Part shown: in pieces, positions 1 to 64,000 of the stretch
Layout of the letters: the number at the start of each line of letters is the position of its first letter
How positions within the stretch are numbered: position 1 is the first letter of the stretch
From: Pelotomaculum schinkii
Lineage (GTDB): Bacteria > Bacillota > Desulfotomaculia > Desulfotomaculales > Pelotomaculaceae
Length of the DNA: 64,000 bases
Assembly: GCF_004369205.1 (NCBI RefSeq)
Contig: NZ_QFGA01000001.1
Coordinates: 186,001-250,000, forward strand
Direction: 5' to 3'
Program-made: the position numbers and the translations under genes
Notes under the pieces: generated by a model
Seen by the model: the letters and a program-made list of their open reading frames with translations, nothing else
What the model was told of the DNA's origin: nothing
Databases searched by the model: none

Positions 1-1
1 A

Positions 2-46
2 ATCATGGTTGAGAATATTTCCGTTCACAAGCCAAGGGTTGAATAG
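2..46 (+). CDS. C-terminal end of an Asp23/Gls24-like protein (partial)
   Basis: The window opens inside a reading frame whose last residues are IMVENISVHKPRVE followed by TAG. A closing V-x-V beta strand and a PRV(K/E) tail are typical of Asp23/Gls24 (DUF322) envelope-stress proteins, and this family commonly lies just before a DUF2273 gene and nusB in Clostridia. Only 14 residues are visible, so the call rests on the tail and the neighbourhood. Confidence 0.45.
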   Translation: MMVENISVHKPRVE

Positions 47-75
47 CACATTTCAGCCCCGGAAAGGAGCGGCAT

Positions 76-288
76 ATGGAAGTATTTCAGGAAATTCTAA
101 ATAAGCATCTGGGAAAAGCGGTAGGCGTTATTCTGGGCCTGATTTACGGTTTGCTGGCAATTAAGTACGGTTTTTTTAAGGCCCTTTTTGTGTTGATTTG
201 CGCCGCACTCGGTTATTATATCGGCAAACGGCTGGATGAGAAGGTTGACTTCAGAGAATTGTTCTTAAGGCTTTTCCGGGAACGATAA
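76..288 (+). CDS. DUF2273 small membrane protein
   Basis: This 70-residue protein has two hydrophobic segments (about residues 15-30 and 34-50), ending in a charged tail (KRLDEKVDFRELFLRLFRER). Length, hydrophobic hairpin and position between an Asp23-like gene and nusB match the DUF2273 family. Members are thought to anchor Asp23-type proteins to the membrane; that role is knowledge of the family, not visible here. ATG at 76 follows a strong GGAAAGGAG ribosome binding site. Probably cotranscribed with its upstream neighbour. Confidence 0.75.
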   Translation: MEVFQEILNKHLGKAVGVILGLIYGLLAIKYGFFKALFVLICAALGYYIGKRLDEKVDFRELFLRLFRER

Positions 289-338
289 CTGTATTGTTCA
301 CATACAGCGGTTAAATAACGAGGGGGATACGTAACAAC

Positions 339-758
339 ATGGGCAGGAGAAAGGCCAGGGAAAGGGCGCTGCAAATCCTGTTTCAGGTAGATATGGGCGG
401 CAACGATCCAAAGGAAGCCATGAAAAATATGGATGAGAGCTTTGGACCTGTATACAATAACGTAGAATTTGTCGAAAAGATTGTAATGGGAACCCTCACT
501 AATTTAGCGTGTATTGATAGAAACATTTCGAGCATCAGTCAGGATTGGAACATAGAAAGAATGGCCAGCGTGGACAGAAATATCATCAGGCTGGCTTTTT
601 ACGAAATATTGTTCTGCAGTGATATACCGAACAATGTGTCCGTCAACGAGGCTGTAGAACTGGGCAAAGTGTACGGTGGGGAAGAGTCTGCGCGCTTTAT
701 TAACGGCATTCTCGGCAAGGTGCTGGCGAACCCGGAAGAGTACAAACCTGAATTGTGA
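339..758 (+). CDS. nusB: Transcription antitermination factor NusB
   Basis: The 139-residue product is all-helical NusB size. It opens with the family signature GRRKARERALQILFQ, the arginine-rich N-terminus that binds boxA RNA, and ends with VNEAVELGKVYGGEESARFINGILG, the conserved C-terminal motif. NusB works with NusE (S10) to prevent premature termination in rRNA operons. The gene follows DUF2273 by 50 bp with an AGGGGGA ribosome binding site, and is followed by a repeat-filled gap and a terminator hairpin before xseA. Confidence 0.96.
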   Translation: MGRRKARERALQILFQVDMGGNDPKEAMKNMDESFGPVYNNVEFVEKIVMGTLTNLACIDRNISSISQDWNIERMASVDRNIIRLAFYEILFCSDIPNNVSVNEAVELGKVYGGEESARFINGILGKVLANPEEYKPEL

Positions 759-859
759 GACACGCCGGCGTATGATTGGCAACCTGACCAGGGCAACACA
801 CCAACGATGCCGGGACTTCTACCTTAGCTTGTCTTTTGCAAGTTAGACCATCTTGACGA

Positions 860-948
860 TGCAGGTGCGATTTCAATCGCACACGGTGCGTTAGAGCCGC
901 ACTTGGACAGCTAATGTAACTTTTGTGCGAATGAATTCGCACCTACAT
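860..948. repeat. Dispersed ~88-bp inverted-repeat element, copy A
   Basis: Two nested palindromes mark the ends: GTGCGATTTCAATCGCAC-type at the left and GTGCGAATGAATTCGCAC at the right, with outer ends TGCAGG and CCTACAT. The sequence read in reverse complement aligns over its whole length with 42350-42436. There is no coding capacity, and the size and symmetry suggest a small non-autonomous element (MITE-like) or a folded RNA/DNA repeat. The rest of the 759-1086 gap after nusB shows no gene, only this repeat and the terminator at 1026. Confidence 0.7.
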
Positions 949-1025
949 GTAAGGTCCGTCCGCAATGTTATTTGGAGGGTAGGGGCATCTGTACAGGCCA
1001 ATTACTACACACACTAAGACAGAAC

Positions 1026-1058
1026 AGCACCCTTCACGCCAGGGGTGCTATTGTATTT
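1026..1058 (+). terminator. Rho-independent terminator before xseA
   Basis: AGCACCC (1026-1032) pairs with GGGTGCT (1043-1049) and is followed after a short spacer by a run of T (TCTTTTTTT). It probably ends the nusB transcript. xseA begins about 30 bp further on, so it must have its own start or arise from read-through. Confidence 0.6.
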
Positions 1059-1086
1059 AGTCTTTTTTTGGGGAGATATAATATAA

Positions 1087-2316
1087 ATGAGAATTTTAAC
1101 GGTCCACGAGTTGACCAAACATATCAAAACACTTGTGGAAAAAGATCACCTGCTGGTAAATGTATGGGTCAAAGGGGAAATATCAAACTTTAAAGCCCAT
1201 TCCTCAGGCCATTTGTATTTTACCCTGAAGGACGATCTCAGTTGTGTGAAAGTTGTAATGTTCCGTTCCAAAAGCAGGCTGGTCCCTTTTCAACCGAAAA
1301 ACGGCATGGCGGTAACAGTGAGGGGTTACGTTTCAGTATTTGAACGGGACGGTACCTACCAGCTTTATGCCGAAGGACTTGAGCCGGACGGCACGGGGGC
1401 TCTTTACCTGGCGTTTGAGCAACTGAAAAAAAGGCTGGAGCAGGAGGGGCTTTTTGACCGGCGCCATAAGAAATCACTACCCCTGCTGCCGCGTCGCATC
1501 GGCATCGTTACCTCGCCCACCGGAGCGGCAATCAGGGATATGCTCCAAATTATCGGACGCCGCTGGCCGGGCCGTGAAATTATGCTGGTACCGGTTCCGG
1601 TCCAGGGCGAAGCAGCGCCTCAGGCTGTGGCCGGAGGTATTAAGCTCCTGAATCAGGTTGGCGGTGTAGACCTGATTATAACCGGCCGGGGCGGGGGAGC
1701 GCTGGAGGAGCTTTGGACCTTCAACACCGAGATCGTAGCCCGCAGCATTTTTCACTCCAAGATTCCTGTCATATCCGCGGTAGGCCACGAAACAGATACC
1801 ACCATCGCCGATTTTGTAGCTGATGTCAGGGCTGCCACGCCTTCTGCAGCGGCTGAAATAGCTGTGCCGGACAGGAAGGATATGGCCCGCTACATCCGTA
1901 CTCTAAAGACCCGGCTGGCACGGGCGGTTGATGAAAAGTTGGCGGCTTCCAAGCGCCGTATTGAGTCCTGCCTGCTTAACCGTGTATTTACCAGCCCTCT
2001 GAATGCCATCTGCGGCGTGGGTCAACAGTCGCTGGATCAGTTGGAGAGCCGCTTGCGCCAGGCAATGTATGGGACCCTGGAGCGAGCCGGCAGCCATTTC
2101 GCGGTGCTGGCAGGCCGGTTGAACACGTTAAGCCCGCTGGCCACCCTGTCCAGGGGTTACTGTATATGCGCAACCCTGGACAGAAACCGTGTTATCAGCG
2201 ACACCGCTTCCGTAGAAATAGGAGAACAACTGTCATTGCTGCTGCATCAAGGCAGGCTCGAAGTTGTTGTGGAAAAAAAAGAGTGTGACATAAGTATAAA
2301 TGGTAACAGATTTTGA
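1087..2316 (+). CDS. xseA: Exodeoxyribonuclease VII large subunit XseA
   Basis: This is the 409-residue large subunit of exonuclease VII, which degrades single-stranded DNA from both ends. Residues about 1-100 form the OB-fold (LTVHELTKHIK, WVKGEISNF, GHLYFTLKD). The catalytic region carries GIVTSPTGAAIRDM near residue 139, GRGGGALEELWTFN near 199 and VGHETDTTIADFVADVRAATPSAAAE near 234, all family hallmarks. A helical region and the beta-rich tail (LSRGYCI) complete it. Its small subunit xseB lies about 240 bp downstream across an inverted repeat. Confidence 0.97.
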   Translation: MRILTVHELTKHIKTLVEKDHLLVNVWVKGEISNFKAHSSGHLYFTLKDDLSCVKVVMFRSKSRLVPFQPKNGMAVTVRGYVSVFERDGTYQLYAEGLEPDGTGALYLAFEQLKKRLEQEGLFDRRHKKSLPLLPRRIGIVTSPTGAAIRDMLQIIGRRWPGREIMLVPVPVQGEAAPQAVAGGIKLLNQVGGVDLIITGRGGGALEELWTFNTEIVARSIFHSKIPVISAVGHETDTTIADFVADVRAATPSAAAEIAVPDRKDMARYIRTLKTRLARAVDEKLAASKRRIESCLLNRVFTSPLNAICGVGQQSLDQLESRLRQAMYGTLERAGSHFAVLAGRLNTLSPLATLSRGYCICATLDRNRVISDTASVEIGEQLSLLLHQGRLEVVVEKKECDISINGNRF

Positions 2317-2331
2317 AAACGCTCCATTTTA

Positions 2332-2483
2332 GTCGTAAGGCGTAAGGCGTAGGGCGTAGCTTATCCTGCTTTGTTATAGGGTCTTAATATTACTCTTGAG
2401 AATATCATGCATTCCCACGTCTCACGTCCCACGTCCATTTTTTACGCCCTATGCCCTGCGACCTACGCCCTACGCCTTACGAC
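2332..2483. repeat. Inverted repeat built of GGCGTA(A/G) heptamers
   Basis: The left arm (2332-2359) is a run of 7-bp variants, AAGGCGTAAGGCGTAGGGCG-like. The right arm (2463-2483) is its reverse complement lacking one heptamer, so the arms can form a stem of about 21 bp. Between them lies an imperfect ACGTCCC/ACGTCTC tandem (about 2417-2438). It sits between xseA and xseB, and its heptamer structure suggests slippage-driven expansion. Function is unknown. Confidence 0.65.
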
Positions 2484-2558
2484 CTATCTGTTGTGTGTGG
2501 ATTTCTTTCATAAAAAGCTATAATTAATGTATCCATGGGATTGGGAGGGATACTTGCT

Positions 2559-2822
2559 ATGTCTTTAGAAGAAAAAGAGATTAATTTTGAGCAGGCGCTG
2601 GCGCGTTTGGAAGAAGTGGTGAAGGAATTGGAGGACGGGCGTCTGCCATTGGAAAAATCGCTGGAATTGTTTGAAGAAGGCATCAGGCTTACCAGAATAT
2701 GTGAAGGGCGACTGGCTGCTGCCGAGCAGCGCATTACCATTCTGACCGTGGACGAAAAAGGCGGAATTATCCAAAAGCAGCTGGATTCTTTACCTTCCCC
2801 GGGAGGCGCCCGAAATGATTGA
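2559..2822 (+). CDS. xseB: Exodeoxyribonuclease VII small subunit XseB
   Basis: The 87-residue helical protein matches XseB: NFEQALARLEEVVKELEDG, LPLEKSLELFEEGI and a C-terminal coiled helix. Several copies bind the XseA coiled region to form exonuclease VII. An in-frame ATG at 2535 exists, but ATG 2559 is preferred because GGGAGGGA (2543-2550) sits at proper spacing and the protein then begins MSLEEKEINFEQ, like family members. The stop overlaps the start of ispA by 8 bp, so the two are translationally coupled. Confidence 0.94.
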   Translation: MSLEEKEINFEQALARLEEVVKELEDGRLPLEKSLELFEEGIRLTRICEGRLAAAEQRITILTVDEKGGIIQKQLDSLPSPGGARND

Positions 2823-3696
2823 TTTTAAAGAGGAATTAAAAAAGAGAGCCGCTTTGGTTGAAGAGTCACTTGAAATTTTACTGCCCGGAACCAATGCTTA
2901 CCCACCCCTGATCCACCAGGCCATGCGGTATAGCGTTATGGGCGGAGGAAAGCGACTAAGGCCTGTCCTGGTTATGGCCGGAGCTGAAGCTGTAGGGGGT
3001 AAGGCTGACGATGCCCTGACTGCCGCCTGCGCTTTTGAACTGATTCATACCTACTCACTGGTGCACGATGACCTCCCCGCCATGGATAATGACGACTACC
3101 GCCGCGGTAAATTGACCAGTCACAAGGTCTATGGTGAAGCAGCCGCAGTTTTAACCGGGGACGCCCTCCTGACCATGGCCTTCCAGCTCCTGGCGGAAAG
3201 CAAAGGAGCTCCGGAGAACGTCCTGCGGGTAATCCGTGAAGCGGCGGTTGGGGCCGGTACTTTCGGGCTAATCGGGGGGCAGGTGGTTGATACATTATCT
3301 GAAGGTGTTGAGTTAGATGAAAACACCCTTGAATACATTCACCGTCATAAGACCGGGGCTCTTTACAAGATATCGGTAAGGGCGGGCGCTATTCTGGCCG
3401 GGGCACGGGATGATCAACTGGCAGCTTTAACCGGATACGCCGAAAATCTTGGCCTGGCCTTTCAGATCAAGGATGATCTCCTTGATATTGAGGGAGATGA
3501 ACAGAAAATCGGCAAACCGGTGGGCAGTGATACCAAAAATAACAAAGCTACCTATCCTGCGCTCTTCGGCCTGCATAAGTCGCGCGCCAAAGCCCGCCAG
3601 GCAGCCCAACAGGCGCTGGCGGCGCTGCGGCCCTTTGGCGCCGAAGCTGATTTTTTGAGATCAATGGTTAATTTTGTGATTGAACGGGATTTTTAG
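2815..3696 (+). CDS. ispA: Polyprenyl (farnesyl/geranyl) diphosphate synthase IspA
   Basis: This 293-residue trans-isoprenyl diphosphate synthase condenses IPP with allylic diphosphates to give C15/C20 precursors for quinones and undecaprenyl phosphate. The first aspartate-rich motif DDLPAMD is at 85-91, the second, KDDLLDIEGD, near 220, and GGKRLRPVL near 44 binds IPP. The order xseB-ispA-OLE-oapA-dxs is the classical OLE locus and places the RNA between two steps of isoprenoid supply. The gene ends about 150 bp before the OLE RNA. Confidence 0.95.
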   Translation: MIDFKEELKKRAALVEESLEILLPGTNAYPPLIHQAMRYSVMGGGKRLRPVLVMAGAEAVGGKADDALTAACAFELIHTYSLVHDDLPAMDNDDYRRGKLTSHKVYGEAAAVLTGDALLTMAFQLLAESKGAPENVLRVIREAAVGAGTFGLIGGQVVDTLSEGVELDENTLEYIHRHKTGALYKISVRAGAILAGARDDQLAALTGYAENLGLAFQIKDDLLDIEGDEQKIGKPVGSDTKNNKATYPALFGLHKSRAKARQAAQQALAALRPFGAEADFLRSMVNFVIERDF

Positions 3697-3788
3697 ACTT
3701 TAAAGAAGAGCGGGAGATTGTTGGGGAATCAGTTTCTCTTGAGCAAGCAATACCGGCCTTCAAGGGCTGATTAAAGAGCAGGCTGAAT

Positions 3789-3818
3789 TTGTAAACTAAA
3801 AACTGATTATGTTATAAT
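3789..3818 (+). promoter_or_regulatory. Candidate sigma-A promoter for OLE RNA
   Basis: TTGTAA (3789-3794) and a perfect TATAAT (3813-3818) are separated by 18 bp. A start about 7 bp downstream would fall just ahead of the 5' strand of the OLE terminal stem at 3843. This would allow expression of the RNA apart from ispA read-through. Confidence 0.55.
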
Positions 3819-3842
3819 AACAAATTAGTCAAAGCTTTTTAA

Positions 3843-4439
3843 GATAAGTGACACAGTATCCTAGTCGGACGAACCTTTTTGAAGGCGGGCCTAAAAATCC
3901 GTCAAGGGCACATCGATGAAGTTCCTGGTGCTGGCTATCGACGCCCAGTCGGGGGCTGGTACTGGGAGTTAAGGGGGTGGGGCGGCCTGCAATGGCATGT
4001 GGGACCCGAACCCCGCCCCCGTGGAGACCCAAGTATGTGGGCAGCCATACCAAAATTGGGTGGTCAACTATGGCTTGGGATTAAACCTGCATGTGGTTCA
4101 AGCTGCGTGCAGTGTAGCCTGCCTTGAGTGGTAACGGTGGATTTCAGTTTTTAAGCCAAGCTGAATACGGGCCCGTGTTCAGTCAGGTTATTGATTGAAA
4201 CCCTTACTGCAATAGAGACTAGAAAAGGTGTACTCTGTCGAGGAAAACTCCTAGGCTGTCCGGGCTTACCAGGGCAGGCCGGGGATTGCAGTGTGGACTA
4301 AGTGGTAATCCAGTCCCGGTCGTCAGCGGCCGGAGACAGCTTGAAAGGGAAACCGCCGGTATGGCGACAGCCGGCAGCTTGTCTGGGAAAACCTGCTGGA
4401 CCTAAGCCACAATATTTACCCGGTCTGCTGTCACTTATC
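3843..4439 (+). ncRNA. ole: OLE RNA (ornate large extremophilic RNA)
   Basis: A 597-nt non-coding stretch lies between ispA and oapA, exactly where OLE RNA is known in Bacilli and Clostridia, and at its usual length of about 600 nt. The 5' segment GATAAGTGACA (3843-3853) is fully complementary to the 3' segment TGTCACTTATC (4429-4439), giving the closing stem. GC-rich complementary blocks inside suggest dense folding, and no ORF across it has credible codon use. OLE RNA forms a membrane ribonucleoprotein with OapA and is linked to tolerance of short-chain alcohols, cold and other stresses. Conserved internal motifs were judged by eye, not with a covariance model. Confidence 0.93.
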
Positions 4440-4507
4440 AAATATATAGCTTAACAATACTATACCCTGCAGAAGGACGCGCCAACCATCGCATGAGGTG
4501 ATTTTTT

Positions 4508-5104
4508 TTGGGCAATAATAAATCTACTGTTACCGGTAGATATATCTTTTTTGTGGGCGTCGGCTCGTTTTTTTTAGCTGTTGTTTTTACATTTCTATCT
4601 GAAACAATCACATCAAGGTTGAACAGCATAATATTATCCACAGTATTCCTGATCGTGATAATAATTATTAACGCGCTTGCAGATCTTTTAGGAACGTCCG
4701 TTACAGCTGCTTCACACACACCTTTTAACGCCAAAAGTTCAAAAAAGGTAAAAGGCGCGCCACAGGGCTTACGGCTTATCCGTAATGCGGACAAGGTAGC
4801 AAATATTGCCAATGATGTTGTGGGGGATATCACCACTACTATTAGCGGCGCTCTGGGAATATCCATAGTTATTCAAATTATGAATCTTGGGCCCGGGTTC
4901 AGCCAGTTTTGGCTGAACGTGCTGATTACCGCTCTTATTGCATCGATAATTGTCTCAACCAAAGCTATTGGTAAAAAAATAGCGCTGAGCCACCCTGACG
5001 ATGTAATCTTTGTGGCAGGAAAGCTTCTGGCAGGCATAGAAGATATTACCGGCCGCAGTTCTATGCAAAAGCGTCGCGTCCCGAGAAATAAGAAGGGTGG
5101 ATAG
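4508..5104 (+). CDS. oapA: OLE-associated membrane protein OapA
   Basis: This 198-residue protein follows OLE RNA directly. It has four hydrophobic segments (about residues 12-30, 35-55, 98-120 and 130-150), a basic region between the second and third (KSSKKVKGAPQGLRLIRNADK) and a basic tail (KRRVPRNKK) suited to RNA contact. Position, size and topology match OapA, which binds OLE RNA at the membrane. The start is TTG at 4508, supported by GAGGTG at 4495-4500 and lack of a nearby ATG. It ends 6 bp before dxs and is surely cotranscribed with it. Confidence 0.9.
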   Translation: MGNNKSTVTGRYIFFVGVGSFFLAVVFTFLSETITSRLNSIILSTVFLIVIIIINALADLLGTSVTAASHTPFNAKSSKKVKGAPQGLRLIRNADKVANIANDVVGDITTTISGALGISIVIQIMNLGPGFSQFWLNVLITALIASIIVSTKAIGKKIALSHPDDVIFVAGKLLAGIEDITGRSSMQKRRVPRNKKGG

Positions 5105-5110
5105 CTCACC

Positions 5111-7018
5111 ATGAGCAGCTTCTTAAAGCAGTTAAATTCAGTGCGGGACATTCGCACTATGACTTACAGCCAACTTCAGGAGCTTGCCGGGGAAATCAGA
5201 AGGGAAATAATATCGGTAGTTTCCCGTAACGGTGGTCACCTGGCGCCCAATCTGGGTGTGGTGGAACTGACGCTGGCCATCCACAAGGTTTTCAACTCCC
5301 CGGTTGACCGTATTGTTTGGGATGTGGGGCACCAGAGCTATGTACATAAAATGATCACCGGCAGGAGAGACGATTTCAGGACTCTAAGGCAATTTGGAGG
5401 CATCAGCGGCTTTCCCAAGCCCGCTGAAAGCGCCCATGACGCGTTTGGCGCAGGGCACAGCAGCACTTCTATCTCGGCCGCCCTTGGTTTGGCCGCGGCC
5501 AGGGATTTGAAGGGCGAAAGCAATGCGGTGGTAGCGGTTATCGGGGACGGAGCGATGACCGGAGGGATGGCCTTTGAGGCCTTAAACCATGCCGGACATC
5601 TCAAAAAGAACATGGTCGTTATTCTGAATGACAACGAAATGTCCATTGATCATAATGTCGGCGCGATGTCCGGCTACCTGGCCAGGCTCCGGACCGACCC
5701 GATGTATACCAGGGGCAAGGAAGACCTGGAACAACTTTTACGCAAAATACCTATCGGGTCGGCTCTCCTGCGCCTTGGCGAACGTTTGAAAGACAGCTTA
5801 AAATACCTTGTGGTTCCAGGTATGCTCTTTGAAGAACTGGGTTTCATTTATCTGGGGCCGGTTGATGGACATGACATCAAAGCTATGACCACCATACTCC
5901 AGCAAGCCAAATCCAAAAAGGGCCCGGTCCTGGTCCATGTGCTCACCAAAAAAGGCAAGGGCTACCGGCCTGCGGAAAAGAATCCCGATAAATTTCACGG
6001 AGTCGGGGCATTTTATGTGGCCACCGGGGAAGTGCTTGAGAAAAGCGATACCCCCACCTACACTGAAATATTTGGCGCCACCCTGATGAAGCTGGCGCAC
6101 CAGGATGAAAAGATACTGGCTATTACCGCGGCTATGCCTAGCGGTACCGGGCTTACCAAGTTTTCCCGGGCTTTTCCAGGACGTTTTTTTGATGTCGGCA
6201 TAGCGGAGCAACATGCTGTAACTCTGGCCGCCGGCTTAGCCGCAGGGGGTTATCACCCGGTAGTGGCGATATATTCAACTTTCCTGCAGCGGGCCTATGA
6301 TCAGGTACTACACGATGTCTGCCTGCAAAACCTGCCGGTGACCTTTGCTATTGACCGTGCCGGTATTGTCGGTAATGACGGAGCCAGTCACCAGGGTATT
6401 TTTGACTTGTCTTTTCTAAGGCCGATACCGAACATGGTGATTATGGCCCCCAAAGACGAGAACGAGCTCCAGCATATGCTGGCAACAGCCGTGTATCATC
6501 AAGGGCCTTTGGCTTTACGTTACCCGAGGGGCAGCGGAACCGGCTGCCTGATGGATAAAGAACAAAAAATACTCCCAATCGGGAAAGCCGAGGTAATCAG
6601 GGAGGGTACGGACGCTACCCTGCTGGCTATAGGAAGTATGGTCCACGTAGCCGAGGAAGCCGCTAAAATTTTAGCGGCCAGAGGTGTTAAGGCGGCTGTA
6701 ATCAACGCCAGGTTTGTAAAACCACTGGATGAAAAGTGCATACTTTACTATGCTGAAATGAGCGGAAAGCTGTTTACCCTGGAGGAAAATGTCCTCCAGG
6801 GAGGTTTCGGCAGCGCTGTATTAGAACTGCTCTCAGCACGGGGGCGGGGAGGCCTTCTGACTCATCAGTTTGGTATTCCGGATACTTTTGTTGAACACGG
6901 ATCACCGGAGCTGCTTCTGGCCAGGTATGGACTTACCGTTGAGCAGGTGGTTAGGGTGGTCGGGGAAAAGCTGGCCAAAAAAAATTATTCCGGAAAACTG
7001 AGGCTTGCGCCCAATTAA
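5111..7018 (+). CDS. dxs: 1-deoxy-D-xylulose-5-phosphate synthase
   Basis: This 635-residue thiamine diphosphate enzyme condenses pyruvate with glyceraldehyde-3-phosphate, the first step of the MEP isoprenoid pathway. [25 protein letters not shown] and the ThDP/Mg motif [15 protein letters not shown] are in the N-terminal half; [17 protein letters not shown] and [15 protein letters not shown] mark the transketolase core, followed by the C-terminal domain. Length is typical. It lies 6 bp after oapA and 20 bp before tlyA in an evident operon. Confidence 0.97.
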
Positions 7019-7038
7019 CCCCAGGAAGGGTACCAATT

Positions 7039-7842
7039 TTGCAAAAAAATAAGCAGCGTCTGGATGTCAGGTTAACTGCAGAAGGATATTGTCCCAGCAG
7101 GGAAAAGGCCCGGGCGGCGATTATGGCCGGCCTGGTTTTTGTTGATGGTTTAAGAGTTGATAAACCGGGGGTAACGGTATCCCTGGACGCTGTTCTTGAA
7201 GTAAAGGGCAGCCCGATACCTTACGTGAGCCGGGGTGGGCTAAAACTTGAGAAGGCGGTCAAAGTATTTGAAATAGACCTTAGCGGGCGGGTGGTGCTTG
7301 ATGTAGGGGCTTCCACCGGGGGCTTTACGGACTGCGCTTTAAAGTACGGGGCCAGTCAGGTATATGCGGTTGATGTGGGCTACGGCCAGTTAGACTGGAA
7401 GCTTCGCAACGATCCCCGGGTGGTGGTTCTGGAGCGGACCAATATTCGTTATTTAAATAAAGAACTGCTGCCGGTAACCCCTGATTTCATAACCATTGAC
7501 GTTTCATTTATCTCATTGACCAAGGTCCTGCCCAAAATAGGTGAATTGACCACTCCCGCGGCTGCCGGCGTGGCGCTGGTGAAGCCGCAGTTCGAAGCCG
7601 GCAGGGATAAAATCGGCAAAAAAGGAGTGGTCCGGGATCCGGAGGTACAGTTGGCGGTGCTCCAAAGTATAACCAGCTTTATTGAAGATCAGGGCTGGTC
7701 GGTCAAGGGAGTGGATTATTCACCGGTAACCGGTCCTGAAGGCAACATAGAATTTTTGGTATACTTCGACAAGAGCGGCCTGCAAGAAAACCACGCCAAC
7801 CTGCCTGATATAGTGAAACGGGCTCATGCGGAACTAACATAA
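7039..7842 (+). CDS. tlyA: TlyA-family rRNA 2'-O-methyltransferase / haemolysin-like protein
   Basis: This 267-residue protein has an N-terminal S4 RNA-binding domain (RLDVRLTAEGYCPSREKARAAI, residues 6-60) and an FtsJ-like SAM methyltransferase fold with LDVGASTGGFTDCAL near residue 90 and a downstream FITIDVSFISL. TlyA proteins methylate the ribose of rRNA. The start is TTG at 7039 after AGGAAGGGTACC. It belongs to the dxs-tlyA-nadK-argR-recN gene string conserved in sporulating Firmicutes. Confidence 0.93.
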   Translation: MQKNKQRLDVRLTAEGYCPSREKARAAIMAGLVFVDGLRVDKPGVTVSLDAVLEVKGSPIPYVSRGGLKLEKAVKVFEIDLSGRVVLDVGASTGGFTDCALKYGASQVYAVDVGYGQLDWKLRNDPRVVVLERTNIRYLNKELLPVTPDFITIDVSFISLTKVLPKIGELTTPAAAGVALVKPQFEAGRDKIGKKGVVRDPEVQLAVLQSITSFIEDQGWSVKGVDYSPVTGPEGNIEFLVYFDKSGLQENHANLPDIVKRAHAELT

Positions 7843-7887
7843 TAATTCATAAAAATTGCTGAAGTAGGAGGGGGGGGAGTCCAGTAC

Positions 7888-8757
7888 TTGAACAGCTTCG
7901 GGCTGGTGGTTAATTTAAATAAAAAGGGAGTCCGCAAACTGGTAAGGCAAATTACCGGCTGGCTTACCGGCAGGGGATGTACCGTTCTAATTGAAGAGGA
8001 TATCGCGGCCCAATTAGAGTTGCCTGGCTTTGGCGTACCCAAGAACCGGCTGTACGAGCTGGCTGAATGCATGATCGTTTTCGGCGGGGACGGGACCCTG
8101 CTGGGTACTGCGAGGAAGGTTGCCGGAACAGGAACACCCATTATAGGCCTAAACATGGGCCATATGGGTTTTTTAACAGAGATAGATTTACCGGAGGCAC
8201 TACCGGCTCTGGAAAAGCTGCTGGATGGCGAATATGATATCGAAGAACGGATGATGCTGCAGGCCAATGTGTACCGGCAGGACAAGCTGGTGGAACAATT
8301 GGTAGGCTTAAACGACGCTGTGATTGCCAAAGGCGCCTTTGCCAGGCTCATTCAACTGGAAGCCCATGTCAATAATGAGTACATCAATACCTATCCCACA
8401 GATGGGTTGATTATTGCAAGCCCCACCGGCTCAACAGCCTATTCCTTATCGGCGGGAGGTCCATTGGTTACCCCCAATTTGGAACTGATGCTGCTGACAC
8501 CGATATGTCCCCATGCTCTCTGGGCCAGGCCACTGATAATAGCGCCGGAAAGCATTGTCAAAATCATCATCCTTTCCAGCCAGGAGGAGGTTATGTTGAC
8601 CATGGACGGGCAGCATGGTTTCAACTTGTACCAGTACGACCAGGTTTTAGTAAGCCGTTCCCCGCAAAAAGCCAGACTGGTCAGGTTGAGGGGAAGGGGA
8701 TTTTTTGAGGTCTTAAGAAAGAAATTTCATCAAGAGGGTGACCGCAACGGTGCTTAA
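7888..8757 (+). CDS. nadK: NAD kinase
   Basis: The 289-residue product phosphorylates NAD to NADP. The nucleotide-binding [11 protein letters not shown] motif lies near residue 66, [12 protein letters not shown] follows near 88, and [22 protein letters not shown] near 170 is the conserved NAD-kinase core. TTG at 7888 is chosen because it follows AGGAGGGGGGG at good spacing. The 3' end overlaps the next gene by 20 bp, indicating coupling. Confidence 0.96.
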
Positions 8758-9355
8758 AGGACTTGGCAGCGCTGTCCATCTCGCTCATCTTCTAATATCC
8801 GAAGCAGTGGGTCCTGGCGCCACTGCGATAGATGCGACTGCCGGAAACGGTTATGACACACTTTTTCTGGCCCGCCAGGTCGGGCCTCAGGGGAAAGTGT
8901 ACGCTATAGATATCCAGGCAGAAGCTCTGCAAAAGGCGGCATTGTTGCTGCAAAGGGCCGGGGTTCTCGACCGGGTAATCCTCTTACACAGCAGTCATGA
9001 GGAGATGGAGCGACTGGCGCCTGCCCCGGTCGATGCGGTATTATTCAACTTGGGCTATTTGCCCGGCGGTGACCACAACCTTGTTACAACCTGTGAAACA
9101 ACCGCGAGAGCGCTGAGAGCGGCCTTGAAAATGCTGAAACCGGAGGGGAGAATAGGGCTGGTTATATACACCGGCCACCCGGGAGGACGAGAGGAATTAG
9201 CTGCGGTGGAGGAGGTCGTCTCCTCTCTTGACGGCAGCCTGTACCGTGTGGTGCGCTCAAACTTTATCAACCGTTCCGACCAGGCTCCGGTGGTAATTGC
9301 AATCGAGAAGGCAGGTGTTGGCGATGAAAACCAGCCGGCAGCGCAAAATCCTTGA
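8738..9355 (+). CDS. Small class I SAM methyltransferase (YtqB-like, tRNA/rRNA methylase family)
   Basis: This 205-residue methyltransferase carries the SAM motif [16 protein letters not shown] near residue 31, an acidic motif II ([11 protein letters not shown]) and an [12 protein letters not shown] substrate motif near 105, as in the YtqB/MraW-like 'rRNA methylase' family (PF06962). Some relatives act on the tRNA wobble uridine; the exact substrate is not resolvable here. GTG at 8738 lies inside the end of nadK, and the 3' end overlaps argR. Confidence 0.82.
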
Positions 9356-9785
9356 GATTATCTCGAAGCAAGCAGTAGAAACACAGGAAGACCTCGCTTC
9401 AGCTCTCAAAAAGTCAGGATTCAAGGTAACGCAGGCTACTATCTCGCGGGATATTAAGGAACTGGGATTGATCAAAATACCGGCTGAAAACAACGCCTCT
9501 TATTACTCCCTGGGAATTGAGAGGCCGGTTTCCCGTATTGAAGGCCATTTGAAGCGACTTTTCCGTGATTCAGTGGTAAGTATGGATTCAAGTGAAAACC
9601 TGATTATTATCAAAACTCACCCCGGTGGGGCGCAGGCCGTAGCATCCGCCATAGACCAGGCCGGTTGGCAGGAAATTATCGGTACGGTCGGGGGAGACGA
9701 TACTATTCTCGTAATAGTCAAGCCGAAGCGGGCTACCGCGGATGTTCTGAACAGGTTTGAGGAACTCAACCTCAAAAAGGGGTGA
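9324..9785 (+). CDS. argR: Arginine repressor ArgR/AhrC
   Basis: This 153-residue regulator has an N-terminal winged helix ([34 protein letters not shown]) and a C-terminal arginine-binding trimerisation domain ([39 protein letters not shown]). It senses arginine and represses biosynthesis genes. The frame stays open upstream to 9297, but ATG 9324 matches family N-termini and has AGGCAGGTG upstream. It overlaps the preceding methyltransferase by 32 bp and is followed 4 bp later by recN. Confidence 0.95.
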
Positions 9786-9789
9786 GCGA

Positions 9790-11478
9790 ATGCTTTTGAA
9801 CATCTCCATAAAAAATTTCGGTTTAATGGAACAAGTTAAAATAGATTTCCAGGAGGGCTTAAATATCCTTACCGGTGAAACCGGAACAGGGAAGACGATC
9901 ATTATTGACGCTTTGGAGATAGCTCTCGGCGGCAGGGCACATACCGAACAAATTCGCAGCGGGGCGGAAAAAGCTCTGGTAGAAGCCGCCTTTGACCCGG
10001 CCAGGAACAAGTTCCTGGAGCAACTACTTGGTAATCAGGGAATTGACCTGAGCGAGGAGGATTGCCTGGTGCTATCCAGGGAAATCACCCGTTCCGGGAA
10101 AAATATCTGCCGGGTTAACGGTCAGGCGGTACCACTGGCTTTTTATAAGATAATCGGGAAGAGCATGGCGGACCTGCATGTCCAGCATGAACAAAATTCG
10201 CTTCTGAACCAGGAAAAACACCGTGAGCTTTTGGACCATTTTGGGGGAACCAAGCTCCTGGAACTGCTCGGCCAGGTTAAGTCGGCCTATCAAAGCTGGA
10301 GTGAAGCCCGCTCCCGCCTGGAAAAGCTTCAACGGGACGCGGGGGATAGGACCAGGCGTGCCGATACCTTGCGCTACCAGATTGAAGAGATCCGGCATGC
10401 AAAGCTTACCCCCGGAGAGGAAGAGGAATTAGTCAGAGAAAAAAAAGTACTTGTGAACTCAGAAAAAATCAGTTTGCTGGCTGGAGAAGCTTATAGACAT
10501 CTTTATGATGGAAACGAAGGTCAGGCCTCTGCCATGGATCTCCTGGCCCGGGCGGCCGAAAATTTGAAATCCCTGGTTTTCTATGACAGCAGGGCGAAAA
10601 ATATATTAGTCGCATTAGAAAGCTCTCTTTATCAGGCGGAGGACGCGGCCCGTGATCTTGCTGCCTACCGTGACACGGTAGAGTACAGTCCACAGAGGCT
10701 GGAAGCAGTCGAGGAAAGACTTAACCAGATTAAAATACTAAAGAAAAAATACGGAGACGGCATACCCGCGATTCTGCAGTTTCTGGATAGTGCCGGCTCC
10801 GAACTGCAAAACCTGCTAAACCTTGATGAAGAATTGACATCTTCCGGCAGAGAATTAAGCGCTGCCGCGGCAGCCTATTACCGGGCGGCAAAGGAGCTCA
10901 GCAGCGCCCGCAAGTCCGCGGCCCGGCTGCTGGAGGAAAGGGTGGCCGTTGAACTGGACTCACTGGAGATGGGGAGAGTGGTATTATCATTAGAATTTAC
11001 TCCCATCGAAGAGCCTTCCCCCGCAGGTCTGGAGCAGATTGAATTTTTGATCTCCCCAAACCGGGGCGAGCCTCTAAAGCCTCTGACTAAAATTGCATCG
11101 GGCGGTGAATTGTCCAGGATCATGCTGGCGCTTAAGACCTTGCTGGCACAGGCCGATGACAAGCCTGTGCTGGTGTTTGACGAGGTCGACGCCGGTATTG
11201 GCGGCCGTGCGCTGCAGGCAGTGGCAGAGAAGTTATCCCAGTTGGGTCAGCAGCGCCAGGTTATTTGTGTTACTCACTCGGCGCAGGTAGCCGCCCATGC
11301 CAGGGCGCACCACAGGATCCTCAAAGAGTTTGACGGTGAGCGTACGGTAACCAGGGTTGAACTGCTTGACCGGGAGCAGCAAGTGGAAGAGCTGGCAAGG
11401 ATGCTGGGCGGTAAAAATGTTACTGATATCACGCGCCTGCACGCGAGCCAGATGCTTAAAAATTCCGTTAAAATTTGA
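9790..11478 (+). CDS. recN: DNA repair protein RecN
   Basis: This 562-residue SMC-like ATPase recruits repair proteins to double-strand breaks. Walker A GETGTGKT is at 29-36, the middle is a long coiled coil (about 150-370), and the C-terminal ATPase half holds the signature IASGGELSRIMLALK and Walker B VLVFDEVDAGIGG, then the H-loop VTHSAQVA. ATG 9790, after AAAAAGGGGTGAGCGA, gives the normal MLLNISIKNFGL start; an upstream in-frame ATG at 9757 lies inside argR. It ends at a strong terminator. Confidence 0.97.
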   Translation: MLLNISIKNFGLMEQVKIDFQEGLNILTGETGTGKTIIIDALEIALGGRAHTEQIRSGAEKALVEAAFDPARNKFLEQLLGNQGIDLSEEDCLVLSREITRSGKNICRVNGQAVPLAFYKIIGKSMADLHVQHEQNSLLNQEKHRELLDHFGGTKLLELLGQVKSAYQSWSEARSRLEKLQRDAGDRTRRADTLRYQIEEIRHAKLTPGEEEELVREKKVLVNSEKISLLAGEAYRHLYDGNEGQASAMDLLARAAENLKSLVFYDSRAKNILVALESSLYQAEDAARDLAAYRDTVEYSPQRLEAVEERLNQIKILKKKYGDGIPAILQFLDSAGSELQNLLNLDEELTSSGRELSAAAAAYYRAAKELSSARKSAARLLEERVAVELDSLEMGRVVLSLEFTPIEEPSPAGLEQIEFLISPNRGEPLKPLTKIASGGELSRIMLALKTLLAQADDKPVLVFDEVDAGIGGRALQAVAEKLSQLGQQRQVICVTHSAQVAAHARAHHRILKEFDGERTVTRVELLDREQQVEELARMLGGKNVTDITRLHASQMLKNSVKI

Positions 11479-11495
11479 AATTATTTTAAATTATA

Positions 11496-11526
11496 CCGCA
11501 CATTTTAAAATATGTGCGGTTTTTTC
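11496..11526 (+). terminator. Rho-independent terminator after recN
   Basis: CCGCACAT (11496-11503) pairs with ATGTGCGG (11512-11519), with complementary A/T bases extending into the loop, followed by TTTTTT. It separates the isoprenoid/recN operon from spoIVB. Confidence 0.85.
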
Positions 11527-11750
11527 TATTTTTTTTACAGGTAACAAAACAATAAATTACATATCGAAATAAACTGAAATAGACTCTGTATTTGGGATTT
11601 TGAAACATTTTTAGGTTGAATATTAGATATTTGTTGAGGTTATTATAAATTTGCAATTTGTTTTTGAAAACAAAGATATACGTATCGGGTTGTCTAAATA
11701 ATGTTATCAATATTTGGAGGTGGATGGCAATAATATTGGAGGGGTGATGT

Positions 11751-13070
11751 TTGAAGGGGAAAACATGCGGTTATATTTGTGGCATTTTAATATTTTTATC
11801 AATTATGCTAACTTATCAGGTTCAAGGCACGTTGCTTCCTCCTGAAAAGCATTTAGTATCAGTTGGCCAGCCGCTGAATTTTAAATTTCCCGCTCCATTA
11901 GAAAAAGGTTTAAAAATGGAGATAGTCAATAGCGAAAGCAACGCCCTTCAAGAAAGTGTTATCGAAGGAGATTTTATATCCGGGTCAAACCCGGTGGCAT
12001 TGAATCCCGGTCGGTTAAAACTCAGGCTCAGCTTGTACGGTGTGGTTCCCGTACGTGATATGCTGGTAAGTGTGGCGCCGGAAATAAGAGTTGTTCCAGG
12101 CGGACAATCAATCGGGGTTTTAATCCATGCGAGGGGAATTATTGTAGCCGGCACATACGATGTGGTTACTCAGGATAACCAAAGAATCAATCCTGCCTCG
12201 CAGGCAGGCATTCAAAAAGGAGATGTAATCCTAAAAATTGACGGGTTAGAGGTGGGCAGCGACAGTCAGTTTAGAGATATCGTGGCCAGGACCGGAGCGG
12301 CAGGCAAATCCATGGCGGTAGAGGTAAAACGGGGGAAGGAAACCTTCAGCACTACTTTAAACCCGGTTTTATGCAAGGAAACTTCTGATTACCGGGTAGG
12401 TCTTATGATCAGGGATAGCGCAGCCGGAGTAGGCACCATAACATTTTATGAACCAGGCAGCAAGTCTTATGGCGCTCTTGGCCACATCATTACCGATGTA
12501 AACACCAAGCATCCGGTTGACCTGCAGGACGGGAAAATCGTCGGCGCCAGCGTCCAGGGTATTGCCAAAGGCAAACGCGGCCAGCCGGGAGAAAAAATCG
12601 GCATACTTCAGGGTGACAAGTTATTGTCCGGTACCATCAACAGAAACACCAGGCTGGGTATATTCGGCAATCTTCAGAAACCGCTCGAAAACCCTGTTTT
12701 TACAGAACCAATACCAGTCGCCATGACCAGTCAAATTCATGAAGGGCCGGCAGAAATACTAACTGTCCTAAGCGGCGATAAGGTGGAAAAATTTTCTGTG
12801 GAAATTTTAAAAATTAATCCACAGGTCAGGCAGGATGGCAAGGCGCTTGTATTAAAAATAACTGATGAAAGGCTGCTTGATCAGACCGGCGGCATTATCC
12901 AGGGTATGAGCGGCAGTCCAATTATTCAGGAGGAGAGGTTGGTTGGCGCGGTTACCCACGTTTTTGTGAATGACCCAACCAGAGGTTATGGGGTGTCGGC
13001 TGAATGGATGTTGGAGGAATCCGGATTGCTGGATGATTCAGGACAAGTTATAAAAGAACCTGCCGCATAA
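11751..13070 (+). CDS. spoIVB: SpoIVB serine peptidase
   Basis: This 439-residue forespore-secreted S55 peptidase triggers sigma-K activation by cleaving SpoIVFA. An N-terminal membrane/signal segment (ICGILIFLSIMLTYQVQG) is followed by a PDZ domain (ASQAGIQKGDVILKIDGLEV, about residues 145-205) and the peptidase domain, with the likely catalytic histidine in YGALGHIITD and serine in QGMSGSPIIQ. The start is TTG 11751 after GGAGGGGTGA. Its place between recN and spo0A is standard in spore formers. An AT-rich gap of about 270 bp precedes it. Confidence 0.95.
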   Translation: MKGKTCGYICGILIFLSIMLTYQVQGTLLPPEKHLVSVGQPLNFKFPAPLEKGLKMEIVNSESNALQESVIEGDFISGSNPVALNPGRLKLRLSLYGVVPVRDMLVSVAPEIRVVPGGQSIGVLIHARGIIVAGTYDVVTQDNQRINPASQAGIQKGDVILKIDGLEVGSDSQFRDIVARTGAAGKSMAVEVKRGKETFSTTLNPVLCKETSDYRVGLMIRDSAAGVGTITFYEPGSKSYGALGHIITDVNTKHPVDLQDGKIVGASVQGIAKGKRGQPGEKIGILQGDKLLSGTINRNTRLGIFGNLQKPLENPVFTEPIPVAMTSQIHEGPAEILTVLSGDKVEKFSVEILKINPQVRQDGKALVLKITDERLLDQTGGIIQGMSGSPIIQEERLVGAVTHVFVNDPTRGYGVSAEWMLEESGLLDDSGQVIKEPAA

Positions 13071-13094
13071 ATATAAATAATTTTTTGCTTTTCT

Positions 13095-13137
13095 ATTAAC
13101 CCTGGGAAAGGCTGTTTTTCCAGGGTTAATTCCTTTT
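13095..13137 (+). terminator. Rho-independent terminator after spoIVB
   Basis: ATTAACCCTGG (13095-13105) pairs exactly with CCAGGGTTAAT (13120-13130), followed by TCCTTTTT. It isolates spoIVB from spo0A. Confidence 0.85.
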
Positions 13138-13196
13138 TAAATAGGTTTTCCCGATGACTTTAATGAAATATACAAAAATTTTCCTTTTTATCTGGA

Positions 13197-13221
13197 AGGA
13201 CATTCTTTGTGGTCGTCGAAT
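13197..13221 (+). promoter_or_regulatory. Candidate sigma-H promoter of spo0A
   Basis: AGGACAT (13197-13203) and GAAT (13218-13221) are 14 bp apart, the spacing of known sigma-H promoters such as spoVG. The -10 element overlaps CGTCGAA (13214-13220), a one-mismatch 0A box, so Spo0A could bind its own promoter. This agrees with spo0A control in Bacillus, but is judged from motif match only. Confidence 0.45.
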
Positions 13222-13279
13222 CATTTGGGTAAACATACTAAAATATAAAAATAGAAATATTTAGGAGGCGGGAGCGTTT

Positions 13280-14050
13280 ATGCCAAAGAAAGCAATCAGG
13301 CTTTTAATCGCAGATGATAACAGAGATTTCTGCGAGCTGCTAAAGGAATTCATAACGGAGCAGGAAGATTTCAATCTAACCGGTATTGCTTATAATGGCC
13401 TGGAAGCCATTCAAATGATCCAGGAAAACAATCCTGATGTCGTCGTGCTGGATATCATTATGCCGCACCTGGACGGGATCGGGGTCCTGGAAAAATTGGT
13501 TACCGGCAATACGGGCAGCAGGCCAAAAATTATCATGCTGACTGCCTTTGGACAGGAGAGTGTAACCCAAAGGGCGGTTGAACTGGGCGCCGACTACTAC
13601 ATTTTAAAACCATTTGACTTTAATGTACTGGCCACCCGCATCCGGCAGCTGGCGGACGGGGTAAATGTATCGCAGTATATTGCTCCGGTTAAACCCAAAA
13701 ATTTGGACATAGCTGTAACCAATATTATCCATGAAATGGGTGTTCCGGCTCATATTAAAGGTTACCACTATCTGCGGGATGCTATTTTAATGGTTATCAG
13801 TGAGATCAACCTGCTCGGGGCGGTTACCAAGGAGTTGTATCCCATGATAGCCCAGAAGTATCAGACAACACCCAGCAGGGTTGAACGCGCCATACGGCAC
13901 GCCATTGAACTGGCCTGGGACCGCGGCAATGTGGATATGATGACCAAATTTTTCGGCTATACCATCAACCTTGAACGCGGCAAGCCCACCAATAGTGAAT
14001 TTATCGCCATGGTTGCGGATAAGTTAAGAATTGAAACCAAGGTTAGTTAA
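13280..14050 (+). CDS. spo0A: Sporulation master regulator Spo0A
   Basis: This 256-residue response regulator commits the cell to sporulation. The receiver domain has acidic residues D12/D13, the phosphorylation site D58 in [13 protein letters not shown] and the conserved lysine in YILKPFD. The C-terminal DNA-binding domain has the Spo0A-specific helices [20 protein letters not shown] and the recognition helix [17 protein letters not shown]. Length equals that of other Spo0A proteins. It follows a GGAGGCGGGAG ribosome binding site and is flanked by terminators, so it is monocistronic. Confidence 0.98.
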
Positions 14051-14084
14051 ACAAATTTGTAGATAGTAATATAGAATTTTGCTC

Positions 14085-14142
14085 AACAAACACCACTTTT
14101 TTTATTGGGTTATCACCAATAATCAGGGGGTGTTGTTTTTTT
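14085..14142 (+). terminator. Terminator after spo0A
   Basis: CAACAAACACCAC (about 14085-14096) can pair with GGGGGTGTTG (14126-14135), followed by TTTTTTT. The long loop contains a second short hairpin (ATTGG/CCAAT). Confidence 0.65.
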
Positions 14143-14241
14143 GATATACTATTTGAATAGATAGAGCAAAGAAAAAGCAGGGGGCGCTGCATCAAATTAG
14201 TTAAGTGATATCAAAAAGCTAAGGGAAAGGGATGAAACATA

Positions 14242-15450
14242 TTGATTCCAAACCAATTTAGAATTCAACTCCAAAACAGATTTGGCAACTGGTTTCCCGT
14301 TGTGCCCGAGGCCGATAAAAATATTCTAGAAAGTATTTTAACTTATTGCAATATACAACGCTTACGTATTATCTCGTGGCTGTTAATATTAATCAATTTG
14401 ACCCTTATCTTTATCCAATTAGCATATATCGGCAAAATCGATCAACCCCGCATTCTTGAAATAGCTCCGTATATCATGACCCTAAGGATGGTTCTTCTAG
14501 TAAGCTCTGTAGCTTTTTTATTCGTAACCAGGCTTCCGTTTCCAGATGCTATTAAACGATTCCATCATTTTTACGAGAGCGGGTATATAATACTTAACCT
14601 GATTACTTATGCAATCTTATATAGCCTGATCCATTCTGTTGGGCCTGGTATAGCCTCTTCTTACCTAATGGCAGTCCTCGTTTCAGCCACGTTTCTTTAT
14701 TTAAAATGGTCTAAAAGCATACTGATTTATGGCTTTTCCTGGATAGTATTCAGCGTTATGGTCTGGCGCTTTCAACCTGACTGGATTTTAGCTTTTTCCG
14801 CCATTATTAATGGTAGTGTTGTAACTATTCTTGCTTTAGTAATGTCACAGATTATATATGTCAATCGGGTTAAGGAATTTTTAAACCTACAAACAATCGA
14901 ATTGCAGAAAGAGGAATTAGCCGCATCTAATGACTTGCTAGAAAAACTTTCTTATCTGGATGCTCTGACTAACATCCCCAATAGACGATTTCTTGATGAA
15001 TTTTTACATAGAGAATGGAGACTGGCCGTCCGTGAGCATGGGTTACAGCTAAGCTTGATTATGGTAGATATTGACCAGTTTAAACAGTTGAATGACACCT
15101 TTGGTCACCAAAATGGAGACGATATCCTGGTCAATATAGCCACGACTTTAAGCAGGACTGTTAAGCGCCCCGGTGATTTATTTGCCCGGTACGGAGGAGA
15201 GGAATTTGCAGCTATTCTGCCAAAGACAGACTTAATTGGGGCCCGCAGGATTGCAGAACAAATGCTTCAAGCAGTAGAAAGGTTGGATATTAATCACCCT
15301 TTCTCTTCGAATGGCCGCTTAACCATTAGTATCGGTTTGGCCTGCATAAAACCCAACGACAAGGAATTGCCGGAAACCCTTATTGAGGCTGCCGATAAGG
15401 CTCTTTATCAGGCTAAGAAGGCTGGAGGTAACCGGGTGTGTTGTGGCTAA
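14242..15450 (+). CDS. Membrane-bound diguanylate cyclase (GGDEF protein)
   Basis: The 402-residue protein has about six hydrophobic segments (residues 45-220), a short coiled linker and a C-terminal GGDEF domain that makes cyclic di-GMP. The active-site signature is intact as GGEEF in RYGGEEFAAIL, and RPGD stands five residues ahead as an RxxD inhibitory site, so product feedback is likely. DALTNIPNRRFLDEFL and DIDQFKQLNDTFGHQNGD are standard motifs. The start is TTG at 14242; the nearby ATG at 14231 is out of frame and closes at once. The sensory input is unknown. Confidence 0.92.
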   Translation: MIPNQFRIQLQNRFGNWFPVVPEADKNILESILTYCNIQRLRIISWLLILINLTLIFIQLAYIGKIDQPRILEIAPYIMTLRMVLLVSSVAFLFVTRLPFPDAIKRFHHFYESGYIILNLITYAILYSLIHSVGPGIASSYLMAVLVSATFLYLKWSKSILIYGFSWIVFSVMVWRFQPDWILAFSAIINGSVVTILALVMSQIIYVNRVKEFLNLQTIELQKEELAASNDLLEKLSYLDALTNIPNRRFLDEFLHREWRLAVREHGLQLSLIMVDIDQFKQLNDTFGHQNGDDILVNIATTLSRTVKRPGDLFARYGGEEFAAILPKTDLIGARRIAEQMLQAVERLDINHPFSSNGRLTISIGLACIKPNDKELPETLIEAADKALYQAKKAGGNRVCCG

Positions 15451-15679
15451 TTCCAAAAATATTTAAGCATTTAAATATGTGACGGCTTTGGTTATCACCC
15501 GTCGTGGTCTGCGCCAGGTTAAACCGGTCCTTTCTTAAATATGCTGGTTACTTCCACTCCATACCTCCAGCACCTCTCTTATTAGTGCCCATCTGCGGAC
15601 GCTGTCAAGCCACTTCGATACCGGTTTTGCTTCTACTGTCACCGTCACTGGCTGTAGATAACGACCGGTTCTTTACAAA

Positions 15680-16587
15680 TAAAATGTGACACAGCATCAG
15701 GATTAAAACGCTATAACCCAGTTGGCGGATCGATGTGTGTTGTCAATATGGTTTACGGTTGGTCTCTTTTGTCGCTTTCAAAGTTACTATAATATACCAA
15801 AATGACGGCTGATCTTTTTCTAAACTACCTGCACCGTGTTTTTTAACGGGCAGGAAATTTGAGGCAAAAGGCAGAAGTATACAACTTAGTTATCATTATC
15901 CACTGGCACAAGGAAGTGCAAGAATATCGGTATAGCCCACCCAGAGGGTAATGAAAGCATCATAGAATATCACACTGACAATTAACTGCAACACCGAAGT
16001 GCCAAGTAATGGCTTAAGTTGTTGGATGAGAAGGTCGCAATAAAAACAATATCTTTTGTTATGCACTGCGTTATACTTTTCAAATTAATTCATGTTCTAA
16101 TTTAGAGGTTTTGTTAGATATAATACAATTAATACTCTATAATGATCAACTTTTTAGTTAGAAAAATAGCTAAAATTCTATAATAAACCTGGAATTTTAT
16201 ATATGTGATTAATCGGAAGAAGGTTTCGAAGTGGAATACATAAACTCAAAATTGAGAATATTTATTATTACAGCAATTATTTTATTTATATTTCTCTCAA
16301 CACCTTATGCCGTAAATTATCTGATTCTTCCTGGTAAATATGATCCCAAAGCAGAGTATTTTAATGGAGAATGGTTTAATAAGATTAAACCAATTAGTGC
16401 CGACCAATACAAAGTATTAATTAGGTGGGCTCACTATTATGGGAACCACGGCTGTGAGCCTGAATGGAGTAATTGCCCGTATAATGGCGTTGATGGGCAG
16501 TGGAAGTTAATGTTTGATTACATTAGAGAAGACAAGCCACTTCCGGCAGATCTTATTAAAAGTAAAACTTGACTGTGTCACATTTTA
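15680..16587. repeat. 15-bp perfect inverted repeat bracketing a 908-bp AT-rich segment
   Basis: TAAAATGTGACACAG at 15680-15694 is the exact inverse of CTGTGTCACATTTTA at 16573-16587. The bracketed DNA holds one small gene (16231-16572), whose stop codon abuts the right repeat, and no transposase. Target duplications are not clear. It could be a non-autonomous element or cargo left by one. In the gene-free stretch 15451-16230 I see no convincing gene, only this left repeat and low-complexity AT-rich sequence. Confidence 0.45.
16231..16572 (+). CDS. Unknown membrane-anchored or secreted small protein
   Basis: I do not recognise this 113-residue protein. It has one N-terminal hydrophobic segment (residues 10-32, IFIITAIILFIFLSTPYAV) and then a polar extracytoplasmic part rich in aromatic residues, with two cysteines close together (HGCEPEWSNCPYNG) that may form a disulfide. 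GTG at 16231 follows GGAAGAAGG. Codon use is clearly more AT-rich than in the housekeeping genes on either side, pointing to horizontal acquisition. Confidence 0.65.
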   Translation: MEYINSKLRIFIITAIILFIFLSTPYAVNYLILPGKYDPKAEYFNGEWFNKIKPISADQYKVLIRWAHYYGNHGCEPEWSNCPYNGVDGQWKLMFDYIREDKPLPADLIKSKT

Positions 16588-16692
16588 ACATAAAAAACAA
16601 TTCTATAGATAGTTAAACATCATTACAAGTGGATATGAATTAACTGTAGACTGCAATTGATGTTCATATATAATACTTAAGGAGCAAAAGAT

Positions 16693-17202
16693 GTGAAAGA
16701 AATAAAGTTATATAATGTAATTTTCCCCATTTGGTTTTTGATGTTTCTTCCACCAGTAATATTTGTAACTCTTGCTGGTAACTTTATTATTGATTCACTA
16801 GTAATATTAGTATGCTTTTATGTGTTCAAGTTAGCTGATAGTCAAATTAATCTGAAAACATTTTACATGAAAAGTATATTTAAAGTTTGGATATTTGGTT
16901 TTTTAGCAGATATAATAGGTGCTGCAATATTGTTTGCGACAGGAATTCTAGGTGACTATTTTGGGTTATCGCATACATTGATTTCAGCAATAAGTTATGA
17001 TCCATTCAATCATACAGGGGCAGTTATTATAACAATATTTGCCATGCTGGTATCATCATTCTTTATATTTTTATTTAACTATAGAATTACTTTGCGAAAT
17101 CTGATATTGGAAAGAAAACTAAGATTAAAAGTGGCACTTACCATTGCAATAGTCACAATCCCATGGACATACTTGTTGCCAACTAAGTGGATTTATCAAT
17201 AA
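16693..17202 (+). CDS. Unknown polytopic membrane protein
   Basis: This 169-residue protein has about five hydrophobic helices (near residues 8-25, 27-45, 55-80, 97-125 and 140-160) and no domain I can name. It shares the AT-rich codon use of the genes on either side. GTG at 16693 is preceded by AAGGAGCAAAAGAT, a good ribosome binding site. The pair with the next membrane protein (53 bp gap) suggests a two-gene unit. It could be an immunity or transport protein, but nothing in the sequence decides this. Confidence 0.65.
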   Translation: MKEIKLYNVIFPIWFLMFLPPVIFVTLAGNFIIDSLVILVCFYVFKLADSQINLKTFYMKSIFKVWIFGFLADIIGAAILFATGILGDYFGLSHTLISAISYDPFNHTGAVIITIFAMLVSSFFIFLFNYRITLRNLILERKLRLKVALTIAIVTIPWTYLLPTKWIYQ

Positions 17203-17255
17203 TTGGCAATTCAGGCGAATAGTACACAAGTGTCTATTGAAAAAGTTAGAAAATA

Positions 17256-17843
17256 ATGAAAAAAACGAAAAAAGAGTTGCCATATTGTAAATATATTCTA
17301 ACGGTATTGTTAACTTCAATAGTTCAGGGATATTGGAGCATGAATTATAATTACAACTTCACATTTTTCATATTGGGCTCATTAGGTGCTAAGACGCTTT
17401 ATTTATATAACAGGACGGGAAAGATAATGAGAAGCAAAATATTGTTTGCCTGTTCAATCATAATAATGGGACTGGCAATTGTTCTGAATTTTAATGAAAT
17501 GCTCATGGGGTTGCCTGCCAGTTTGCTCAATGTTATTGTAACCATTTGTTACTTGTTTTTTTGGATTGCATTTTTAGCTTTGGCACGAAAGAATAAAGGT
17601 CTACTAATCTATTCCTCGGCGATTAGTGGAATAACTTTGATAATAGCTCTACTTACTCTGGTAATCAATGTTTATGATTGGACTATTCCCATTGCAATTC
17701 CTTTGGTGGCGATCTTTTTGACGCCCTTTTATGGGATAAGATCGGTTTTTGATAAAGGATTTATCTTGTCATCTGTCATAATGGCATTCATTTGTGCAAT
17801 ATGGTTAATTTCAAGCATAGTATTGCAAAAACGAACAAAATGA
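17256..17843 (+). CDS. Unknown polytopic membrane protein
   Basis: This 195-residue protein carries six or seven hydrophobic segments and a basic N-terminus (MKKTKKELPYCKY). No family was recognised. Low GC and isoleucine- and leucine-rich composition match the two genes before it, so the three likely arrived together. The stop codon lies right at the junction with a truncated gene on the other strand, which marks the right edge of the AT-rich block. Confidence 0.65.
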   Translation: MKKTKKELPYCKYILTVLLTSIVQGYWSMNYNYNFTFFILGSLGAKTLYLYNRTGKIMRSKILFACSIIIMGLAIVLNFNEMLMGLPASLLNVIVTICYLFFWIAFLALARKNKGLLIYSSAISGITLIIALLTLVINVYDWTIPIAIPLVAIFLTPFYGIRSVFDKGFILSSVIMAFICAIWLISSIVLQKRTK

Positions 17844-17844
17844 G

Positions 17845-17988
17845 TATAATCCGCAGTACCATCTTGCGGTTTCGTTTGCTCAGCCGTTGGCGTAACAGCT
17901 GGTGGTTTGCCTTGATTTTCGCTTCCTGCGTCATCAATTCCGGCTGACAATAGAAATGATCAGGCAACGCTTTGAGTATATTTTCCAT
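17845..17988 (-). pseudogene. Truncated DUF6809-like small protein
   Basis: On the minus strand, ATG at 17988 (after AAAGGGAGATGACACGC) starts MENILKALPDHFYCQPELMT and runs through KANHQLLRQRLSKRNRKMVLRII. This resembles a family of about 100 residues common in Clostridia, in which the last motif is followed by a further conserved half. Here the frame runs into unrelated hydrophobic sequence antisense to the preceding membrane gene and stops at 17788. The 3' half is probably lost by insertion or recombination of the AT-rich block. Family name is tentative. Confidence 0.5.
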
Positions 17989-18060
17989 GCGTGTCATCTC
18001 CCTTTAGCCACACATCATACCATAATCCTGCGTGGATAGCTATTAATATATTTCGCATAC

Positions 18061-18089
18061 TTGAAAATTTCCTTAAACTGAAATATAAT
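18061..18089 (+). promoter_or_regulatory. Sigma-A promoter of the HTH/PAS-AraC cluster
   Basis: TTGAAA (18061-18066) and a perfect TATAAT (18084-18089) are 17 bp apart, 32 bp ahead of the first gene. This is one of the best promoter matches in the window. Confidence 0.75.
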
Positions 18090-18120
18090 AGGCGTAGCAA
18101 ACACTTATCCGAGGTGTGAG

Positions 18121-18303
18121 ATGGATTACATCAGTGTTAAAGAAGCCGCCGACAAATGGGGTCTTACCAGCCGGATGGTCAACTACTATTGCGCCAACGG
18201 ACGGATTAAGGGCGCGGTGAAAATAAGCAGCGTATGGGTTATTCCAAAGGATGCGCCGCAGCCTCCGGACAGGCGCAGAAAAAATAATAATGAGCAGAAA
18301 TAA
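18121..18303 (+). CDS. Small helix-turn-helix (excisionase/MerR-like) DNA-binding protein
   Basis: The 60-residue protein is a single winged-helix unit: YISVKEAADKWGLTSRMVNYYCANGRIKGAVKISSVWVIPKDA. The pattern of a VKEAA helix, a GLTSR turn and an RI.GA..I...W.IP wing is shared with excisionase-like and small HTH_17 proteins of Clostridia. It is the first gene behind a strong promoter and its stop is 31 bp ahead of the first PAS-AraC gene, so it may act in the same circuit. The binding site is unknown. Confidence 0.8.
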   Translation: MDYISVKEAADKWGLTSRMVNYYCANGRIKGAVKISSVWVIPKDAPQPPDRRRKNNNEQK

Positions 18304-18334
18304 TTTGGATTTCGAAGGAAAGGAGGGTCAATTC

Positions 18335-19108
18335 ATGAAAGATCAGGTTGAGGATGCACAAAGGAGCTTAGCTAAATCATTCCAGTCGCTTTTTGAGGAA
18401 CAAGAACTGCTTGCCAAAGTGATTGAGTGCTTCCCCTATCCGATTCAGATTTACGCTCCGGACGGAACATCGGTGCTGGTGAATAAGGCTATGCTGGCTG
18501 AATATCATGCTATCAGCCCGGACATGGTTGTCGGGAAATACAATGTATTAAAAGATCCTGCCGTTATCGCAACGGGCCAGCTCCATGTGTTAAAGCGGGC
18601 TTTTCAGGGAGAGACCGTCTTTTTCCCGGATGTTAGAGTGCCTTTGGAAGAAATTGCGGAACGATACGGCATACAGGACTTCGATGTGGAGGCCGTATAT
18701 CAGGACATTACGGTTTTCCCTATTCTGGATGACCTGAAACGGGTGATATATGTTGCGGCATTTTTGATCAACAGGAGGGTTTATCGCGGCAAGGATGAAA
18801 TTGAAAAGGCGAAAGAATACATAGAAAACCACTGGCTGGAAAGGTTTGACTTGGGCGAAACGGCAAAGGCGGCGTGCCTCAGCAAAGCCCATTTCACAAA
18901 GCTGTTTAAGAAGCATACCGGCGTAACCCCCCATGAGTATTATACCAATTATAAAATCAGTAAATTGAAGGAGAAACTGCTGGATGCCAACCTTTCCATC
19001 GCCCAGGCTTTTGCCACCTGCAATATGGATTATAACGGCCATTCCGCCAGATTATTTAAAGATAAAACCGGCCTTTCTCCTTCCGCTTATCGTACAATGT
19101 CAGGTTAA
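18335..19108 (+). CDS. PAS-domain AraC-family regulator, copy 1
   Basis: This 257-residue protein has an N-terminal helix (DQVEDAQRSLAKSFQSLFEEQE), a PAS-like sensor domain (PYPIQIYAPDGTSVLVNKAML, residues about 25-150) and a C-terminal AraC double helix-turn-helix (AKAACLSKAHFTKLFKKHTG, LSIAQAFATCNMDYNGHSARLFKDKTG, residues about 160-255). It probably binds DNA in response to a small ligand or redox signal. ATG 18335 is chosen over upstream in-frame ATGs because GGAAAGGAGG precedes it and the next paralogue starts identically (MKDQVEDAQRSLAKSFQSL). A ligand cannot be deduced. Confidence 0.85.
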   Translation: MKDQVEDAQRSLAKSFQSLFEEQELLAKVIECFPYPIQIYAPDGTSVLVNKAMLAEYHAISPDMVVGKYNVLKDPAVIATGQLHVLKRAFQGETVFFPDVRVPLEEIAERYGIQDFDVEAVYQDITVFPILDDLKRVIYVAAFLINRRVYRGKDEIEKAKEYIENHWLERFDLGETAKAACLSKAHFTKLFKKHTGVTPHEYYTNYKISKLKEKLLDANLSIAQAFATCNMDYNGHSARLFKDKTGLSPSAYRTMSG

Positions 19109-19128
19109 AAAGAAACGAGGGCCAATCC

Positions 19129-19803
19129 ATGAAAGATCAGGTTGAGGATGCCCAAAGGAGCTTAGCAAAATCATTCCAATCGCTTTTGGAAGAACAGGAA
19201 CTGCTTGCGAAAGTAATCGAGTTCTTCCCCTATCCGATTCAGATTTTCTCCCTTGACGGGACGGCGAGGATGATTAACAAAGCGGCGCTGGAGATGATAG
19301 GCATAAAAAGCGTGGAATCCCATGTGGGCAAATACAATGTTTTTGAGGACCCCATCGTACGTGGGCTTGGCGTTATGGACCAGGTCAGGCAGGTATTGAC
19401 AGGTAAAACCGTATATCTTACCGATTTCAATGCGCCTTATCAGGACATGATCCGGTATTTTAATGTGGAAGACAGGGATATACAGACCATAAGCTCAGAC
19501 ATTACCTGTTTTTCCATAGAAACGCATTGGCAGGAGCCTTTTGACGCCAACGAAACGGCAAAGGCGGCGTGCCTCAGCAAGGCACATTTCACAAAGCTGT
19601 TTAAGAAGCATACCGGCATAACACCTCATGAGTATTATATTGATTATAAAATCGGCAAATTGAAGGAGAAGCTGCTGGATACCAACCTTTCCATCGCCCA
19701 GGCCTTTGCCGCCTGCAACATGGATTATAACGGCCATTCCGCCAGATTATTCAGAGAGAAGGTTGGCGTTTCCCCGTCTGTATATCGGAAAATGTCGGAG
19801 TAA
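19129..19803 (+). CDS. PAS-domain AraC-family regulator, copy 2 (internally deleted paralogue)
   Basis: The 224-residue product is a tandem duplicate of the previous gene, nearly identical in the first 35 residues and throughout the AraC domain. It lacks about 33 residues joining the last PAS strand to the HTH: copy 1 reads DITVFP-(33 residues)-IENHWLERFD, while copy 2 reads DITCFS-IETHWQEPFD. The PAS core is strongly diverged (LDGTARMINKAALEMIG), so the ligand may differ. Both AraC helices look intact. It ends just before a strong terminator. Confidence 0.83.
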   Translation: MKDQVEDAQRSLAKSFQSLLEEQELLAKVIEFFPYPIQIFSLDGTARMINKAALEMIGIKSVESHVGKYNVFEDPIVRGLGVMDQVRQVLTGKTVYLTDFNAPYQDMIRYFNVEDRDIQTISSDITCFSIETHWQEPFDANETAKAACLSKAHFTKLFKKHTGITPHEYYIDYKIGKLKEKLLDTNLSIAQAFAACNMDYNGHSARLFREKVGVSPSVYRKMSE

Positions 19804-19824
19804 AATGAATTGTCCTATAAAAGT

Positions 19825-19880
19825 AATAAGAGGAAGCCGGGCTTTGGTTTAGTACGAAAGCCCGGCTTCCTCTTATTTTC
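19825..19880 (+). terminator. Strong terminator after the PAS-AraC pair
   Basis: AATAAGAGGAAGCCGGGCTT (from 19825) forms a 21-bp perfect stem with 19857-19877, loop of 11 nt, ending in TTATTTTC. It may act on both strands, since the flanks are A/T rich. Confidence 0.88.
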
Positions 19881-20002
19881 AAGATAACATTTTTCGTACT
19901 AATTATAAGCATATTCAACCTATCCTCGCAATCAGCCCAGTTAATAAAATATTAATAGCATTTATGAAAAATATGGCAATTTGGATGAAAAGGAGCATTC
20001 TT

Positions 20003-20491
20003 ATGGGGGATAAAACGAAAGAACAACTGCTTGAGGAACTGTCAGAGGTACAGAAAATGTTGGAGGAAAGAACAGAGACTCAAGGCCAAATGATAAGAAA
20101 ATTTCAGATGCTTATCGCCAATGAGGGGCTGTTTTCTCAAATCATCGATTTTTTCCCTTATCCCATCGCCATATTTACGCCGCAGTATACACTGGCTATG
20201 GTGAACAAGGCTTTTGCAGCGGAAACAAAAACGCGGTTTATGAACCTGGGAAAAGGAACCGTCCGCATTCTTCAATACAAGATTGATGATACGCAACTGG
20301 CTGCCGCCGTCACGCGGGTCTTTGCCGGAGATACCTTCTTTTTAGAGGACTTAAAGAACCCGTTTACCATGTTTTCAGGAATCACACGACAAAGCGCGCC
20401 GCAGCCTGACCGTTTCAATAAGGCCGTCATTTTTCCTGTTCCGGCCGATGATGCTAAAATCACCCACGGCGTGATTGTGTTTATGCCATGA
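20003..20491 (+). CDS. PAS-only sensor protein (third paralogue)
   Basis: This 162-residue protein has an N-terminal coiled coil (TKEQLLEELSEVQKMLEERTETQGQM) and one PAS-like domain with the same landmark, IIDFFPYPIAIFTPQYTLAMVNKAF, as the two regulators before it, but no DNA-binding domain. ATG 20003 has AAAAGGAG at proper spacing; upstream in-frame ATGs do not. It lies 87 bp before the giant surface-protein gene, and could be a partner or modulator of the PAS-AraC proteins. The partner is inferred. Confidence 0.75.
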   Translation: MGDKTKEQLLEELSEVQKMLEERTETQGQMIRKFQMLIANEGLFSQIIDFFPYPIAIFTPQYTLAMVNKAFAAETKTRFMNLGKGTVRILQYKIDDTQLAAAVTRVFAGDTFFLEDLKNPFTMFSGITRQSAPQPDRFNKAVIFPVPADDAKITHGVIVFMP

Positions 20492-20577
20492 GTAAAGCAC
20501 ATAGGACAGGACAAGTAAACACGGGCTGCCGGCTGCTGCGTAAATAACAAAAAAATAAAAGAAGGTGAGGATGTTTT

Positions 20578-23500
20578 ATGAGAAGTGTACTGAGGAAAAT
20601 ATTGTCCATGCTGCTGGTGTTATGCCTTTGGACGGCGCTCATGCCTTTTTCCGTCCTGGCGGCGGAAGGAGACATCTGTGAAGTTAACGGGACAACATAT
20701 GCAACATTGGATGATGCTCTGGACGCGGTCCATCCCACGGGCGGGGGGACCATCCGGCTGCTGGAGAATATTAATTACGACGGTGGCATTGTTATTGACC
20801 GAGAAGGCATCACTTTTGATCTGGATGGGTTTACGCTCAATGTGGACAATAGCACCGGTCCGGGTTTAAAGGTGATCGGCGGCGGCACTGTAGAATTTAT
20901 TGACGAGGGAACAACGGGTTCTTTCAACGTCACCGGCACGGAGTATGGGGTGTGGGCTGATTATGGCTCTGTGGTCTGGGTCAACAATGTCACCGCAAGC
21001 GGCGAATCCAGCTGTGGAGTAAAAGCCACTGAGTATGCAAGTATTATCGTAGAAGGCAATGTTATAGCTACCAACACTAATAGCATCGGTGTGGGAGTAG
21101 AATCCGGCGGAGAGGTCAATGTAAAGGGGGACGTCACTGCAAACGGTATCGAAGGCATAGGCATAAAAGCCTACGATGTCGTATGCGATGAGGCAGAGGT
21201 TATCGTTGAGGGAGACGTCACCGCAAGCGGTGGTGACAGCGTTGGCGTATTGGCCATAGATTCATACGTTACCGTCGGGGGAAATGTCACGGGCGACAAG
21301 GGTGGCGTGGACGCCGAAGATTCGGGCATTGAAATAACCGGAGATGTCCAATCCTCTGATGAATCCGGTTACGGCATAAGAGCCACAGATAACTGCGATA
21401 TCGATATCAACGGGAATGTCCGGTCCAACGGTACCGGTGTATGGATATGGGCGGAAGGGACTGCTGATTTCTCGGAAATTACTATTGACGGAGTAATAGA
21501 CGCGCCGGAGTATATACGGATCGGGATAGATACATTCGATTTTGAAGATGGCTATCTGGATCCTGACATGATAGACGGCTACCGAATCTACGTCGACGAA
21601 TCCCTGGGTGCTGTATTAGTAGCAGAGTTTGCCGGCGGCAGCGGCAGCAGTGAGGAAGATCCTTACCTTGTTGCCCATGCCGCTCAGCTCTATAATGTCC
21701 GCAATCACCTTGATAAACACTTTAAACTAATCGAAGATATAGACCTGAGCGGTTACAGTACCGGCGACGGCTGGGAGCCTATCGGTGATAACATTGACCC
21801 TTTCACCGGCACCTTTGACGGTGGTGAGGAAGGGTATACCATAAGCGGCCTCGTTATCGACCGGATTACTACCGCCTATGTAGGTTTGTTCGGTTGTACC
21901 GGAGCAGAAGCGGAAATCCGGGACCTTAGGCTGGCGGACGTAAACGTAACCGGCAGTGTCTATGTCGGGGGCCTGGTAGGAAGGAATTACGGTCAGGTTA
22001 CCAACTCATATGCCACTGGTGATGTGACAGCTAGAAGTGATGGTGGTGGTTTGGTGGGGCAAAATGAAGGCTCGATCACCGATTCCTACGCCATAGGTAC
22101 TGTGACGGACGTCTGGAGCGGCACTTTCGGTGGTTTGGTGGGACATAATAATGGTACAATCACCAACTGCCATGCCGAAGTAACTGTAAAGAGTAATGAA
22201 AGTATGGTAGGCGGTCTGGTAGGTGAGAATGACGGCGGTATCAGCGAGTCGTACGCTGTGGGTGAGGTGGAAGGCAAAAGTGAAGTCGGAGGTTTGGTAG
22301 GATACAACAGTGGTGGAAATATCGATAGGTCTTACGCCACCGGCGCCGTGACAGGTACCGAAACGGGTATTTATTATACCTATGTAGGCGGTTTAGTAGG
22401 AATCAACGCCGGTCCGATCAGTGAATCTTATGCCAGAGGAGCCGTATCTGGACAGGAAGACATCGGCGGCCTGGTCGGGTATAACTCGGGCTCTGGCTCT
22501 GTTACCAATTCTTATGCGACCGGGACTGTAAATGGGTATAGTTATATCGGCGGCCTGGCAGGATTAAATTTAGGTAATATTATGGACAGTTACTGGGATA
22601 CCGAAACATCACTTCAAAGGTCTTCAGATGGTGGCACAGGCAAGGCCACAGCCGAGATGAAGCAGCAGGCAACTTTTACAGACTGGGACTTTGATACGAT
22701 TTGGGAGATTAATGGCAGCGACAATAATGGATACCCATTCCTAAGATGGCAGGGATACGATGGGGGACAAACCAACGAGCCACCTGTATTAAGTGCAGTC
22801 GGCGTCAGTGCCGTAACCCAAACAACTGCAACATTAAACTTCACCTCCGACAAAGCGGGGAATTACTACTTCCTGGTTTATAGCGCAGGGGACGACGCTC
22901 CGGACGCAGCCACAATCAAAGCCCAGGGAGAAGCTGCGGCAAAAGGAACAGGTACAGCAGCGGCAGCGGCAAATGCTGCCCAGGTAACCGGCTTAACAGC
23001 GTCGACAGCATATAAGGCATATGTCATCGTAGAAGATGCGGAAGAAAATATTTCAAACGTGGCAGTGATCGGCTTTACCACAGCAACAGCCGAAATGCCC
23101 ATAGGAGCTGACATCAGTCCGGCTTTATGCACCTTTGACCTCGAAAACCCTGACAACGTAAGTACGACCATTTCCTGGGGCAGCGCGACAACCGTCACTG
23201 CCGTAGTCTACGGCACAACGTCTTTGACAACGCCCGCGGATTACAATGTAAGTGGAAACACGCTGATCATCACGGCAGGTTATCTTGAGGGTCTTAACCT
23301 TTCCGCAGGCGATACCGTGGGATTTGAAATCTCCTTTGATGTCGGGGACAGCGCCTCCCTGACGGTCAACATCGTTAATGGTTATATTCCCGGCACCGAC
23401 GCCACCCTGAGTGACCTGAAGGTAGGCGGCGTGACCGTTGCGGGCTTTGTGTACGACAATTACGATTACAGCATACAGTTACCTTACGGCACTTTACCCG

Positions 23501-25413
23501 GCAGTCTGGCAGCTACCGTCAGCGCTACACCGAACGACCCGAAAGCCGGCGTAGCCATAACCCAGGCGGCGTCCCTTCCCGGCAGTGCCACAATTGTGGT
23601 GACTGCCGAGGATACCATGACAACACAAACCTATACAGTGAATTTCACGCTGGAAGCCGCATCGAACAACGCCCCAAACCGCAAGACCGGCGTACCGGCG
23701 ACGACATCGGCCAGCGTGACGGTAAATACTGCTTACACCCTCGACCTCTCAACGATCTTTGAGGATGCCGACAGCGATCCGCTGACCTATACGGTATCAA
23801 TAGATGGCGCCAATCCGGTTGCGGCAGCGGCAAACTATGTCTACACACCGACATCGGCAGGCGATACCATATTAGTATTCAAAGCCAACGATGGAACAGC
23901 GGATTCCACTGACACCTATACGGTGACTTTGACCGCCAACGCAGCGCCGCCACAGACCTATGCCCTGACCATTACGGCGGGGACAGGCGGCAGCATTACG
24001 ACCGGCAGCAGTGGCAATTATGCGGCAGGCACAGTCATCAGTATTGCCGCGGCACCTTCTTCCGGATACAGCTTCAGTAAATGGTCATCCGTCGGCGGCG
24101 GGACTTTCGGCAGCACGACCAGTGCCAGCACTACCTTTACCATGCCGGCGGGCGCTGTCACAATCACAGCCGGCTTTACCCACAATGGCTCCGGTGGAGG
24201 CAACAGCGGAGGCGGCGGGAGCACTACTCCGTCAACCCCGACTTATAAAGCGGACGTTAAAGCTGGAAACGGCTCTGAGACGACTCTTCCCGTCACTGTT
24301 GACAAGGATGCCGGAACCGCCTCCATAGACGCGGATTCTCAGAGCCTCGCCCAGGGCGGAACTGTCATCACGATACCGTCTATACCCGACATCGACACCT
24401 ATTCACTCGGCATACCGGTTCCGGATCTGTCAACGACTGATGTTCAGGGTACGCTGAGTTTCAATACCGACGCAGTCAGCATCACAGTTCCGTCCAATAT
24501 GCTGACGGGCGTTGCGGACGCAGACGGAAACAGGGCACAGATCACCATCGGTCAGGGAGACAAATCCAACCTGTCGGAGGATGTCAAGGACGCCGTCGGA
24601 GACAGGCCGCTGGTACAGCTCACACTGTCCATCGATGGTAAGCAAACCAACTGGAACAACCCTGACGCTCCGGTTACTGTATCTATCCCTTACACTCCGA
24701 CGGCGGCCGAGCTAGCTGCCCCCGAGCATATCGTCGTATGGTACATCAACGGAGCCGGAAATGCGGTATCGGTACCCAACGGGAGGTATGACCCTGCAAC
24801 CGGCGCCGTGACCTTTACCACCACCCATTTCAGCTATTATGCTATAGCCTATGTACACAAAACCTTTGACGATCTGGAAAGTGTCGCCTGGGCAAAGGAA
24901 TCCATTGAGGTGCTTGCGTCCAAAGGTATATTGGAGGGCATATCGGAAACAGAGTACTCCCCTCAGGAAAACATCACGAGGGCAGACTTCCTGTTCTTCC
25001 TTGTACGTACCCTGGGAGTTGATGCCGAGGTTAACGGAAACTTCGATGATATAAGCAGTGATGCTTATTACAACAAAGAGATAGTCATAGCCAAAAAGCT
25101 TGGGATCACCGGCGGTACCGGAGACAACAAATTCAGCCCGGATGCATGCATTACAAGGCAGGATATGATGGTACTGACCGAAAGAGCCTTAAGAATGCTG
25201 AAAAAACTTGAAGCGCAGGGTTCGGCCTCGGACCTTGTCAGGTTTACCGACAAATCCCTGGTTGCGGCCTATGCCGTAAACAGCGTCGCCTCTGTTATAA
25301 AGGAAGGTTTGATCGTGGGCAGCGGCGATAAGATCAATCCCCTAGGCAATACCACAAGGGCGGAAGCCACCGTATTTTTGTACAGGGTATATAACAAGTA
25401 CACTGGATATTAG
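20578..25413 (+). CDS. Giant S-layer-anchored surface protein with GLUG repeats
   Basis: This 1611-residue secreted protein begins with a signal peptide ([20 protein letters not shown], cut after SVLA). A beta-helix-like region rich in V-x-G-D/N-V repeats (80-330) leads to GLUG repeats (about 460-690, VGGLVG.N.G.I..SYATG). Then come an Fn3-like domain (735-840), a cadherin-like [14 protein letters not shown] domain (about 940-1030), a second Ig-like domain, an InlB-type [20 protein letters not shown] repeat (about 1130-1200) and three C-terminal SLH domains (about 1425-1611) that bind cell-wall polymer. It is probably an adhesin or S-layer-associated scaffold. GGTGAGG precedes the ATG. Confidence 0.9.
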
Positions 25414-25659
25414 AAGATTAGTGGATGTGCAGATTATCTAAATAATAAAATAGTATATTTACTCGGGCACCCAGTTCTTGCCACTATGAGTATACTGCTG
25501 ATCAGGACCATGGCAATATTGCATTACCGAAGGCGAAGTGAAAGTAGAGTTATCTAAAAAGATATTAAAGATAAAAGATTACTGAAAAGGAGGCTTTGGA
25601 CAAGAAAGTTTTGGTTTTGGGGGAAGAGTAAATCAGCAAAAAACAAGGAGGAGTCGTTT

Positions 25660-28600
25660 ATGGGAGTAAAAGGGAAGCTGCTTACCCTGTTCGTAGTAAT
25701 CGTATTAATGATTACATTGGCAGGGGTAGTATCCGCTTCACAGTTAACTGACATCAATAACCATTGGGCTGAGAAACAAATCGCAAAATGGGTATCCGAT
25801 GGTTTAGTCACCGGTTACCCTGATAACACCTTCCGTCCGGGAAGTGATATAACCCGTGCAGAGTTTGTCGTCTTAGTCAACAGGGCTTATGGTTTTAGTG
25901 AGAAGGCAGAAATTAGTTTCACTGATGTAAAGTCTGGTGATTGGTTTGCTGCTGAAATTCAAAAAGCCCAAGCTGCAGGATATGTAAACGGGTATGATGA
26001 TGGAACGTTTGGGCCGAATAAGAAAATCAGCCGACAGGAAGCTGCGGCAATGTTGGCTAGGCTCCTTAAGTTGGATGGTTCTCAAAGTGATGTAAGTAAG
26101 TTTAGCGACAAGGCTAATATTCCTCAATGGAGTAAGAACTTTATCGGAGCGGTGGCTGCTAAAGGATATATGGGCGGTTATCCGGATGGAACTCTTCAGC
26201 CTGCTAAGTCCATTACCAGAGCCGAAACTGTTACTACTCTAGATAGGGCAGTCGGTACTTTATTTAATTCTGCCGGAATTTTTGGATCTGACCAAGGAAC
26301 CAAAACAATTACAGGTAATGTTACAGTTAACGTTGCCGACGTAACTATTAAGAACACCATTATTTCTGGTGACTTGATTTTGGTAGCCGGTATTGGCAAC
26401 GGCGATGTGGAACTTGATAATGTTACAGTGAAAGGAACCACCTTGGTAAGTGGTGGCGGCGAAAACAGCGTTGTTATTAATAATTCTTCCTTATCTGGCG
26501 AATTAATTGTCTATCGTGTAAATGGTAAAGTGAGAGTTGTGGCGAAAGGAACAACCTCTATTGATTCTGTTCGGCTGGAATCTGCTGCTAAGCTCGAGGA
26601 AGATTCTTTGACTGGAACAGGCTTTAAAGATGTAGGAATCTTAGTAATTAAGCCAGGCGAAGAGATAGAACTTGAAGGCGATTTTGAAAATGTTTCTGTG
26701 GAAACTAATGCTGATGTTCAAATAACCGGAACTTCCAAAGTAGCTAAATTAACTGTTAATGAAGATGGTGAAGGGGCGGAGATTCAAGTAGCTACCGGCG
26801 CATCTGTCAATACTTTAACATTAAAGGCTAAGGTAACAGTAACCGGTAAGGGTACCATTAGCAAGCTGGTTGCCAATGAAGATGCAAATGGTTCAAAAAT
26901 TGAACAGAGTATAACTAATATCACGATTTCAGGAACAGCCACACTTACAATTAATGGTAAAGATGTATCCAAATCCACTAGCACAGGCGGCGGTGGTGGT
27001 GGCGGTGGCGGCCACGATGATGATGATGATAAAGATGTAAATGAAGAAACTGTAAATAATATTGATGAACTTGCAGCCGCCTTAGTTGATGAGAATGTTG
27101 AGACGATTATATTGGCTGCCGATATTGATTTGCAGGAAACTCTGGTAATTGATAGAGAGGATTTAACTATCCAAGGTAATACGGCAGATAAGACAAGAAA
27201 AATTACAGGCAATGTCAATGTGGAGAAGACTGAGGTAACTCTCAAGAATATGACAATTGACGGTGATTTTACTGCTGGGATAGGAATTGGTGATGGCGAT
27301 GTTACTCTTGATAATGTTGAAGTAACCGGAGCCTCTTATTTTGACGGTGGTGGTGAGCACTCAGCTCATTTAAACGGTGAGACTGTACTTGGTGCTGTAT
27401 ACGCAAATGCAGAAGGATTGCATATCAATGCAGAGGAAGGTGCTTCCATTTGCGGTACATTAACCCTTAACGCAGGAGCCACATTGACTGCTCCTTCAGA
27501 AAATGTGTTCAGTGGTGATATTGTTGTTGGAGCTGGTGCGGCAAATCAAACAGTTACAATTAATGCCCCGGTTTCAGCCAGCGTTAATATTACAATTAAT
27601 GCCCAAGGTATGACATTTGCGGCTAATTCTCCAATTCAGGCGGCTGTTCAAGTAAATACCGGAGCAACATTAACCGGTACCGGTTTACAGAATAGTGATG
27701 TAACAGTGGGTGGAAATGCTACAGGACAGTCCGTTGCTATTCAGGCCCCTGTCAACAACCTGGTCATCACTGTGCCCGCTGAAGTAGCCGTGTTCGAAAA
27801 TGTTAGCGGATCAGTAACAATTGAAGCTAACGATGTTGTCATGGAGATTGCCGAAGAAGTAATTGTAACCGGACAGGTAGTTGTTCAGGGAGCAGGTCTC
27901 CAAATTCAAACACAAAGTGATTTAGAAGTAAATAACCAGCAGGGCGGTGAAGTATTCTATAGCGGCACAGGTACGGTAACAGGGAATAATGTTGTATATA
28001 CCCTCCCCGCCCCTGAGCTTGATATTAATTATCAGAATGGAACGATTTCTGTTTCCGAAGATATGTATGATGCGGAGTATAAGGTAGATTTAGAGCTAGA
28101 GTGGCACGATGTTGATGGAGCTGTAGATGTTGATTTAGCCGATAGTCTTATAAAGATTCGCTATAAGCAGGCTCCTCCTTTTACGGCTGCTGGTATTACC
28201 GCACTGGTTACAGCACGAGCGGAAGCACCGGTTATTGGTATAGACTATACGGCAGAGGCAACCATACAAGCAATTACCTCAGCTATGGAGCGGTCCGCCA
28301 GTGAAAACTTCGAAACCAGCCAACCAGGAATGGGGTTAAGATTAAAACTCACTCCCGGCGAAACATTATATTTCAGGTATAGGGCTACAAACAGTTCTTT
28401 TGCTAGTCAACCTTATGAATTAGTAGTACCTGTAAGACCTGCGGCAGCTTCCTTTACTGGGGTAAGGATGAGCGTGGATGGACTGACAGCTGTTTTGGAA
28501 GGCTTACCGGAGAACGCTGCAAACTTTCAGTTCAGAGTTGATGTACTTGGTAACGATGTATGGACCGGATGGTCTAACTTAACAGTAGTTGGAACAACAG

Positions 28601-29613
28601 CGAATTTAGGCATGCCCGCTAATTTGAAGCTTAAAGACGGGATTAGTAAGGTTCAAGTCAGGACAAAGGCAGCTACGGATAAGTTTGCTGGAATCAGTAC
28701 CCAGCAAACAGTTGTATTGCCGGTAACTGAGCCATCAATCACGGCCATCAGCGTAGCGAACGGAGAAATCACAATAACCTTTAGCGGAGCAGCTCCGGCG
28801 GGGTTGGCATTGGCCGACTTTGAATACGGGGCAACTTTAGACGGGGAAGCATACACTCTGGAGAACCCGGCCTATGCAGAGGGGAAGATCACCTTTGACG
28901 CGGTAACCCAGACCAGCGCGGAACAGGTTTTAGCGGTATCAATAGGAAAGTCTGAAGCGAGCACCCTGCTAAGTGAGGGCGGTGCAGCTGCCAGTGTGAC
29001 GATTCCGGCGTTAACCGTAACTAAGCCGTCAATCACGGCCATCAGCGTAACGAACGGAGAAATCACAATAACCTTAAGCGGAGCAGCTCCGGCGGGGTTA
29101 GCATTGGCCGACTTTGAATATGGAGCAACTTTAGACGGGGAAGCATACACACTCAAGAATGTGGCCTATGCAGACGGGAAGATTACCTTTGACGCGGTAG
29201 CCCAGACCAGTGCAGAACAGGTTTTAGCGGTAGAAGTAGGGAAGGCTGAAACGAGCACCTTGCTAAGTGAGGGCAGTGCTACTGACAGTGTAACGATTCC
29301 GGCACTACCAGTAACTAAGCCGTCAATCACGGCCATCAGCATAACGAACGGAGAAATCACAATAACCTTAAGCGGAGCAACTCCGGCGGGGTTAGCATTG
29401 GCCGACTTTGAATATGGAGCAACTTTAGACGGGGTAGCATACACTCTGGAGAACCCGGCCTATGCAGACGGGAAGATCACCTTTGACGCGGTAGCTCAGA
29501 CCAGTGCAGAACAGGTTTTAGCGGTAGAAGTAGGGAAGGCTGAAACGAGCACAAAATTAAGTGAAGGCAGTGCAACTGCCAGTGTAACGATTCCGGCACT
29601 ACCCAGTAACTAA
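25660..29613 (+). CDS. S-layer protein with N-terminal SLH domains and C-terminal tandem repeats
   Basis: This 1317-residue protein has a signal peptide, three SLH domains (about 28-205; DINNHWAEKQIAKWVSDGLV, TGYPDNTFRPGSDITRAEFV), two similar beta-helical modules (about 210-430 and 500-760) joined by a (G)9-H-D5 linker near residue 450, then beta-sandwich regions and three 98-residue repeats (1025-1317). It resembles major S-layer proteins of Clostridia. The ATG follows AAGGAGGAG. The reading frame ends abnormally: an extra C at about 29602 shifts it so that TAA closes the gene at the start of a fourth repeat. Confidence 0.9.
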   Translation: MGVKGKLLTLFVVIVLMITLAGVVSASQLTDINNHWAEKQIAKWVSDGLVTGYPDNTFRPGSDITRAEFVVLVNRAYGFSEKAEISFTDVKSGDWFAAEIQKAQAAGYVNGYDDGTFGPNKKISRQEAAAMLARLLKLDGSQSDVSKFSDKANIPQWSKNFIGAVAAKGYMGGYPDGTLQPAKSITRAETVTTLDRAVGTLFNSAGIFGSDQGTKTITGNVTVNVADVTIKNTIISGDLILVAGIGNGDVELDNVTVKGTTLVSGGGENSVVINNSSLSGELIVYRVNGKVRVVAKGTTSIDSVRLESAAKLEEDSLTGTGFKDVGILVIKPGEEIELEGDFENVSVETNADVQITGTSKVAKLTVNEDGEGAEIQVATGASVNTLTLKAKVTVTGKGTISKLVANEDANGSKIEQSITNITISGTATLTINGKDVSKSTSTGGGGGGGGGHDDDDDKDVNEETVNNIDELAAALVDENVETIILAADIDLQETLVIDREDLTIQGNTADKTRKITGNVNVEKTEVTLKNMTIDGDFTAGIGIGDGDVTLDNVEVTGASYFDGGGEHSAHLNGETVLGAVYANAEGLHINAEEGASICGTLTLNAGATLTAPSENVFSGDIVVGAGAANQTVTINAPVSASVNITINAQGMTFAANSPIQAAVQVNTGATLTGTGLQNSDVTVGGNATGQSVAIQAPVNNLVITVPAEVAVFENVSGSVTIEANDVVMEIAEEVIVTGQVVVQGAGLQIQTQSDLEVNNQQGGEVFYSGTGTVTGNNVVYTLPAPELDINYQNGTISVSEDMYDAEYKVDLELEWHDVDGAVDVDLADSLIKIRYKQAPPFTAAGITALVTARAEAPVIGIDYTAEATIQAITSAMERSASENFETSQPGMGLRLKLTPGETLYFRYRATNSSFASQPYELVVPVRPAAASFTGVRMSVDGLTAVLEGLPENAANFQFRVDVLGNDVWTGWSNLTVVGTTANLGMPANLKLKDGISKVQVRTKAATDKFAGISTQQTVVLPVTEPSITAISVANGEITITFSGAAPAGLALADFEYGATLDGEAYTLENPAYAEGKITFDAVTQTSAEQVLAVSIGKSEASTLLSEGGAAASVTIPALTVTKPSITAISVTNGEITITLSGAAPAGLALADFEYGATLDGEAYTLKNVAYADGKITFDAVAQTSAEQVLAVEVGKAETSTLLSEGSATDSVTIPALPVTKPSITAISITNGEITITLSGATPAGLALADFEYGATLDGVAYTLENPAYADGKITFDAVAQTSAEQVLAVEVGKAETSTKLSEGSATASVTIPALPSN

Positions 29614-29631
29614 GCCGTCAATCACGGCCAT
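28732..29631 (+). repeat. Three 294-bp tandem repeats plus a truncated fourth
   Basis: Units begin at 28732, 29026 and 29320, each exactly 294 bp (98 codons) and nearly identical, encoding PS-ITAIS(V/I)-NGEITIT... to ...TIPAL. A fourth unit starts at 29615, one base out of register, and survives for only about 17 bp (to 29631) before unrelated palindromic sequence. The high identity implies recent duplication or gene conversion. Confidence 0.9.
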
Positions 29632-29640
29632 AATAACTTG

Positions 29641-29671
29641 GAATAACTTGGTGTCTGACACCAAGTTATTC
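29641..29671. repeat. Perfect 15-bp palindrome with 1-nt centre, REP-like
   Basis: GAATAACTTGGTGTC (29641-29655), T, GACACCAAGTTATTC (29657-29671). A direct repeat of the outer AATAACTTG lies just before it (29632-29640). It lacks a T tract, so it is not a normal terminator. The GGTGTCTGACACC core resembles REP-type repeats mobilised by Y1 transposases; that link is a guess. Confidence 0.7.
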
Positions 29672-29733
29672 TTAACAAAGGGTCAATTGGCGGGTTAGTC
29701 AATACTACGTAAGCGTCAAATAAAGCAATCTAT

Positions 29734-29762
29734 TTGACTTTTGCTCCAGTTAGCTTTATTCT
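29734..29762 (+). promoter_or_regulatory. Candidate sigma-A promoter of the fluoride riboswitch/GTPase gene
   Basis: TTGACT (29734-29739) and TATTCT (29757-29762) are 17 bp apart. Transcription would start about 20 bp ahead of the riboswitch aptamer at 29788. Confidence 0.5.
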
Positions 29763-29787
29763 TATATAGTGATTACAATTAAACAAC

Positions 29788-29856
29788 AGGCGATGGAGCT
29801 CGCCTTGTGCCCGAATGGCTGATGGCTCCTGTAAAGTATACTTTACAGGAGCTTTT
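29788..29856 (+). promoter_or_regulatory. Fluoride (crcB-type) riboswitch with intrinsic terminator
   Basis: AGGCGATGGAGCTCGCCT (29788-29805) forms the first stem-loop with the GATG signature; GCC (29809-29811) pairs with GGC (29817-29819) across CGAAT, and then TGATGGCTCCTGT (29820-29832) gives the conserved GCTGATGGCTCCT block that pairs back to GGAGC of the first loop as the pseudoknot. The last block is also the 5' half of a 14-bp terminator stem (29825-29852) followed by TTTT. Fluoride binding should keep the block in the pseudoknot and let transcription proceed. CTGT replaces the usual CTAC. Confidence 0.82.
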
Positions 29857-29900
29857 GTATTCTCAAGGAGGTTGTAACAACTATTGACGGGGGATTACAG

Positions 29901-31670
29901 ATGTTGGACCAGTTTGTTTTAAGAAAAAATACTATGATCCAGGTATTGGACCAGGCAGTCGCTTTCGCCAGGCAAAAGGAGAACTCCCTGGCCGCATCGC
30001 TCCTGCTTGAGAGCAGGGAAAGGCTAATCCAGGAAACATTCACTCTTGTTATTTTGGGTGAATTCAAGCGGGGCAAGTCCACTTTTATCAACGCGCTTTT
30101 GGGCGCCCAACTCCTCCCAACCGCGATCGTACCGTTAACAGCCATCCCGACTGTGATTCGTTACGGGGAGAGTCTTGTTGTTTACGCAGTCCACATGAGC
30201 GGTGTCATTGAAGAAATTTCACTGGATCAAATATCCGGTTACGTTACGGAAAAGGGTAACCCCAAAAACACCAAAAAGATCCGTGAGGTCCAGATCCGCT
30301 ACCCCTCGGAATTTCTTGAACAGGGTATAATCCTGGTCGACACGCCAGGGGTGGGTTCGGTTTACCAGCACAACACAGAAGCGGCCTATGCCTATCTGCC
30401 ATACTCAGACGCTGCTGCTTTTATCATTTCCATCGACGCGCCGCTTAGTAAAATTGAACTTGATTACCTGAAAGATATCTCGAAATACGTTAACAAGCTG
30501 TTTTATATCCTGAACAAGGTTGATATAGCCACAGCGGAAGATGTAACTGAAGCCGGCGCTTTTGCTGTGGAAACCTTAAAGTCGCACCTGGGCGAGGGGA
30601 ACTATGAACTGTTACCGATGTCAGCCAGACAGGCCTTGCAGAGCCGGACCGGCGGCGACAGTGCAATATCGTTGGAGGCCAGCGGTATATTGACGTTCGA
30701 AAAAAAACTGGGGAATTTTATCCACAACAACAAGGGCCAGTTAATCCTGGAGGCATCCGCCGCCAGAGCGCTCCGGACAATCGGGGAACTGGAAGTGGAG
30801 CTTCAGCTTTGGCAACGGGCAATGGAAGGTTCATTGGAAGAACTCGACCAAAAAATTGATGCCTTTACAGCTCAGATGGAGTCTTTGGAGCAAGACCGGG
30901 AGGACTCAATTTATCTTCTCTACCGAGAGGTGGAACGCCTGGGAACATCGGTAGGGGAAAACCTCAATGATTTCTTTTCGGTTAAGGCAGATGAGCTGGT
31001 AAAGTTGTTGGAAGAGTACTATCATAAAGAGTCGCCCGGTAAGTCGGCTAAAGAGTTGGCTGTTATTTTAAACCAATACAGCAGGGAACTTATCCTGAGC
31101 GTCCTGGATGAAAAACGCAACGAACAGCGCCTGATCATAAGGGAGCAATTTGAAAAGGTGGCGCTTCGCTTTTTTGGCAGGATTGAAGAAATAGTTGACC
31201 GGATGATGGAGATTTCGGCGGAAATTTTCAACATATCCGTGGATAAGTCGGCATCCAAGGAATACATCCTGGGTTCAAAAAGGTTTTACTTTTACTTTGA
31301 GGAACACCCATCCTTCATTCCCTCATTGGAGACTTTAACAGTGTTGGGTGTGCTCCCAAAAACACTGGTAGGCGGCCGTTTGCTGAAAAATGCTAAAAAC
31401 AAACTTGTAGAACTTTTTGACCGCAACTGCGGCCGTGTCCGTTTCGACCTGGCAGAAGGCTTGAAGGAAAGCGCCAGGGATGTGGCTGGCGATCTAAGGC
31501 TGCGAGCCAACTCAGTGTCCAAAGGACTGCTCGCAGCTATTCATACAGCCAGGTTGGAAAGGGACCTGGGTGAGAAGGAGCGTGCCGAAAGATTGGAAAG
31601 TTGGCGTAAGGAATATGATGAGCTGAGACAGATGAAAGATATGGTTCAGCAAGTTATTGCCTCTCGTTAG
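29901..31670 (+). CDS. Dynamin-family GTPase
   Basis: This 589-residue GTPase has G1 GEFKRGKS at 53-60, the switch threonine in the LPTAIVPLTAIPT region, G3 DTPGVGS near 150, G4 NKVD near 211, and then a long helical part with coiled coils (about 295-400) and a hydrophobic patch (TLTVLGVLPKTLVGGRL) that may touch membrane. This is the layout of bacterial dynamin-like proteins, which remodel or protect membranes. It is the sole gene behind a fluoride riboswitch, which is unusual. It converges with the MutS-like pair. ATG 29901 is used, with GGGGG at 29889-29893. Confidence 0.88.
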   Translation: MLDQFVLRKNTMIQVLDQAVAFARQKENSLAASLLLESRERLIQETFTLVILGEFKRGKSTFINALLGAQLLPTAIVPLTAIPTVIRYGESLVVYAVHMSGVIEEISLDQISGYVTEKGNPKNTKKIREVQIRYPSEFLEQGIILVDTPGVGSVYQHNTEAAYAYLPYSDAAAFIISIDAPLSKIELDYLKDISKYVNKLFYILNKVDIATAEDVTEAGAFAVETLKSHLGEGNYELLPMSARQALQSRTGGDSAISLEASGILTFEKKLGNFIHNNKGQLILEASAARALRTIGELEVELQLWQRAMEGSLEELDQKIDAFTAQMESLEQDREDSIYLLYREVERLGTSVGENLNDFFSVKADELVKLLEEYYHKESPGKSAKELAVILNQYSRELILSVLDEKRNEQRLIIREQFEKVALRFFGRIEEIVDRMMEISAEIFNISVDKSASKEYILGSKRFYFYFEEHPSFIPSLETLTVLGVLPKTLVGGRLLKNAKNKLVELFDRNCGRVRFDLAEGLKESARDVAGDLRLRANSVSKGLLAAIHTARLERDLGEKERAERLESWRKEYDELRQMKDMVQQVIASR

Positions 31671-31962
31671 AAAAACCCTAAGTTCTATTTCATGAGATGC
31701 CTTAACACAATAAGTTTCGGCTTACCGCTGCGTGTCCCAGTCATATATCTGAAGAGAAGCCGGCTGACATATCAACGTCGATATACTCGCTGTGGAGTAC
31801 AGCCGGCTTGCTTTCATTACTGGCCCACTATTTTCAATCACGAGGAGATCGAAGATACCGGTCTGCCGGTTGAGGCTGTGATAGTAACCGGCCAGACCGT
31901 TTTTATTATATCTGAGGGGACTGATAAGGTTCCTGTACTATGTAATCCAACGTGAATTGAAT

Positions 31963-33462
31963 TTAGCCGTTTGTTTCGAAAATCCTGTCATATAAATCTT
32001 TACCAAAACTAGTTTGCAGTGGTTCACCTTCAATTATTTTAAAAGTCCTTTCTCCGCCCGTTTGTCTTTCAGCCCGCAGGAAAATGGCGTTGTCCGTTTG
32101 TTTATCATAAAAACCATGCGCAAAATCATATAAATGCGTAACGAAGAAAACCTTGATGCGTTTTTCCAATAATGCGCAAATTATCTGCCTTGCGATCTCC
32201 GAGCCTTCTCTTTCGTTTGTCGCGGCAAAGGATTCATTGAACAGCAGCAGGGAATCTGCCCTTATATTGTCTACGATATCGCTCATCCTGCTGAGTTCTT
32301 CATCAAGTTTCCCGCTGTTCATGGCAGCGTCTTCTTCCCGCTTGTAATGTGTGAAAAGGCCGTCGCAGATATTGGCACAGAAAGACTCCGCCGCCACAAA
32401 CATACCGCATTGCATCATCAATTGGCACAAACCTATGCTTCGCAAAAAAGTCGATTTGCCGCCCTGGTTGGCGCCTGTGATGATCACCAGGTCTTTATTA
32501 TCAGCATTCACATCGTTGCCCACAACGCTTTGTTCCAAGTTTAAAGCCAGACAGACATCGTATAATCCGCTAAAAGAGTGCCTGCGTTCATTAGGCGCCA
32601 CTGGGACAGGAAAGGACATAGGCTCCCCCTTTTGGGAAAGCTGCCCGTGTAAATTCAAACAGCCTACGTAAAAAGCCAATTCGATCCGCAATACGTTAAA
32701 GAAACTGAGAATATGATCGGTGGACTGGGCGAGCGCGTTGGCGACAAGGTTGATCCCCCTGTCGTTTAATTCCGACAGCGCCCTGGCGCCGTTTTCATCG
32801 CGATCACTGATATATAAGGTGTGAGCTTGCTGTTTTTTCGCAAAGATCCGGGCAATCCAGCTTTGTTTTTTGTCATGTGGTTTACGAAGTATGTAATTGA
32901 TACCTTTATTGCCTTTTCCCAATTCAGCGCTGATCAAAACTCCGTCGCGGAATTCCAGTTCCCTTAAATGGTTTTGGATGACGGCAAAATATTCCTCATC
33001 AAGTTCTTTGTTAATCATCGTGAAAAACGCTGTAAAGCCTTCCGATTCAAATTTATCAGCATGTTCACCGGCTATATTCTTTAGTTTTTTAAGCATGCCC
33101 AAAAACATCTTCAACACATTTATAGCTCTATGCAGTATCGCGGAGGGATATTTGCTGTAAAAACCAAAATAATTTTTTTTCTCGCTTTCAATTGATTCTA
33201 CCGCGATATCGTAGATATCCCTGACTATGGCAGCATTTTTCAGGCAATCTTTAAGAATATCTTGGCGATACAGTATTGTGTCCAGATCATTTAAACCGGA
33301 CAGAAAGGCTTTTCTTACCACTTCAAAAAGAAACCTGTCGCCGAGCGCCATGGCGTTAAACAGCGTGTCCAATTCCAGATCTTGTGTCAGCGCTTGTCCA
33401 TTCACAGGTAATTTCGCCTGCAGATCAAAATCAAGATCTTTATACATGAGAAAAGCTTTCAT
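31963..33462 (-). CDS. MutS-like ATPase (domain V type), second gene of pair
   Basis: This 499-residue protein has the MutS ATPase domain at its C-terminus: Walker A GANQGGKS near residue 328, Walker B LLLFNESFA, and the H-loop region FFVTHLYDF. The N-terminal 300 residues are helical lever/clamp-like; the mismatch-reading domain I is absent, so it is not canonical MutS. Its start overlaps the stop of the upstream MutS-like gene as ATGA, so the two proteins probably form a heterodimer. The unit is controlled by a fluoride riboswitch at 35098-35190. The substrate is unknown. Confidence 0.85.
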   Translation of the reverse strand: MKAFLMYKDLDFDLQAKLPVNGQALTQDLELDTLFNAMALGDRFLFEVVRKAFLSGLNDLDTILYRQDILKDCLKNAAIVRDIYDIAVESIESEKKNYFGFYSKYPSAILHRAINVLKMFLGMLKKLKNIAGEHADKFESEGFTAFFTMINKELDEEYFAVIQNHLRELEFRDGVLISAELGKGNKGINYILRKPHDKKQSWIARIFAKKQQAHTLYISDRDENGARALSELNDRGINLVANALAQSTDHILSFFNVLRIELAFYVGCLNLHGQLSQKGEPMSFPVPVAPNERRHSFSGLYDVCLALNLEQSVVGNDVNADNKDLVIITGANQGGKSTFLRSIGLCQLMMQCGMFVAAESFCANICDGLFTHYKREEDAAMNSGKLDEELSRMSDIVDNIRADSLLLFNESFAATNEREGSEIARQIICALLEKRIKVFFVTHLYDFAHGFYDKQTDNAIFLRAERQTGGERTFKIIEGEPLQTSFGKDLYDRIFETNG

Positions 33463-34994
33463 GATTTAATGCGCTCCTTTATGCAATCGTAGGTAAGTCT
33501 GTACTTTTCGGCAATTGATATCGCGTATATGGGTCCGTTATTAGGCCTTCTTAAAATTTTATAGGTTCGCAATGCTGGGTTATTTGGCACTACCGTGCTG
33601 ACCAGGCTTACGGTTTTCTCGCTTAAAGAAGCCAATTCATCTATGAAAGTTACACAAACGCACAGCAAATCCAATTGTATTATTCTTTCCATTACCTTTT
33701 TACCTAAAAAAATGGCGTCTTTTAAGGTTGTGGAAGTGAAAATCTCATTCATGATGATAATACTGTTTGATGTGGCCTGGTTTAGGATATCGTGAATCCT
33801 GATCAGGTCGTCCTGCAGTTTGCCGCGGAGATTCTTGATGTTTTCTTCTTTCTCAAAATGGGTAAAGAGCCTGTCGAACAGATAGAGTCGCGCTTGTCTG
33901 CCCGGGACGGGACAGCCTATGCCGGCCAGGTAATGCAGTTGTCCGAAAGTACGGGCGAAGGTTGTTTTACCGCCCTGGTTCGGACCGGATACTACAAATA
34001 TGCGCTCCTTGTCTTTCAGGTGAAAATCATTGCACACGACGGACAAATTTTCGGCAATTAGTTTATTGGCCAGGGCTAAATCAAATCCCTCAAAATCATA
34101 AACTTCCTTGTATTCATCTGAAAGCTGCGGGTAACAAAATTTCAGTCCCGCTTGCTTGAATATTGCTATATACTCCAAATAGGCTACGTAGAAATGTATT
34201 TCCCGGTCAAAAACGCCGATCGTTTCATCTAAATAATTGCTGTTTTTAGCGTAAAACTCATCAAGAATTAAAAAAATGTCGGGATACCATTGGGCTACCA
34301 AATCCAGCACTCCAGCTTCAACATGGTTCATATCCACCCAGGTGGAAAATTTAACTCGGTAATCCTTCACCGCTCCTTGTTTAAATTTCTCGAATGTTTC
34401 CACCACTTCGGCGCTGTAATCAATTTCAGATGCATACTTGCTGACTTTGATCCAATTATCCTTAATGAGCAGGCAATATTTAACGGCGGACAAATCGGTT
34501 GTAAGTTTTTTCGTTTCCGCCAGAAGCGATGTGAAAAGGAAGGATTTGGCATAGTTCGTTATATATTCACGAAAGGCCAAGAAGCCGCGCGATTTTAAAT
34601 CTGCCAGGGTTAAATCATTTAGCAGGCAATTAACGGCTTCGCAATAAATTTCTACCGCGTCTAAAAACCATCTTTCCTTCTGGTATTTATAGTAAAGCTT
34701 GCCTGCTTGGGCTAGATGTTCGCGCATTACACGCATTTTTTGCGCAAAGGCCTTTATATGCTCAAAAAAAGTTTTATTTTCAAGATCCATCATTATTTCC
34801 TGACGATACTTGATCGAGTCAATATCTTTGAAGGAAGTGTAAAAAAAAGGTTTTAGATTATATTCCTGCCAACCGGACGTGATGGCGTCTACAATCTGAT
34901 CAAGATTTAAATCAACAAAAAAGTCGGGCGCTTCCAGGGTTTCTTTTTTTATGCTGTCTTCAGTTCTTTCAAATAATATGCTGTGGAAAGCCAT
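33459..34994 (-). CDS. MutS-like ATPase (domain V type), first gene of pair
   Basis: This 511-residue protein has a C-terminal MutS ATPase with Walker A GPNQGGKT near residue 337, Walker B IIIMNEIFTST and a CVTFIDEL switch. As in its partner, domain I is missing. ATG 34994 follows a perfect AGGAGGTG; the frame stays open further upstream to 35060, but that lies inside the leader. The pair differ clearly from each other, so they are ancient paralogues. It is the first gene after the minus-strand fluoride riboswitch. MutS homologues behind this riboswitch class are known, but their function is not. Confidence 0.87.
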   Translation of the reverse strand: MAFHSILFERTEDSIKKETLEAPDFFVDLNLDQIVDAITSGWQEYNLKPFFYTSFKDIDSIKYRQEIMMDLENKTFFEHIKAFAQKMRVMREHLAQAGKLYYKYQKERWFLDAVEIYCEAVNCLLNDLTLADLKSRGFLAFREYITNYAKSFLFTSLLAETKKLTTDLSAVKYCLLIKDNWIKVSKYASEIDYSAEVVETFEKFKQGAVKDYRVKFSTWVDMNHVEAGVLDLVAQWYPDIFLILDEFYAKNSNYLDETIGVFDREIHFYVAYLEYIAIFKQAGLKFCYPQLSDEYKEVYDFEGFDLALANKLIAENLSVVCNDFHLKDKERIFVVSGPNQGGKTTFARTFGQLHYLAGIGCPVPGRQARLYLFDRLFTHFEKEENIKNLRGKLQDDLIRIHDILNQATSNSIIIMNEIFTSTTLKDAIFLGKKVMERIIQLDLLCVCVTFIDELASLSEKTVSLVSTVVPNNPALRTYKILRRPNNGPIYAISIAEKYRLTYDCIKERIKS

Positions 34995-35097
34995 GAAAAA
35001 ACACCTCCTGGCTATGGCTCGGACGCACAATATCAACTCTACCGCTGCGAATGCCCGCATAATGGGAGTTATCAGCCCGGATATTTTATTTTGAGCA

Positions 35098-35190
35098 TAA
35101 AAAAGCTGATAGTCTCTACCTTTTTCTCGTAGAAGCCATCAGCTGTTATCAGCGGTTCGGATTTTTCCAAAGGGGAGCTTCATCCCGTTT
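35098..35190 (-). promoter_or_regulatory. Fluoride (crcB-type) riboswitch with intrinsic terminator
   Basis: Read on the minus strand from 35188: ACGGGATGAAGCTCCCC forms stem 1 with the GATG signature, GAACCGCT is the conserved AACCGC segment, and AGCTGATGGCTTCTAC (ending at 35129) is the 3' block. GAAGC in the first loop pairs with GCTTC to form the pseudoknot. AGCTGAT (35144-35138) also pairs with ATCAGCT (35110-35104), making a terminator that ends in a T run (TTTTTT). It lies about 100 nt ahead of the MutS-like gene at 34994. This is a near-consensus aptamer, including the CTAC end. Confidence 0.92.
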
Positions 35191-35311
35191 GTAACAATGT
35201 AACATTTTTTAATACCGCCTGCAACAACAAATTTCAGCCAATTTCTTGAAAAGTAGATATAAATATAATCATTGAACTAAAGGCTAGAATAGGCAAGCTA
35301 AGCACACTCAC

Positions 35312-36763
35312 CTATTTGAGCAGCTGCCTGATAATCAAGGACAGTTGAGGTAGACACTGTTTCAATTCAGACATGGAAGCGTAAGAATAGGACAATCTGA
35401 GATACTGGCTGGCATGTTGGTCATATACATGACCAGGGTTCAATAGTATCCCCTTCTCTAATGACGTTTCAAAAAGTTTCCGGATGGAAAGTGCAGGCAA
35501 TAATCGCAGCCAGACATAAAAACCGCCTTTGGGAACACTCCAAGTCGCAATGTCCGAAAAATGTTTTTGCAGCGCCTCAATCATGACCTCTCTTCGAACC
35601 TTCAGTTCTTCCCGGACCTTTTCAAGATGTTGGTGATAGAGCCCGCTTGAAAGCCATTCTGCTGCGGTCCATTGAGAAAGGGAACTGGAACCGTAATCCG
35701 TTTGCATTTTGATATCTGCCAATCGTTCAATGACCGGTTCCGGCCCAACTACCCAACCAATTCGTAATCCTGGGCTCAATGTTTTGGACATGCTGCCAAG
35801 ATGCAATACGAGACCATTTTTATCGATGGCTTTCAAAGGGGGAGGCGGCGGGGAATCCAGCCAAAGTTCCCGGTATACTTCATCTTCAATGATCGGAAGT
35901 TGTTCCTGTTCGCATACATCCATCAGTTCTCCTCGTCTTGTTTCCGGCATCAAGACTCCCGTTGGGTTATGGAAGGACGGGATCGTATAGAGCAACGAAG
36001 CATTTTGCCTCCTTTTTTGTTCCGTGATCGTTTTAGTTTGAATCCCGTTTTCATCTAAAGGCAATCCAAATAATCTCATCCCGGCAGATTGAAATACATT
36101 CAGGGAATACAGATACGAAGGCTTTTCCAGAAAGATAGTAGATCCCCGGTGTAACAGGCCGATTGAAATCAACTGCAATGCCTGCAAGGCGCCTGAAACA
36201 ATCAAAATGGAAGAGGGGGAAGCATCGATACCGAACGTTTTTAGATGCTTACTGACTTGGTCTCTCAAATAAAGTAACCCCTTTGGTTCTTCATAGCCAA
36301 GTGAACCTATGTGATCCGTCAAACGGTTAAACACGTTTTTCATCATTTCACGAGGGAATAAATCGGGGGAAGGCTCTCCCGTACCCATTCGAATGATATT
36401 GGGATAGAACTCTGCTTTATTTATTTCCTGTATCGTAGAAAAATTGGGTTGATGAATTCCCGCTTGGACATAGGAGTTCCAGTCAGGGGGCGGGGTGGAG
36501 GTCATCAAGGACCATGTATTATTGATAATCCTCGTTCCGCTTCCGCTTCTGCCTTTTAGCAATCCCTCTGATATCAATTCATCCACAGCCGTAACGATCG
36601 TACTGCGGTTGATTTTCCAGATTTCCGCCAGGGCGCGCTGCGAAGGAATTTTGCTGTTTACAGGCCATTCCCCGGTTTCTATTTTGTCTTTGATGTACTC
36701 CTTGATCTGTAAATAAAGAGGTACTGGAGATGATTTATCCGGTTTCCAATCTAGGTTAAACAT
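35312..36763 (-). CDS. MocR/PdxR-type transcriptional regulator (GntR-aminotransferase fusion)
   Basis: This 483-residue protein joins a GntR winged helix (PLYLQIKEYIKDKIETGEWP, SQRALAEIWKINRSTIVTAV; residues 15-75) to a fold-type I aminotransferase domain (about 110-480). The PLP lysine lies in GSMSKTLSPGLRIGW and the aspartate in IIEDEVYRELW. Such proteins sense PLP or amino-acid adducts and control neighbouring transport or metabolism genes. It is divergent from a LysE exporter over 136 bp containing direct repeats, so it likely activates that gene. The ligand is unknown. Confidence 0.9.
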   Translation of the reverse strand: MFNLDWKPDKSSPVPLYLQIKEYIKDKIETGEWPVNSKIPSQRALAEIWKINRSTIVTAVDELISEGLLKGRSGSGTRIINNTWSLMTSTPPPDWNSYVQAGIHQPNFSTIQEINKAEFYPNIIRMGTGEPSPDLFPREMMKNVFNRLTDHIGSLGYEEPKGLLYLRDQVSKHLKTFGIDASPSSILIVSGALQALQLISIGLLHRGSTIFLEKPSYLYSLNVFQSAGMRLFGLPLDENGIQTKTITEQKRRQNASLLYTIPSFHNPTGVLMPETRRGELMDVCEQEQLPIIEDEVYRELWLDSPPPPPLKAIDKNGLVLHLGSMSKTLSPGLRIGWVVGPEPVIERLADIKMQTDYGSSSLSQWTAAEWLSSGLYHQHLEKVREELKVRREVMIEALQKHFSDIATWSVPKGGFYVWLRLLPALSIRKLFETSLEKGILLNPGHVYDQHASQYLRLSYSYASMSELKQCLPQLSLIIRQLLK

Positions 36764-36807
36764 AAATGAGTTATCTCCGCTAATTTACTTTAAACCCATT
36801 ATACTGT

Positions 36808-36839
36808 TTGGTTGGGTCAAAATCCATCCAATTGGTTGG
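36808..36839. promoter_or_regulatory. Candidate MocR operator (direct repeats)
   Basis: TTGGTTGG occurs at 36808-36815 and again at 36832-36839, 24 bp start to start (just over two helical turns), in the intergene between the MocR-type regulator and lysE. MocR regulators typically bind such direct repeats. Confidence 0.5.
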
Positions 36840-36899
36840 AGACAGCGGCCGCAGTCTGAGTATCATTGTATTTATACATGATGCAATGGAGGGACTCGG

Positions 36900-37517
36900 A
36901 TGGCAGCAGCCTTTATGCACGGATTCATTCTGGCATTTGGACTCATTCTTCCGCTCGGTGTCCAAAACATTTTTGTTTTTAATCAGGGGGCCCTGCAGAA
37001 ACGTTTCATCAATGCGCTCCCGGTTGTGCTGACGGCCTCACTCTGCGATACGCTTTTAATCAGTCTTGCTGTTCTAGGGGTTTCTTTGGTGGTCCTGGGC
37101 TCCTTTTGGATTAAGACGATATTCTTGAGTACAGGGATTGTATTTTTGCTGTATATGGGATGGAGCACATGGAAGAGTACCCCTGGAAATCATAAGAGCG
37201 AAAATAATACGGCAGAGACTTTTACCCCCTTGAAGCAAATTGTGTTTGCAGCATCAGTGTCGCTCTTGAACCCTCATGCGATCATGGACACGATTGGAGT
37301 GATCGGAACCAGTTCACTCAACTACAATGGGGCGGAAAAGGGGGCTTTTACAATAGCTTGTATTGTTGTTTCCTGGCTCTGGTTCATAGGCCTGGCCGCG
37401 GTAGGACGAATGACTGGAGAGTTAGATAAATCGGGGCGGTTTATGGTAATTATCAACAAAATCTCCGCTTTGATCATGTGGGCAGCGGCGATTTATATCG
37501 GGTTTTCACTATTCTAA
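36900..37517 (+). CDS. LysE/ArgO-family amino-acid exporter
   Basis: This 205-residue membrane protein has six hydrophobic helices and the family motif HGFILAFGLILPLGVQNIFVFNQG at the N-terminus, then SLLNPHAIMDTIGVIG, both typical of LysE-type basic amino-acid exporters. ATG 36900 is preceded by GGAGGGACTCGG. Its pairing with a divergent MocR-type regulator suggests induction by an amino acid or a PLP-linked signal. The exact substrate cannot be told; lysine or arginine is likely for this subfamily. Confidence 0.88.
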   Translation: MAAAFMHGFILAFGLILPLGVQNIFVFNQGALQKRFINALPVVLTASLCDTLLISLAVLGVSLVVLGSFWIKTIFLSTGIVFLLYMGWSTWKSTPGNHKSENNTAETFTPLKQIVFAASVSLLNPHAIMDTIGVIGTSSLNYNGAEKGAFTIACIVVSWLWFIGLAAVGRMTGELDKSGRFMVIINKISALIMWAAAIYIGFSLF

Positions 37518-37593
37518 TAACGAAACTATGTTAAAGGATTTTCAATAAAAAGTGTCGAATAAAATCTTTTTTGACAGGAAGGAGGTCTCCTAG

Positions 37594-38268
37594 CTGACCA
37601 GTAAAAACCGTATCAGCGTATTTACAGGAGGCTTTGGCAGCGGCAAAACTGAAACTGCCCTTAACTATGCCTTATCTTTACGTGGCCGTGGTGAAGCGGT
37701 AACTGTAGTTGACCTTGACCTGATTAATCCGTATTTCAGGGTCAGAGCGGTCAGGGAAAACCTTGAAAGCAAAGGGATAAAGGTTATCAGCCCGAGCGGC
37801 AAACTTTCAGGCGCCGATGTACCGGCCCTGCCTGCGGCAATTTATGGTATTTTTGAAGGCGAGGGGCACGCAGTTATAGATGTCGGCGGCGACGATATCG
37901 GCGCCACGGCCTTAGGCCGTTTTAAGGAGCAACTTAACGCAGTCCCCTGTAATATATTTTTTGTTGTTAATACCTGCCGCCTCAATACAAGAGATCAAAG
38001 CGGCATTATCAAGATGATGAGGGGCGTTGAAAGGACTTCCCGTTTACAGGTAAACGCCTTGATTTGCAATACCAACCTGGGTCGCCGGACAGATGCGAAA
38101 ATCATTTTGCAAGGCTACAAAGTTATTGCCGGAGCGGCCGGACAATTAGGCTTACCTGTTGCTTTTATAGCGGCCCGCAGGGAGCTGGCTGACCAGCTTG
38201 GCCGCCTTGGAGCGCCGGTCCTCCCAATTGATATTTTTATGAAGTCGCCTTGGGAAGATTCTATTTAG
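37594..38268 (+). CDS. P-loop nucleotide-binding protein, apparent CTG start
   Basis: A 224-codon frame encodes SKNRISVFTGGFGSGKTETA with a Walker A (GGFGSGKT), then VVDLDLINPYFRVRAVREN, VIDVGGDDIGATALGRF and a C-terminal MinD/SIMIBI-like fold. No ATG, GTG or TTG lies between the upstream stop (TAG at 37591) and the Walker A; the only candidate is CTG at 37594, 7 bp after GGAAGGAGG (37578-37586). The next in-frame ATG is at 38014, inside the fold. It precedes the kor operon by about 170 bp, and may be an accessory ATPase. No symbol is assigned. Confidence 0.82.
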   Translation: MTSKNRISVFTGGFGSGKTETALNYALSLRGRGEAVTVVDLDLINPYFRVRAVRENLESKGIKVISPSGKLSGADVPALPAAIYGIFEGEGHAVIDVGGDDIGATALGRFKEQLNAVPCNIFFVVNTCRLNTRDQSGIIKMMRGVERTSRLQVNALICNTNLGRRTDAKIILQGYKVIAGAAGQLGLPVAFIAARRELADQLGRLGAPVLPIDIFMKSPWEDSI

Positions 38269-38439
38269 TTTTAATATATCGTGTGAATGAATGAGCACCT
38301 TAAATTTTAGCCTTTGTTTGCATTTTCGGGTAGTTTTTGACGATACCTGATGTGAATGCTGTAACCAATAAATTTGATATGTAGAGTCCCTTGAGGATAT
38401 CTACACATATTTGTTGAGTTTGGGAAGGAGAGTCTAGTT

Positions 38440-38658
38440 TTGGCAAGAGTAACCTTTAGAGAGGAACGCTGCAAAGGCTGCCAGCTGTGTCTGCCGGTCT
38501 GCCCCAAGGGTATTATCAGTATGTCCGCGCAGATCAACAGCATGGGCTATCACCCTGCCGGGGTGGAAGAGCAGGACAAGTGCACCGGTTGCGCTTTGTG
38601 CGCGCTGGTGTGTCCCGACATGGTGATCGAAGTGGAGAGGGAGGAGAGGAGCGCTTGA
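38440..38658 (+). CDS. korD: 2-oxoacid:ferredoxin oxidoreductase, ferredoxin (delta) subunit
   Basis: This 72-residue polyferredoxin has two CxxCxxCxxxCP clusters: CKGCQLCLPVCP (residues 11-22) and CTGCALCALVCP (about 48-59), ligating two [4Fe-4S]. It passes electrons from the catalytic subunits to ferredoxin. TTG at 38440 follows GGAAGGAG. The stop overlaps the start of korA by TTGA, so the four kor genes form one operon. Confidence 0.92.
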   Translation: MARVTFREERCKGCQLCLPVCPKGIISMSAQINSMGYHPAGVEEQDKCTGCALCALVCPDMVIEVEREERSA

Positions 38659-39722
38659 CCAGGCTTTTGATGAAAGGAAACGAAGCTATCGGTGAAGCAG
38701 CGGTGCGGGCAGGCTGCCGCTACTTCTTTGGTTATCCTATAACGCCCCAAAGCGAGCTGACCCACTACCTGGCCAGACGCCTGCCGGAAGTAGGGGGCCT
38801 GTATTTGCAGGCAGAAAGCGAGGTAGCCTCGATCAATATGGTTTACGGCGCCGCCGGCGCAGGCGCAAGGGTGATGACCGCTTCCTCGGGACCAGGCATC
38901 AGCCTGATGCAGGAGGGTTTATCCTTTATGGCCGGCGCGGAACTCCCCTGTGTGGTTGTCAACCTGATGCGGGGTGGTCCTGGTTTGGGCAATATAGGGC
39001 CTTCCCAGGCGGATTATGCTCAGGCTACCAAGGGAGGCGGCCACGGAGATTACCACATGATCGTTCTGGCGCCTAATTCTGTACAGGAAATAATGGATCA
39101 CACCAGGAGGGCCTTTGACCTTGCCGACCAGTACCGCAACCCGGTGATGGTGATGGCGGACGGGATTATGGCGCAGATGATGGAGCCGGTTGATCTGGAG
39201 GAAGATAATCAAATTCAGTTGCCGGCCAAACCCTGGGCGGCTACCGGGACGGCTTATCACGAGGGGAGAAACGTGATTAACTCCTGCTTTGTCATTCCGG
39301 AAGAAATGGAAGTTGTAAATTTAAGGCTGGAAAAGAAATACCAAAAGATGCGCCAAAGCGAGCAGCTCTGTGACGGTTACCTCCTGGAAGACGCGGAAAT
39401 CGTCCTGGTGGCCTTTGGCACAGCTTCCAGGCTCTGCCGCTCGGTTGTGGACAAAGCCAGGCAGCGGGGTATTCCCGCCGGTCTGATCAGGCCTATTACC
39501 CTGTGGCCGTTTCCATATGATTTTATCGGAGAAATCGCTGGAAAGTTTAAGTGTATGCTTGCAGTGGAGATGAACATGGGACAAATGCAGGAGGATGTCC
39601 AACTGGCGGTCAAAGGCCGGATTCCCGTCTACCATTACGGCCGTCTGGGCGGGATGGTTCCGGTGGCCAGGGATATCCTGGAGGAAGTTATAAAGCTGTA
39701 CAGCGGGGGTGCTGACCGATGA
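38655..39722 (+). CDS. korA: 2-oxoacid:ferredoxin oxidoreductase alpha subunit
   Basis: This 355-residue subunit starts TRLLMKGNEAIGEAAVRAGC, followed by FFGYPITPQSELTHYL, the conserved core of the pyrimidine-binding domain, and ends with the transketolase C-domain. With korB it cleaves a 2-oxoacid (probably 2-oxoglutarate or a branched-chain oxoacid) to acyl-CoA, CO2 and reduced ferredoxin. The open frame extends upstream to 38487, but that overlaps korD out of frame; TTG 38655 has AGAGGAG and the coupling overlap. Substrate is not fixed by sequence. Confidence 0.93.
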   Translation: MTRLLMKGNEAIGEAAVRAGCRYFFGYPITPQSELTHYLARRLPEVGGLYLQAESEVASINMVYGAAGAGARVMTASSGPGISLMQEGLSFMAGAELPCVVVNLMRGGPGLGNIGPSQADYAQATKGGGHGDYHMIVLAPNSVQEIMDHTRRAFDLADQYRNPVMVMADGIMAQMMEPVDLEEDNQIQLPAKPWAATGTAYHEGRNVINSCFVIPEEMEVVNLRLEKKYQKMRQSEQLCDGYLLEDAEIVLVAFGTASRLCRSVVDKARQRGIPAGLIRPITLWPFPYDFIGEIAGKFKCMLAVEMNMGQMQEDVQLAVKGRIPVYHYGRLGGMVPVARDILEEVIKLYSGGADR

Positions 39723-40465
39723 AAAAGGTTTTTGCCAGGCCAAAAACATTAAAAGACGTATCCTATCACTACTGCCCCGGTTGTACCCACGGCATAGCCC
39801 ACCGCCTGATAGCTGAAGCGATTGACGAACTGGGCATCCAGAACACCACGATTGGCTTGGCCTCAGTAGGATGTTCCGTTTTCACCATGGACTATTTTGA
39901 TATGGATATGGTCCAGGCCTCACACGGGAGAGCCCCCGCAGTTGCTACAGGAATAAAGAGGGTCCTGCCGGACCGGGTCATTTTTACCTACCAGGGTGAT
40001 GGAGACCTGGCGGCAATAGGCACAGGGGAATTTGTGCACGCTGCCGCGCGCGGCGAAAATATTACCGTTATTTTTATCAATAACGCTGTTTATGGTATGA
40101 CCGGCGGCCAGATGGCGCCCACCACCCTAATGGGGCAGGTGACTAAAACCACTCCCTTTGGACGCAAAAAGGAGATTAACGGCTTTCCGGTCAAGGTCTG
40201 TGAAATGCTTGCGCCATTGGAAGGTTCAGCTTACCTGGCCAGGGTAGCCGTGCACAGTCCCAAGTCAATTATCCAGGCCAAAAAGGTCATTAAAAAGTCT
40301 TTCGAGGTCCAAATGGCAGGGCTGGGTTTTTCCCTGGTGGAGGTGCTTTCCACCTGTCCGACCAACTGGGGTCTATCTCCTCTGGAAGCCGTAAAATGGC
40401 TTGAGGACAATATGATCCCTTACTATCCACTTGGTGAGTTCAAAAAGCCGGAGGGGGTGGCCTGA
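39719..40465 (+). CDS. korB: 2-oxoacid:ferredoxin oxidoreductase beta subunit (ThDP-binding)
   Basis: This 248-residue protein binds thiamine diphosphate: YHYCPGCTHGIAHR (cysteines), TYQGDGDLAAIGTGEF (GDG motif) and FINNAVYGMTGGQMAPTT. ATG 39719 overlaps the korA stop as ATGA. The next gene begins at the last base of its stop codon. Confidence 0.94.
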   Translation: MKKVFARPKTLKDVSYHYCPGCTHGIAHRLIAEAIDELGIQNTTIGLASVGCSVFTMDYFDMDMVQASHGRAPAVATGIKRVLPDRVIFTYQGDGDLAAIGTGEFVHAAARGENITVIFINNAVYGMTGGQMAPTTLMGQVTKTTPFGRKKEINGFPVKVCEMLAPLEGSAYLARVAVHSPKSIIQAKKVIKKSFEVQMAGLGFSLVEVLSTCPTNWGLSPLEAVKWLEDNMIPYYPLGEFKKPEGVA

Positions 40466-41025
40466 TGCTGGAGGAAATTTATATTGCCGGTTTTGGCGGG
40501 CAAGGAGCTTTGTCAACCGGTCAGTTGCTCGCTCAGGCGGGGTTATTGGAAGGAAAGTGTGTTTCCTACGTCCCGGTCTACGGGGTGGAAAAAAGGGGTG
40601 GGGTGGCCAACTGCGGTGTCACCATCTCGGACCGTGAAATCAGTTCGCCCATTGTTACCGAGCCGACAGTCCTGGTCGTGATGAACAATTCCTCACTGGC
40701 GAGATATCAGGAGTCGGTGGTCCCGGGCGGTATGATTATTATTAACAGTTCCCTGGTAGAGTCGCCGGTTACCCGGAGCGACGTTAAGGTTGTAAGCATC
40801 CGGGCCAATGAGGAAGCGGAAGCGCTGGGGAACGTCAAGGTGGCTAACAACGTCATCCTGGGGGCTTTGCTTGAGTTAACCGGGGTAGCGTCCATAAAAG
40901 GAGTGGAACAATCCTTAAAGGAAGTCTTTCCAAAGCGGCACCACCACATGATCCCGGCCAACGTCAAGGCGCTCGAAAGAGGGGCCGAACTGGTCAGGAC
41001 GCATAAATTTTCCCGGACGGATTAA
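40465..41025 (+). CDS. korC: 2-oxoacid:ferredoxin oxidoreductase gamma subunit
   Basis: This 186-residue protein carries EEIYIAGFGGQGALSTGQLLA and YVPVYGVEKRGGVANCGVTIS, signatures of the gamma (CoA-binding) subunit. ATG 40465 overlaps the korB stop by 1 bp. It closes the korDABC operon, and is followed by a solo end of the dispersed repeat. Confidence 0.93.
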   Translation: MLEEIYIAGFGGQGALSTGQLLAQAGLLEGKCVSYVPVYGVEKRGGVANCGVTISDREISSPIVTEPTVLVVMNNSSLARYQESVVPGGMIIINSSLVESPVTRSDVKVVSIRANEEAEALGNVKVANNVILGALLELTGVASIKGVEQSLKEVFPKRHHHMIPANVKALERGAELVRTHKFSRTD

Positions 41026-41101
41026 TATATTAAAAAGATTTATGATAACACCTCCTGGCGAAGCTGCTAATTAATATGAAAAATGCCCTATATAACCAAA
41101 A

Positions 41102-41126
41102 TGCAGGTGCGAATTCATTCGCACAT
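41102..41126. repeat. Dispersed repeat element, solo end C
   Basis: TGCAGGTGCGAATTCATTCG followed by CACATG matches the end sequence of copies A and B (palindrome GTGCGAATTCATTCGCAC). No partner end is seen before the next gene, so this is a remnant or single-palindrome form. Confidence 0.6.
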
Positions 41127-41197
41127 GACCTAAAAGCAATGCAATAATCCCTTAAAATCAAGGTCAATCCGGAATCCTATATTCAGGGTGGGTGATT

Positions 41198-42319
41198 ATG
41201 GTTAAATCTGAACGTATTCTAAATGAATTTTTAGAACTCGTCCAGGTCGACAGCGTATCCGGCAAAGAGCGGGACATGGCTGATCTGCTCAAAAGAAAAC
41301 TTTCAGAAATTGGCCTGGAGGTAAGTGAAGACAACGCCGGCCGGGAAGTTGGGTCGGATACCGGCAACATTATCGGCAAGCTGCCTGGAAAGAGCGGAGC
41401 TCCTGTGTTGCTGCTGTCTGCCCACATGGATACGGTAGAACCCGGCAGTGGGGTCAAGCCCCTGATTGACGGGGAGTTGGTCCGATCTTCCGGTGATACT
41501 GTACTTGGGGCCGACGACAAGGCCGGCATCGCCGCCATTCTTGAGGTTTTGCGGTTGGTCAGGGAGCAAAACATTGAACATGGCGGCCTGGAGGTTGTTT
41601 TTACCATCTGGGAAGAAGGCGGGCTTTTTGGTTCCAAGAACCTGGATTACAGCCAACTGGCGGCAACAGCCGGTTTTGTGCTTGACAGCGACGGGCCGCC
41701 TGGTACGATCGTTACCAGGGCTCCATGGCAGGACCATATAGGAGCGACCATCACAGGCAGGTCGGCCCACGCCGGGATTAACCCCGAGCAAGGGATTAAT
41801 GCGATTATGGTAGCCTCCCAGGCCATTGCCGGGATGAAGGTTGGTCGCATTGACGAAGAGACCACCAGCAATATCGGTATTATTTCAGGTGGTAAAGCAA
41901 CCAATATTGTCCCCGACAGTGTAACCATCCAGGGTGAGGCGCGCAGCTTGGTCCACGCCAAGTTAACAGCGCAGACTTCACATATGTGTGAAACTCTACA
42001 AAAAGCTGCTGGTAAATTTGGCGCCAAAGCCAAAATTGTGGTAGATAGGCAATATGATGGATTTAGACTGGATGAGCAATCTCTTCCTGTCCGCCTGGCC
42101 TCAAGCGCAGCTAAAAACTTGGGATTAACCGCCAGCCTGAAAAATACCGGCGGGGGCAGCGACGCCAATAGTTATAACAGTAAAGGTATTCCAGCGGTTG
42201 TGCTGGGTATCGGGATGAGTAAAGTCCATACAACAGAGGAATTTATCAGCCTGGCCGACCTCAGCGGCAATGCCCGTTACCTTTTAGAAATTGTACGCGC
42301 AACCCAGGCTCTACCCTGA
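41198..42319 (+). CDS. M20-family peptidase (PepT-like)
   Basis: This 373-residue zinc peptidase has the metal ligands in SAHMDTVEPG, GADDKAGIAAILEVL (bridging aspartate) and EEGGLFGSKNLD (catalytic glutamate pair), a dimerisation domain in the middle and a final H (KVHTTEEFI). It resembles PepT/YgeY-type tripeptidases or deacylases of Clostridia. GTG 41192 and ATG 41198 are both possible; ATG gives better spacing to GGGTGGG. It stands alone between two copies of the dispersed repeat. Confidence 0.85.
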   Translation: MVKSERILNEFLELVQVDSVSGKERDMADLLKRKLSEIGLEVSEDNAGREVGSDTGNIIGKLPGKSGAPVLLLSAHMDTVEPGSGVKPLIDGELVRSSGDTVLGADDKAGIAAILEVLRLVREQNIEHGGLEVVFTIWEEGGLFGSKNLDYSQLAATAGFVLDSDGPPGTIVTRAPWQDHIGATITGRSAHAGINPEQGINAIMVASQAIAGMKVGRIDEETTSNIGIISGGKATNIVPDSVTIQGEARSLVHAKLTAQTSHMCETLQKAAGKFGAKAKIVVDRQYDGFRLDEQSLPVRLASSAAKNLGLTASLKNTGGGSDANSYNSKGIPAVVLGIGMSKVHTTEEFISLADLSGNARYLLEIVRATQALP

Positions 42320-42349
42320 AAACAACATACGGAGCACGTCCCCGAAAAA

Positions 42350-42436
42350 TGCAGGTGCGAATTCATTCGCACAAAGTTGCATTAGATCCCAAGTTCAGCG
42401 CTGACACGCCGTGTGCGCTTGAAATCGCGCCTACAT
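42350..42436. repeat. Dispersed ~88-bp inverted-repeat element, copy B
   Basis: TGCAGGTGCGAATTCATTCG at the left and TGCGCTTGAAATCGCGCCTA at the right bracket a short variable core. It aligns end to end with the reverse complement of 860-948, so the two are copies in opposite orientation. The last bases CCTACAT equal the other end of copy A. Confidence 0.7.
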
Positions 42437-42528
42437 CGCTAAGTATATTTTTATGATACGTGGCGCTGCGACAGCGGCATGTTAAACTATCCCGAAAATC
42501 ATTGATATGTTCTGCATCTAAATGTGTC

Positions 42529-42720
42529 TCAATTAAGATTATGAGTTATTAGTTCCTTAACAGTCCGGTACCTGCTGGCATAGGTCTGAAGCAGGCGCCG
42601 GATTTCTTTTGGCTTGCCGCAAAGAAAAACTCCTCCCTTTTGAACGTAAAGTTTTACCCTGAAAGACTCCCCAGTCCCAATGTGTTCGCAAACATTATTT
42701 GTACCTGCGCGCATTGCCAT
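42529..42720 (-). CDS. Unknown small protein
   Basis: This 63-residue product, starting MAMRAGTNNVCEHIGTGESF, contains VKLYVQKGGVFLCGKPKEIRRLLQTYASRYRTVKELI. A longer frame to 42771 exists, but GGAAGGGAG is well placed for ATG 42720. The strand-loop-helix pattern looks like a compact alpha/beta fold with a basic helix. I do not recognise a family. It lies alone on the minus strand before spoIIM. Confidence 0.6.
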   Translation of the reverse strand: MAMRAGTNNVCEHIGTGESFRVKLYVQKGGVFLCGKPKEIRRLLQTYASRYRTVKELITHNLN

Positions 42721-42902
42721 GGATTTTGGCTCCCTTCCTAACTTGTCCTTTAAACATATGAAAGACAGCAAGAAGTTATGAGCTTTTCGTTTTGTCAGGC
42801 AGGTTATAAAAAGGACGCCTGAGCAAAATTGCTCTCAGGCTATTCATAAAGGGGATGTCCCGGCCATAAAAATAATCAGGAACAGGACGAGGGGGCTGGA
42901 AG

Positions 42903-43532
42903 GTGCTTAAATCGCTGCGGGGCTTTTGGGGCAACTCGCTACGTTACAGCTGGCCTGCTTATTTAATTGTGGTGGGGGTATTTGCTTTTGGGATCATCAC
43001 AGGCGCCATGGGTGTTAAAGGAATCCCGTTTGAACAGGCTCAGGAACTAACAACTTACCTTGAACAGTTCCTGCAGCAGGCTGGGATGATGGAAGTGGAT
43101 AACACCGGTGCTCTAAGGGATGTAATGTACAATGACCTGGTTCTCATTTTGGAAGTATATCTCCTGGGTTTGACCGTTATCGGCATTCCGGTTATGCTGG
43201 GAATTATCTTTACCCGCGGCTTTGTTCTGGGATATTGTGTTGCTTTCTTAACCAACTCAAAAAGCCTGCAGGGGATGGCGCTGACTTGCGCGGCTATCCT
43301 GCCCCAGAATATTATCCTGGTTCCGGCGCTGCTAATGGGCGGCGTTGCTTCACTATGCTTTGCCCTGTTGCTCGTCAAGCGTTTTTATAACTCAAAAACA
43401 GTAATATGGCCAAGTTTTGTTATTTACAGCGGATTGATGTGCCTTGTTCTGGCTGTTTCGGCCGGGGCCGGCCTGGTAGAAGTATACCTGACGCCGCTCC
43501 TGGTCAAACTCACCGCCGCCTACCTGCTGTAG
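42903..43532 (+). CDS. spoIIM: Stage II sporulation protein M
   Basis: This 209-residue protein has about five membrane helices and the family pattern SLRYSWPAYLIVVGVFAFGIITGAMGVKG. SpoIIM joins SpoIID and SpoIIP in the engulfment machine that lets the mother-cell membrane surround the forespore. The start is GTG 42903. It precedes xerD, as in many Clostridia. Confidence 0.92.
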   Translation: MLKSLRGFWGNSLRYSWPAYLIVVGVFAFGIITGAMGVKGIPFEQAQELTTYLEQFLQQAGMMEVDNTGALRDVMYNDLVLILEVYLLGLTVIGIPVMLGIIFTRGFVLGYCVAFLTNSKSLQGMALTCAAILPQNIILVPALLMGGVASLCFALLLVKRFYNSKTVIWPSFVIYSGLMCLVLAVSAGAGLVEVYLTPLLVKLTAAYLL

Positions 43533-43618
43533 CGGTTTGTTCGTATTTATAAAAGGATTATATGGCTGGATGTGGAAATAGAGTCTTGCAAAAGACTTTA
43601 TTTTTTTGGGGTATTTAA

Positions 43619-44506
43619 ATGGAAAAATTTCTCGAAGAATTTATCTATCATCTATCAGTGGAACGGGGGCTTGCAGCAAATACGCTGGTATCTTACCGGA
43701 CCGATTTAAAAGCTTATATCGCCTTTTGCCGCAAGTATAGTTTGGTTACCATGGAGCAGGCCGGGAAAGACGCGATTATGTCATACCTCTTCCAACTGCA
43801 ATTGGACGGGCGCTCGCCGGCTACCATATCCCGTCATTTGGCGGCTATTAAATCATACTACCGTTTTGCATTAAATGAGGGGGTCGTCAGCAAGGATCCC
43901 TCTCAGGAGCTGGAATCACCAAAGCCGCCCCAGAGGCTGCCCAGGGTCCTGACCATAGAAGAAGTGGACCTTTTACTGAGCCAGCCCAATATCGGGGAGC
44001 CTGCGGGTTTGCGGGACAAGGCCATGCTGGAGCTCCTTTACGCCACCGGGCTGCGGGTATCTGAACTGGTTTCACTCGACCTCACCAACCTCAACCTTGA
44101 AAACGGCTTTATCCGTTGTTTCGGCAAGGGGTCCAAAGAGCGGGTAATCCCGCTGGGTGATGTCGCAGCCCGCTTCCTCAGGGAATACCTGGGGCGCGGC
44201 AGGCGCAAACTAGAGAAATCCGGAAAGGTCTCCGCGCTTTTTGTCAACCACCGCGGCCAGAGGTTGACCAGGCAGGGATTTTGGAAAATTATTAAAAAGT
44301 ACGCCCTCAAGGCCAAAATTAATACTGTCATAACCCCGCACACACTGAGGCATTCCTTCGCCACACACCTGTTGGAAAATGGCGCCGATATCCGTTCGGT
44401 CCAGGAAATGCTGGGGCATACTGATATCAGCACCACTCAGATTTATACTCACCTCACCAAAAAAAGGGTCAGGGAGATTTACAACCGCAGTCACCCCAGG
44501 GCCTGA
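43619..44506 (+). CDS. xerD: Tyrosine site-specific recombinase XerD
   Basis: This 295-residue recombinase has an N-terminal SAM-like core-binding domain (FIYHLSVERGLAANTLVSYR) and a catalytic domain with arginine in ATGLRVSEL, HTLRHSFATHLLENGAD, LGHTDISTTQIYTH (tyrosine nucleophile). It resolves chromosome dimers with its partner at dif. Size and place in spoIIM-xerD-deoB-pdp-dacF are those of the housekeeping XerD, not of an integrase. Confidence 0.94.
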   Translation: MEKFLEEFIYHLSVERGLAANTLVSYRTDLKAYIAFCRKYSLVTMEQAGKDAIMSYLFQLQLDGRSPATISRHLAAIKSYYRFALNEGVVSKDPSQELESPKPPQRLPRVLTIEEVDLLLSQPNIGEPAGLRDKAMLELLYATGLRVSELVSLDLTNLNLENGFIRCFGKGSKERVIPLGDVAARFLREYLGRGRRKLEKSGKVSALFVNHRGQRLTRQGFWKIIKKYALKAKINTVITPHTLRHSFATHLLENGADIRSVQEMLGHTDISTTQIYTHLTKKRVREIYNRSHPRA

Positions 44507-44548
44507 ACAGGTGGGAGTAATACACATTAAAGGGGGTTGTCACCCGAA

Positions 44549-45718
44549 TTGAAAAGAGTCGCCTTAGTTGTATTGGACAGCGTTGGGGTAGGGGAACTGC
44601 CGGATGCCGGCAAATATGGAGATACCGGCAGCAACACGCTATGCAATATCGCCAGGTCTGTGGGAGGATTGCGCCTGCCCAATCTGGCCGGCCTGGGCCT
44701 GGGAAATATTATTCATATAGCGGGGGTTCCTCCGGCAAAAAAACCGGCAGCGTCTTTCGGCCGGATGGCCGAGTTGTCACCGGGCAAAGATACCACGACA
44801 GGCCACTGGGAACTATCCGGTTTAATCCTGGAGCGGCCATTTCCTGTTTACCCTGACGGTTTTCCCCCTGAGCTGATTAGAGCTTACGAGGAACGCATAG
44901 GACGCAAAGTCCTTGGCAACAAGGTTGCCTCCGGCACAGCGATCATCGAAGAACTTGGTGAACAGCACATGGCGACAGGTTTACCCATCGTCTATACCTC
45001 AGCCGACAGCGTATTCCAGATAGCCGCACACGAGGAGATCATACCGCTGGAAGAATTGTACCGGATTTGCCGTATTGCGCGGGAGCTGCTAACCGGGGAG
45101 CATGCCGTGGGCAGGGTGATCGCCAGGCCTTTCACCGGTGGACCGGGGAATTTTAAAAGGACGATGAACCGGCATGACTTTTCATTAAAACCACCGGGCC
45201 AAACAGTGCTGAACCTGCTTAAAAATAACGGCATCCCCGTCATTGCTATCGGTAAAATCCGTGACATTTTCGATGGAGAGGGGATTACCGATTCCATTCC
45301 GACCAAAGGAAACACGGATGGCATGGAGCAGATCATAAATATGCTTAAATCGGTTACTGGTGGGCTGATTTTTGCCAACCTGGTTGACTTTGATATGCTT
45401 TACGGCCATCGCAATAACCCGCGGGGCTACGCTGAGGCACTGGAAGAACTGGACCTGCGTTTACCGGAACTGCTCAAGCTGCTGCGGGAAGAGGATGTGC
45501 TGATTATTACAGCGGACCACGGTTGTGACCCAACCACCCCGTCCACGGATCATTCCAGGGAGTACGTACCCCTCCTCGTTTACGGCAAAACGCTGCGCGG
45601 CGGGATAGATCTCGGGGTAAGGGAAACCTTCGCGGATGTGGCGGCCACCATAGCCGACAGCTTTGGCCTGAAATATTCTGCCGGCACAAGCTTTTGGCCG
45701 CAAATAAGCGCGCCTTGA
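44549..45718 (+). CDS. deoB: Phosphopentomutase
   Basis: This 389-residue alkaline-phosphatase superfamily enzyme converts (deoxy)ribose-1-phosphate to the 5-phosphate in nucleoside salvage. Metal-binding [20 protein letters not shown], the nucleophile threonine region [27 protein letters not shown] and [19 protein letters not shown] are all present. TTG 44549 gives [12 protein letters not shown], the normal N-terminus; TTG 44537 is also possible but sits too close to AGGGGG. It works with pdp next door. Confidence 0.94.
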
Positions 45719-45762
45719 AAAAGCTGGCCGTCAAAGGAGAGCAGTAATATGGGGGTAATGCG

Positions 45763-47064
45763 ATGAGGATGGTTGACCTGATCCAAAAAAAGAAGCAGGG
45801 TGGAAAATTAACCAGGGATGAAATTAACTTCATCATTTCCGGCTACACTTCCGGAGAAGTGCCTGACTATCAGATGTCAGCCTTACTCATGGCGATATAC
45901 TTCAAGGGTATGGATAAAGAAGAAATCGCCAACCTGACCCTTGCTTATGTTGATTCGGGAGATAAGCTTGATTTGACGGCAATCAAAGGAATAAAAGTTG
46001 ATAAACATTCGACCGGCGGCGTTGGCGACAAGGTCAGCCTGGTCATTATCCCCCTGGTCGCAGCCGCGGGAATACCGGTTGCAAAAATGTCCGGCAGGGG
46101 TTTGGGTCACACAGGGGGGACTATTGACAAGCTGGAGGCAATTGCCGGATTTAACACCAACCTGCCGGGCGACAAATTCATTTCAAATGTGAATGCCTAC
46201 AAAATGGCTATTGCCGGTCAAAGCGCCAACTTGACTCCTGCTGACAAGAAGATATATGCCTTGCGGGACGTTACCGCGACAGTGGACAGTATTCCTTTGA
46301 TCGCGAGTTCGGTAATGAGTAAGAAGATAGCATCCGGCGCCGACGCCATTGTCCTGGACGTTAAGGTCGGGTCCGGAGCTTTTATGAAGTCAATCGATGA
46401 AGCTAAGGAACTCGCCCTGACTATGGTTGAAATAGGCAAATCGCTTAACAGAAAAACAATAGCTGTTATTACGGATATGAGCCAGCCTTTAGGCAATGAG
46501 GTCGGTAACGCCAGTGAAGTTAAGGAAGCTATAGAAGCGCTGGCGGGTAAAGGCGCAAAGGATTTAACCGCTGTAGCGCTTACCATAGCCGCTCACATGA
46601 CTGTGTTGGGTGGCGCTTTTCCTGATTTTGAACATGCTTATAATGAGCTGGAACGATATATTATGTCCGGTAAGGCTATTGAAAAGTTCAAACAGTTTGT
46701 TGAAATCCAAGGGGGCAATCCCGGATTTATAGATAACCCTGCTAGTCTTCCCAAAGCGAAGAAGCATATCGAAGTGAAAGCTTTAAAATCAGGTTATGTG
46801 GCGGCAATCAACGCTGAAGCCATAGGAGTTGCGGCGATGCTCCTTGGAGCAGGCCGGAAAAAAAAGGATGACCGCATTGATTACTCCGCCGGATTGACCA
46901 TGGTTAAAAAAATAGGTGAGTATGTCAGAGCCGGTGATACAATCTGTATATTGCACTCTAACCTTGATGAGCATGAAGAAGCCGAAGCTATGGTAATGAA
47001 CGCATATTCATTCAGTGATAGTCAGCCAAGCCCGATTCATTTTGTATATGATGTGGTGCAATAA
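45763..47064 (+). CDS. pdp: Pyrimidine-nucleoside phosphorylase
   Basis: This 433-residue enzyme splits uridine or thymidine to base and (deoxy)ribose-1-phosphate, which deoB then uses. It opens MRMVDLIQKKKQGGKLTRDEI, has VDKHSTGGVGDKVSLVIIP (phosphate-binding) and KMSGRGLGHTGGTIDKLEAI, and ends with the PYNP C-terminal beta domain. It is followed by a terminator and dacF. Confidence 0.95.
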   Translation: MRMVDLIQKKKQGGKLTRDEINFIISGYTSGEVPDYQMSALLMAIYFKGMDKEEIANLTLAYVDSGDKLDLTAIKGIKVDKHSTGGVGDKVSLVIIPLVAAAGIPVAKMSGRGLGHTGGTIDKLEAIAGFNTNLPGDKFISNVNAYKMAIAGQSANLTPADKKIYALRDVTATVDSIPLIASSVMSKKIASGADAIVLDVKVGSGAFMKSIDEAKELALTMVEIGKSLNRKTIAVITDMSQPLGNEVGNASEVKEAIEALAGKGAKDLTAVALTIAAHMTVLGGAFPDFEHAYNELERYIMSGKAIEKFKQFVEIQGGNPGFIDNPASLPKAKKHIEVKALKSGYVAAINAEAIGVAAMLLGAGRKKKDDRIDYSAGLTMVKKIGEYVRAGDTICILHSNLDEHEEAEAMVMNAYSFSDSQPSPIHFVYDVVQ

Positions 47065-47080
47065 AATTGCCTGTCTAGAA

Positions 47081-47116
47081 CGAGTCGCCTCGCATATGCG
47101 CGGGGTGTTTTTTTAT
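47081..47116 (+). terminator. Rho-independent terminator after pdp
   Basis: GTCGCCTCGCATATGCGCGG folds into an imperfect GC stem centred on CATATG, followed by TTTTTTTATTT. It ends the deoB-pdp unit. Confidence 0.65.
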
Positions 47117-47258
47117 TTGTTGATGAGTTACCACGCATAACTTTAAAACAAGGAAACATAATACAAACAACCCCGGTACAAGCGAAGATGATAGCGTTTC
47201 CATAGAACCACCTGGAAGAATTTGGAGAAACTGAAATATCGATTGGGGGTAAGCTTTT

Positions 47259-48434
47259 ATGTCCTGGCAAAAAACCAAGTTAATCCTGCTGTTTGCATTG
47301 CTTCTTGCCGTTTTTACTGGTTGTCAGTTTGCTTTTGCCGCCGAACTGGCAGCAAAAGCCAATGAACCCGCTAAAGGAACCCTGGAAACAACAGCCGAAG
47401 CGGCCGTGCTGCTTGAGCCCTATTCCAATAAAATTATCTATGAAAAGGAGCCGGACAAGCGGCTGCCCATGGCCAGCGTCACAAAGTTGATGACCCTGCT
47501 GCTGGCGACGGAAGCAGTGGAAGCGGGTGAGTTTAAGTTGACCGACCAGGTTGTGGCCAGTGAAAACGCCTGGGAAATGGGCGGGTCGCAGATTTATCTC
47601 GAACCTGGTGAGGAAATGAGCCTGTGGGACCTGCTCACAGCAGTAGGGCTGCAATCGGCTAACGACGCCAGCGTGGCTGTCGCTGAACACATTGCAGGGA
47701 GCGAAGACGCTTTCGTAGAGGCCATGAACGATAAGGCCAAGTCCCTCGGACTGGAAAACACCCATTTCGTCAACTGCCACGGCCTTACCGCGGATGACCA
47801 CTATACCAGCGCTCATGACCTGGCCGTGATCTTAAAAGCAGGGCTGGAAAACCCGCTTTTTAAAAAAATAACCGCGATGAAGGAACATGAACTGCGCGGC
47901 GGCGCCTTTAAATTGTGGAACACCAACAAGATGCTCTGGTGGTACGATGGAGCCGACGCCGGCAAGACCGGTTGGACTGAGGCGGCAAAATACTGTCTGG
48001 CTTCCTCGGCGGAAAGAGACGGCCTCAGGCTGATCTGCGTTGTCCTAGGAACGGCTGAACCAAAAAGTCATTTCAATGAATCAACCAAAATTCTGGACTA
48101 TGGATTTGCCCGTTATAAAGCGGTTAATATGGCCGAAAAGGGAACCAGCGTGGGCACTGTCAAGGTAAGTAAGGGGCAGTCCGCCAGTGTGGATGTCCTG
48201 ACCTCGGAAAGGGCCGGCGTAGTAGTGCCAAAGGGTGAAGAAAAGGGGTTTGAGTCAAAGGTTGAACTGCCCGGATATATTAGCGCTCCGGTCTTGAAGG
48301 GCCAGGAAGTGGGGTCGTATGTCGTTACCAAGAAAGGCCAGGAAGTCTTGCGGGTTAAACTCATAGCCAAAGATGATGTCCCCAAAGCCTCAATATTCCT
48401 TCAAATGAAAAGAGTAATCGACAGCGTTTATTAA
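47259..48434 (+). CDS. dacF: D-alanyl-D-alanine carboxypeptidase DacF
   Basis: This 391-residue penicillin-binding protein 5-type carboxypeptidase trims cell-wall peptides in the forespore. It has a signal peptide (ILLFALLLAVFTGCQFAFA), SxxK in MASVTKLMTL, SxN in QSANDASV and KTG in AGKTGWTEAAK, plus the C-terminal beta domain. Being directly ahead of spoIIAA-AB-sigF is the known dacF-spoIIA order. The FTGC segment resembles a lipobox, but a signal peptidase I site (AFA-AE) follows, so lipidation is uncertain. Confidence 0.94.
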   Translation: MSWQKTKLILLFALLLAVFTGCQFAFAAELAAKANEPAKGTLETTAEAAVLLEPYSNKIIYEKEPDKRLPMASVTKLMTLLLATEAVEAGEFKLTDQVVASENAWEMGGSQIYLEPGEEMSLWDLLTAVGLQSANDASVAVAEHIAGSEDAFVEAMNDKAKSLGLENTHFVNCHGLTADDHYTSAHDLAVILKAGLENPLFKKITAMKEHELRGGAFKLWNTNKMLWWYDGADAGKTGWTEAAKYCLASSAERDGLRLICVVLGTAEPKSHFNESTKILDYGFARYKAVNMAEKGTSVGTVKVSKGQSASVDVLTSERAGVVVPKGEEKGFESKVELPGYISAPVLKGQEVGSYVVTKKGQEVLRVKLIAKDDVPKASIFLQMKRVIDSVY

Positions 48435-48480
48435 AAGCAGCGGATATAGAACATCATAATCCACAGGTGATGTGTTAAAT

Positions 48481-48508
48481 GAGCGGGAAAAAGCCTGCTC
48501 ATTTTTCT
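48481..48508 (+). terminator. Terminator after dacF
   Basis: GAGCGGG (48481-48487) pairs with CCTGCTC (48494-48500, one G-U pair) and is followed by ATTTTTCTT. It stands between dacF and spoIIAA. Confidence 0.7.
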
Positions 48509-48568
48509 TATCATGAATCACAGCTTGCCTTTTGGTGATACATTTGGTAAGATTTAGCAGAAGGGTAT

Positions 48569-48940
48569 ATGCAATTAACTATTGAGAAAGGATTGGCGCC
48601 CGTGCTCTTGGATATTGAGTTTAAACAGGATACCCTGCTTGTCCGCCCGGGTGGGGAACTTGACCTTAGCGTAGCTGACTTTCTCCGAAATAACCTTGAA
48701 GAGTCTCTCGACCGGGAACCCGCCAGAAATATAGTTTTGAATCTATCGAAAGTATCATTTGTGGACAGTTCGGTACTGGGAGTATTTCTGGGCCGTTACA
48801 AGCGGGTTTCAAAAAACGGGGGTAGAGTTATCATTGTTTCACCTCAGCCTCAGGTTCGTAGAATCCTTGAATTGTCCGGTCTCTTCAGGATTATGGGCGA
48901 GTCTGACAGTGAAGCCGAGGCCCTGCGGAAACTAGGTTAG
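48569..48940 (+). CDS. spoIIAA: Anti-sigma F factor antagonist SpoIIAA
   Basis: This 123-residue STAS protein has the phosphorylatable serine in SFVDSSVLGVFLGRYKRV and a C-terminal SGLFRIMGE. Unphosphorylated SpoIIAA binds SpoIIAB and frees sigma-F in the forespore. It overlaps nothing and is 15 bp before spoIIAB; the three genes form the spoIIA operon. Confidence 0.95.
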   Translation: MQLTIEKGLAPVLLDIEFKQDTLLVRPGGELDLSVADFLRNNLEESLDREPARNIVLNLSKVSFVDSSVLGVFLGRYKRVSKNGGRVIIVSPQPQVRRILELSGLFRIMGESDSEAEALRKLG

Positions 48941-48955
48941 AGGAGGATTGAAACC

Positions 48956-49405
48956 ATGCCGTTAAATAACCAGATGAAACTGGAATTTCTTAGCATACCG
49001 GCGAATATATCCTTTGCCAGGGCAACTGTTGCCGCTTTTGCCTCCCAGCTTGAATTTACCTTGAGCGACCTTGAGGAAGTTAAGGTTGCCGTATCAGAAG
49101 CGGTAAGCAATTCTATCATCCACGGCTACAGGAATGCCCCGGACCGTTTTATAAAGATCTATGCCGGACTGACGGAAAACACGCTTGAACTAAGCATAGA
49201 GGACGATGGCAGGGGAATAGAAGACATTGACAGGGCCCTGCAGCCGGCGTTTACCACAGACCCTGAACGACTGGGCCTCGGGTTTGTTTTTATGCAGTCT
49301 TTCATGGAGAACTTACAGGTCGATTCACTGCCAGGGCGTGGAACCATGGTCCGCATGAGTAGAAGAGTTGGCGCCGGGGCTGTCCAAAACAGCCGGGAAC
49401 ACTAA
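48956..49405 (+). CDS. spoIIAB: Anti-sigma F factor / kinase SpoIIAB
   Basis: This 149-residue GHKL kinase shows the N-box EAVSNSIIHGYRN, G1 EDDGRGIED and G2 ERLGLGFVFMQSFM. It holds sigma-F inactive and phosphorylates SpoIIAA. Start ATG 48956 follows GGAGGATTGA; sigF follows 18 bp downstream. Confidence 0.95.
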   Translation: MPLNNQMKLEFLSIPANISFARATVAAFASQLEFTLSDLEEVKVAVSEAVSNSIIHGYRNAPDRFIKIYAGLTENTLELSIEDDGRGIEDIDRALQPAFTTDPERLGLGFVFMQSFMENLQVDSLPGRGTMVRMSRRVGAGAVQNSREH

Positions 49406-49423
49406 GCAGGAGTTGAACAAATA

Positions 49424-50203
49424 ATGAGCAGCAGGTTGGTGGAAATGAACCTGCCACGCTTTCCTCTGTTGAAAGACAAGGAAATGAAAGAATTACTCCA
49501 GAAAGCCAAAAATGGTGACAGTTATGCCCGCGACAAGCTGGTCAACTGTAACCTCAAATTGGTATTTAACCTGGTCAAACGATTTCAGAACAGGGGCTAT
49601 GAACTGGAAGACCTTTTTCAAATCGGTTGCATCGGGCTGATGAAGGCTATTGATAAATTTGACCTGGGGTATGACGTTAAATTCTCAACTTATGCGGTAC
49701 CTATGATAGTTGGAGAAATCAGGCGATTCTTAAGAGATGACAACCCGGTCAAGGTTAGCCGCTCGGTCAAAGAAACAGCTTATAAAATACAGCAAACAAG
49801 GGAACTGCTTACGGCCAGGCTGGGCAGGGAACCAACAATTGGCGAGATCGCAGGTGAACTGAGTCTTTCCAGAGAAGAAATTGTCAATGCCCTGGAAGCT
49901 GCGCAGACACCCGCTTCCATTTATGAGACCCTGCATCAGGATGACGGTGACCCGATCTACCTGCTTGACCAGTTGAAGGACAGTGAAGACGGGGAAACAC
50001 CCTGGCTTGAGAGCCTTTCGGTAAGCGAGCTTTTAGATAAACTGCCGGAAAGAGACAGGCAGATCATAACCTGGCGTTTTTTTGAGGATAAAACCCAGTC
50101 TGACATTGCCAGGCGGCTGAGTCTTTCACAGGTCCAGGTCTCAAGGCTGGAAAGACAGGCCTTGAAAAAAATTAAGGACCTGATGGATGACAGTGGTGAA
50201 TAG
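49424..50203 (+). CDS. sigF: Forespore sigma factor F
   Basis: This 259-residue sigma-70 family protein shows region 2 (YELEDLFQIGCIGLMKAIDKFD, KFSTYAVPMIVGEIRRFLRD), region 3 and region 4 (TQSDIARRLSLSQVQVSRLE). It directs the first forespore gene set. It is the last gene of the spoIIA operon. ATG 49424 has GCAGGAG upstream. Confidence 0.96.
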   Translation: MSSRLVEMNLPRFPLLKDKEMKELLQKAKNGDSYARDKLVNCNLKLVFNLVKRFQNRGYELEDLFQIGCIGLMKAIDKFDLGYDVKFSTYAVPMIVGEIRRFLRDDNPVKVSRSVKETAYKIQQTRELLTARLGREPTIGEIAGELSLSREEIVNALEAAQTPASIYETLHQDDGDPIYLLDQLKDSEDGETPWLESLSVSELLDKLPERDRQIITWRFFEDKTQSDIARRLSLSQVQVSRLERQALKKIKDLMDDSGE

Positions 50204-50261
50204 TCTCTCACAAGCGCCAAGGACGGGAACAGTTCCAAGGAAAGGTTTGTAGATATTCTGA

Positions 50262-50288
50262 GGCTCCGTAAAGGGCCTTTTTATTTTG
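50262..50288 (+). terminator. Terminator after sigF
   Basis: AGGCTC (50262-50267) pairs with GGGCCT (50274-50279, one wobble) followed by TTTTTATTTT. Confidence 0.65.
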
Positions 50289-50365
50289 CTCCTAAAAATT
50301 GTATAGATATCCGGTTGCTACACATAATATTACCGCTATAGAAAAAACTTAAGGAGGAATAAACC

Positions 50366-50560
50366 ATGCATGTTATAGTTTCAGAGTTGGTGGGGGAATC
50401 CCCCGATAGTTGGAAAGGCGCCGTCCAGTCTGCTATCAGCGAAGCGTCACGTACAGTGAAGAATATCGTAGCTGTTGAAATCGTGAACTTCACCGCCAAT
50501 GTTGAGAACGGCCGTCTTGTTGAATACAAAGCCAATGTAAAAATAGCGCATACCGAATAG
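50366..50560 (+). CDS. Dodecin-family flavin-binding protein
   Basis: This 64-residue protein has the one-helix, three-strand dodecin pattern, ESPDSWKGAVQSAISEASRT ahead of beta strands ending VEYKANVKIAHTE. Dodecins form 12-mers that store flavin or, in some lineages, CoA. ATG 50366 follows AAGGAGG. It stands alone between terminators. Confidence 0.85.
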   Translation: MHVIVSELVGESPDSWKGAVQSAISEASRTVKNIVAVEIVNFTANVENGRLVEYKANVKIAHTE

Positions 50561-50711
50561 GTACATTATTGAAGAACTAATATGAAACACATCTTGACGC
50601 GGGTGTGGAATGCTGCCATTAACTTAAATTGTTACGCAATGCAAATTCGAATGAAATCGAACCAGATTAAAACAGCGCAAGGGTTTTACGTGTGAGTGAG
50701 ATGTATTGACA

Positions 50712-50745
50712 AAGAAGGGTTCGGGTATATCCCCGAACTCTTCTT
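50712..50745 (+). terminator. Hairpin/terminator after dodecin, and the gap to spoVAE
   Basis: AAGAAGGGTTCGGG (50712-50725) pairs with CCCCGAACTCTTCTT (50731-50745), a 14-bp stem with a wobble and a T-poor tail. The gap 50561-50988 also holds a small palindrome, GGGACA-AGGTACC-TGTCCC (50809-50827). I see no convincing gene in it. Confidence 0.6.
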
Positions 50746-50988
50746 AAATTATCAATCAGGCCTCCCCAGTCTGTTCTCAATGACCAACTAAAGGAGGCTT
50801 ATTATGGAGGGACAAGGTACCTGTCCCTGTGTCCCTGAGTTCTGTTGTCTGCATAAGGTTTAACCTGCAGGGAAGTATAACGAAAGGTCATATATTAGGA
50901 AAAATCACCAGCGACATTGGCCATGTTGTTGCCATTAAAAAGAGGTATTCGGCTATCCGGCGCTGACTTTTTAAGACCGAGAGGACAT

Positions 50989-51597
50989 ATGGACAATCTT
51001 TCTGAGTGCAAGAGAAAAGTCATCCTTGTTACCGATGGAGACCGCATCGCCAAGAGGGCGGTGGAAGTGGCGGCTAAAAACATCGGCGCCCGCTGCATTT
51101 CAGCCTCAGCCGGGAATCCGACCAGGCGGTCCGGAAAGGAACTGGTGGAAATGATTAAACAGGCCCCCAATGACCCGGTCGTGGTTATGCTTGATGACCG
51201 CGGGTTCAACGGCGCGGGGCGTGGCGAGGAGGCACTGGCTTTTATCACTGCTCATCCTGAGATACAGGTGCTTGGGGTGTTGGCGGTCGCCTCCAACACG
51301 GAAAACGTATCCGGCTGTACGGTAGACGCTTCTATAACCAACTCCGGAAAGGTTATTGAAGGCGCAGTCGATAAAAGTGGGAAACCTAAACATGATCCGC
51401 AGGAAGGTGATACTGTGGAAATAATCGATAAGCTTAACCTGCCCCTGGTGATCGGCATCGGCGATATAGGCAAAATGGACGGCGCTGATGAGGCAGGAAA
51501 GGGCGCGCCGCTAACAACAAGGGCTTTTCAAACTATAATCGAGAAAAGCGGTTTTGCACAAGACCTTGCTGTACTACAACCGGACGGCGCCTTGTAA
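50989..51597 (+). CDS. spoVAE: Stage V sporulation protein AE (SpoVAEa-type)
   Basis: This 202-residue protein has VILVTDGDRIAKRAVEVAAKNIG, CISASAGNPTRRSG and VVVMLDDRGFNGAGRGEEAL, then VIGIGDIGKMDGADEAGKGAP. These match SpoVAEa of the dipicolinate-uptake SpoVA set. An open frame reaches upstream to 50917, but ATG 50989 after GAGAGGACAT gives the usual N-terminus. The spoVAC and spoVAD partners that usually lie beside it are absent here. It may therefore be part of a dispersed set or a remnant. Confidence 0.88.
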   Translation: MDNLSECKRKVILVTDGDRIAKRAVEVAAKNIGARCISASAGNPTRRSGKELVEMIKQAPNDPVVVMLDDRGFNGAGRGEEALAFITAHPEIQVLGVLAVASNTENVSGCTVDASITNSGKVIEGAVDKSGKPKHDPQEGDTVEIIDKLNLPLVIGIGDIGKMDGADEAGKGAPLTTRAFQTIIEKSGFAQDLAVLQPDGAL

Positions 51598-51678
51598 TAA
51601 AATCCCTGCAAATGGGGATACTTCACACCAGGCTGGTTATTTTTTTTGCCCAAAACACACTGGACGGAGGAATATACC

Positions 51679-52665
51679 GTGCCTTTAAAGGTTGGTATTC
51701 CAAGGGCTCTTCTTTATTATTACTACTACCCGATGTGGCGGGTCTTTTTTCAAGAACTGGGGGCCGAGGTAGTGCTCTCACAACCTTCCAACAAGGGGCT
51801 CCTGGCAAACGGGCTGAAAAACGCCGTTGATGAAGTATGCCTGCCGGTTAAACTGGCCTACGGTCATGTCCTGGACCTCGCAGGTAAGTCGGACCTCCTT
51901 TTTTTGCCCCGGATGGTCAGCATCGGGAGGCGTGAGTACATTTGCCCGAAATTCCTGGGGTTCCCGGATATGATCAGGCGGATCAAGGGACTTCCAAAAT
52001 TGATTGACACCAATATCAATCTTTATAAAAGCAGTATGGAAATCTATCGGGCGGCACATGAGGTGGGGAAATTATTCAGCGGCAGCAGCTACAAAATATG
52101 GATGGCTTTCTTACGGTCGGTCAAGGTACATAATCAGTACTTTAAGCTGCTGCAAATGGGGTTAATGCCAACCGAGGCCATGGCTATTCTGGAAGACCGG
52201 GTTGAAAATTTACCCCTTCCTGAACCGGAGGATTCCTTTAAAGTAGCTTTAATCGGTCACCCCTACAATATCTATGACACCTACATCAACATGAACATTA
52301 TCAAGAGACTGAAAGAAATGGGGGCAAGCATCGTAACAGCGGAGTTTCTGCCGGACCACGCCGTTAACTGCGCTTCCCGCTGTCTGCCCAAAAAACTGTT
52401 CTGGACGCTGGGCCAGCGCATGGCGGGAGCGGCCTTTAATTACATGAAACGTCCGGATGTGGCAGGGCTTGTGCATATAGCGGCGTTCGGTTGCGGCCCC
52501 GATTCTATGACGGGAGAATTAATTGAACGGAGCGCTCGCTCAAATGGTGTTCCTTTTTTAAATATTACTCTGGATGAACATACCGGAGAAGCCGGTCTCT
52601 TAACCAGGCTGGAAGCATTTATGGACATGTTGCGCTGGAGGAAAGCCGGAGCAATCTCTATGTAA
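51679..52665 (+). CDS. DUF2229 / 2-hydroxyacyl-CoA dehydratase-activase related protein
   Basis: This 328-residue protein starts VPLKVGIPRALLYYYYYPMW, with conserved ADEVCLPVKLAYGH-like context (DEVCLPVKLAYGHV), YICPKFLGFPDMIRR and IAAFGCGPDSMTGE, as in DUF2229 proteins, which are relatives of the D-component or substrate half of 2-hydroxyacyl-CoA dehydratase. The cysteines may ligate an Fe-S cluster. GTG 51679 is chosen over the longer frame because GGAGGAATATACC precedes it. It is paired with an activase gene 31 bp downstream. Confidence 0.8.
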   Translation: MPLKVGIPRALLYYYYYPMWRVFFQELGAEVVLSQPSNKGLLANGLKNAVDEVCLPVKLAYGHVLDLAGKSDLLFLPRMVSIGRREYICPKFLGFPDMIRRIKGLPKLIDTNINLYKSSMEIYRAAHEVGKLFSGSSYKIWMAFLRSVKVHNQYFKLLQMGLMPTEAMAILEDRVENLPLPEPEDSFKVALIGHPYNIYDTYINMNIIKRLKEMGASIVTAEFLPDHAVNCASRCLPKKLFWTLGQRMAGAAFNYMKRPDVAGLVHIAAFGCGPDSMTGELIERSARSNGVPFLNITLDEHTGEAGLLTRLEAFMDMLRWRKAGAISM

Positions 52666-52696
52666 AAGGAAAAAGATATTCGGGAGGGCGTAAGTT

Positions 52697-53674
52697 ATGA
52701 AGGGTTTTTTGGGTATAGACGTCGGCTCGGTTAGTACCAATATTGTCTTTTTAGACGAGGGAGGCATGGTTGTCGAGGATATCTATCTAAGAACCCAGGG
52801 GCAGCCTATCGCCACCGTTCAGGCAGGTTTAAAAAAACTTGGCGCCCGGCTTCCCTCCGGTACAATTGTCAGGGGGGTTGGCACAACCGGCAGTGGAAGG
52901 CATCTGGCAGGCCTTATCGTAGGCGCCGACGCCGTAAAGAACGAAATCACCGCCCACGCTGTGGCAGCCTCCTCACTGACGCCTGGCGTTCAGACCATAC
53001 TGGAAATCGGCGGACAGGACTCCAAAATTATTATCCTGCGCAATGGAGTCGTCAATGACTTTGCCATGAATACTGTATGTGCCGCCGGTACCGGTTCTTT
53101 TCTCGACCAGCAGGCGGCGCGTCTGAACATACCGATTGAGAAGTTTGGGGAGTACGCCTTGCTGGCCAGGGCTCCTGTGCGTATCGCCGGCAGGTGCGCG
53201 GTGTTTGCCGAGTCCGACATGATTCACAAACAGCAGATGGGCTGCAGCTTGCCGGATATTTTAGCCGGTCTCTGCGAGGCTCTGGTCAGAAACTACCTCA
53301 ACAACCTGGGAAAAGGCAAAGAAATCCTGGCGCCGGTAGTATTCCAGGGAGGGGTAGCCGCCAATGTCGGGATGGTAAGGGCTTTTGAGAAAGCCCTGGA
53401 CCTTTCAGTCCAGGTGCCGCCTTATTTTAACGTTATGGGCGCGGTTGGCGCCGCCATACTTGCCAGGGAAGCTGTAGCCAGGAAAGGTACCAGCCTTTTT
53501 AAAGGCTTTGGGGTGGCTGATACCAGTTTTCGCGCCGGTAGTTTTGAGTGCTCCGGTTGCGCCAACTTGTGCGAAGTGGTGGAGATATCGGAAAACAATA
53601 ATATTTTAGCGCGCTGGGGCGACCGCTGTGGTAAGTGGAGCAGTACGGCCGGCCGGGAGGAAAAAATTAGCTAG
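52697..53674 (+). CDS. Acyl-CoA dehydratase activase (BcrAD/HgdC-like ATPase)
   Basis: This 325-residue ASKHA ATPase has GIDVGSVSTNIVFLD, EIGGQDSKIIILRNGVV and the Fe-S cysteines in NTVCAAGTGSFLDQQ and GRCAVFAESDMIHKQQ, marking the HgdC/BcrD activase family that drives an electron into a dehydratase by ATP hydrolysis. An extra C-terminal CSGC...CGKW cysteine group is present. The DUF2229 gene ahead is probably its partner. No catalytic HgdA/HgdB pair is seen nearby, so the substrate is unknown. Confidence 0.88.
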   Translation: MKGFLGIDVGSVSTNIVFLDEGGMVVEDIYLRTQGQPIATVQAGLKKLGARLPSGTIVRGVGTTGSGRHLAGLIVGADAVKNEITAHAVAASSLTPGVQTILEIGGQDSKIIILRNGVVNDFAMNTVCAAGTGSFLDQQAARLNIPIEKFGEYALLARAPVRIAGRCAVFAESDMIHKQQMGCSLPDILAGLCEALVRNYLNNLGKGKEILAPVVFQGGVAANVGMVRAFEKALDLSVQVPPYFNVMGAVGAAILAREAVARKGTSLFKGFGVADTSFRAGSFECSGCANLCEVVEISENNNILARWGDRCGKWSSTAGREEKIS

Positions 53675-53817
53675 AACAACCATGTTAATTATGCGCCGGC
53701 AGAAATGAAAATGTATTTTCATGGTAACATACCCTTGCGCCGGTACAGCCCAATACGATAAAATGGTTTTGGCTGTCGCCATAAATATTTCAAGAGATGA
53801 GAGGAGAGCAAGAAGAG

Positions 53818-55173
53818 ATGAGTGAAACCAAAGTGCTGTTAACCGAGAAAGAGATGCCCAGAGCCTGGTACAATATTCTGGCGGATATGCCAAATAAGCC
53901 CAAACCGCCGTTGAACCCGGCCACAAAAGAGCCAATGGTTCCTCAGGATTTAACACCTATCTTTCCGCTTGAACTGATCAAGCAGGAAGCAAGCGAGGAG
54001 CGCTGGATTGAGATCCCCGATGAAGTGATGGAGATCTACAAGCTCTGGAGGCCTTCACCTCTCTGTCGCGCGCGTCGCCTGGAAAAAGCCCTGGATACCC
54101 CTGCCAAAATCTATTACAAATATGAGGGAGCAAGCCCGGCGGGAAGCCACAAACTCAACACGGCCGTTCCCCAGGCCTATTATAATAAAAAAGAGGGGAT
54201 TAAGCGGCTGGCTACTGAAACCGGCGCCGGGCAGTGGGGAGTCGCTTTATCTCAGGCCTGCAACTTCTTTGGCATGGAATGCACCGTGTATATGGTAAAA
54301 GTCAGCTATCACCAGAAGCCCTACCGGCGTTCACTGATGCATGTCTTCGGCTCGGAGGTAATTGCCAGCCCCAGCGACCGCACCAATTCAGGCAGGGAAA
54401 TTTTAAAAAAGGATCCCGAATCATTGGGCAGCCTGGGTATAGCCATCAGTGAAGCGGTTGAGGACGCGGCCGGGCGCGATGATACCAACTACGCGCTGGG
54501 CAGTGTTTTAAACCACGTTCTTTTACATCAAACCGTCATCGGCCTGGAGGCCAGAGAACAGTTGTCCAAGGTGGATAACTACCCGGACGTTGTCATTGCC
54601 TGTTGCGGTGGCGGCAGCAATTTCGGTGGGGCGACTTTCCCCTTTGCCTATGATAAAATTGTTAAAGGCGCCAAAGTAAAGTTGCTGGCAGTGGAACCAA
54701 GCGCCTGTCCGACTCTTACCAGGGGGCGCTTTGGCTATGATTACGGTGATGTGGCCGGTTTCACCCCGCTTCTGTCCATGTATACTTTAGGCACAGAGTT
54801 CATGCCGCCCGGTATTCACGCCGGAGGCCTGCGCTACCACGGCGAATCGCCACTGGTAAGCCAGCTGGTGCATGACGGTATTGCCGAGGCCGTGGCTTAC
54901 GGGCAAACAGCGGTATTTGATTCGGGGGTCCTTTTTGCCAGGTGCGAGGGTATAGTGCCGGCTCCGGAATCATCACACGCCATCCATGCCGCGGTAGAAG
55001 AGGCATTAGCCGCCAGGGAGGCTGGAGAGTCCAGGACTATTCTATTCAACTTGAGCGGTCATGGCCTGCTGGACCTGCCCTCATATGACGCATATATGGA
55101 AGGGAACCTGGTAGATTACCCGCTTCCGGAGGAAAATCTTAAAAAGGCGCTGGAAAAGCTGCCAAAAATTTAA
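53818..55173 (+). CDS. trpB: Tryptophan synthase beta chain, TrpB2 type
   Basis: This 451-residue PLP enzyme is the TrpB2 form, longer than TrpB1, with [13 protein letters not shown] (PLP lysine), [22 protein letters not shown] (phosphate clamp) and the C-terminal FNLSGHG. It makes tryptophan from indole and serine, probably without TrpA, which is absent here; TrpB2 is known to salvage indole. The in-frame ATG at 53797 is less likely than 53818. It ends at a strong terminator. Confidence 0.92.
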
Positions 55174-55178
55174 AACGA

Positions 55179-55221
55179 AAAAGAGGGTTGTCAGCTTTCC
55201 CGGCGCCAACCCTCTTTTTTT
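55179..55221 (+). terminator. Rho-independent terminator after trpB2
   Basis: AAGAGGGTTG (55181-55190) pairs with CAACCCTCTT (55207-55216) and is followed by TTTTT. It is a strong terminator. Confidence 0.88.
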
Positions 55222-55251
55222 CGCATACGGAGCAATTCGCCATTAAATGTT

Positions 55252-55269
55252 GGCGAGAATTCATTCGCC
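55252..55269. repeat. Dispersed repeat element, degenerate solo end D
   Basis: GGCGAGAATTCATTCGCC is a palindrome sharing the GAATTCATTCGC core with copies A, B and C. It stands between two hairpins ahead of the DHH-CBS gene. Confidence 0.4.
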
Positions 55270-55308
55270 CTTGCCACAGCAATGAGACAACCAGGTCAGC
55301 AGAACCTG

Positions 55309-55330
55309 AGCGCCCATAAGGGCGCTTTTA
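55309..55330 (+). terminator. Small terminator-like hairpin
   Basis: AGCGCCC (55309-55315) pairs with GGGCGCT (55320-55326), followed by TTTTAAAT. It may be a leader attenuator or a second terminator before the next gene. Confidence 0.5.
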
Positions 55331-55405
55331 AATACATCCGGCAGTATGATATAATATAAAAACGTATTATTTTGGAAAAGGTTGTTTAGCGGAGGCCTCC
55401 CGGCA

Positions 55406-58045
55406 GTGGATATAATTACGACTCATACCAATGCCGATCTCGATGCCCTGGCTTCGATGGTGGCGGCACAAAAACTGTATCCCGGCTCCATTATGGTCTT
55501 TCCCGGGGCGCTCCTGAAAAACGTTGAGGAGTTTATGGCCCTGCATAAGGATACCATCTATGTCAGGACCATCCGGGATATCGCGCCTGAACTGGTGGAA
55601 AAGCTCATCCTTGTTGACACCAAAACACCCTCCCGCCTTGGCAAACTAGCTTACCTCCTGGATAGACCCGGTGTCGAGGTGCATATTTACGACCACCACC
55701 CCCGCAGTGAGGGGGACGCCACGGGCAGGTTTGAGGTCGTTGAGATGGTTGGGGCGACCACAACCCTGCTGGTAGAAAAAATCAGGGAAAAGCGCCTTCA
55801 GATAACACCGGTGGAGGCAACTGTCCTGGCCCTGGGCATTTATGAAGATACCGGGTCTCTTGTCTTTTCCAATACCACCCCCAGGGATGCGGAAGCGGTG
55901 GCTTATACCCTGGCCAACGGGGCCAATCTTGCCGTGGTCGCAAATTTCCTGTGGCGCCCTTTAACGGAGGAACAAAGGGAACTGTTGAAAGCTCTGCTGG
56001 TTTCGGCTGAGAGGTATAATATCAACGGTATCAAGTTCCTAATTGCAGAGGCAGACCTGGACCAATTTGTGGGAGGCCTGGACCTGCTGACTCACAAGCT
56101 GGTCGATTTTGCCAACCTTGAAGCTGTTTTCACGGTGGTCAAGATGGACGGCTGTGTCCACGTTGTCGCCCGCAGCAGCGTGCCCGAAGTAAGCGTTAAA
56201 GATATCCTTGGTATGCTGGGCGGCGGGGGACACCCCGCGGCGGCGTCGGCTGTCATCAAAAATTCGCAGGTGGCGGATGTGGTAAAACTTCTCCTGGCTG
56301 CGATCAGGCAGAAGGTAAAACCACCCGTTAGCGTGGCAGACATTATGTCCAGCCCGGTAAAGACAGTGGCGCCGGAAACCGTGATTGAAGAAGCGGGGCG
56401 AATTATGCTGCGCTACGGTCATACCGGGTTGCCTGTAATAAAAGATGAGCAAGTTGTGGGAGTTATTTCCCGGCGTGATGTGGAAAAAGCAGTCCACCAC
56501 GGTCTTGGGCATGCTCCCGTTAAAGGATTCATGACCGGCAGCCTGGTGAGCGTCGGCCCGGAAGCTACGGTTGCCGCGGTTAGAGAGTTGATGATTGAGC
56601 ACGACATCGGCCGGCTTCCGGTACTGCAAGAAGGAAAACTGGTCGGCATAGTATCGCGGACTGATGTGCTGCGGACGCTGCATGGTGATGTACAGTCAAA
56701 GCATTATAAGGTATATAGTGAAAAAAGCTTCAAATACCACTATAAAAACATACGCGAGCTGATCTATCGCAGTCTCCCGGAAGCATATATAACAATATTG
56801 GAACAAGTTGGAACAATAGCTAATGAATTGGGGTGCCGGGTCTTCGCCGCTGGAGGCATTGTCCGCGATCTGCTGCTGGGCGTAGAGAGCCTTGATCTCG
56901 ACCTGGTGGTGGAAGGAGATGGGGTGGAAATGGCCCGCGCGCTTGGCCGGCGCTACGACGCCAGAGTACGTGTCCATCCCAAATTCCGCACCGCGACGGT
57001 CCTCTTTCCGGATGGCCGGCAGGTGGATGTGGCAACAGCCAGGGTGGAATTTTACCAACATCCCGCGGCCATGCCTCAAATTGAAACTTCGTCTCTGCAC
57101 CAGGACCTTTACAGGCGCGACTTTACCATCAATGCCATGGCGGTTTCCTTAAACCAGAATGATTTTGGTGATATCATTGATTACTTCGGCGGCAGGGAGG
57201 ACCTTGAACGCGGCCTGGTACGGGTACTGCACAACCTCAGCTTTGTAGAGGACCCAACCAGGCTGTTGCGGGGGGTAAGGTTTGAAAAGCGCTATGCCAT
57301 GAACCTGGAACCTCAGACTTTTGCTTTGGCCAAGGAAGCTGTACGCAGCAAGATGCTGGAAAGGGTGGCTATGGAGCGGGTGTGGGAAGAATTAAAGCAC
57401 ATCCTTTCAGAGCCGCGGCCGGGGCTGGCCCTCTACCGGTTGCAAGAAATTGGGTTATGGGACTACCTCTTCCCGGGCGTCGACTATAAGCAAGTCCGGC
57501 AGGTACTGGATGAGCTGCCACGCTCATTAAGAGTAATACATACCTGGGATCTGGCAGAACAGCTGGAACCCTGGCTTGCGTACCTCCTGGCGCTGCTGAG
57601 CCGCTCGGATGCCGACACGGCAGGCGCTATATGCCGCCGCTATCATCTCGGCCAACGCTGGACCGACAGGGTGCATGCAGGTCTGTCCGGGTGGCAGGAT
57701 GTCGCCGATTCTTTACAGCGCGCTCAGCAGATCCAGATGAGTGATCTGGCCAGGCGGTTGATGCCGCTGCCAGAGGAAGTTTGCCCGCTAATCTTGACCC
57801 GCCTTACCGGAAACGCCGCGAGGGCACAATTGCGTCAGGTCCTCAGCGCTATCAACTACGACCAGCCTTCCATCACCGGAAAGGACCTCAGCGGCATGGG
57901 CTTCACGCCGGGGCCGGCTTTCAAGCTGGCGCTGGATGCCGTGTGGCAAGCCCGATTGGACGGCCTGGTACGGACCAGGCAGGAAGAATTGAGCTATGCC
58001 AGAGAATACCTGGCGGCTTACGAAGGAGTAATTAATAGTGTTTAA
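55406..58045 (+). CDS. DHH phosphoesterase - CBS - tRNA nucleotidyltransferase fusion
   Basis: This 879-residue protein joins a DHH/DHHA1 phosphoesterase (THTNADLDALASM, IYDHHPRSEGD; residues 1-300), two CBS domains (about 310-420) and a tRNA nucleotidyltransferase/poly(A) polymerase head (AGGIVRDLLLGVESLDLDLVVEGDG near 490, RRDFTINAMA, EDPTRLLRGVRFEKR) with its RNA-binding tail. It probably adds CCA or A residues to tRNA 3' ends, with possible nanoRNA or cyclic-nucleotide cleavage. GTG 55406 after GGAGG is preferred. It overlaps the next gene by 8 bp. Confidence 0.9.
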   Translation: MDIITTHTNADLDALASMVAAQKLYPGSIMVFPGALLKNVEEFMALHKDTIYVRTIRDIAPELVEKLILVDTKTPSRLGKLAYLLDRPGVEVHIYDHHPRSEGDATGRFEVVEMVGATTTLLVEKIREKRLQITPVEATVLALGIYEDTGSLVFSNTTPRDAEAVAYTLANGANLAVVANFLWRPLTEEQRELLKALLVSAERYNINGIKFLIAEADLDQFVGGLDLLTHKLVDFANLEAVFTVVKMDGCVHVVARSSVPEVSVKDILGMLGGGGHPAAASAVIKNSQVADVVKLLLAAIRQKVKPPVSVADIMSSPVKTVAPETVIEEAGRIMLRYGHTGLPVIKDEQVVGVISRRDVEKAVHHGLGHAPVKGFMTGSLVSVGPEATVAAVRELMIEHDIGRLPVLQEGKLVGIVSRTDVLRTLHGDVQSKHYKVYSEKSFKYHYKNIRELIYRSLPEAYITILEQVGTIANELGCRVFAAGGIVRDLLLGVESLDLDLVVEGDGVEMARALGRRYDARVRVHPKFRTATVLFPDGRQVDVATARVEFYQHPAAMPQIETSSLHQDLYRRDFTINAMAVSLNQNDFGDIIDYFGGREDLERGLVRVLHNLSFVEDPTRLLRGVRFEKRYAMNLEPQTFALAKEAVRSKMLERVAMERVWEELKHILSEPRPGLALYRLQEIGLWDYLFPGVDYKQVRQVLDELPRSLRVIHTWDLAEQLEPWLAYLLALLSRSDADTAGAICRRYHLGQRWTDRVHAGLSGWQDVADSLQRAQQIQMSDLARRLMPLPEEVCPLILTRLTGNAARAQLRQVLSAINYDQPSITGKDLSGMGFTPGPAFKLALDAVWQARLDGLVRTRQEELSYAREYLAAYEGVINSV

Positions 58046-58664
58046 TTTTCCCAGCCTAAATACAATTGCCTTGACGTTGCCCGCCATAATTATAGGACTT
58101 ACCTTCCACGAGTATGCCCATGGTTGGGTGGCTAAACAGCTTGGAGACAGGACAGCCGAGGCGCATGGCCGCCTTACAATTAACCCGGTGGCGCACCTTG
58201 ACCCGGTTGGTTTCATTTTGCTCATACTGGCCGGATTCGGCTGGGCCAAACCGGTACCGGTCAACCCATACAATCTCAGGGGCGATATTAAACGGGGGAT
58301 GCTGCTGGTATCTCTGGCCGGACCAGCCACGAACTTTCTCCTGGCCGTGGTTTCAGCTGTGCTTTTAGGATTGTTTGGGAGCATGCAGATCCCCTATTTT
58401 AATATCATCATGCAGTACATGATCGTGATTAACGTGGTCCTGGCGATATTCAACCTTATTCCCATCCCCCCCCTGGACGGCTCTAAAATCTTGGCCGGTC
58501 TCTTGCCGGGTCGCCAGGAATGGCTGGACCAGCTTGAATCTTACGGACCAATTTTGCTTATAGTCCTGGTTTTCTTCGGGTTTCGCTTTATATCCGTTTT
58601 AATAAACCCCGTCGTAAATATCCTTATTTTGCTGGCCAACATTGTTGCGCAGCTGGTAAGGTAG
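58038..58664 (+). CDS. Site-2 type M50 membrane metalloprotease
   Basis: This 208-residue protein of about six hydrophobic segments has the zinc motif HEYAH (residues 24-28, in LTFHEYAHGWVAKQLGD) and NLIPIPPLDGSKI, the third metal ligand. It belongs to the compact YwhC-like M50 family without PDZ domain. GTG 58038 lies inside the end of the DHH-CBS gene. Substrate is unknown. Confidence 0.9.
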   Translation: MFNFPSLNTIALTLPAIIIGLTFHEYAHGWVAKQLGDRTAEAHGRLTINPVAHLDPVGFILLILAGFGWAKPVPVNPYNLRGDIKRGMLLVSLAGPATNFLLAVVSAVLLGLFGSMQIPYFNIIMQYMIVINVVLAIFNLIPIPPLDGSKILAGLLPGRQEWLDQLESYGPILLIVLVFFGFRFISVLINPVVNILILLANIVAQLVR

Positions 58665-58695
58665 GCAATAACTATTTTCAAAAGGAGGCTTTTTT

Positions 58696-59670
58696 TTGCG
58701 AATTCTATCAGGAATCCAGCCCTCGGGTTCACTGCACCTGGGGAACTATTTCGGCATGATGAAAAGAATGGTGGATTACCAGGAGCATAGCGAGTTGTTT
58801 TGCTTCATTGTTAATTATCATGCTCTGACCTCAGTCTTTGACAGTGATTTTTTACGCCGGCAAACTTATGGAGCAGTTTGTGACTTCCTTGCTCTGGGGC
58901 TTGACCCGGAGAAGTCGGTGTTCTGGGTACAGGGCGACGTCCCGGAAGTAACCGAGTTGACCTGGTTATTGTCCAACGTAACGGGCATGGGGATTTTGGA
59001 GAGAAGTCACTCCTATAAAGATAAGACCGCTAAAGGGATTCCCGCCAGCCACGGTCTGTTCGCCTATCCTGTGCTCATGGCGGCCGATATTTTACTCTAC
59101 GGCGCGGATAAAGTCCCGGTCGGCAAAGACCAGAAGCAGCACCTGGAGATTGCCAGAGATATCGCCATTCGTTTTAATAATACTTACGGAGATACTTTTG
59201 TGGTTCCGGAACCGGATATTGAAGAAGACTTTGCCACGGTACCGGGAGTTGACGGGCAGAAAATGTCTAAATCCTACGGAAACGCCATAGAAATATTTGC
59301 CGATGAAAAAAGCATCCGGGAAAAAATCATGCGCATTAAAACGGATTCGACCCCGGTCGACCAGCCCAAGCCGTTGAAGGACAATATACTTTATGATTTG
59401 TACAGCCTCTTTCTGGATGAGAGAGACAGGGCTGCTCTCAAAGAACGCTTTCTGAACCCCGGTTTGCGTTACGGTGATTTAAAGAAAGAGCTCGTAGGCG
59501 TCATCTGGGAATATTTCACGCCCTACCGCAACGAGCGCCAAAGACTGGAGCGGGACAGGCAGTATGTCATCGACATCATGCGCGAGGGCGCCCGCAAGGC
59601 CAGGCAGGCTGCAGCTGTCTACCTGGATCGGGCGCGGCACAACGTTGGCCTGGACTACTGGTATAAATAG
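58696..59670 (+). CDS. trpS: Tryptophanyl-tRNA synthetase
   Basis: This 324-residue class I synthetase charges tRNA-Trp. The HIGH-type motif is PSGSLHLGNYFG and the KMSKS loop is GQKMSKSYGNAI. TTG 58696 follows AAAGGAGG. No T-box leader is possible in the 32-bp gap, so it is presumably cotranscribed with the protease. Confidence 0.96.
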   Translation: MRILSGIQPSGSLHLGNYFGMMKRMVDYQEHSELFCFIVNYHALTSVFDSDFLRRQTYGAVCDFLALGLDPEKSVFWVQGDVPEVTELTWLLSNVTGMGILERSHSYKDKTAKGIPASHGLFAYPVLMAADILLYGADKVPVGKDQKQHLEIARDIAIRFNNTYGDTFVVPEPDIEEDFATVPGVDGQKMSKSYGNAIEIFADEKSIREKIMRIKTDSTPVDQPKPLKDNILYDLYSLFLDERDRAALKERFLNPGLRYGDLKKELVGVIWEYFTPYRNERQRLERDRQYVIDIMREGARKARQAAAVYLDRARHNVGLDYWYK

Positions 59671-59822
59671 AAGACGTCCATGCTATATGGCGCTAGTTAA
59701 TTTGATATATAAACTACCCCACCCGGCCGCCCTCAATTAAGAGGCGGCTTTGGCTGCTAGATAAACAGTATTTGGTATATTACTGCTCTCATAAGGGAAA
59801 ATAATGCAGGGGGTGGGAGTAA

Positions 59823-60503
59823 GTGGGCAGGACCCAGTTGGTAATGATCCTGGTTGGCACGTTTGCGCTGATCCTGTCCCTGACCAGTCTAAAAATGAGG
59901 CTGCACTACCGGAGGCAGGGGAGGGACGACCATTTTGCTTTAAAGCTATCTCTTTGGCGCGGGTTAATCTCCTACAAAATGGAGATACCTGTGGTGAAAA
60001 CAGAACTGAAGCCTGGTTTCCGGCCATGGCGCCGTCCATTGTGGCCACGGACGTTAAGGCCGGCCTTCAAAATAGAGGCGAAGGTGACGGGGAAAAACGA
60101 CCCGGATCCAGTGGGGAAAATAGAGGCGGAAGAAGTGCTCGGCCTGAAGCGCATCCTTTTCATGATGCAAAAGAGTAAAATTTTTTTTGAGAACTACATG
60201 CCGGCAATCCGGTACTTGCTTGGGAAAGTATACTTGCGGCGTTTTCAATGGAGTACGGAATTTGGCATGGAGGAACCCCACGTGACCGGGTTCCTGGCAG
60301 GGCTGGCCGGGGGGGTGAAAGGACTGCTCTTAGCCAAGCTTTACCGCGTTATACATTCCGGGGCCGCCAGACCTGCAGTGGTTATTACACCGAGATTTGA
60401 GAAGCCCTGCTTTACTACCAGGATTGACTGCGAACTTGATATCAAAGTCGGCCACATCTTTTTGACCGGCCTCAAGTTTGTCTTTATGAAGTTGAAGGGT
60501 TGA
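59823..60503 (+). CDS. DUF2953 membrane protein (YtfI-like)
   Basis: This 226-residue protein has an N-terminal membrane helix (LVMILVGTFALILSL) and the DUF2953 region, a basic stretch (GFRPWRRPLWPRTLRP), then KVYLRRFQWSTEFGMEEPHVTGFLAG and a terminal KVGHIFLTGLKFVFMKLKG. Members lie next to ytfJ and are linked to sporulation. GTG 59823 follows GGGGGTGGGAG. Confidence 0.85.
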   Translation: MGRTQLVMILVGTFALILSLTSLKMRLHYRRQGRDDHFALKLSLWRGLISYKMEIPVVKTELKPGFRPWRRPLWPRTLRPAFKIEAKVTGKNDPDPVGKIEAEEVLGLKRILFMMQKSKIFFENYMPAIRYLLGKVYLRRFQWSTEFGMEEPHVTGFLAGLAGGVKGLLLAKLYRVIHSGAARPAVVITPRFEKPCFTTRIDCELDIKVGHIFLTGLKFVFMKLKG

Positions 60504-60542
60504 AAAATCTTGGATTAGGCATAGGAGTCTAAATGATAAGAA

Positions 60543-60565
60543 ATGGCCGGTTAGAAGCCGGCCAT
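60543..60565. terminator. Bidirectional terminator hairpin
   Basis: ATGGCCGG (60543-60550) pairs with CCGGCCAT (60558-60565) around a 7-nt loop. It ends DUF2953 on the plus strand, and its loop holds the stop codon of the minus-strand gene at 60551. Confidence 0.7.
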
Positions 60566-60760
60566 CAAGTGTTTCTTGATATGTGGATTCTTGCGCATTA
60601 AGGTTGGTGTGAACTGGGGTATAGCAACGTCCCGGTTGGGTTTTCCTGGCAGGTTTTCCATGCCCGTCCTGGCGGCTTCCAGGGGGCAATACCATTCATC
60701 CAGGTACAAGAGGCCTTTACCGTCCTTAATTCTATTAATGTCGACCCGGCTTGTTACCAC
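60551..60760 (-). CDS. Unknown small protein
   Basis: This 69-residue product (VTSRVDINRIKDGKGLLYLD, then EWYCPLEAARTGMENLPGKP) ends LMRKNPHIKKHLMAGF. The frame is open to 60769, but AAAGGGGGTG fits GTG 60760 better. The mixed polar sequence with one cysteine and a basic tail does not match a family I know. It is convergent with the DUF2953 gene and divergent from ytfJ across an AT-rich gap with a likely promoter (60780-60830). The rest of 60504-60969 shows no other gene. Confidence 0.6.
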   Translation of the reverse strand: MVTSRVDINRIKDGKGLLYLDEWYCPLEAARTGMENLPGKPNRDVAIPQFTPTLMRKNPHIKKHLMAGF

Positions 60761-60969
60761 CAGGAACACCCCCTTTTTGTTAATTGTTAAATTTATATTA
60801 AGATTTTGTTAATATTATATTATGGGTATGTTAATTTGACAATAACAAACAAGCTTTGTGCGTATCAAAATACCTTGCCCGGGGGCCGTGCAAAAAGGCT
60901 CCATTCGTATATAAATACAGGTCCCGGGAAACTCTATCACAAAATGACTGTCTTAAGGAGTGACCAAAG

Positions 60970-61419
60970 ATGCCCGAACATCCTATTGAGGGTTTGATGA
61001 AAACGGCAATGGAGAGCATCAAGGAAATGGTCGATGTCAACACCGTGGTCGGTGACCCGGTCGAAACCCCTGACGGCTCTGTTATTATACCCGTCTCAAG
61101 GGTTGCCTGCGGTTTTGCTGCCGGTGGAGGTGAATTTGAAGTCGGGGGTGAGAATAAGGACGGGGGAGGCGGTACCCCAACTCCCGGTTTTGGGGGAGGC
61201 AGCGGCGGCGGGGTTTCGGTGAAGCCGATTGGCTTCCTGGTCGTCGGCAACGGGCATGTGCGGATGCTGCCGGTAGACGGCAACACTGTGGCAGACAGGT
61301 TAATTGATATCGCTCCACAAGTTATTGACCAGATCCAAAACATTTTTAAGCGCGGAGAAATGCAGCCGCAAACTCAAGTCACTTACAAGACATCGACGCC
61401 TGCTTCTCCTATCTCTTAA
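60970..61419 (+). CDS. ytfJ: Sporulation protein YtfJ
   Basis: This 149-residue GerW/YtfJ family protein opens HPIEGLMKTAMESIKEMVDV and contains GDPVETPDGSVIIPVSRVACG, a glycine-rich middle (GGGTPTPGFGGGSGGG) and the C-terminal KPIGFLVVGNGHVRMLPVDG. Its partner DUF2953 lies upstream. The protein is made in sporulating cells; its biochemical role is unclear. It ends at a terminator. Confidence 0.92.
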   Translation: MPEHPIEGLMKTAMESIKEMVDVNTVVGDPVETPDGSVIIPVSRVACGFAAGGGEFEVGGENKDGGGGTPTPGFGGGSGGGVSVKPIGFLVVGNGHVRMLPVDGNTVADRLIDIAPQVIDQIQNIFKRGEMQPQTQVTYKTSTPASPIS

Positions 61420-61465
61420 GATTTTCCAAAAACATTATAATGATGAGCTGCCAAGGTCAGCAAAG

Positions 61466-61503
61466 GTCCAAGATCCTTCATGAAAGGGGCTTGGGCTTTT
61501 TTT
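61466..61503 (+). terminator. Terminator after ytfJ
   Basis: GTCCAAG (61466-61472) pairs with CTTGGGC (61490-61496) and inner ATCCTT with AAGGGG, followed by TTTTTTT. Confidence 0.75.
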
Positions 61504-61597
61504 ACCCGGGCACTATACAACATCGTTTTCTACTTACATGGAATTGATAAAGGCTAGCCGGAGATAATAATCCAAAATAAGGCGAGGTGGCTAAACA

Positions 61598-62455
61598 ATG
61601 CGGCCGTTATGGAAAGGAGCCGTGAGCTTCGGCCTGGTTTATGTGCCGGTCAAGCTCTATGCGGCAACAGAGCACAAGGACATCCGTTTCAATTACCTGC
61701 ACCAAAAGTGCAAGACGCCCATACAGTACCGGCGCTACTGCCCTCACTGCCAGACGGAAGTGCCCATGGAGGAAATCGTGCGCGGGTATGAATATGAAAA
61801 AGGCAGCTATGTGATCATGGCGGATGAAGATTTTGAGGTTACCGGAGGTGACGGGGGCAGGAATATCAATATCATGGACTTTGTCAACCTTGCCGATATC
61901 GATCCCATCTACTTCGAAAAGGCTTACTATTTAGCTCCCGGGGAGGGCGGGGCGAAGGTATATGAACTGCTGAAAAGGGCGATGAGTGAAACCGGCAAGG
62001 TAGCGGTGGCCAGGGTTGTTATCCGCAACAGAGAGTCGCTGGCAGCCCTGCGGGTAAGCGGCAATACCCTGGTAATGAGTACGATGCATTATCCTGATGA
62101 GGTTAGGCAGGCTGCCGCCCTCCCCGAACTGAATTACCAGGTAAACCTGCACGAGAATGAAGTAAAAATGGCGGTCAGTCTCATTAACAGCCTCTCTGCC
62201 GAATTCCAGCCGGAAAAATACAATGACACTTACAGAGAGGGATTAATGGAGATCATACAGGCTAAAATTGCCGGGGAAGAAATTACGACTCCTGCCCGGC
62301 GTGAAACAGGAAAAGTAGTCGATCTGATGGAGGCGCTCAAAGCGAGTATTGACCTGGCTAAAGAAGAGCGGGTCGCGGACAGGCAGGCCAAAAAGTCAAA
62401 AAGTATGAAAGAATCAAAGGTAAAAAAGGAAACCTCCCGGCGTAAAACATCATGA
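61598..62455 (+). CDS. ku: Ku DNA-end-binding protein
   Basis: This 285-residue bacterial Ku opens WKGAVSFGLVYVPVKLYAAT, with the conserved core LHQKCKTPIQYRRYCPHC, GYEYEKGSYVIMADEDFE and a basic lysine-rich tail (KKSKSMKESKVKKETSRRKT) for DNA binding. It binds broken ends and recruits LigD for non-homologous end joining. Its stop overlaps the ligase start by 4 bp. Confidence 0.95.
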   Translation: MRPLWKGAVSFGLVYVPVKLYAATEHKDIRFNYLHQKCKTPIQYRRYCPHCQTEVPMEEIVRGYEYEKGSYVIMADEDFEVTGGDGGRNINIMDFVNLADIDPIYFEKAYYLAPGEGGAKVYELLKRAMSETGKVAVARVVIRNRESLAALRVSGNTLVMSTMHYPDEVRQAAALPELNYQVNLHENEVKMAVSLINSLSAEFQPEKYNDTYREGLMEIIQAKIAGEEITTPARRETGKVVDLMEALKASIDLAKEERVADRQAKKSKSMKESKVKKETSRRKTS

Positions 62456-63420
62456 GGGGAGCCATCAGGGATGGAAAAACACTGCCTCTCGTCCGTCCAA
62501 TGCTGGCTGTAAGTTCCCCACCCTTTGACAGCGATAAGCACCTTTTTGAAATTAAGTGGGATGGTTATCGCAGCCTGGCTTACCTCGATGACCGAACCAT
62601 AATACGCTCGCGAAACCTGGTCGATTTGACTGCGAAATTCCCGGAATTGAGCAGACTGCACCAGCGTGTAAAAAGACTGCCCGCGATCATTGACGGTGAA
62701 ATAGTAATATTTGAAGCTGGAAGACCATCTTTTGCCGGTTTGCAGGCCAGGGGCAGGATGGACGGTAATAAAAAGGCGGGCCGGGCCACTCTATTAACCC
62801 CGGCTGTTTTTATAGCTTTCGACGTCCTGTACACAGGTGGCGGCAGTGTGATGGAAAAAAGCCTGGAAGAGAGAAAGGACATCCTCCAAGACATGGTAGA
62901 GCAGTCGGATGAACTGGTTTTATCACGCTTTATTCATGCCGAAGGTCTGGCTTATTATAATGCTTGTGTTGGAGAAGGTTTGGAGGGTGTTATCGCTAAA
63001 AGGTTGGATAGCGTATATCTGCCGGGTCGTCGCTCTAATAGTTGGCAGAAATTCAAGAATACCAGGGAAGCAGATCTGGTCATAAGCGGCTATCAGAAGG
63101 GCACTGGAGGCAGACTGCTGGGCTCGCTGCTCCTGGGAGGCTACCGGGATGGACGGCTGGTTTACCAGGGCAAAGTCGGTACGGGGTTTAGCGAACAGGA
63201 GGCTGTTCTTCTTCTGGAAAAGCTGGAGAAGCTGGAAGTTGATCAAAACATTTTGGTTGTCCCGCCCAAAGAAATTAAACAAGCCAGGTGGGTAAAGCCA
63301 GTCCTGGTGTGCGCCGTCGGGTATCTTACCTTGACTGCCGAAGGCTACCTTCGCCATCCTGTTTATAAAGGGCTCCGCTCAGATAAGACACCAAATGAAT
63401 GTGGAGTTGCGACTGAATAG
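62452..63420 (+). CDS. ligD: ATP-dependent DNA ligase (LigD ligase domain, stand-alone)
   Basis: This 322-residue ligase has the nucleotidyl lysine in FEIKWDGYRSLAYL (K35), motif III FIAFDVLYTGG, EGVIAKRLDSVYLPGRRSNSWQKFK (motif IV/V) and the C-terminal OB-fold. It lacks polymerase and nuclease domains; the polymerase is separate (63860 on). The ATGA overlap with ku and the conserved neighbourhood indicate a split-LigD end-joining system. Confidence 0.93.
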   Translation: MRGAIRDGKTLPLVRPMLAVSSPPFDSDKHLFEIKWDGYRSLAYLDDRTIIRSRNLVDLTAKFPELSRLHQRVKRLPAIIDGEIVIFEAGRPSFAGLQARGRMDGNKKAGRATLLTPAVFIAFDVLYTGGGSVMEKSLEERKDILQDMVEQSDELVLSRFIHAEGLAYYNACVGEGLEGVIAKRLDSVYLPGRRSNSWQKFKNTREADLVISGYQKGTGGRLLGSLLLGGYRDGRLVYQGKVGTGFSEQEAVLLLEKLEKLEVDQNILVVPPKEIKQARWVKPVLVCAVGYLTLTAEGYLRHPVYKGLRSDKTPNECGVATE

Positions 63421-63470
63421 CCCCTTCCTGCATGCAGAGCATTAACCAATGAAAATGCGCACTGGGGATT

Positions 63471-63608
63471 GACAATGAGGAGACAAAAATATTGCTCGAA
63501 AAGGCTTGACTTGCGGGCAGGGGGTTGTCCGAAAGCGTTCAGGAGCACCTGGATGCGTTCCTTAGCGCGTGCGTTGCATGCAGAAAAGCTCAAATAGCGC
63601 GTAGCTAA
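63471..63608 (+). pseudogene. Possible broken zinc-finger anti-sigma-like small gene
   Basis: The frame DNEETKILLEKA, stop, LAGRGLSESVQEHLDAFLSA, then CVACRKAQIARS resembles a zf-HC2 anti-sigma domain (an H...C..C spacing in EHLDAFLSACVAC), interrupted by TGA at 63507. There is no clear start. It fills part of the 440-bp gap between ligase and polymerase. The rest of 63421-63859 shows nothing I can support. The resemblance could be chance. Confidence 0.22.
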
Positions 63609-63859
63609 CGGGTGGCAGTCTGTAGATGCGGTGGATAGGATGCCCTAGTTGCACAAATGTAGAATTGCGAAGAGAGTGGAGGACAACCCCCTGACCACTA
63701 CGCATGCGGCTTTTCGAGAACCAGTTAACAATGACCTACTATTCCGATACAATCAAATTTATATTGGCTGCAACACTATTTTCAGTGATTCGCACCCATA
63801 CTTTTTGGAGAAGCGCTCTACGTATTTTCAGGTCAAAAAATAATAATGAGGTGTGTCTT

Positions 63860-64000
63860 GTGCAAGAATCCTATGCGACAGTTGACGGTTACCAGGTCAA
63901 ACTCACCAACCTTAATAAGCTGATCTGGCCGGAAGGGTTGACCAAGGCCCATCTGGTCAAATATTACCGGGAAATCGCCCCATATATCCTGCCACATCTT
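63860..64000 (+). CDS. LigD polymerase/primase domain (partial, cut by window end)
   Basis: GTG 63860 after GAGGTG starts VQESYATVDGYQVKLTNLNK, then LIWPEGLTKAHLVKYYREIAPYILPHL. This is the typical opening of the NHEJ polymerase (AEP primase) domain, which fills gaps before the ligase seals. Only 47 codons are visible. It completes a ku-lig-pol set. Confidence 0.85.
   Translation, partial: MQESYATVDGYQVKLTNLNKLIWPEGLTKAHLVKYYREIAPYILPHL

Follow-up and report, generated by a model that had tools for sequence, protein, structure and literature searches.

Fluoride riboswitches mark genes that are important under fluoride stress, and exporters, antiporters, enolase and pyrophosphatase have been tied to this stress in that way. 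The fluoride response was reviewed in 2024 (PMC11139923); this review covers Fluc, CLC-F, Na+/H+ antiporters, pyrophosphatase, enolase, HAD proteins and formate hydrogenlyase, and names no GTPase among the response genes. The association of the crcB motif with mutS was reported in 2010 (PMC2864571). As for bacterial dynamins, IniA is induced by cell-wall drugs and is able to cut membranes (PMC6715688), and DynA of Bacillus subtilis responds to nisin by clustering at the membrane, and also delays lysis by phages (PMC8844932).

Here, we analyse a locus of Pelotomaculum schinkii at which a fluoride riboswitch aptamer precedes a dynamin gene (table 1); ‘the window’ designates the whole stretch of DNA analysed, i.e. 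64 000 nucleotides. No link between fluoride riboswitches and dynamins was found in the searched literature, and none of the papers naming both a fluoride riboswitch and a GTPase dealt with a dynamin link. The locus would thus combine a known switch with a target class undescribed in that literature, the scope of which does not extend to the supplement of Baker 2012, where an earlier listing is possible.

Table 1. Features of the riboswitch–dynamin locus and of the convergent unit (positions in the window).
Feature	Position	Strand	Evidence or remark
Candidate sigma-70 promoter	29734–29762	+	TTGACT-17 nt-TATTCT; consensus scan
Fluoride riboswitch aptamer (RF01734)	29780–29838	+	cmscan, 37.7 bits, E 7.7e-7
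P1 of this aptamer	29789–29792 with 29801–29804	+	GGCG/CGCC
Pseudoknot of this aptamer	29795–29799 with 29825–29829	+	
P3 of this aptamer	29809–29811 with 29817–29819	+	3 bp, GCC/GGC
Linchpin pair of this aptamer	A29822–U29830	+	
Intrinsic terminator hairpin and U-tract	29824–29856	+	terminator scan, RNAfold
Dynamin-like GTPase, 589 aa, BDLP/IniA type	29901–31670	+	Pfam Dynamin_N, E 3.5e-25
MutS_V ATPase 2	31963–33462	−	Pfam MutS_V, E 6.1e-22
MutS_V ATPase 1, behind second riboswitch	33459–35060	−	Pfam MutS_V, E 2.6e-19; start codon uncertain
Terminator-like hairpin overlapping second aptamer	approx. 35144–35101	−	fold
Second fluoride riboswitch aptamer (RF01734)	35123–35196	−	cmscan, 45.3 bits

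The riboswitch and its terminator

The preliminary description had proposed a fluoride riboswitch (Rfam crcB), and the Infernal search bears this out: when the whole window was scanned with cmscan against Rfam 15, the match passed the gathering score of RF01734 (37.7 versus 34 bits) and covered the complete model (1–64 of 64). The GATG loop, the short P3 and the GCTGATGGCTCCT block named in that description were found as stated, along with P1, the AUGGAGCU loop and the GCUGAUGGCUCCUGU block; P3 and the linchpin pair were assigned from the sequence and from the known structure of this riboswitch class. Genome-wide (4.4 Mb, 8 contigs), RF01734 is matched only twice, here and at the second aptamer of table 1. 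A chance match is ruled out by the score above gathering, by the two matches in 4.4 Mb and by the conserved position. A riboswitch of the upstream S-layer gene can also be dismissed, as the aptamer lies 3′ of the stop of that gene and reads into the dynamin gene. The candidate promoter ends 18 nt ahead of the matched leader, such matches being no commoner than in shuffled sequences. Just past the S-layer gene stop, a hairpin (29638–29674) carries the perfect palindrome GGTGTCTGACACC, present in a single copy in the window, with a chance expectation of none.

The terminator hairpin (29824–29853) consists of 13 pairs (12 Watson–Crick and one G–U) with a TATA loop and a U-rich tail, for a stability of approximately −20.4 kcal/mol (RNAfold). 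It is real and overlaps the aptamer, as previously claimed, whereas its description as a ‘perfect 14-bp’ stem was slightly overstated. Its 5′ arm is the 3′ strand of the aptamer, which provides the pseudoknot strand and the linchpin U, so that aptamer and terminator are mutually exclusive and a fluoride-ON logic is likely. Terminators overlapping the motif in this manner have been reported for many crcB RNAs (PMC2864571). The leader is thus likely to be a fluoride-ON transcriptional riboswitch acting by antitermination. Judging by its RNA class and by the way in which the two structures overlap, the nascent leader would form the 13-bp terminator with the CTCCTGT strand of the aptamer when fluoride is absent, and transcription would halt before the dynamin gene; with fluoride and Mg2+ bound, the pseudoknot and the A–U linchpin would retain this strand, the terminator could not form and the dynamin-like GTPase would be produced. 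A GGGGGA stretch lies 6 nt 5′ of the ATG of this gene.

The aptamer ends in CTCCTGT, i.e. in CTGT rather than in the conserved CUAC, as had been noticed before. Moreover, three linker positions are deleted relative to the Rfam consensus, which shortens the P1–P3 linker, and the score is lower than that of most other aptamers. Together with the moderate score of 37.7 bits, these features would fit an aptamer that is degenerate or of altered specificity, its fluoride sensing lost or too weak to matter; we consider this very improbable. Indeed, neither a short linker nor a CTGT tail is confined to this aptamer: among 105 aptamers, the dinucleotide that follows the pseudoknot strand and linchpin U is AC in 81, GC in 11, GT in nine, AT in three and AA in one, so that CTGT is a recurrent end (9/105), as is CTGC (11/105). 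Since AC is not universal, this position reflects common variation and is not excluding. In 105 of 105 aptamers, the pseudoknot strands are complementary and both linchpin bases (A and U) are present, a conservation somewhat inflated by the choice of aptamers by model and pattern, although the covariance model used, R1, which was built from 38 aptamers of the window genome's order, does not model the pseudoknot. In addition, a relative of the same genus has nearly the same leader. The CTGT tail of the window aptamer finds its match in an ACAGG of the window terminator arm, and other CTGT leaders co-change likewise.

The P1 and pseudoknot pairs covary. Over nine pairs in 38 aptamers, 99.7% of cells are paired, a value that falls below 60% when the partner is shifted by one column, and double-sided changes affect 30 cells (8.6 in shuffles). 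A terminator-like hairpin that takes in the 3′ strand of the aptamer was scored for 87 of the 105 aptamers, and several of the others have a hairpin without a clear T-run. The CTGT aptamer may have an altered affinity, but there is no sign here that its ligand has changed, because CTGT recurs naturally and the pseudoknot and A–U linchpin are always kept. As far as its sequence and predicted structure can tell, the window riboswitch is an ordinary member of RF01734.

Conservation of the riboswitch–dynamin pairing

Searching named genomes with the single window protein as query returned no locus, and a homologue alignment returned 80. In the Pelotomaculum family (25 genomes), full-length homologues stand directly behind RF01734 matches wherever the upstream DNA is present and intact. 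At the level of the order, RF01734 reaches gathering just upstream of the dynamin gene in 15 of 20 loci, with sub-gathering matches in others. The riboswitch was detected in all 33 genomes with a strong homologue and in 27 of the 80 without (Fisher p 3e-12, in a test of co-occurrence that ignores phylogeny). The dynamin loci belong to Bacillota (Pelotomaculum, Desulfofundulus, Desulfovirgula, Tepidanaerobacteraceae), Deltaproteobacteria/Desulfobacterota, Nitrospirota, Actinomycetota (Aquicultor, Solincola) and Planctomycetota (Candidatus Brocadia).

With R1, a same-strand aptamer was found within 800 nt upstream of the dynamin gene (median 125 nt) in 64 of the 75 loci with enough upstream DNA, counting three weak or partial matches (L175, L176, L185) and two distant aptamers at 490–680 nt (L157, L180). 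At five further loci, the riboswitch heads an operon with the dynamin as second or third gene (L124, L136, L169, L188, L199), and at six of the 75 no aptamer was found. Because R1 derives from the window genome's order, the model of Rfam itself was also applied to 17 loci, almost all of them non-Bacillota, and passed gathering directly upstream in 14. At 17 control loci, mostly long DynA-type dynamins (approx. 750–1000 aa) of the same genomes, RF01734 was never found.

This wide conservation makes it very probable that the dynamin gene is what the riboswitch regulates, as the preliminary description had supposed without noticing either the breadth of the link or the second riboswitch. A one-off riboswitch in front of an unrelated gene is ruled out by the recurrence of the pairing in at least five phyla. 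The homologues would form a fluoride-response dynamin family of two clades, spread over at least five phyla and mostly over anaerobes.

Several variants of the arrangement were met. In some genomes of the Pelotomaculum family, clades A and B are both represented, by paralogous dynamins approximately 35% identical; at L063, L064, L067, L069 and L079, each paralogue whose upstream DNA is covered has a fluoride riboswitch to itself. These paralogues recall the bacterial dynamins that pair up into hetero-oligomers. In one clade B copy (G014, G015), a TAG stop breaks the reading frame. At L161 (2056–2506, +), two aptamers approximately 400 nt apart precede one dynamin gene, and at L202 (G086) the order is riboswitch, Na+/H+ exchanger, universal stress protein (Usp), riboswitch and then an MFS transporter in the place that the dynamin occupies in relatives of that genome.

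The dynamin and its possible roles

The downstream gene had been read as dynamin-like, which its Pfam match confirms. Its GTP-binding motifs are intact, with a G1 motif written GEFKRGKST, and the key residues of G1 (GxFKRGKxT), G3 (DTPG) and G4 (NKxD) are invariant in an alignment of 21 homologues. The AlphaFold2 model (mean pLDDT 80.6) shows a GTPase domain and long helix bundles, the putative membrane-binding tip (residues 449–485) being modelled at a pLDDT below 50. The nearest solved folds are Nostoc BDLP (2j69; Foldseek E 8.1e-22, profile E 3.3e-36) and mycobacterial IniA (6j72; VIA-align Z 27.1 over 515 residues, rmsd 6.1), and mitofusins and the paired bacterial dynamins 5oxf/5owv come next. 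A neighbouring 87-aa ORF (31692–31955) matched no family and was not counted as a gene.

On sequence grounds, we strongly support the regulation of this dynamin by the fluoride riboswitch; its membrane role is inferred from the fold and from the gene company. The reading that we favour, and which we think probable, is that a fluoride-ON riboswitch induces a membrane-maintenance dynamin of the BDLP/IniA type, belonging to a multi-phylum fluoride-response family. The protein would probably bind the cytoplasmic membrane via the tip of its helix bundle, and its GTP-dependent remodelling of this membrane would help to keep it sealed, or to repair it, under fluoride/HF and acid stress.

The main rival is dosage compensation: fluoride would inhibit the dynamin GTPase through GDP–metal–fluoride transition-state complexes, and the riboswitch would raise the amount of the enzyme. 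Overproduction is the explanation offered for enolase and pyrophosphatase under fluoride riboswitches (PMC11139923). Both fluoride-inhibited enzymes are found under such riboswitches in the same regulons, and GDP-AlFx structures of the dynamin family and of Era are among the fold matches. However, most GTPases of the cell, including the DynA-type dynamins of the same genomes, are devoid of a riboswitch. Furthermore, the homologue is missing from many related genomes and hence is not a housekeeping enzyme there. Compensation thus appears rather unlikely to us.

Second riboswitch, gene company and host genome

The second aptamer precedes a pair of MutS_V ATPases whose genes overlap (the second with the end of the first) and form one transcription unit, convergent with the dynamin gene. 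Their Pfam matches lie in MutS domain V only, and the paired form recurs in relatives (G011, G012). Elsewhere in the window, a full-length OLE RNA was detected (RF01071, 499 bits; 3832–4450, +), OLE RNA being a large structured RNA of extremophiles and anaerobes among the Bacillota.

In relatives, the genes behind fluoride riboswitches include those for Na+/H+ exchangers, universal stress proteins, H+-pyrophosphatase, PAP2, enolase and the MutS-like pair, as well as dihydroxy-acid dehydratase, glutamine synthetase, MFS transporters, NifU-like with GGGtGRT, and DUF6062. Tandem fluoride aptamers approximately 98 nt apart precede a single H+-pyrophosphatase gene and also occur elsewhere (L066, 4047–4201; L065, 2391–2545; L078, 847–1001; all −). 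DUF6062 adjoins the dynamin or sits behind a fluoride riboswitch of its own (L063, L064, L033, L069, L186), a position that makes it a candidate for a role in the fluoride response; a second candidate is a zinc-ribbon HEAT-repeat protein (L188, L186).

In the fetched flanks of the 80 dynamin loci, neighbours comprise a Na+/H+ exchanger (26), Usp (19), enolase (4) and CrcB with DUF190 (3). At L200, the order is riboswitch, Na+/H+ exchanger, Usp, CrcB, DUF190, riboswitch and dynamin. Such neighbours connect the dynamin with fluoride resistance itself. The dynamin as a mere passenger of a Na+/H+ exchanger–Usp operon was rejected, given that these neighbours are limited to 26 and 19 of the 80 loci and that most dynamins have their own aptamer. 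The same proximity, and that to CrcB at L200, would also suit a role other than membrane upkeep, e.g. vesicle formation, or the assembly or placement of the regulon's membrane transporters. We hold this to be quite unlikely, as most loci lack these neighbours and no CrcB to be assisted was found in the host genome.

Indeed, neither Pfam nor protein searches found CrcB in the P. schinkii genome, the Pfam search finding it in 10 of 14 control genomes. The sole CLC protein of this genome has a GSGIP filter motif, presumably that of chloride-type CLC proteins. Accordingly, no known fluoride exporter was recognized, and the host genome apparently lacks one, which sharpens the question of the dynamin's role. 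A bolder form of the membrane-maintenance reading, which we advance only tentatively, is that the riboswitch-controlled dynamin may be central to fluoride resistance, its action being on the membrane and not through export, and that it may here be a main defence together with the MutS-like ATPase pair.

As the pairing recurs in at least five phyla, we suggest that membrane reshaping or repair is an overlooked part of the bacterial response to fluoride. The riboswitch-linked dynamin would add membrane maintenance to this response, and bacterial dynamins, whose roles are mostly unclear, would gain a chemically defined inducer and a physiological context in which they can be tested.

Comparison with known systems

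The window aptamer resembles the RF01734 class in sequence and structure, and differs from it by the short P1–P3 linker and the CTGT end, both present in other natural members. The known fluoride regulon (Fluc/CrcB, CLC-F, Na+/H+ antiporter, pyrophosphatase, enolase, mutS) shares with the dynamin the same RNA and often the same genomes and clusters; known regulons, however, include exporters, whereas none was recognized in the host genome. Nostoc BDLP and IniA resemble the window dynamin in their GTPase motifs and overall predicted fold, and IniA is also close in length, but identity to the two is only approximately 17% and the lipid-binding loop of IniA has no sequence counterpart in the window protein. 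Stress-induced expression is a feature of IniA too, under cell-wall drugs in its case and, for the window dynamin, presumably under the fluoride riboswitch. DynA of B. subtilis is likewise a bacterial dynamin linked to membrane stress (PMC8844932), but proteins of its type are longer fusions of two dynamin units and, in related genomes, are without a fluoride riboswitch. IniA and DynA are the nearest functional precedents for a putative membrane role of the fluoride-linked dynamin.
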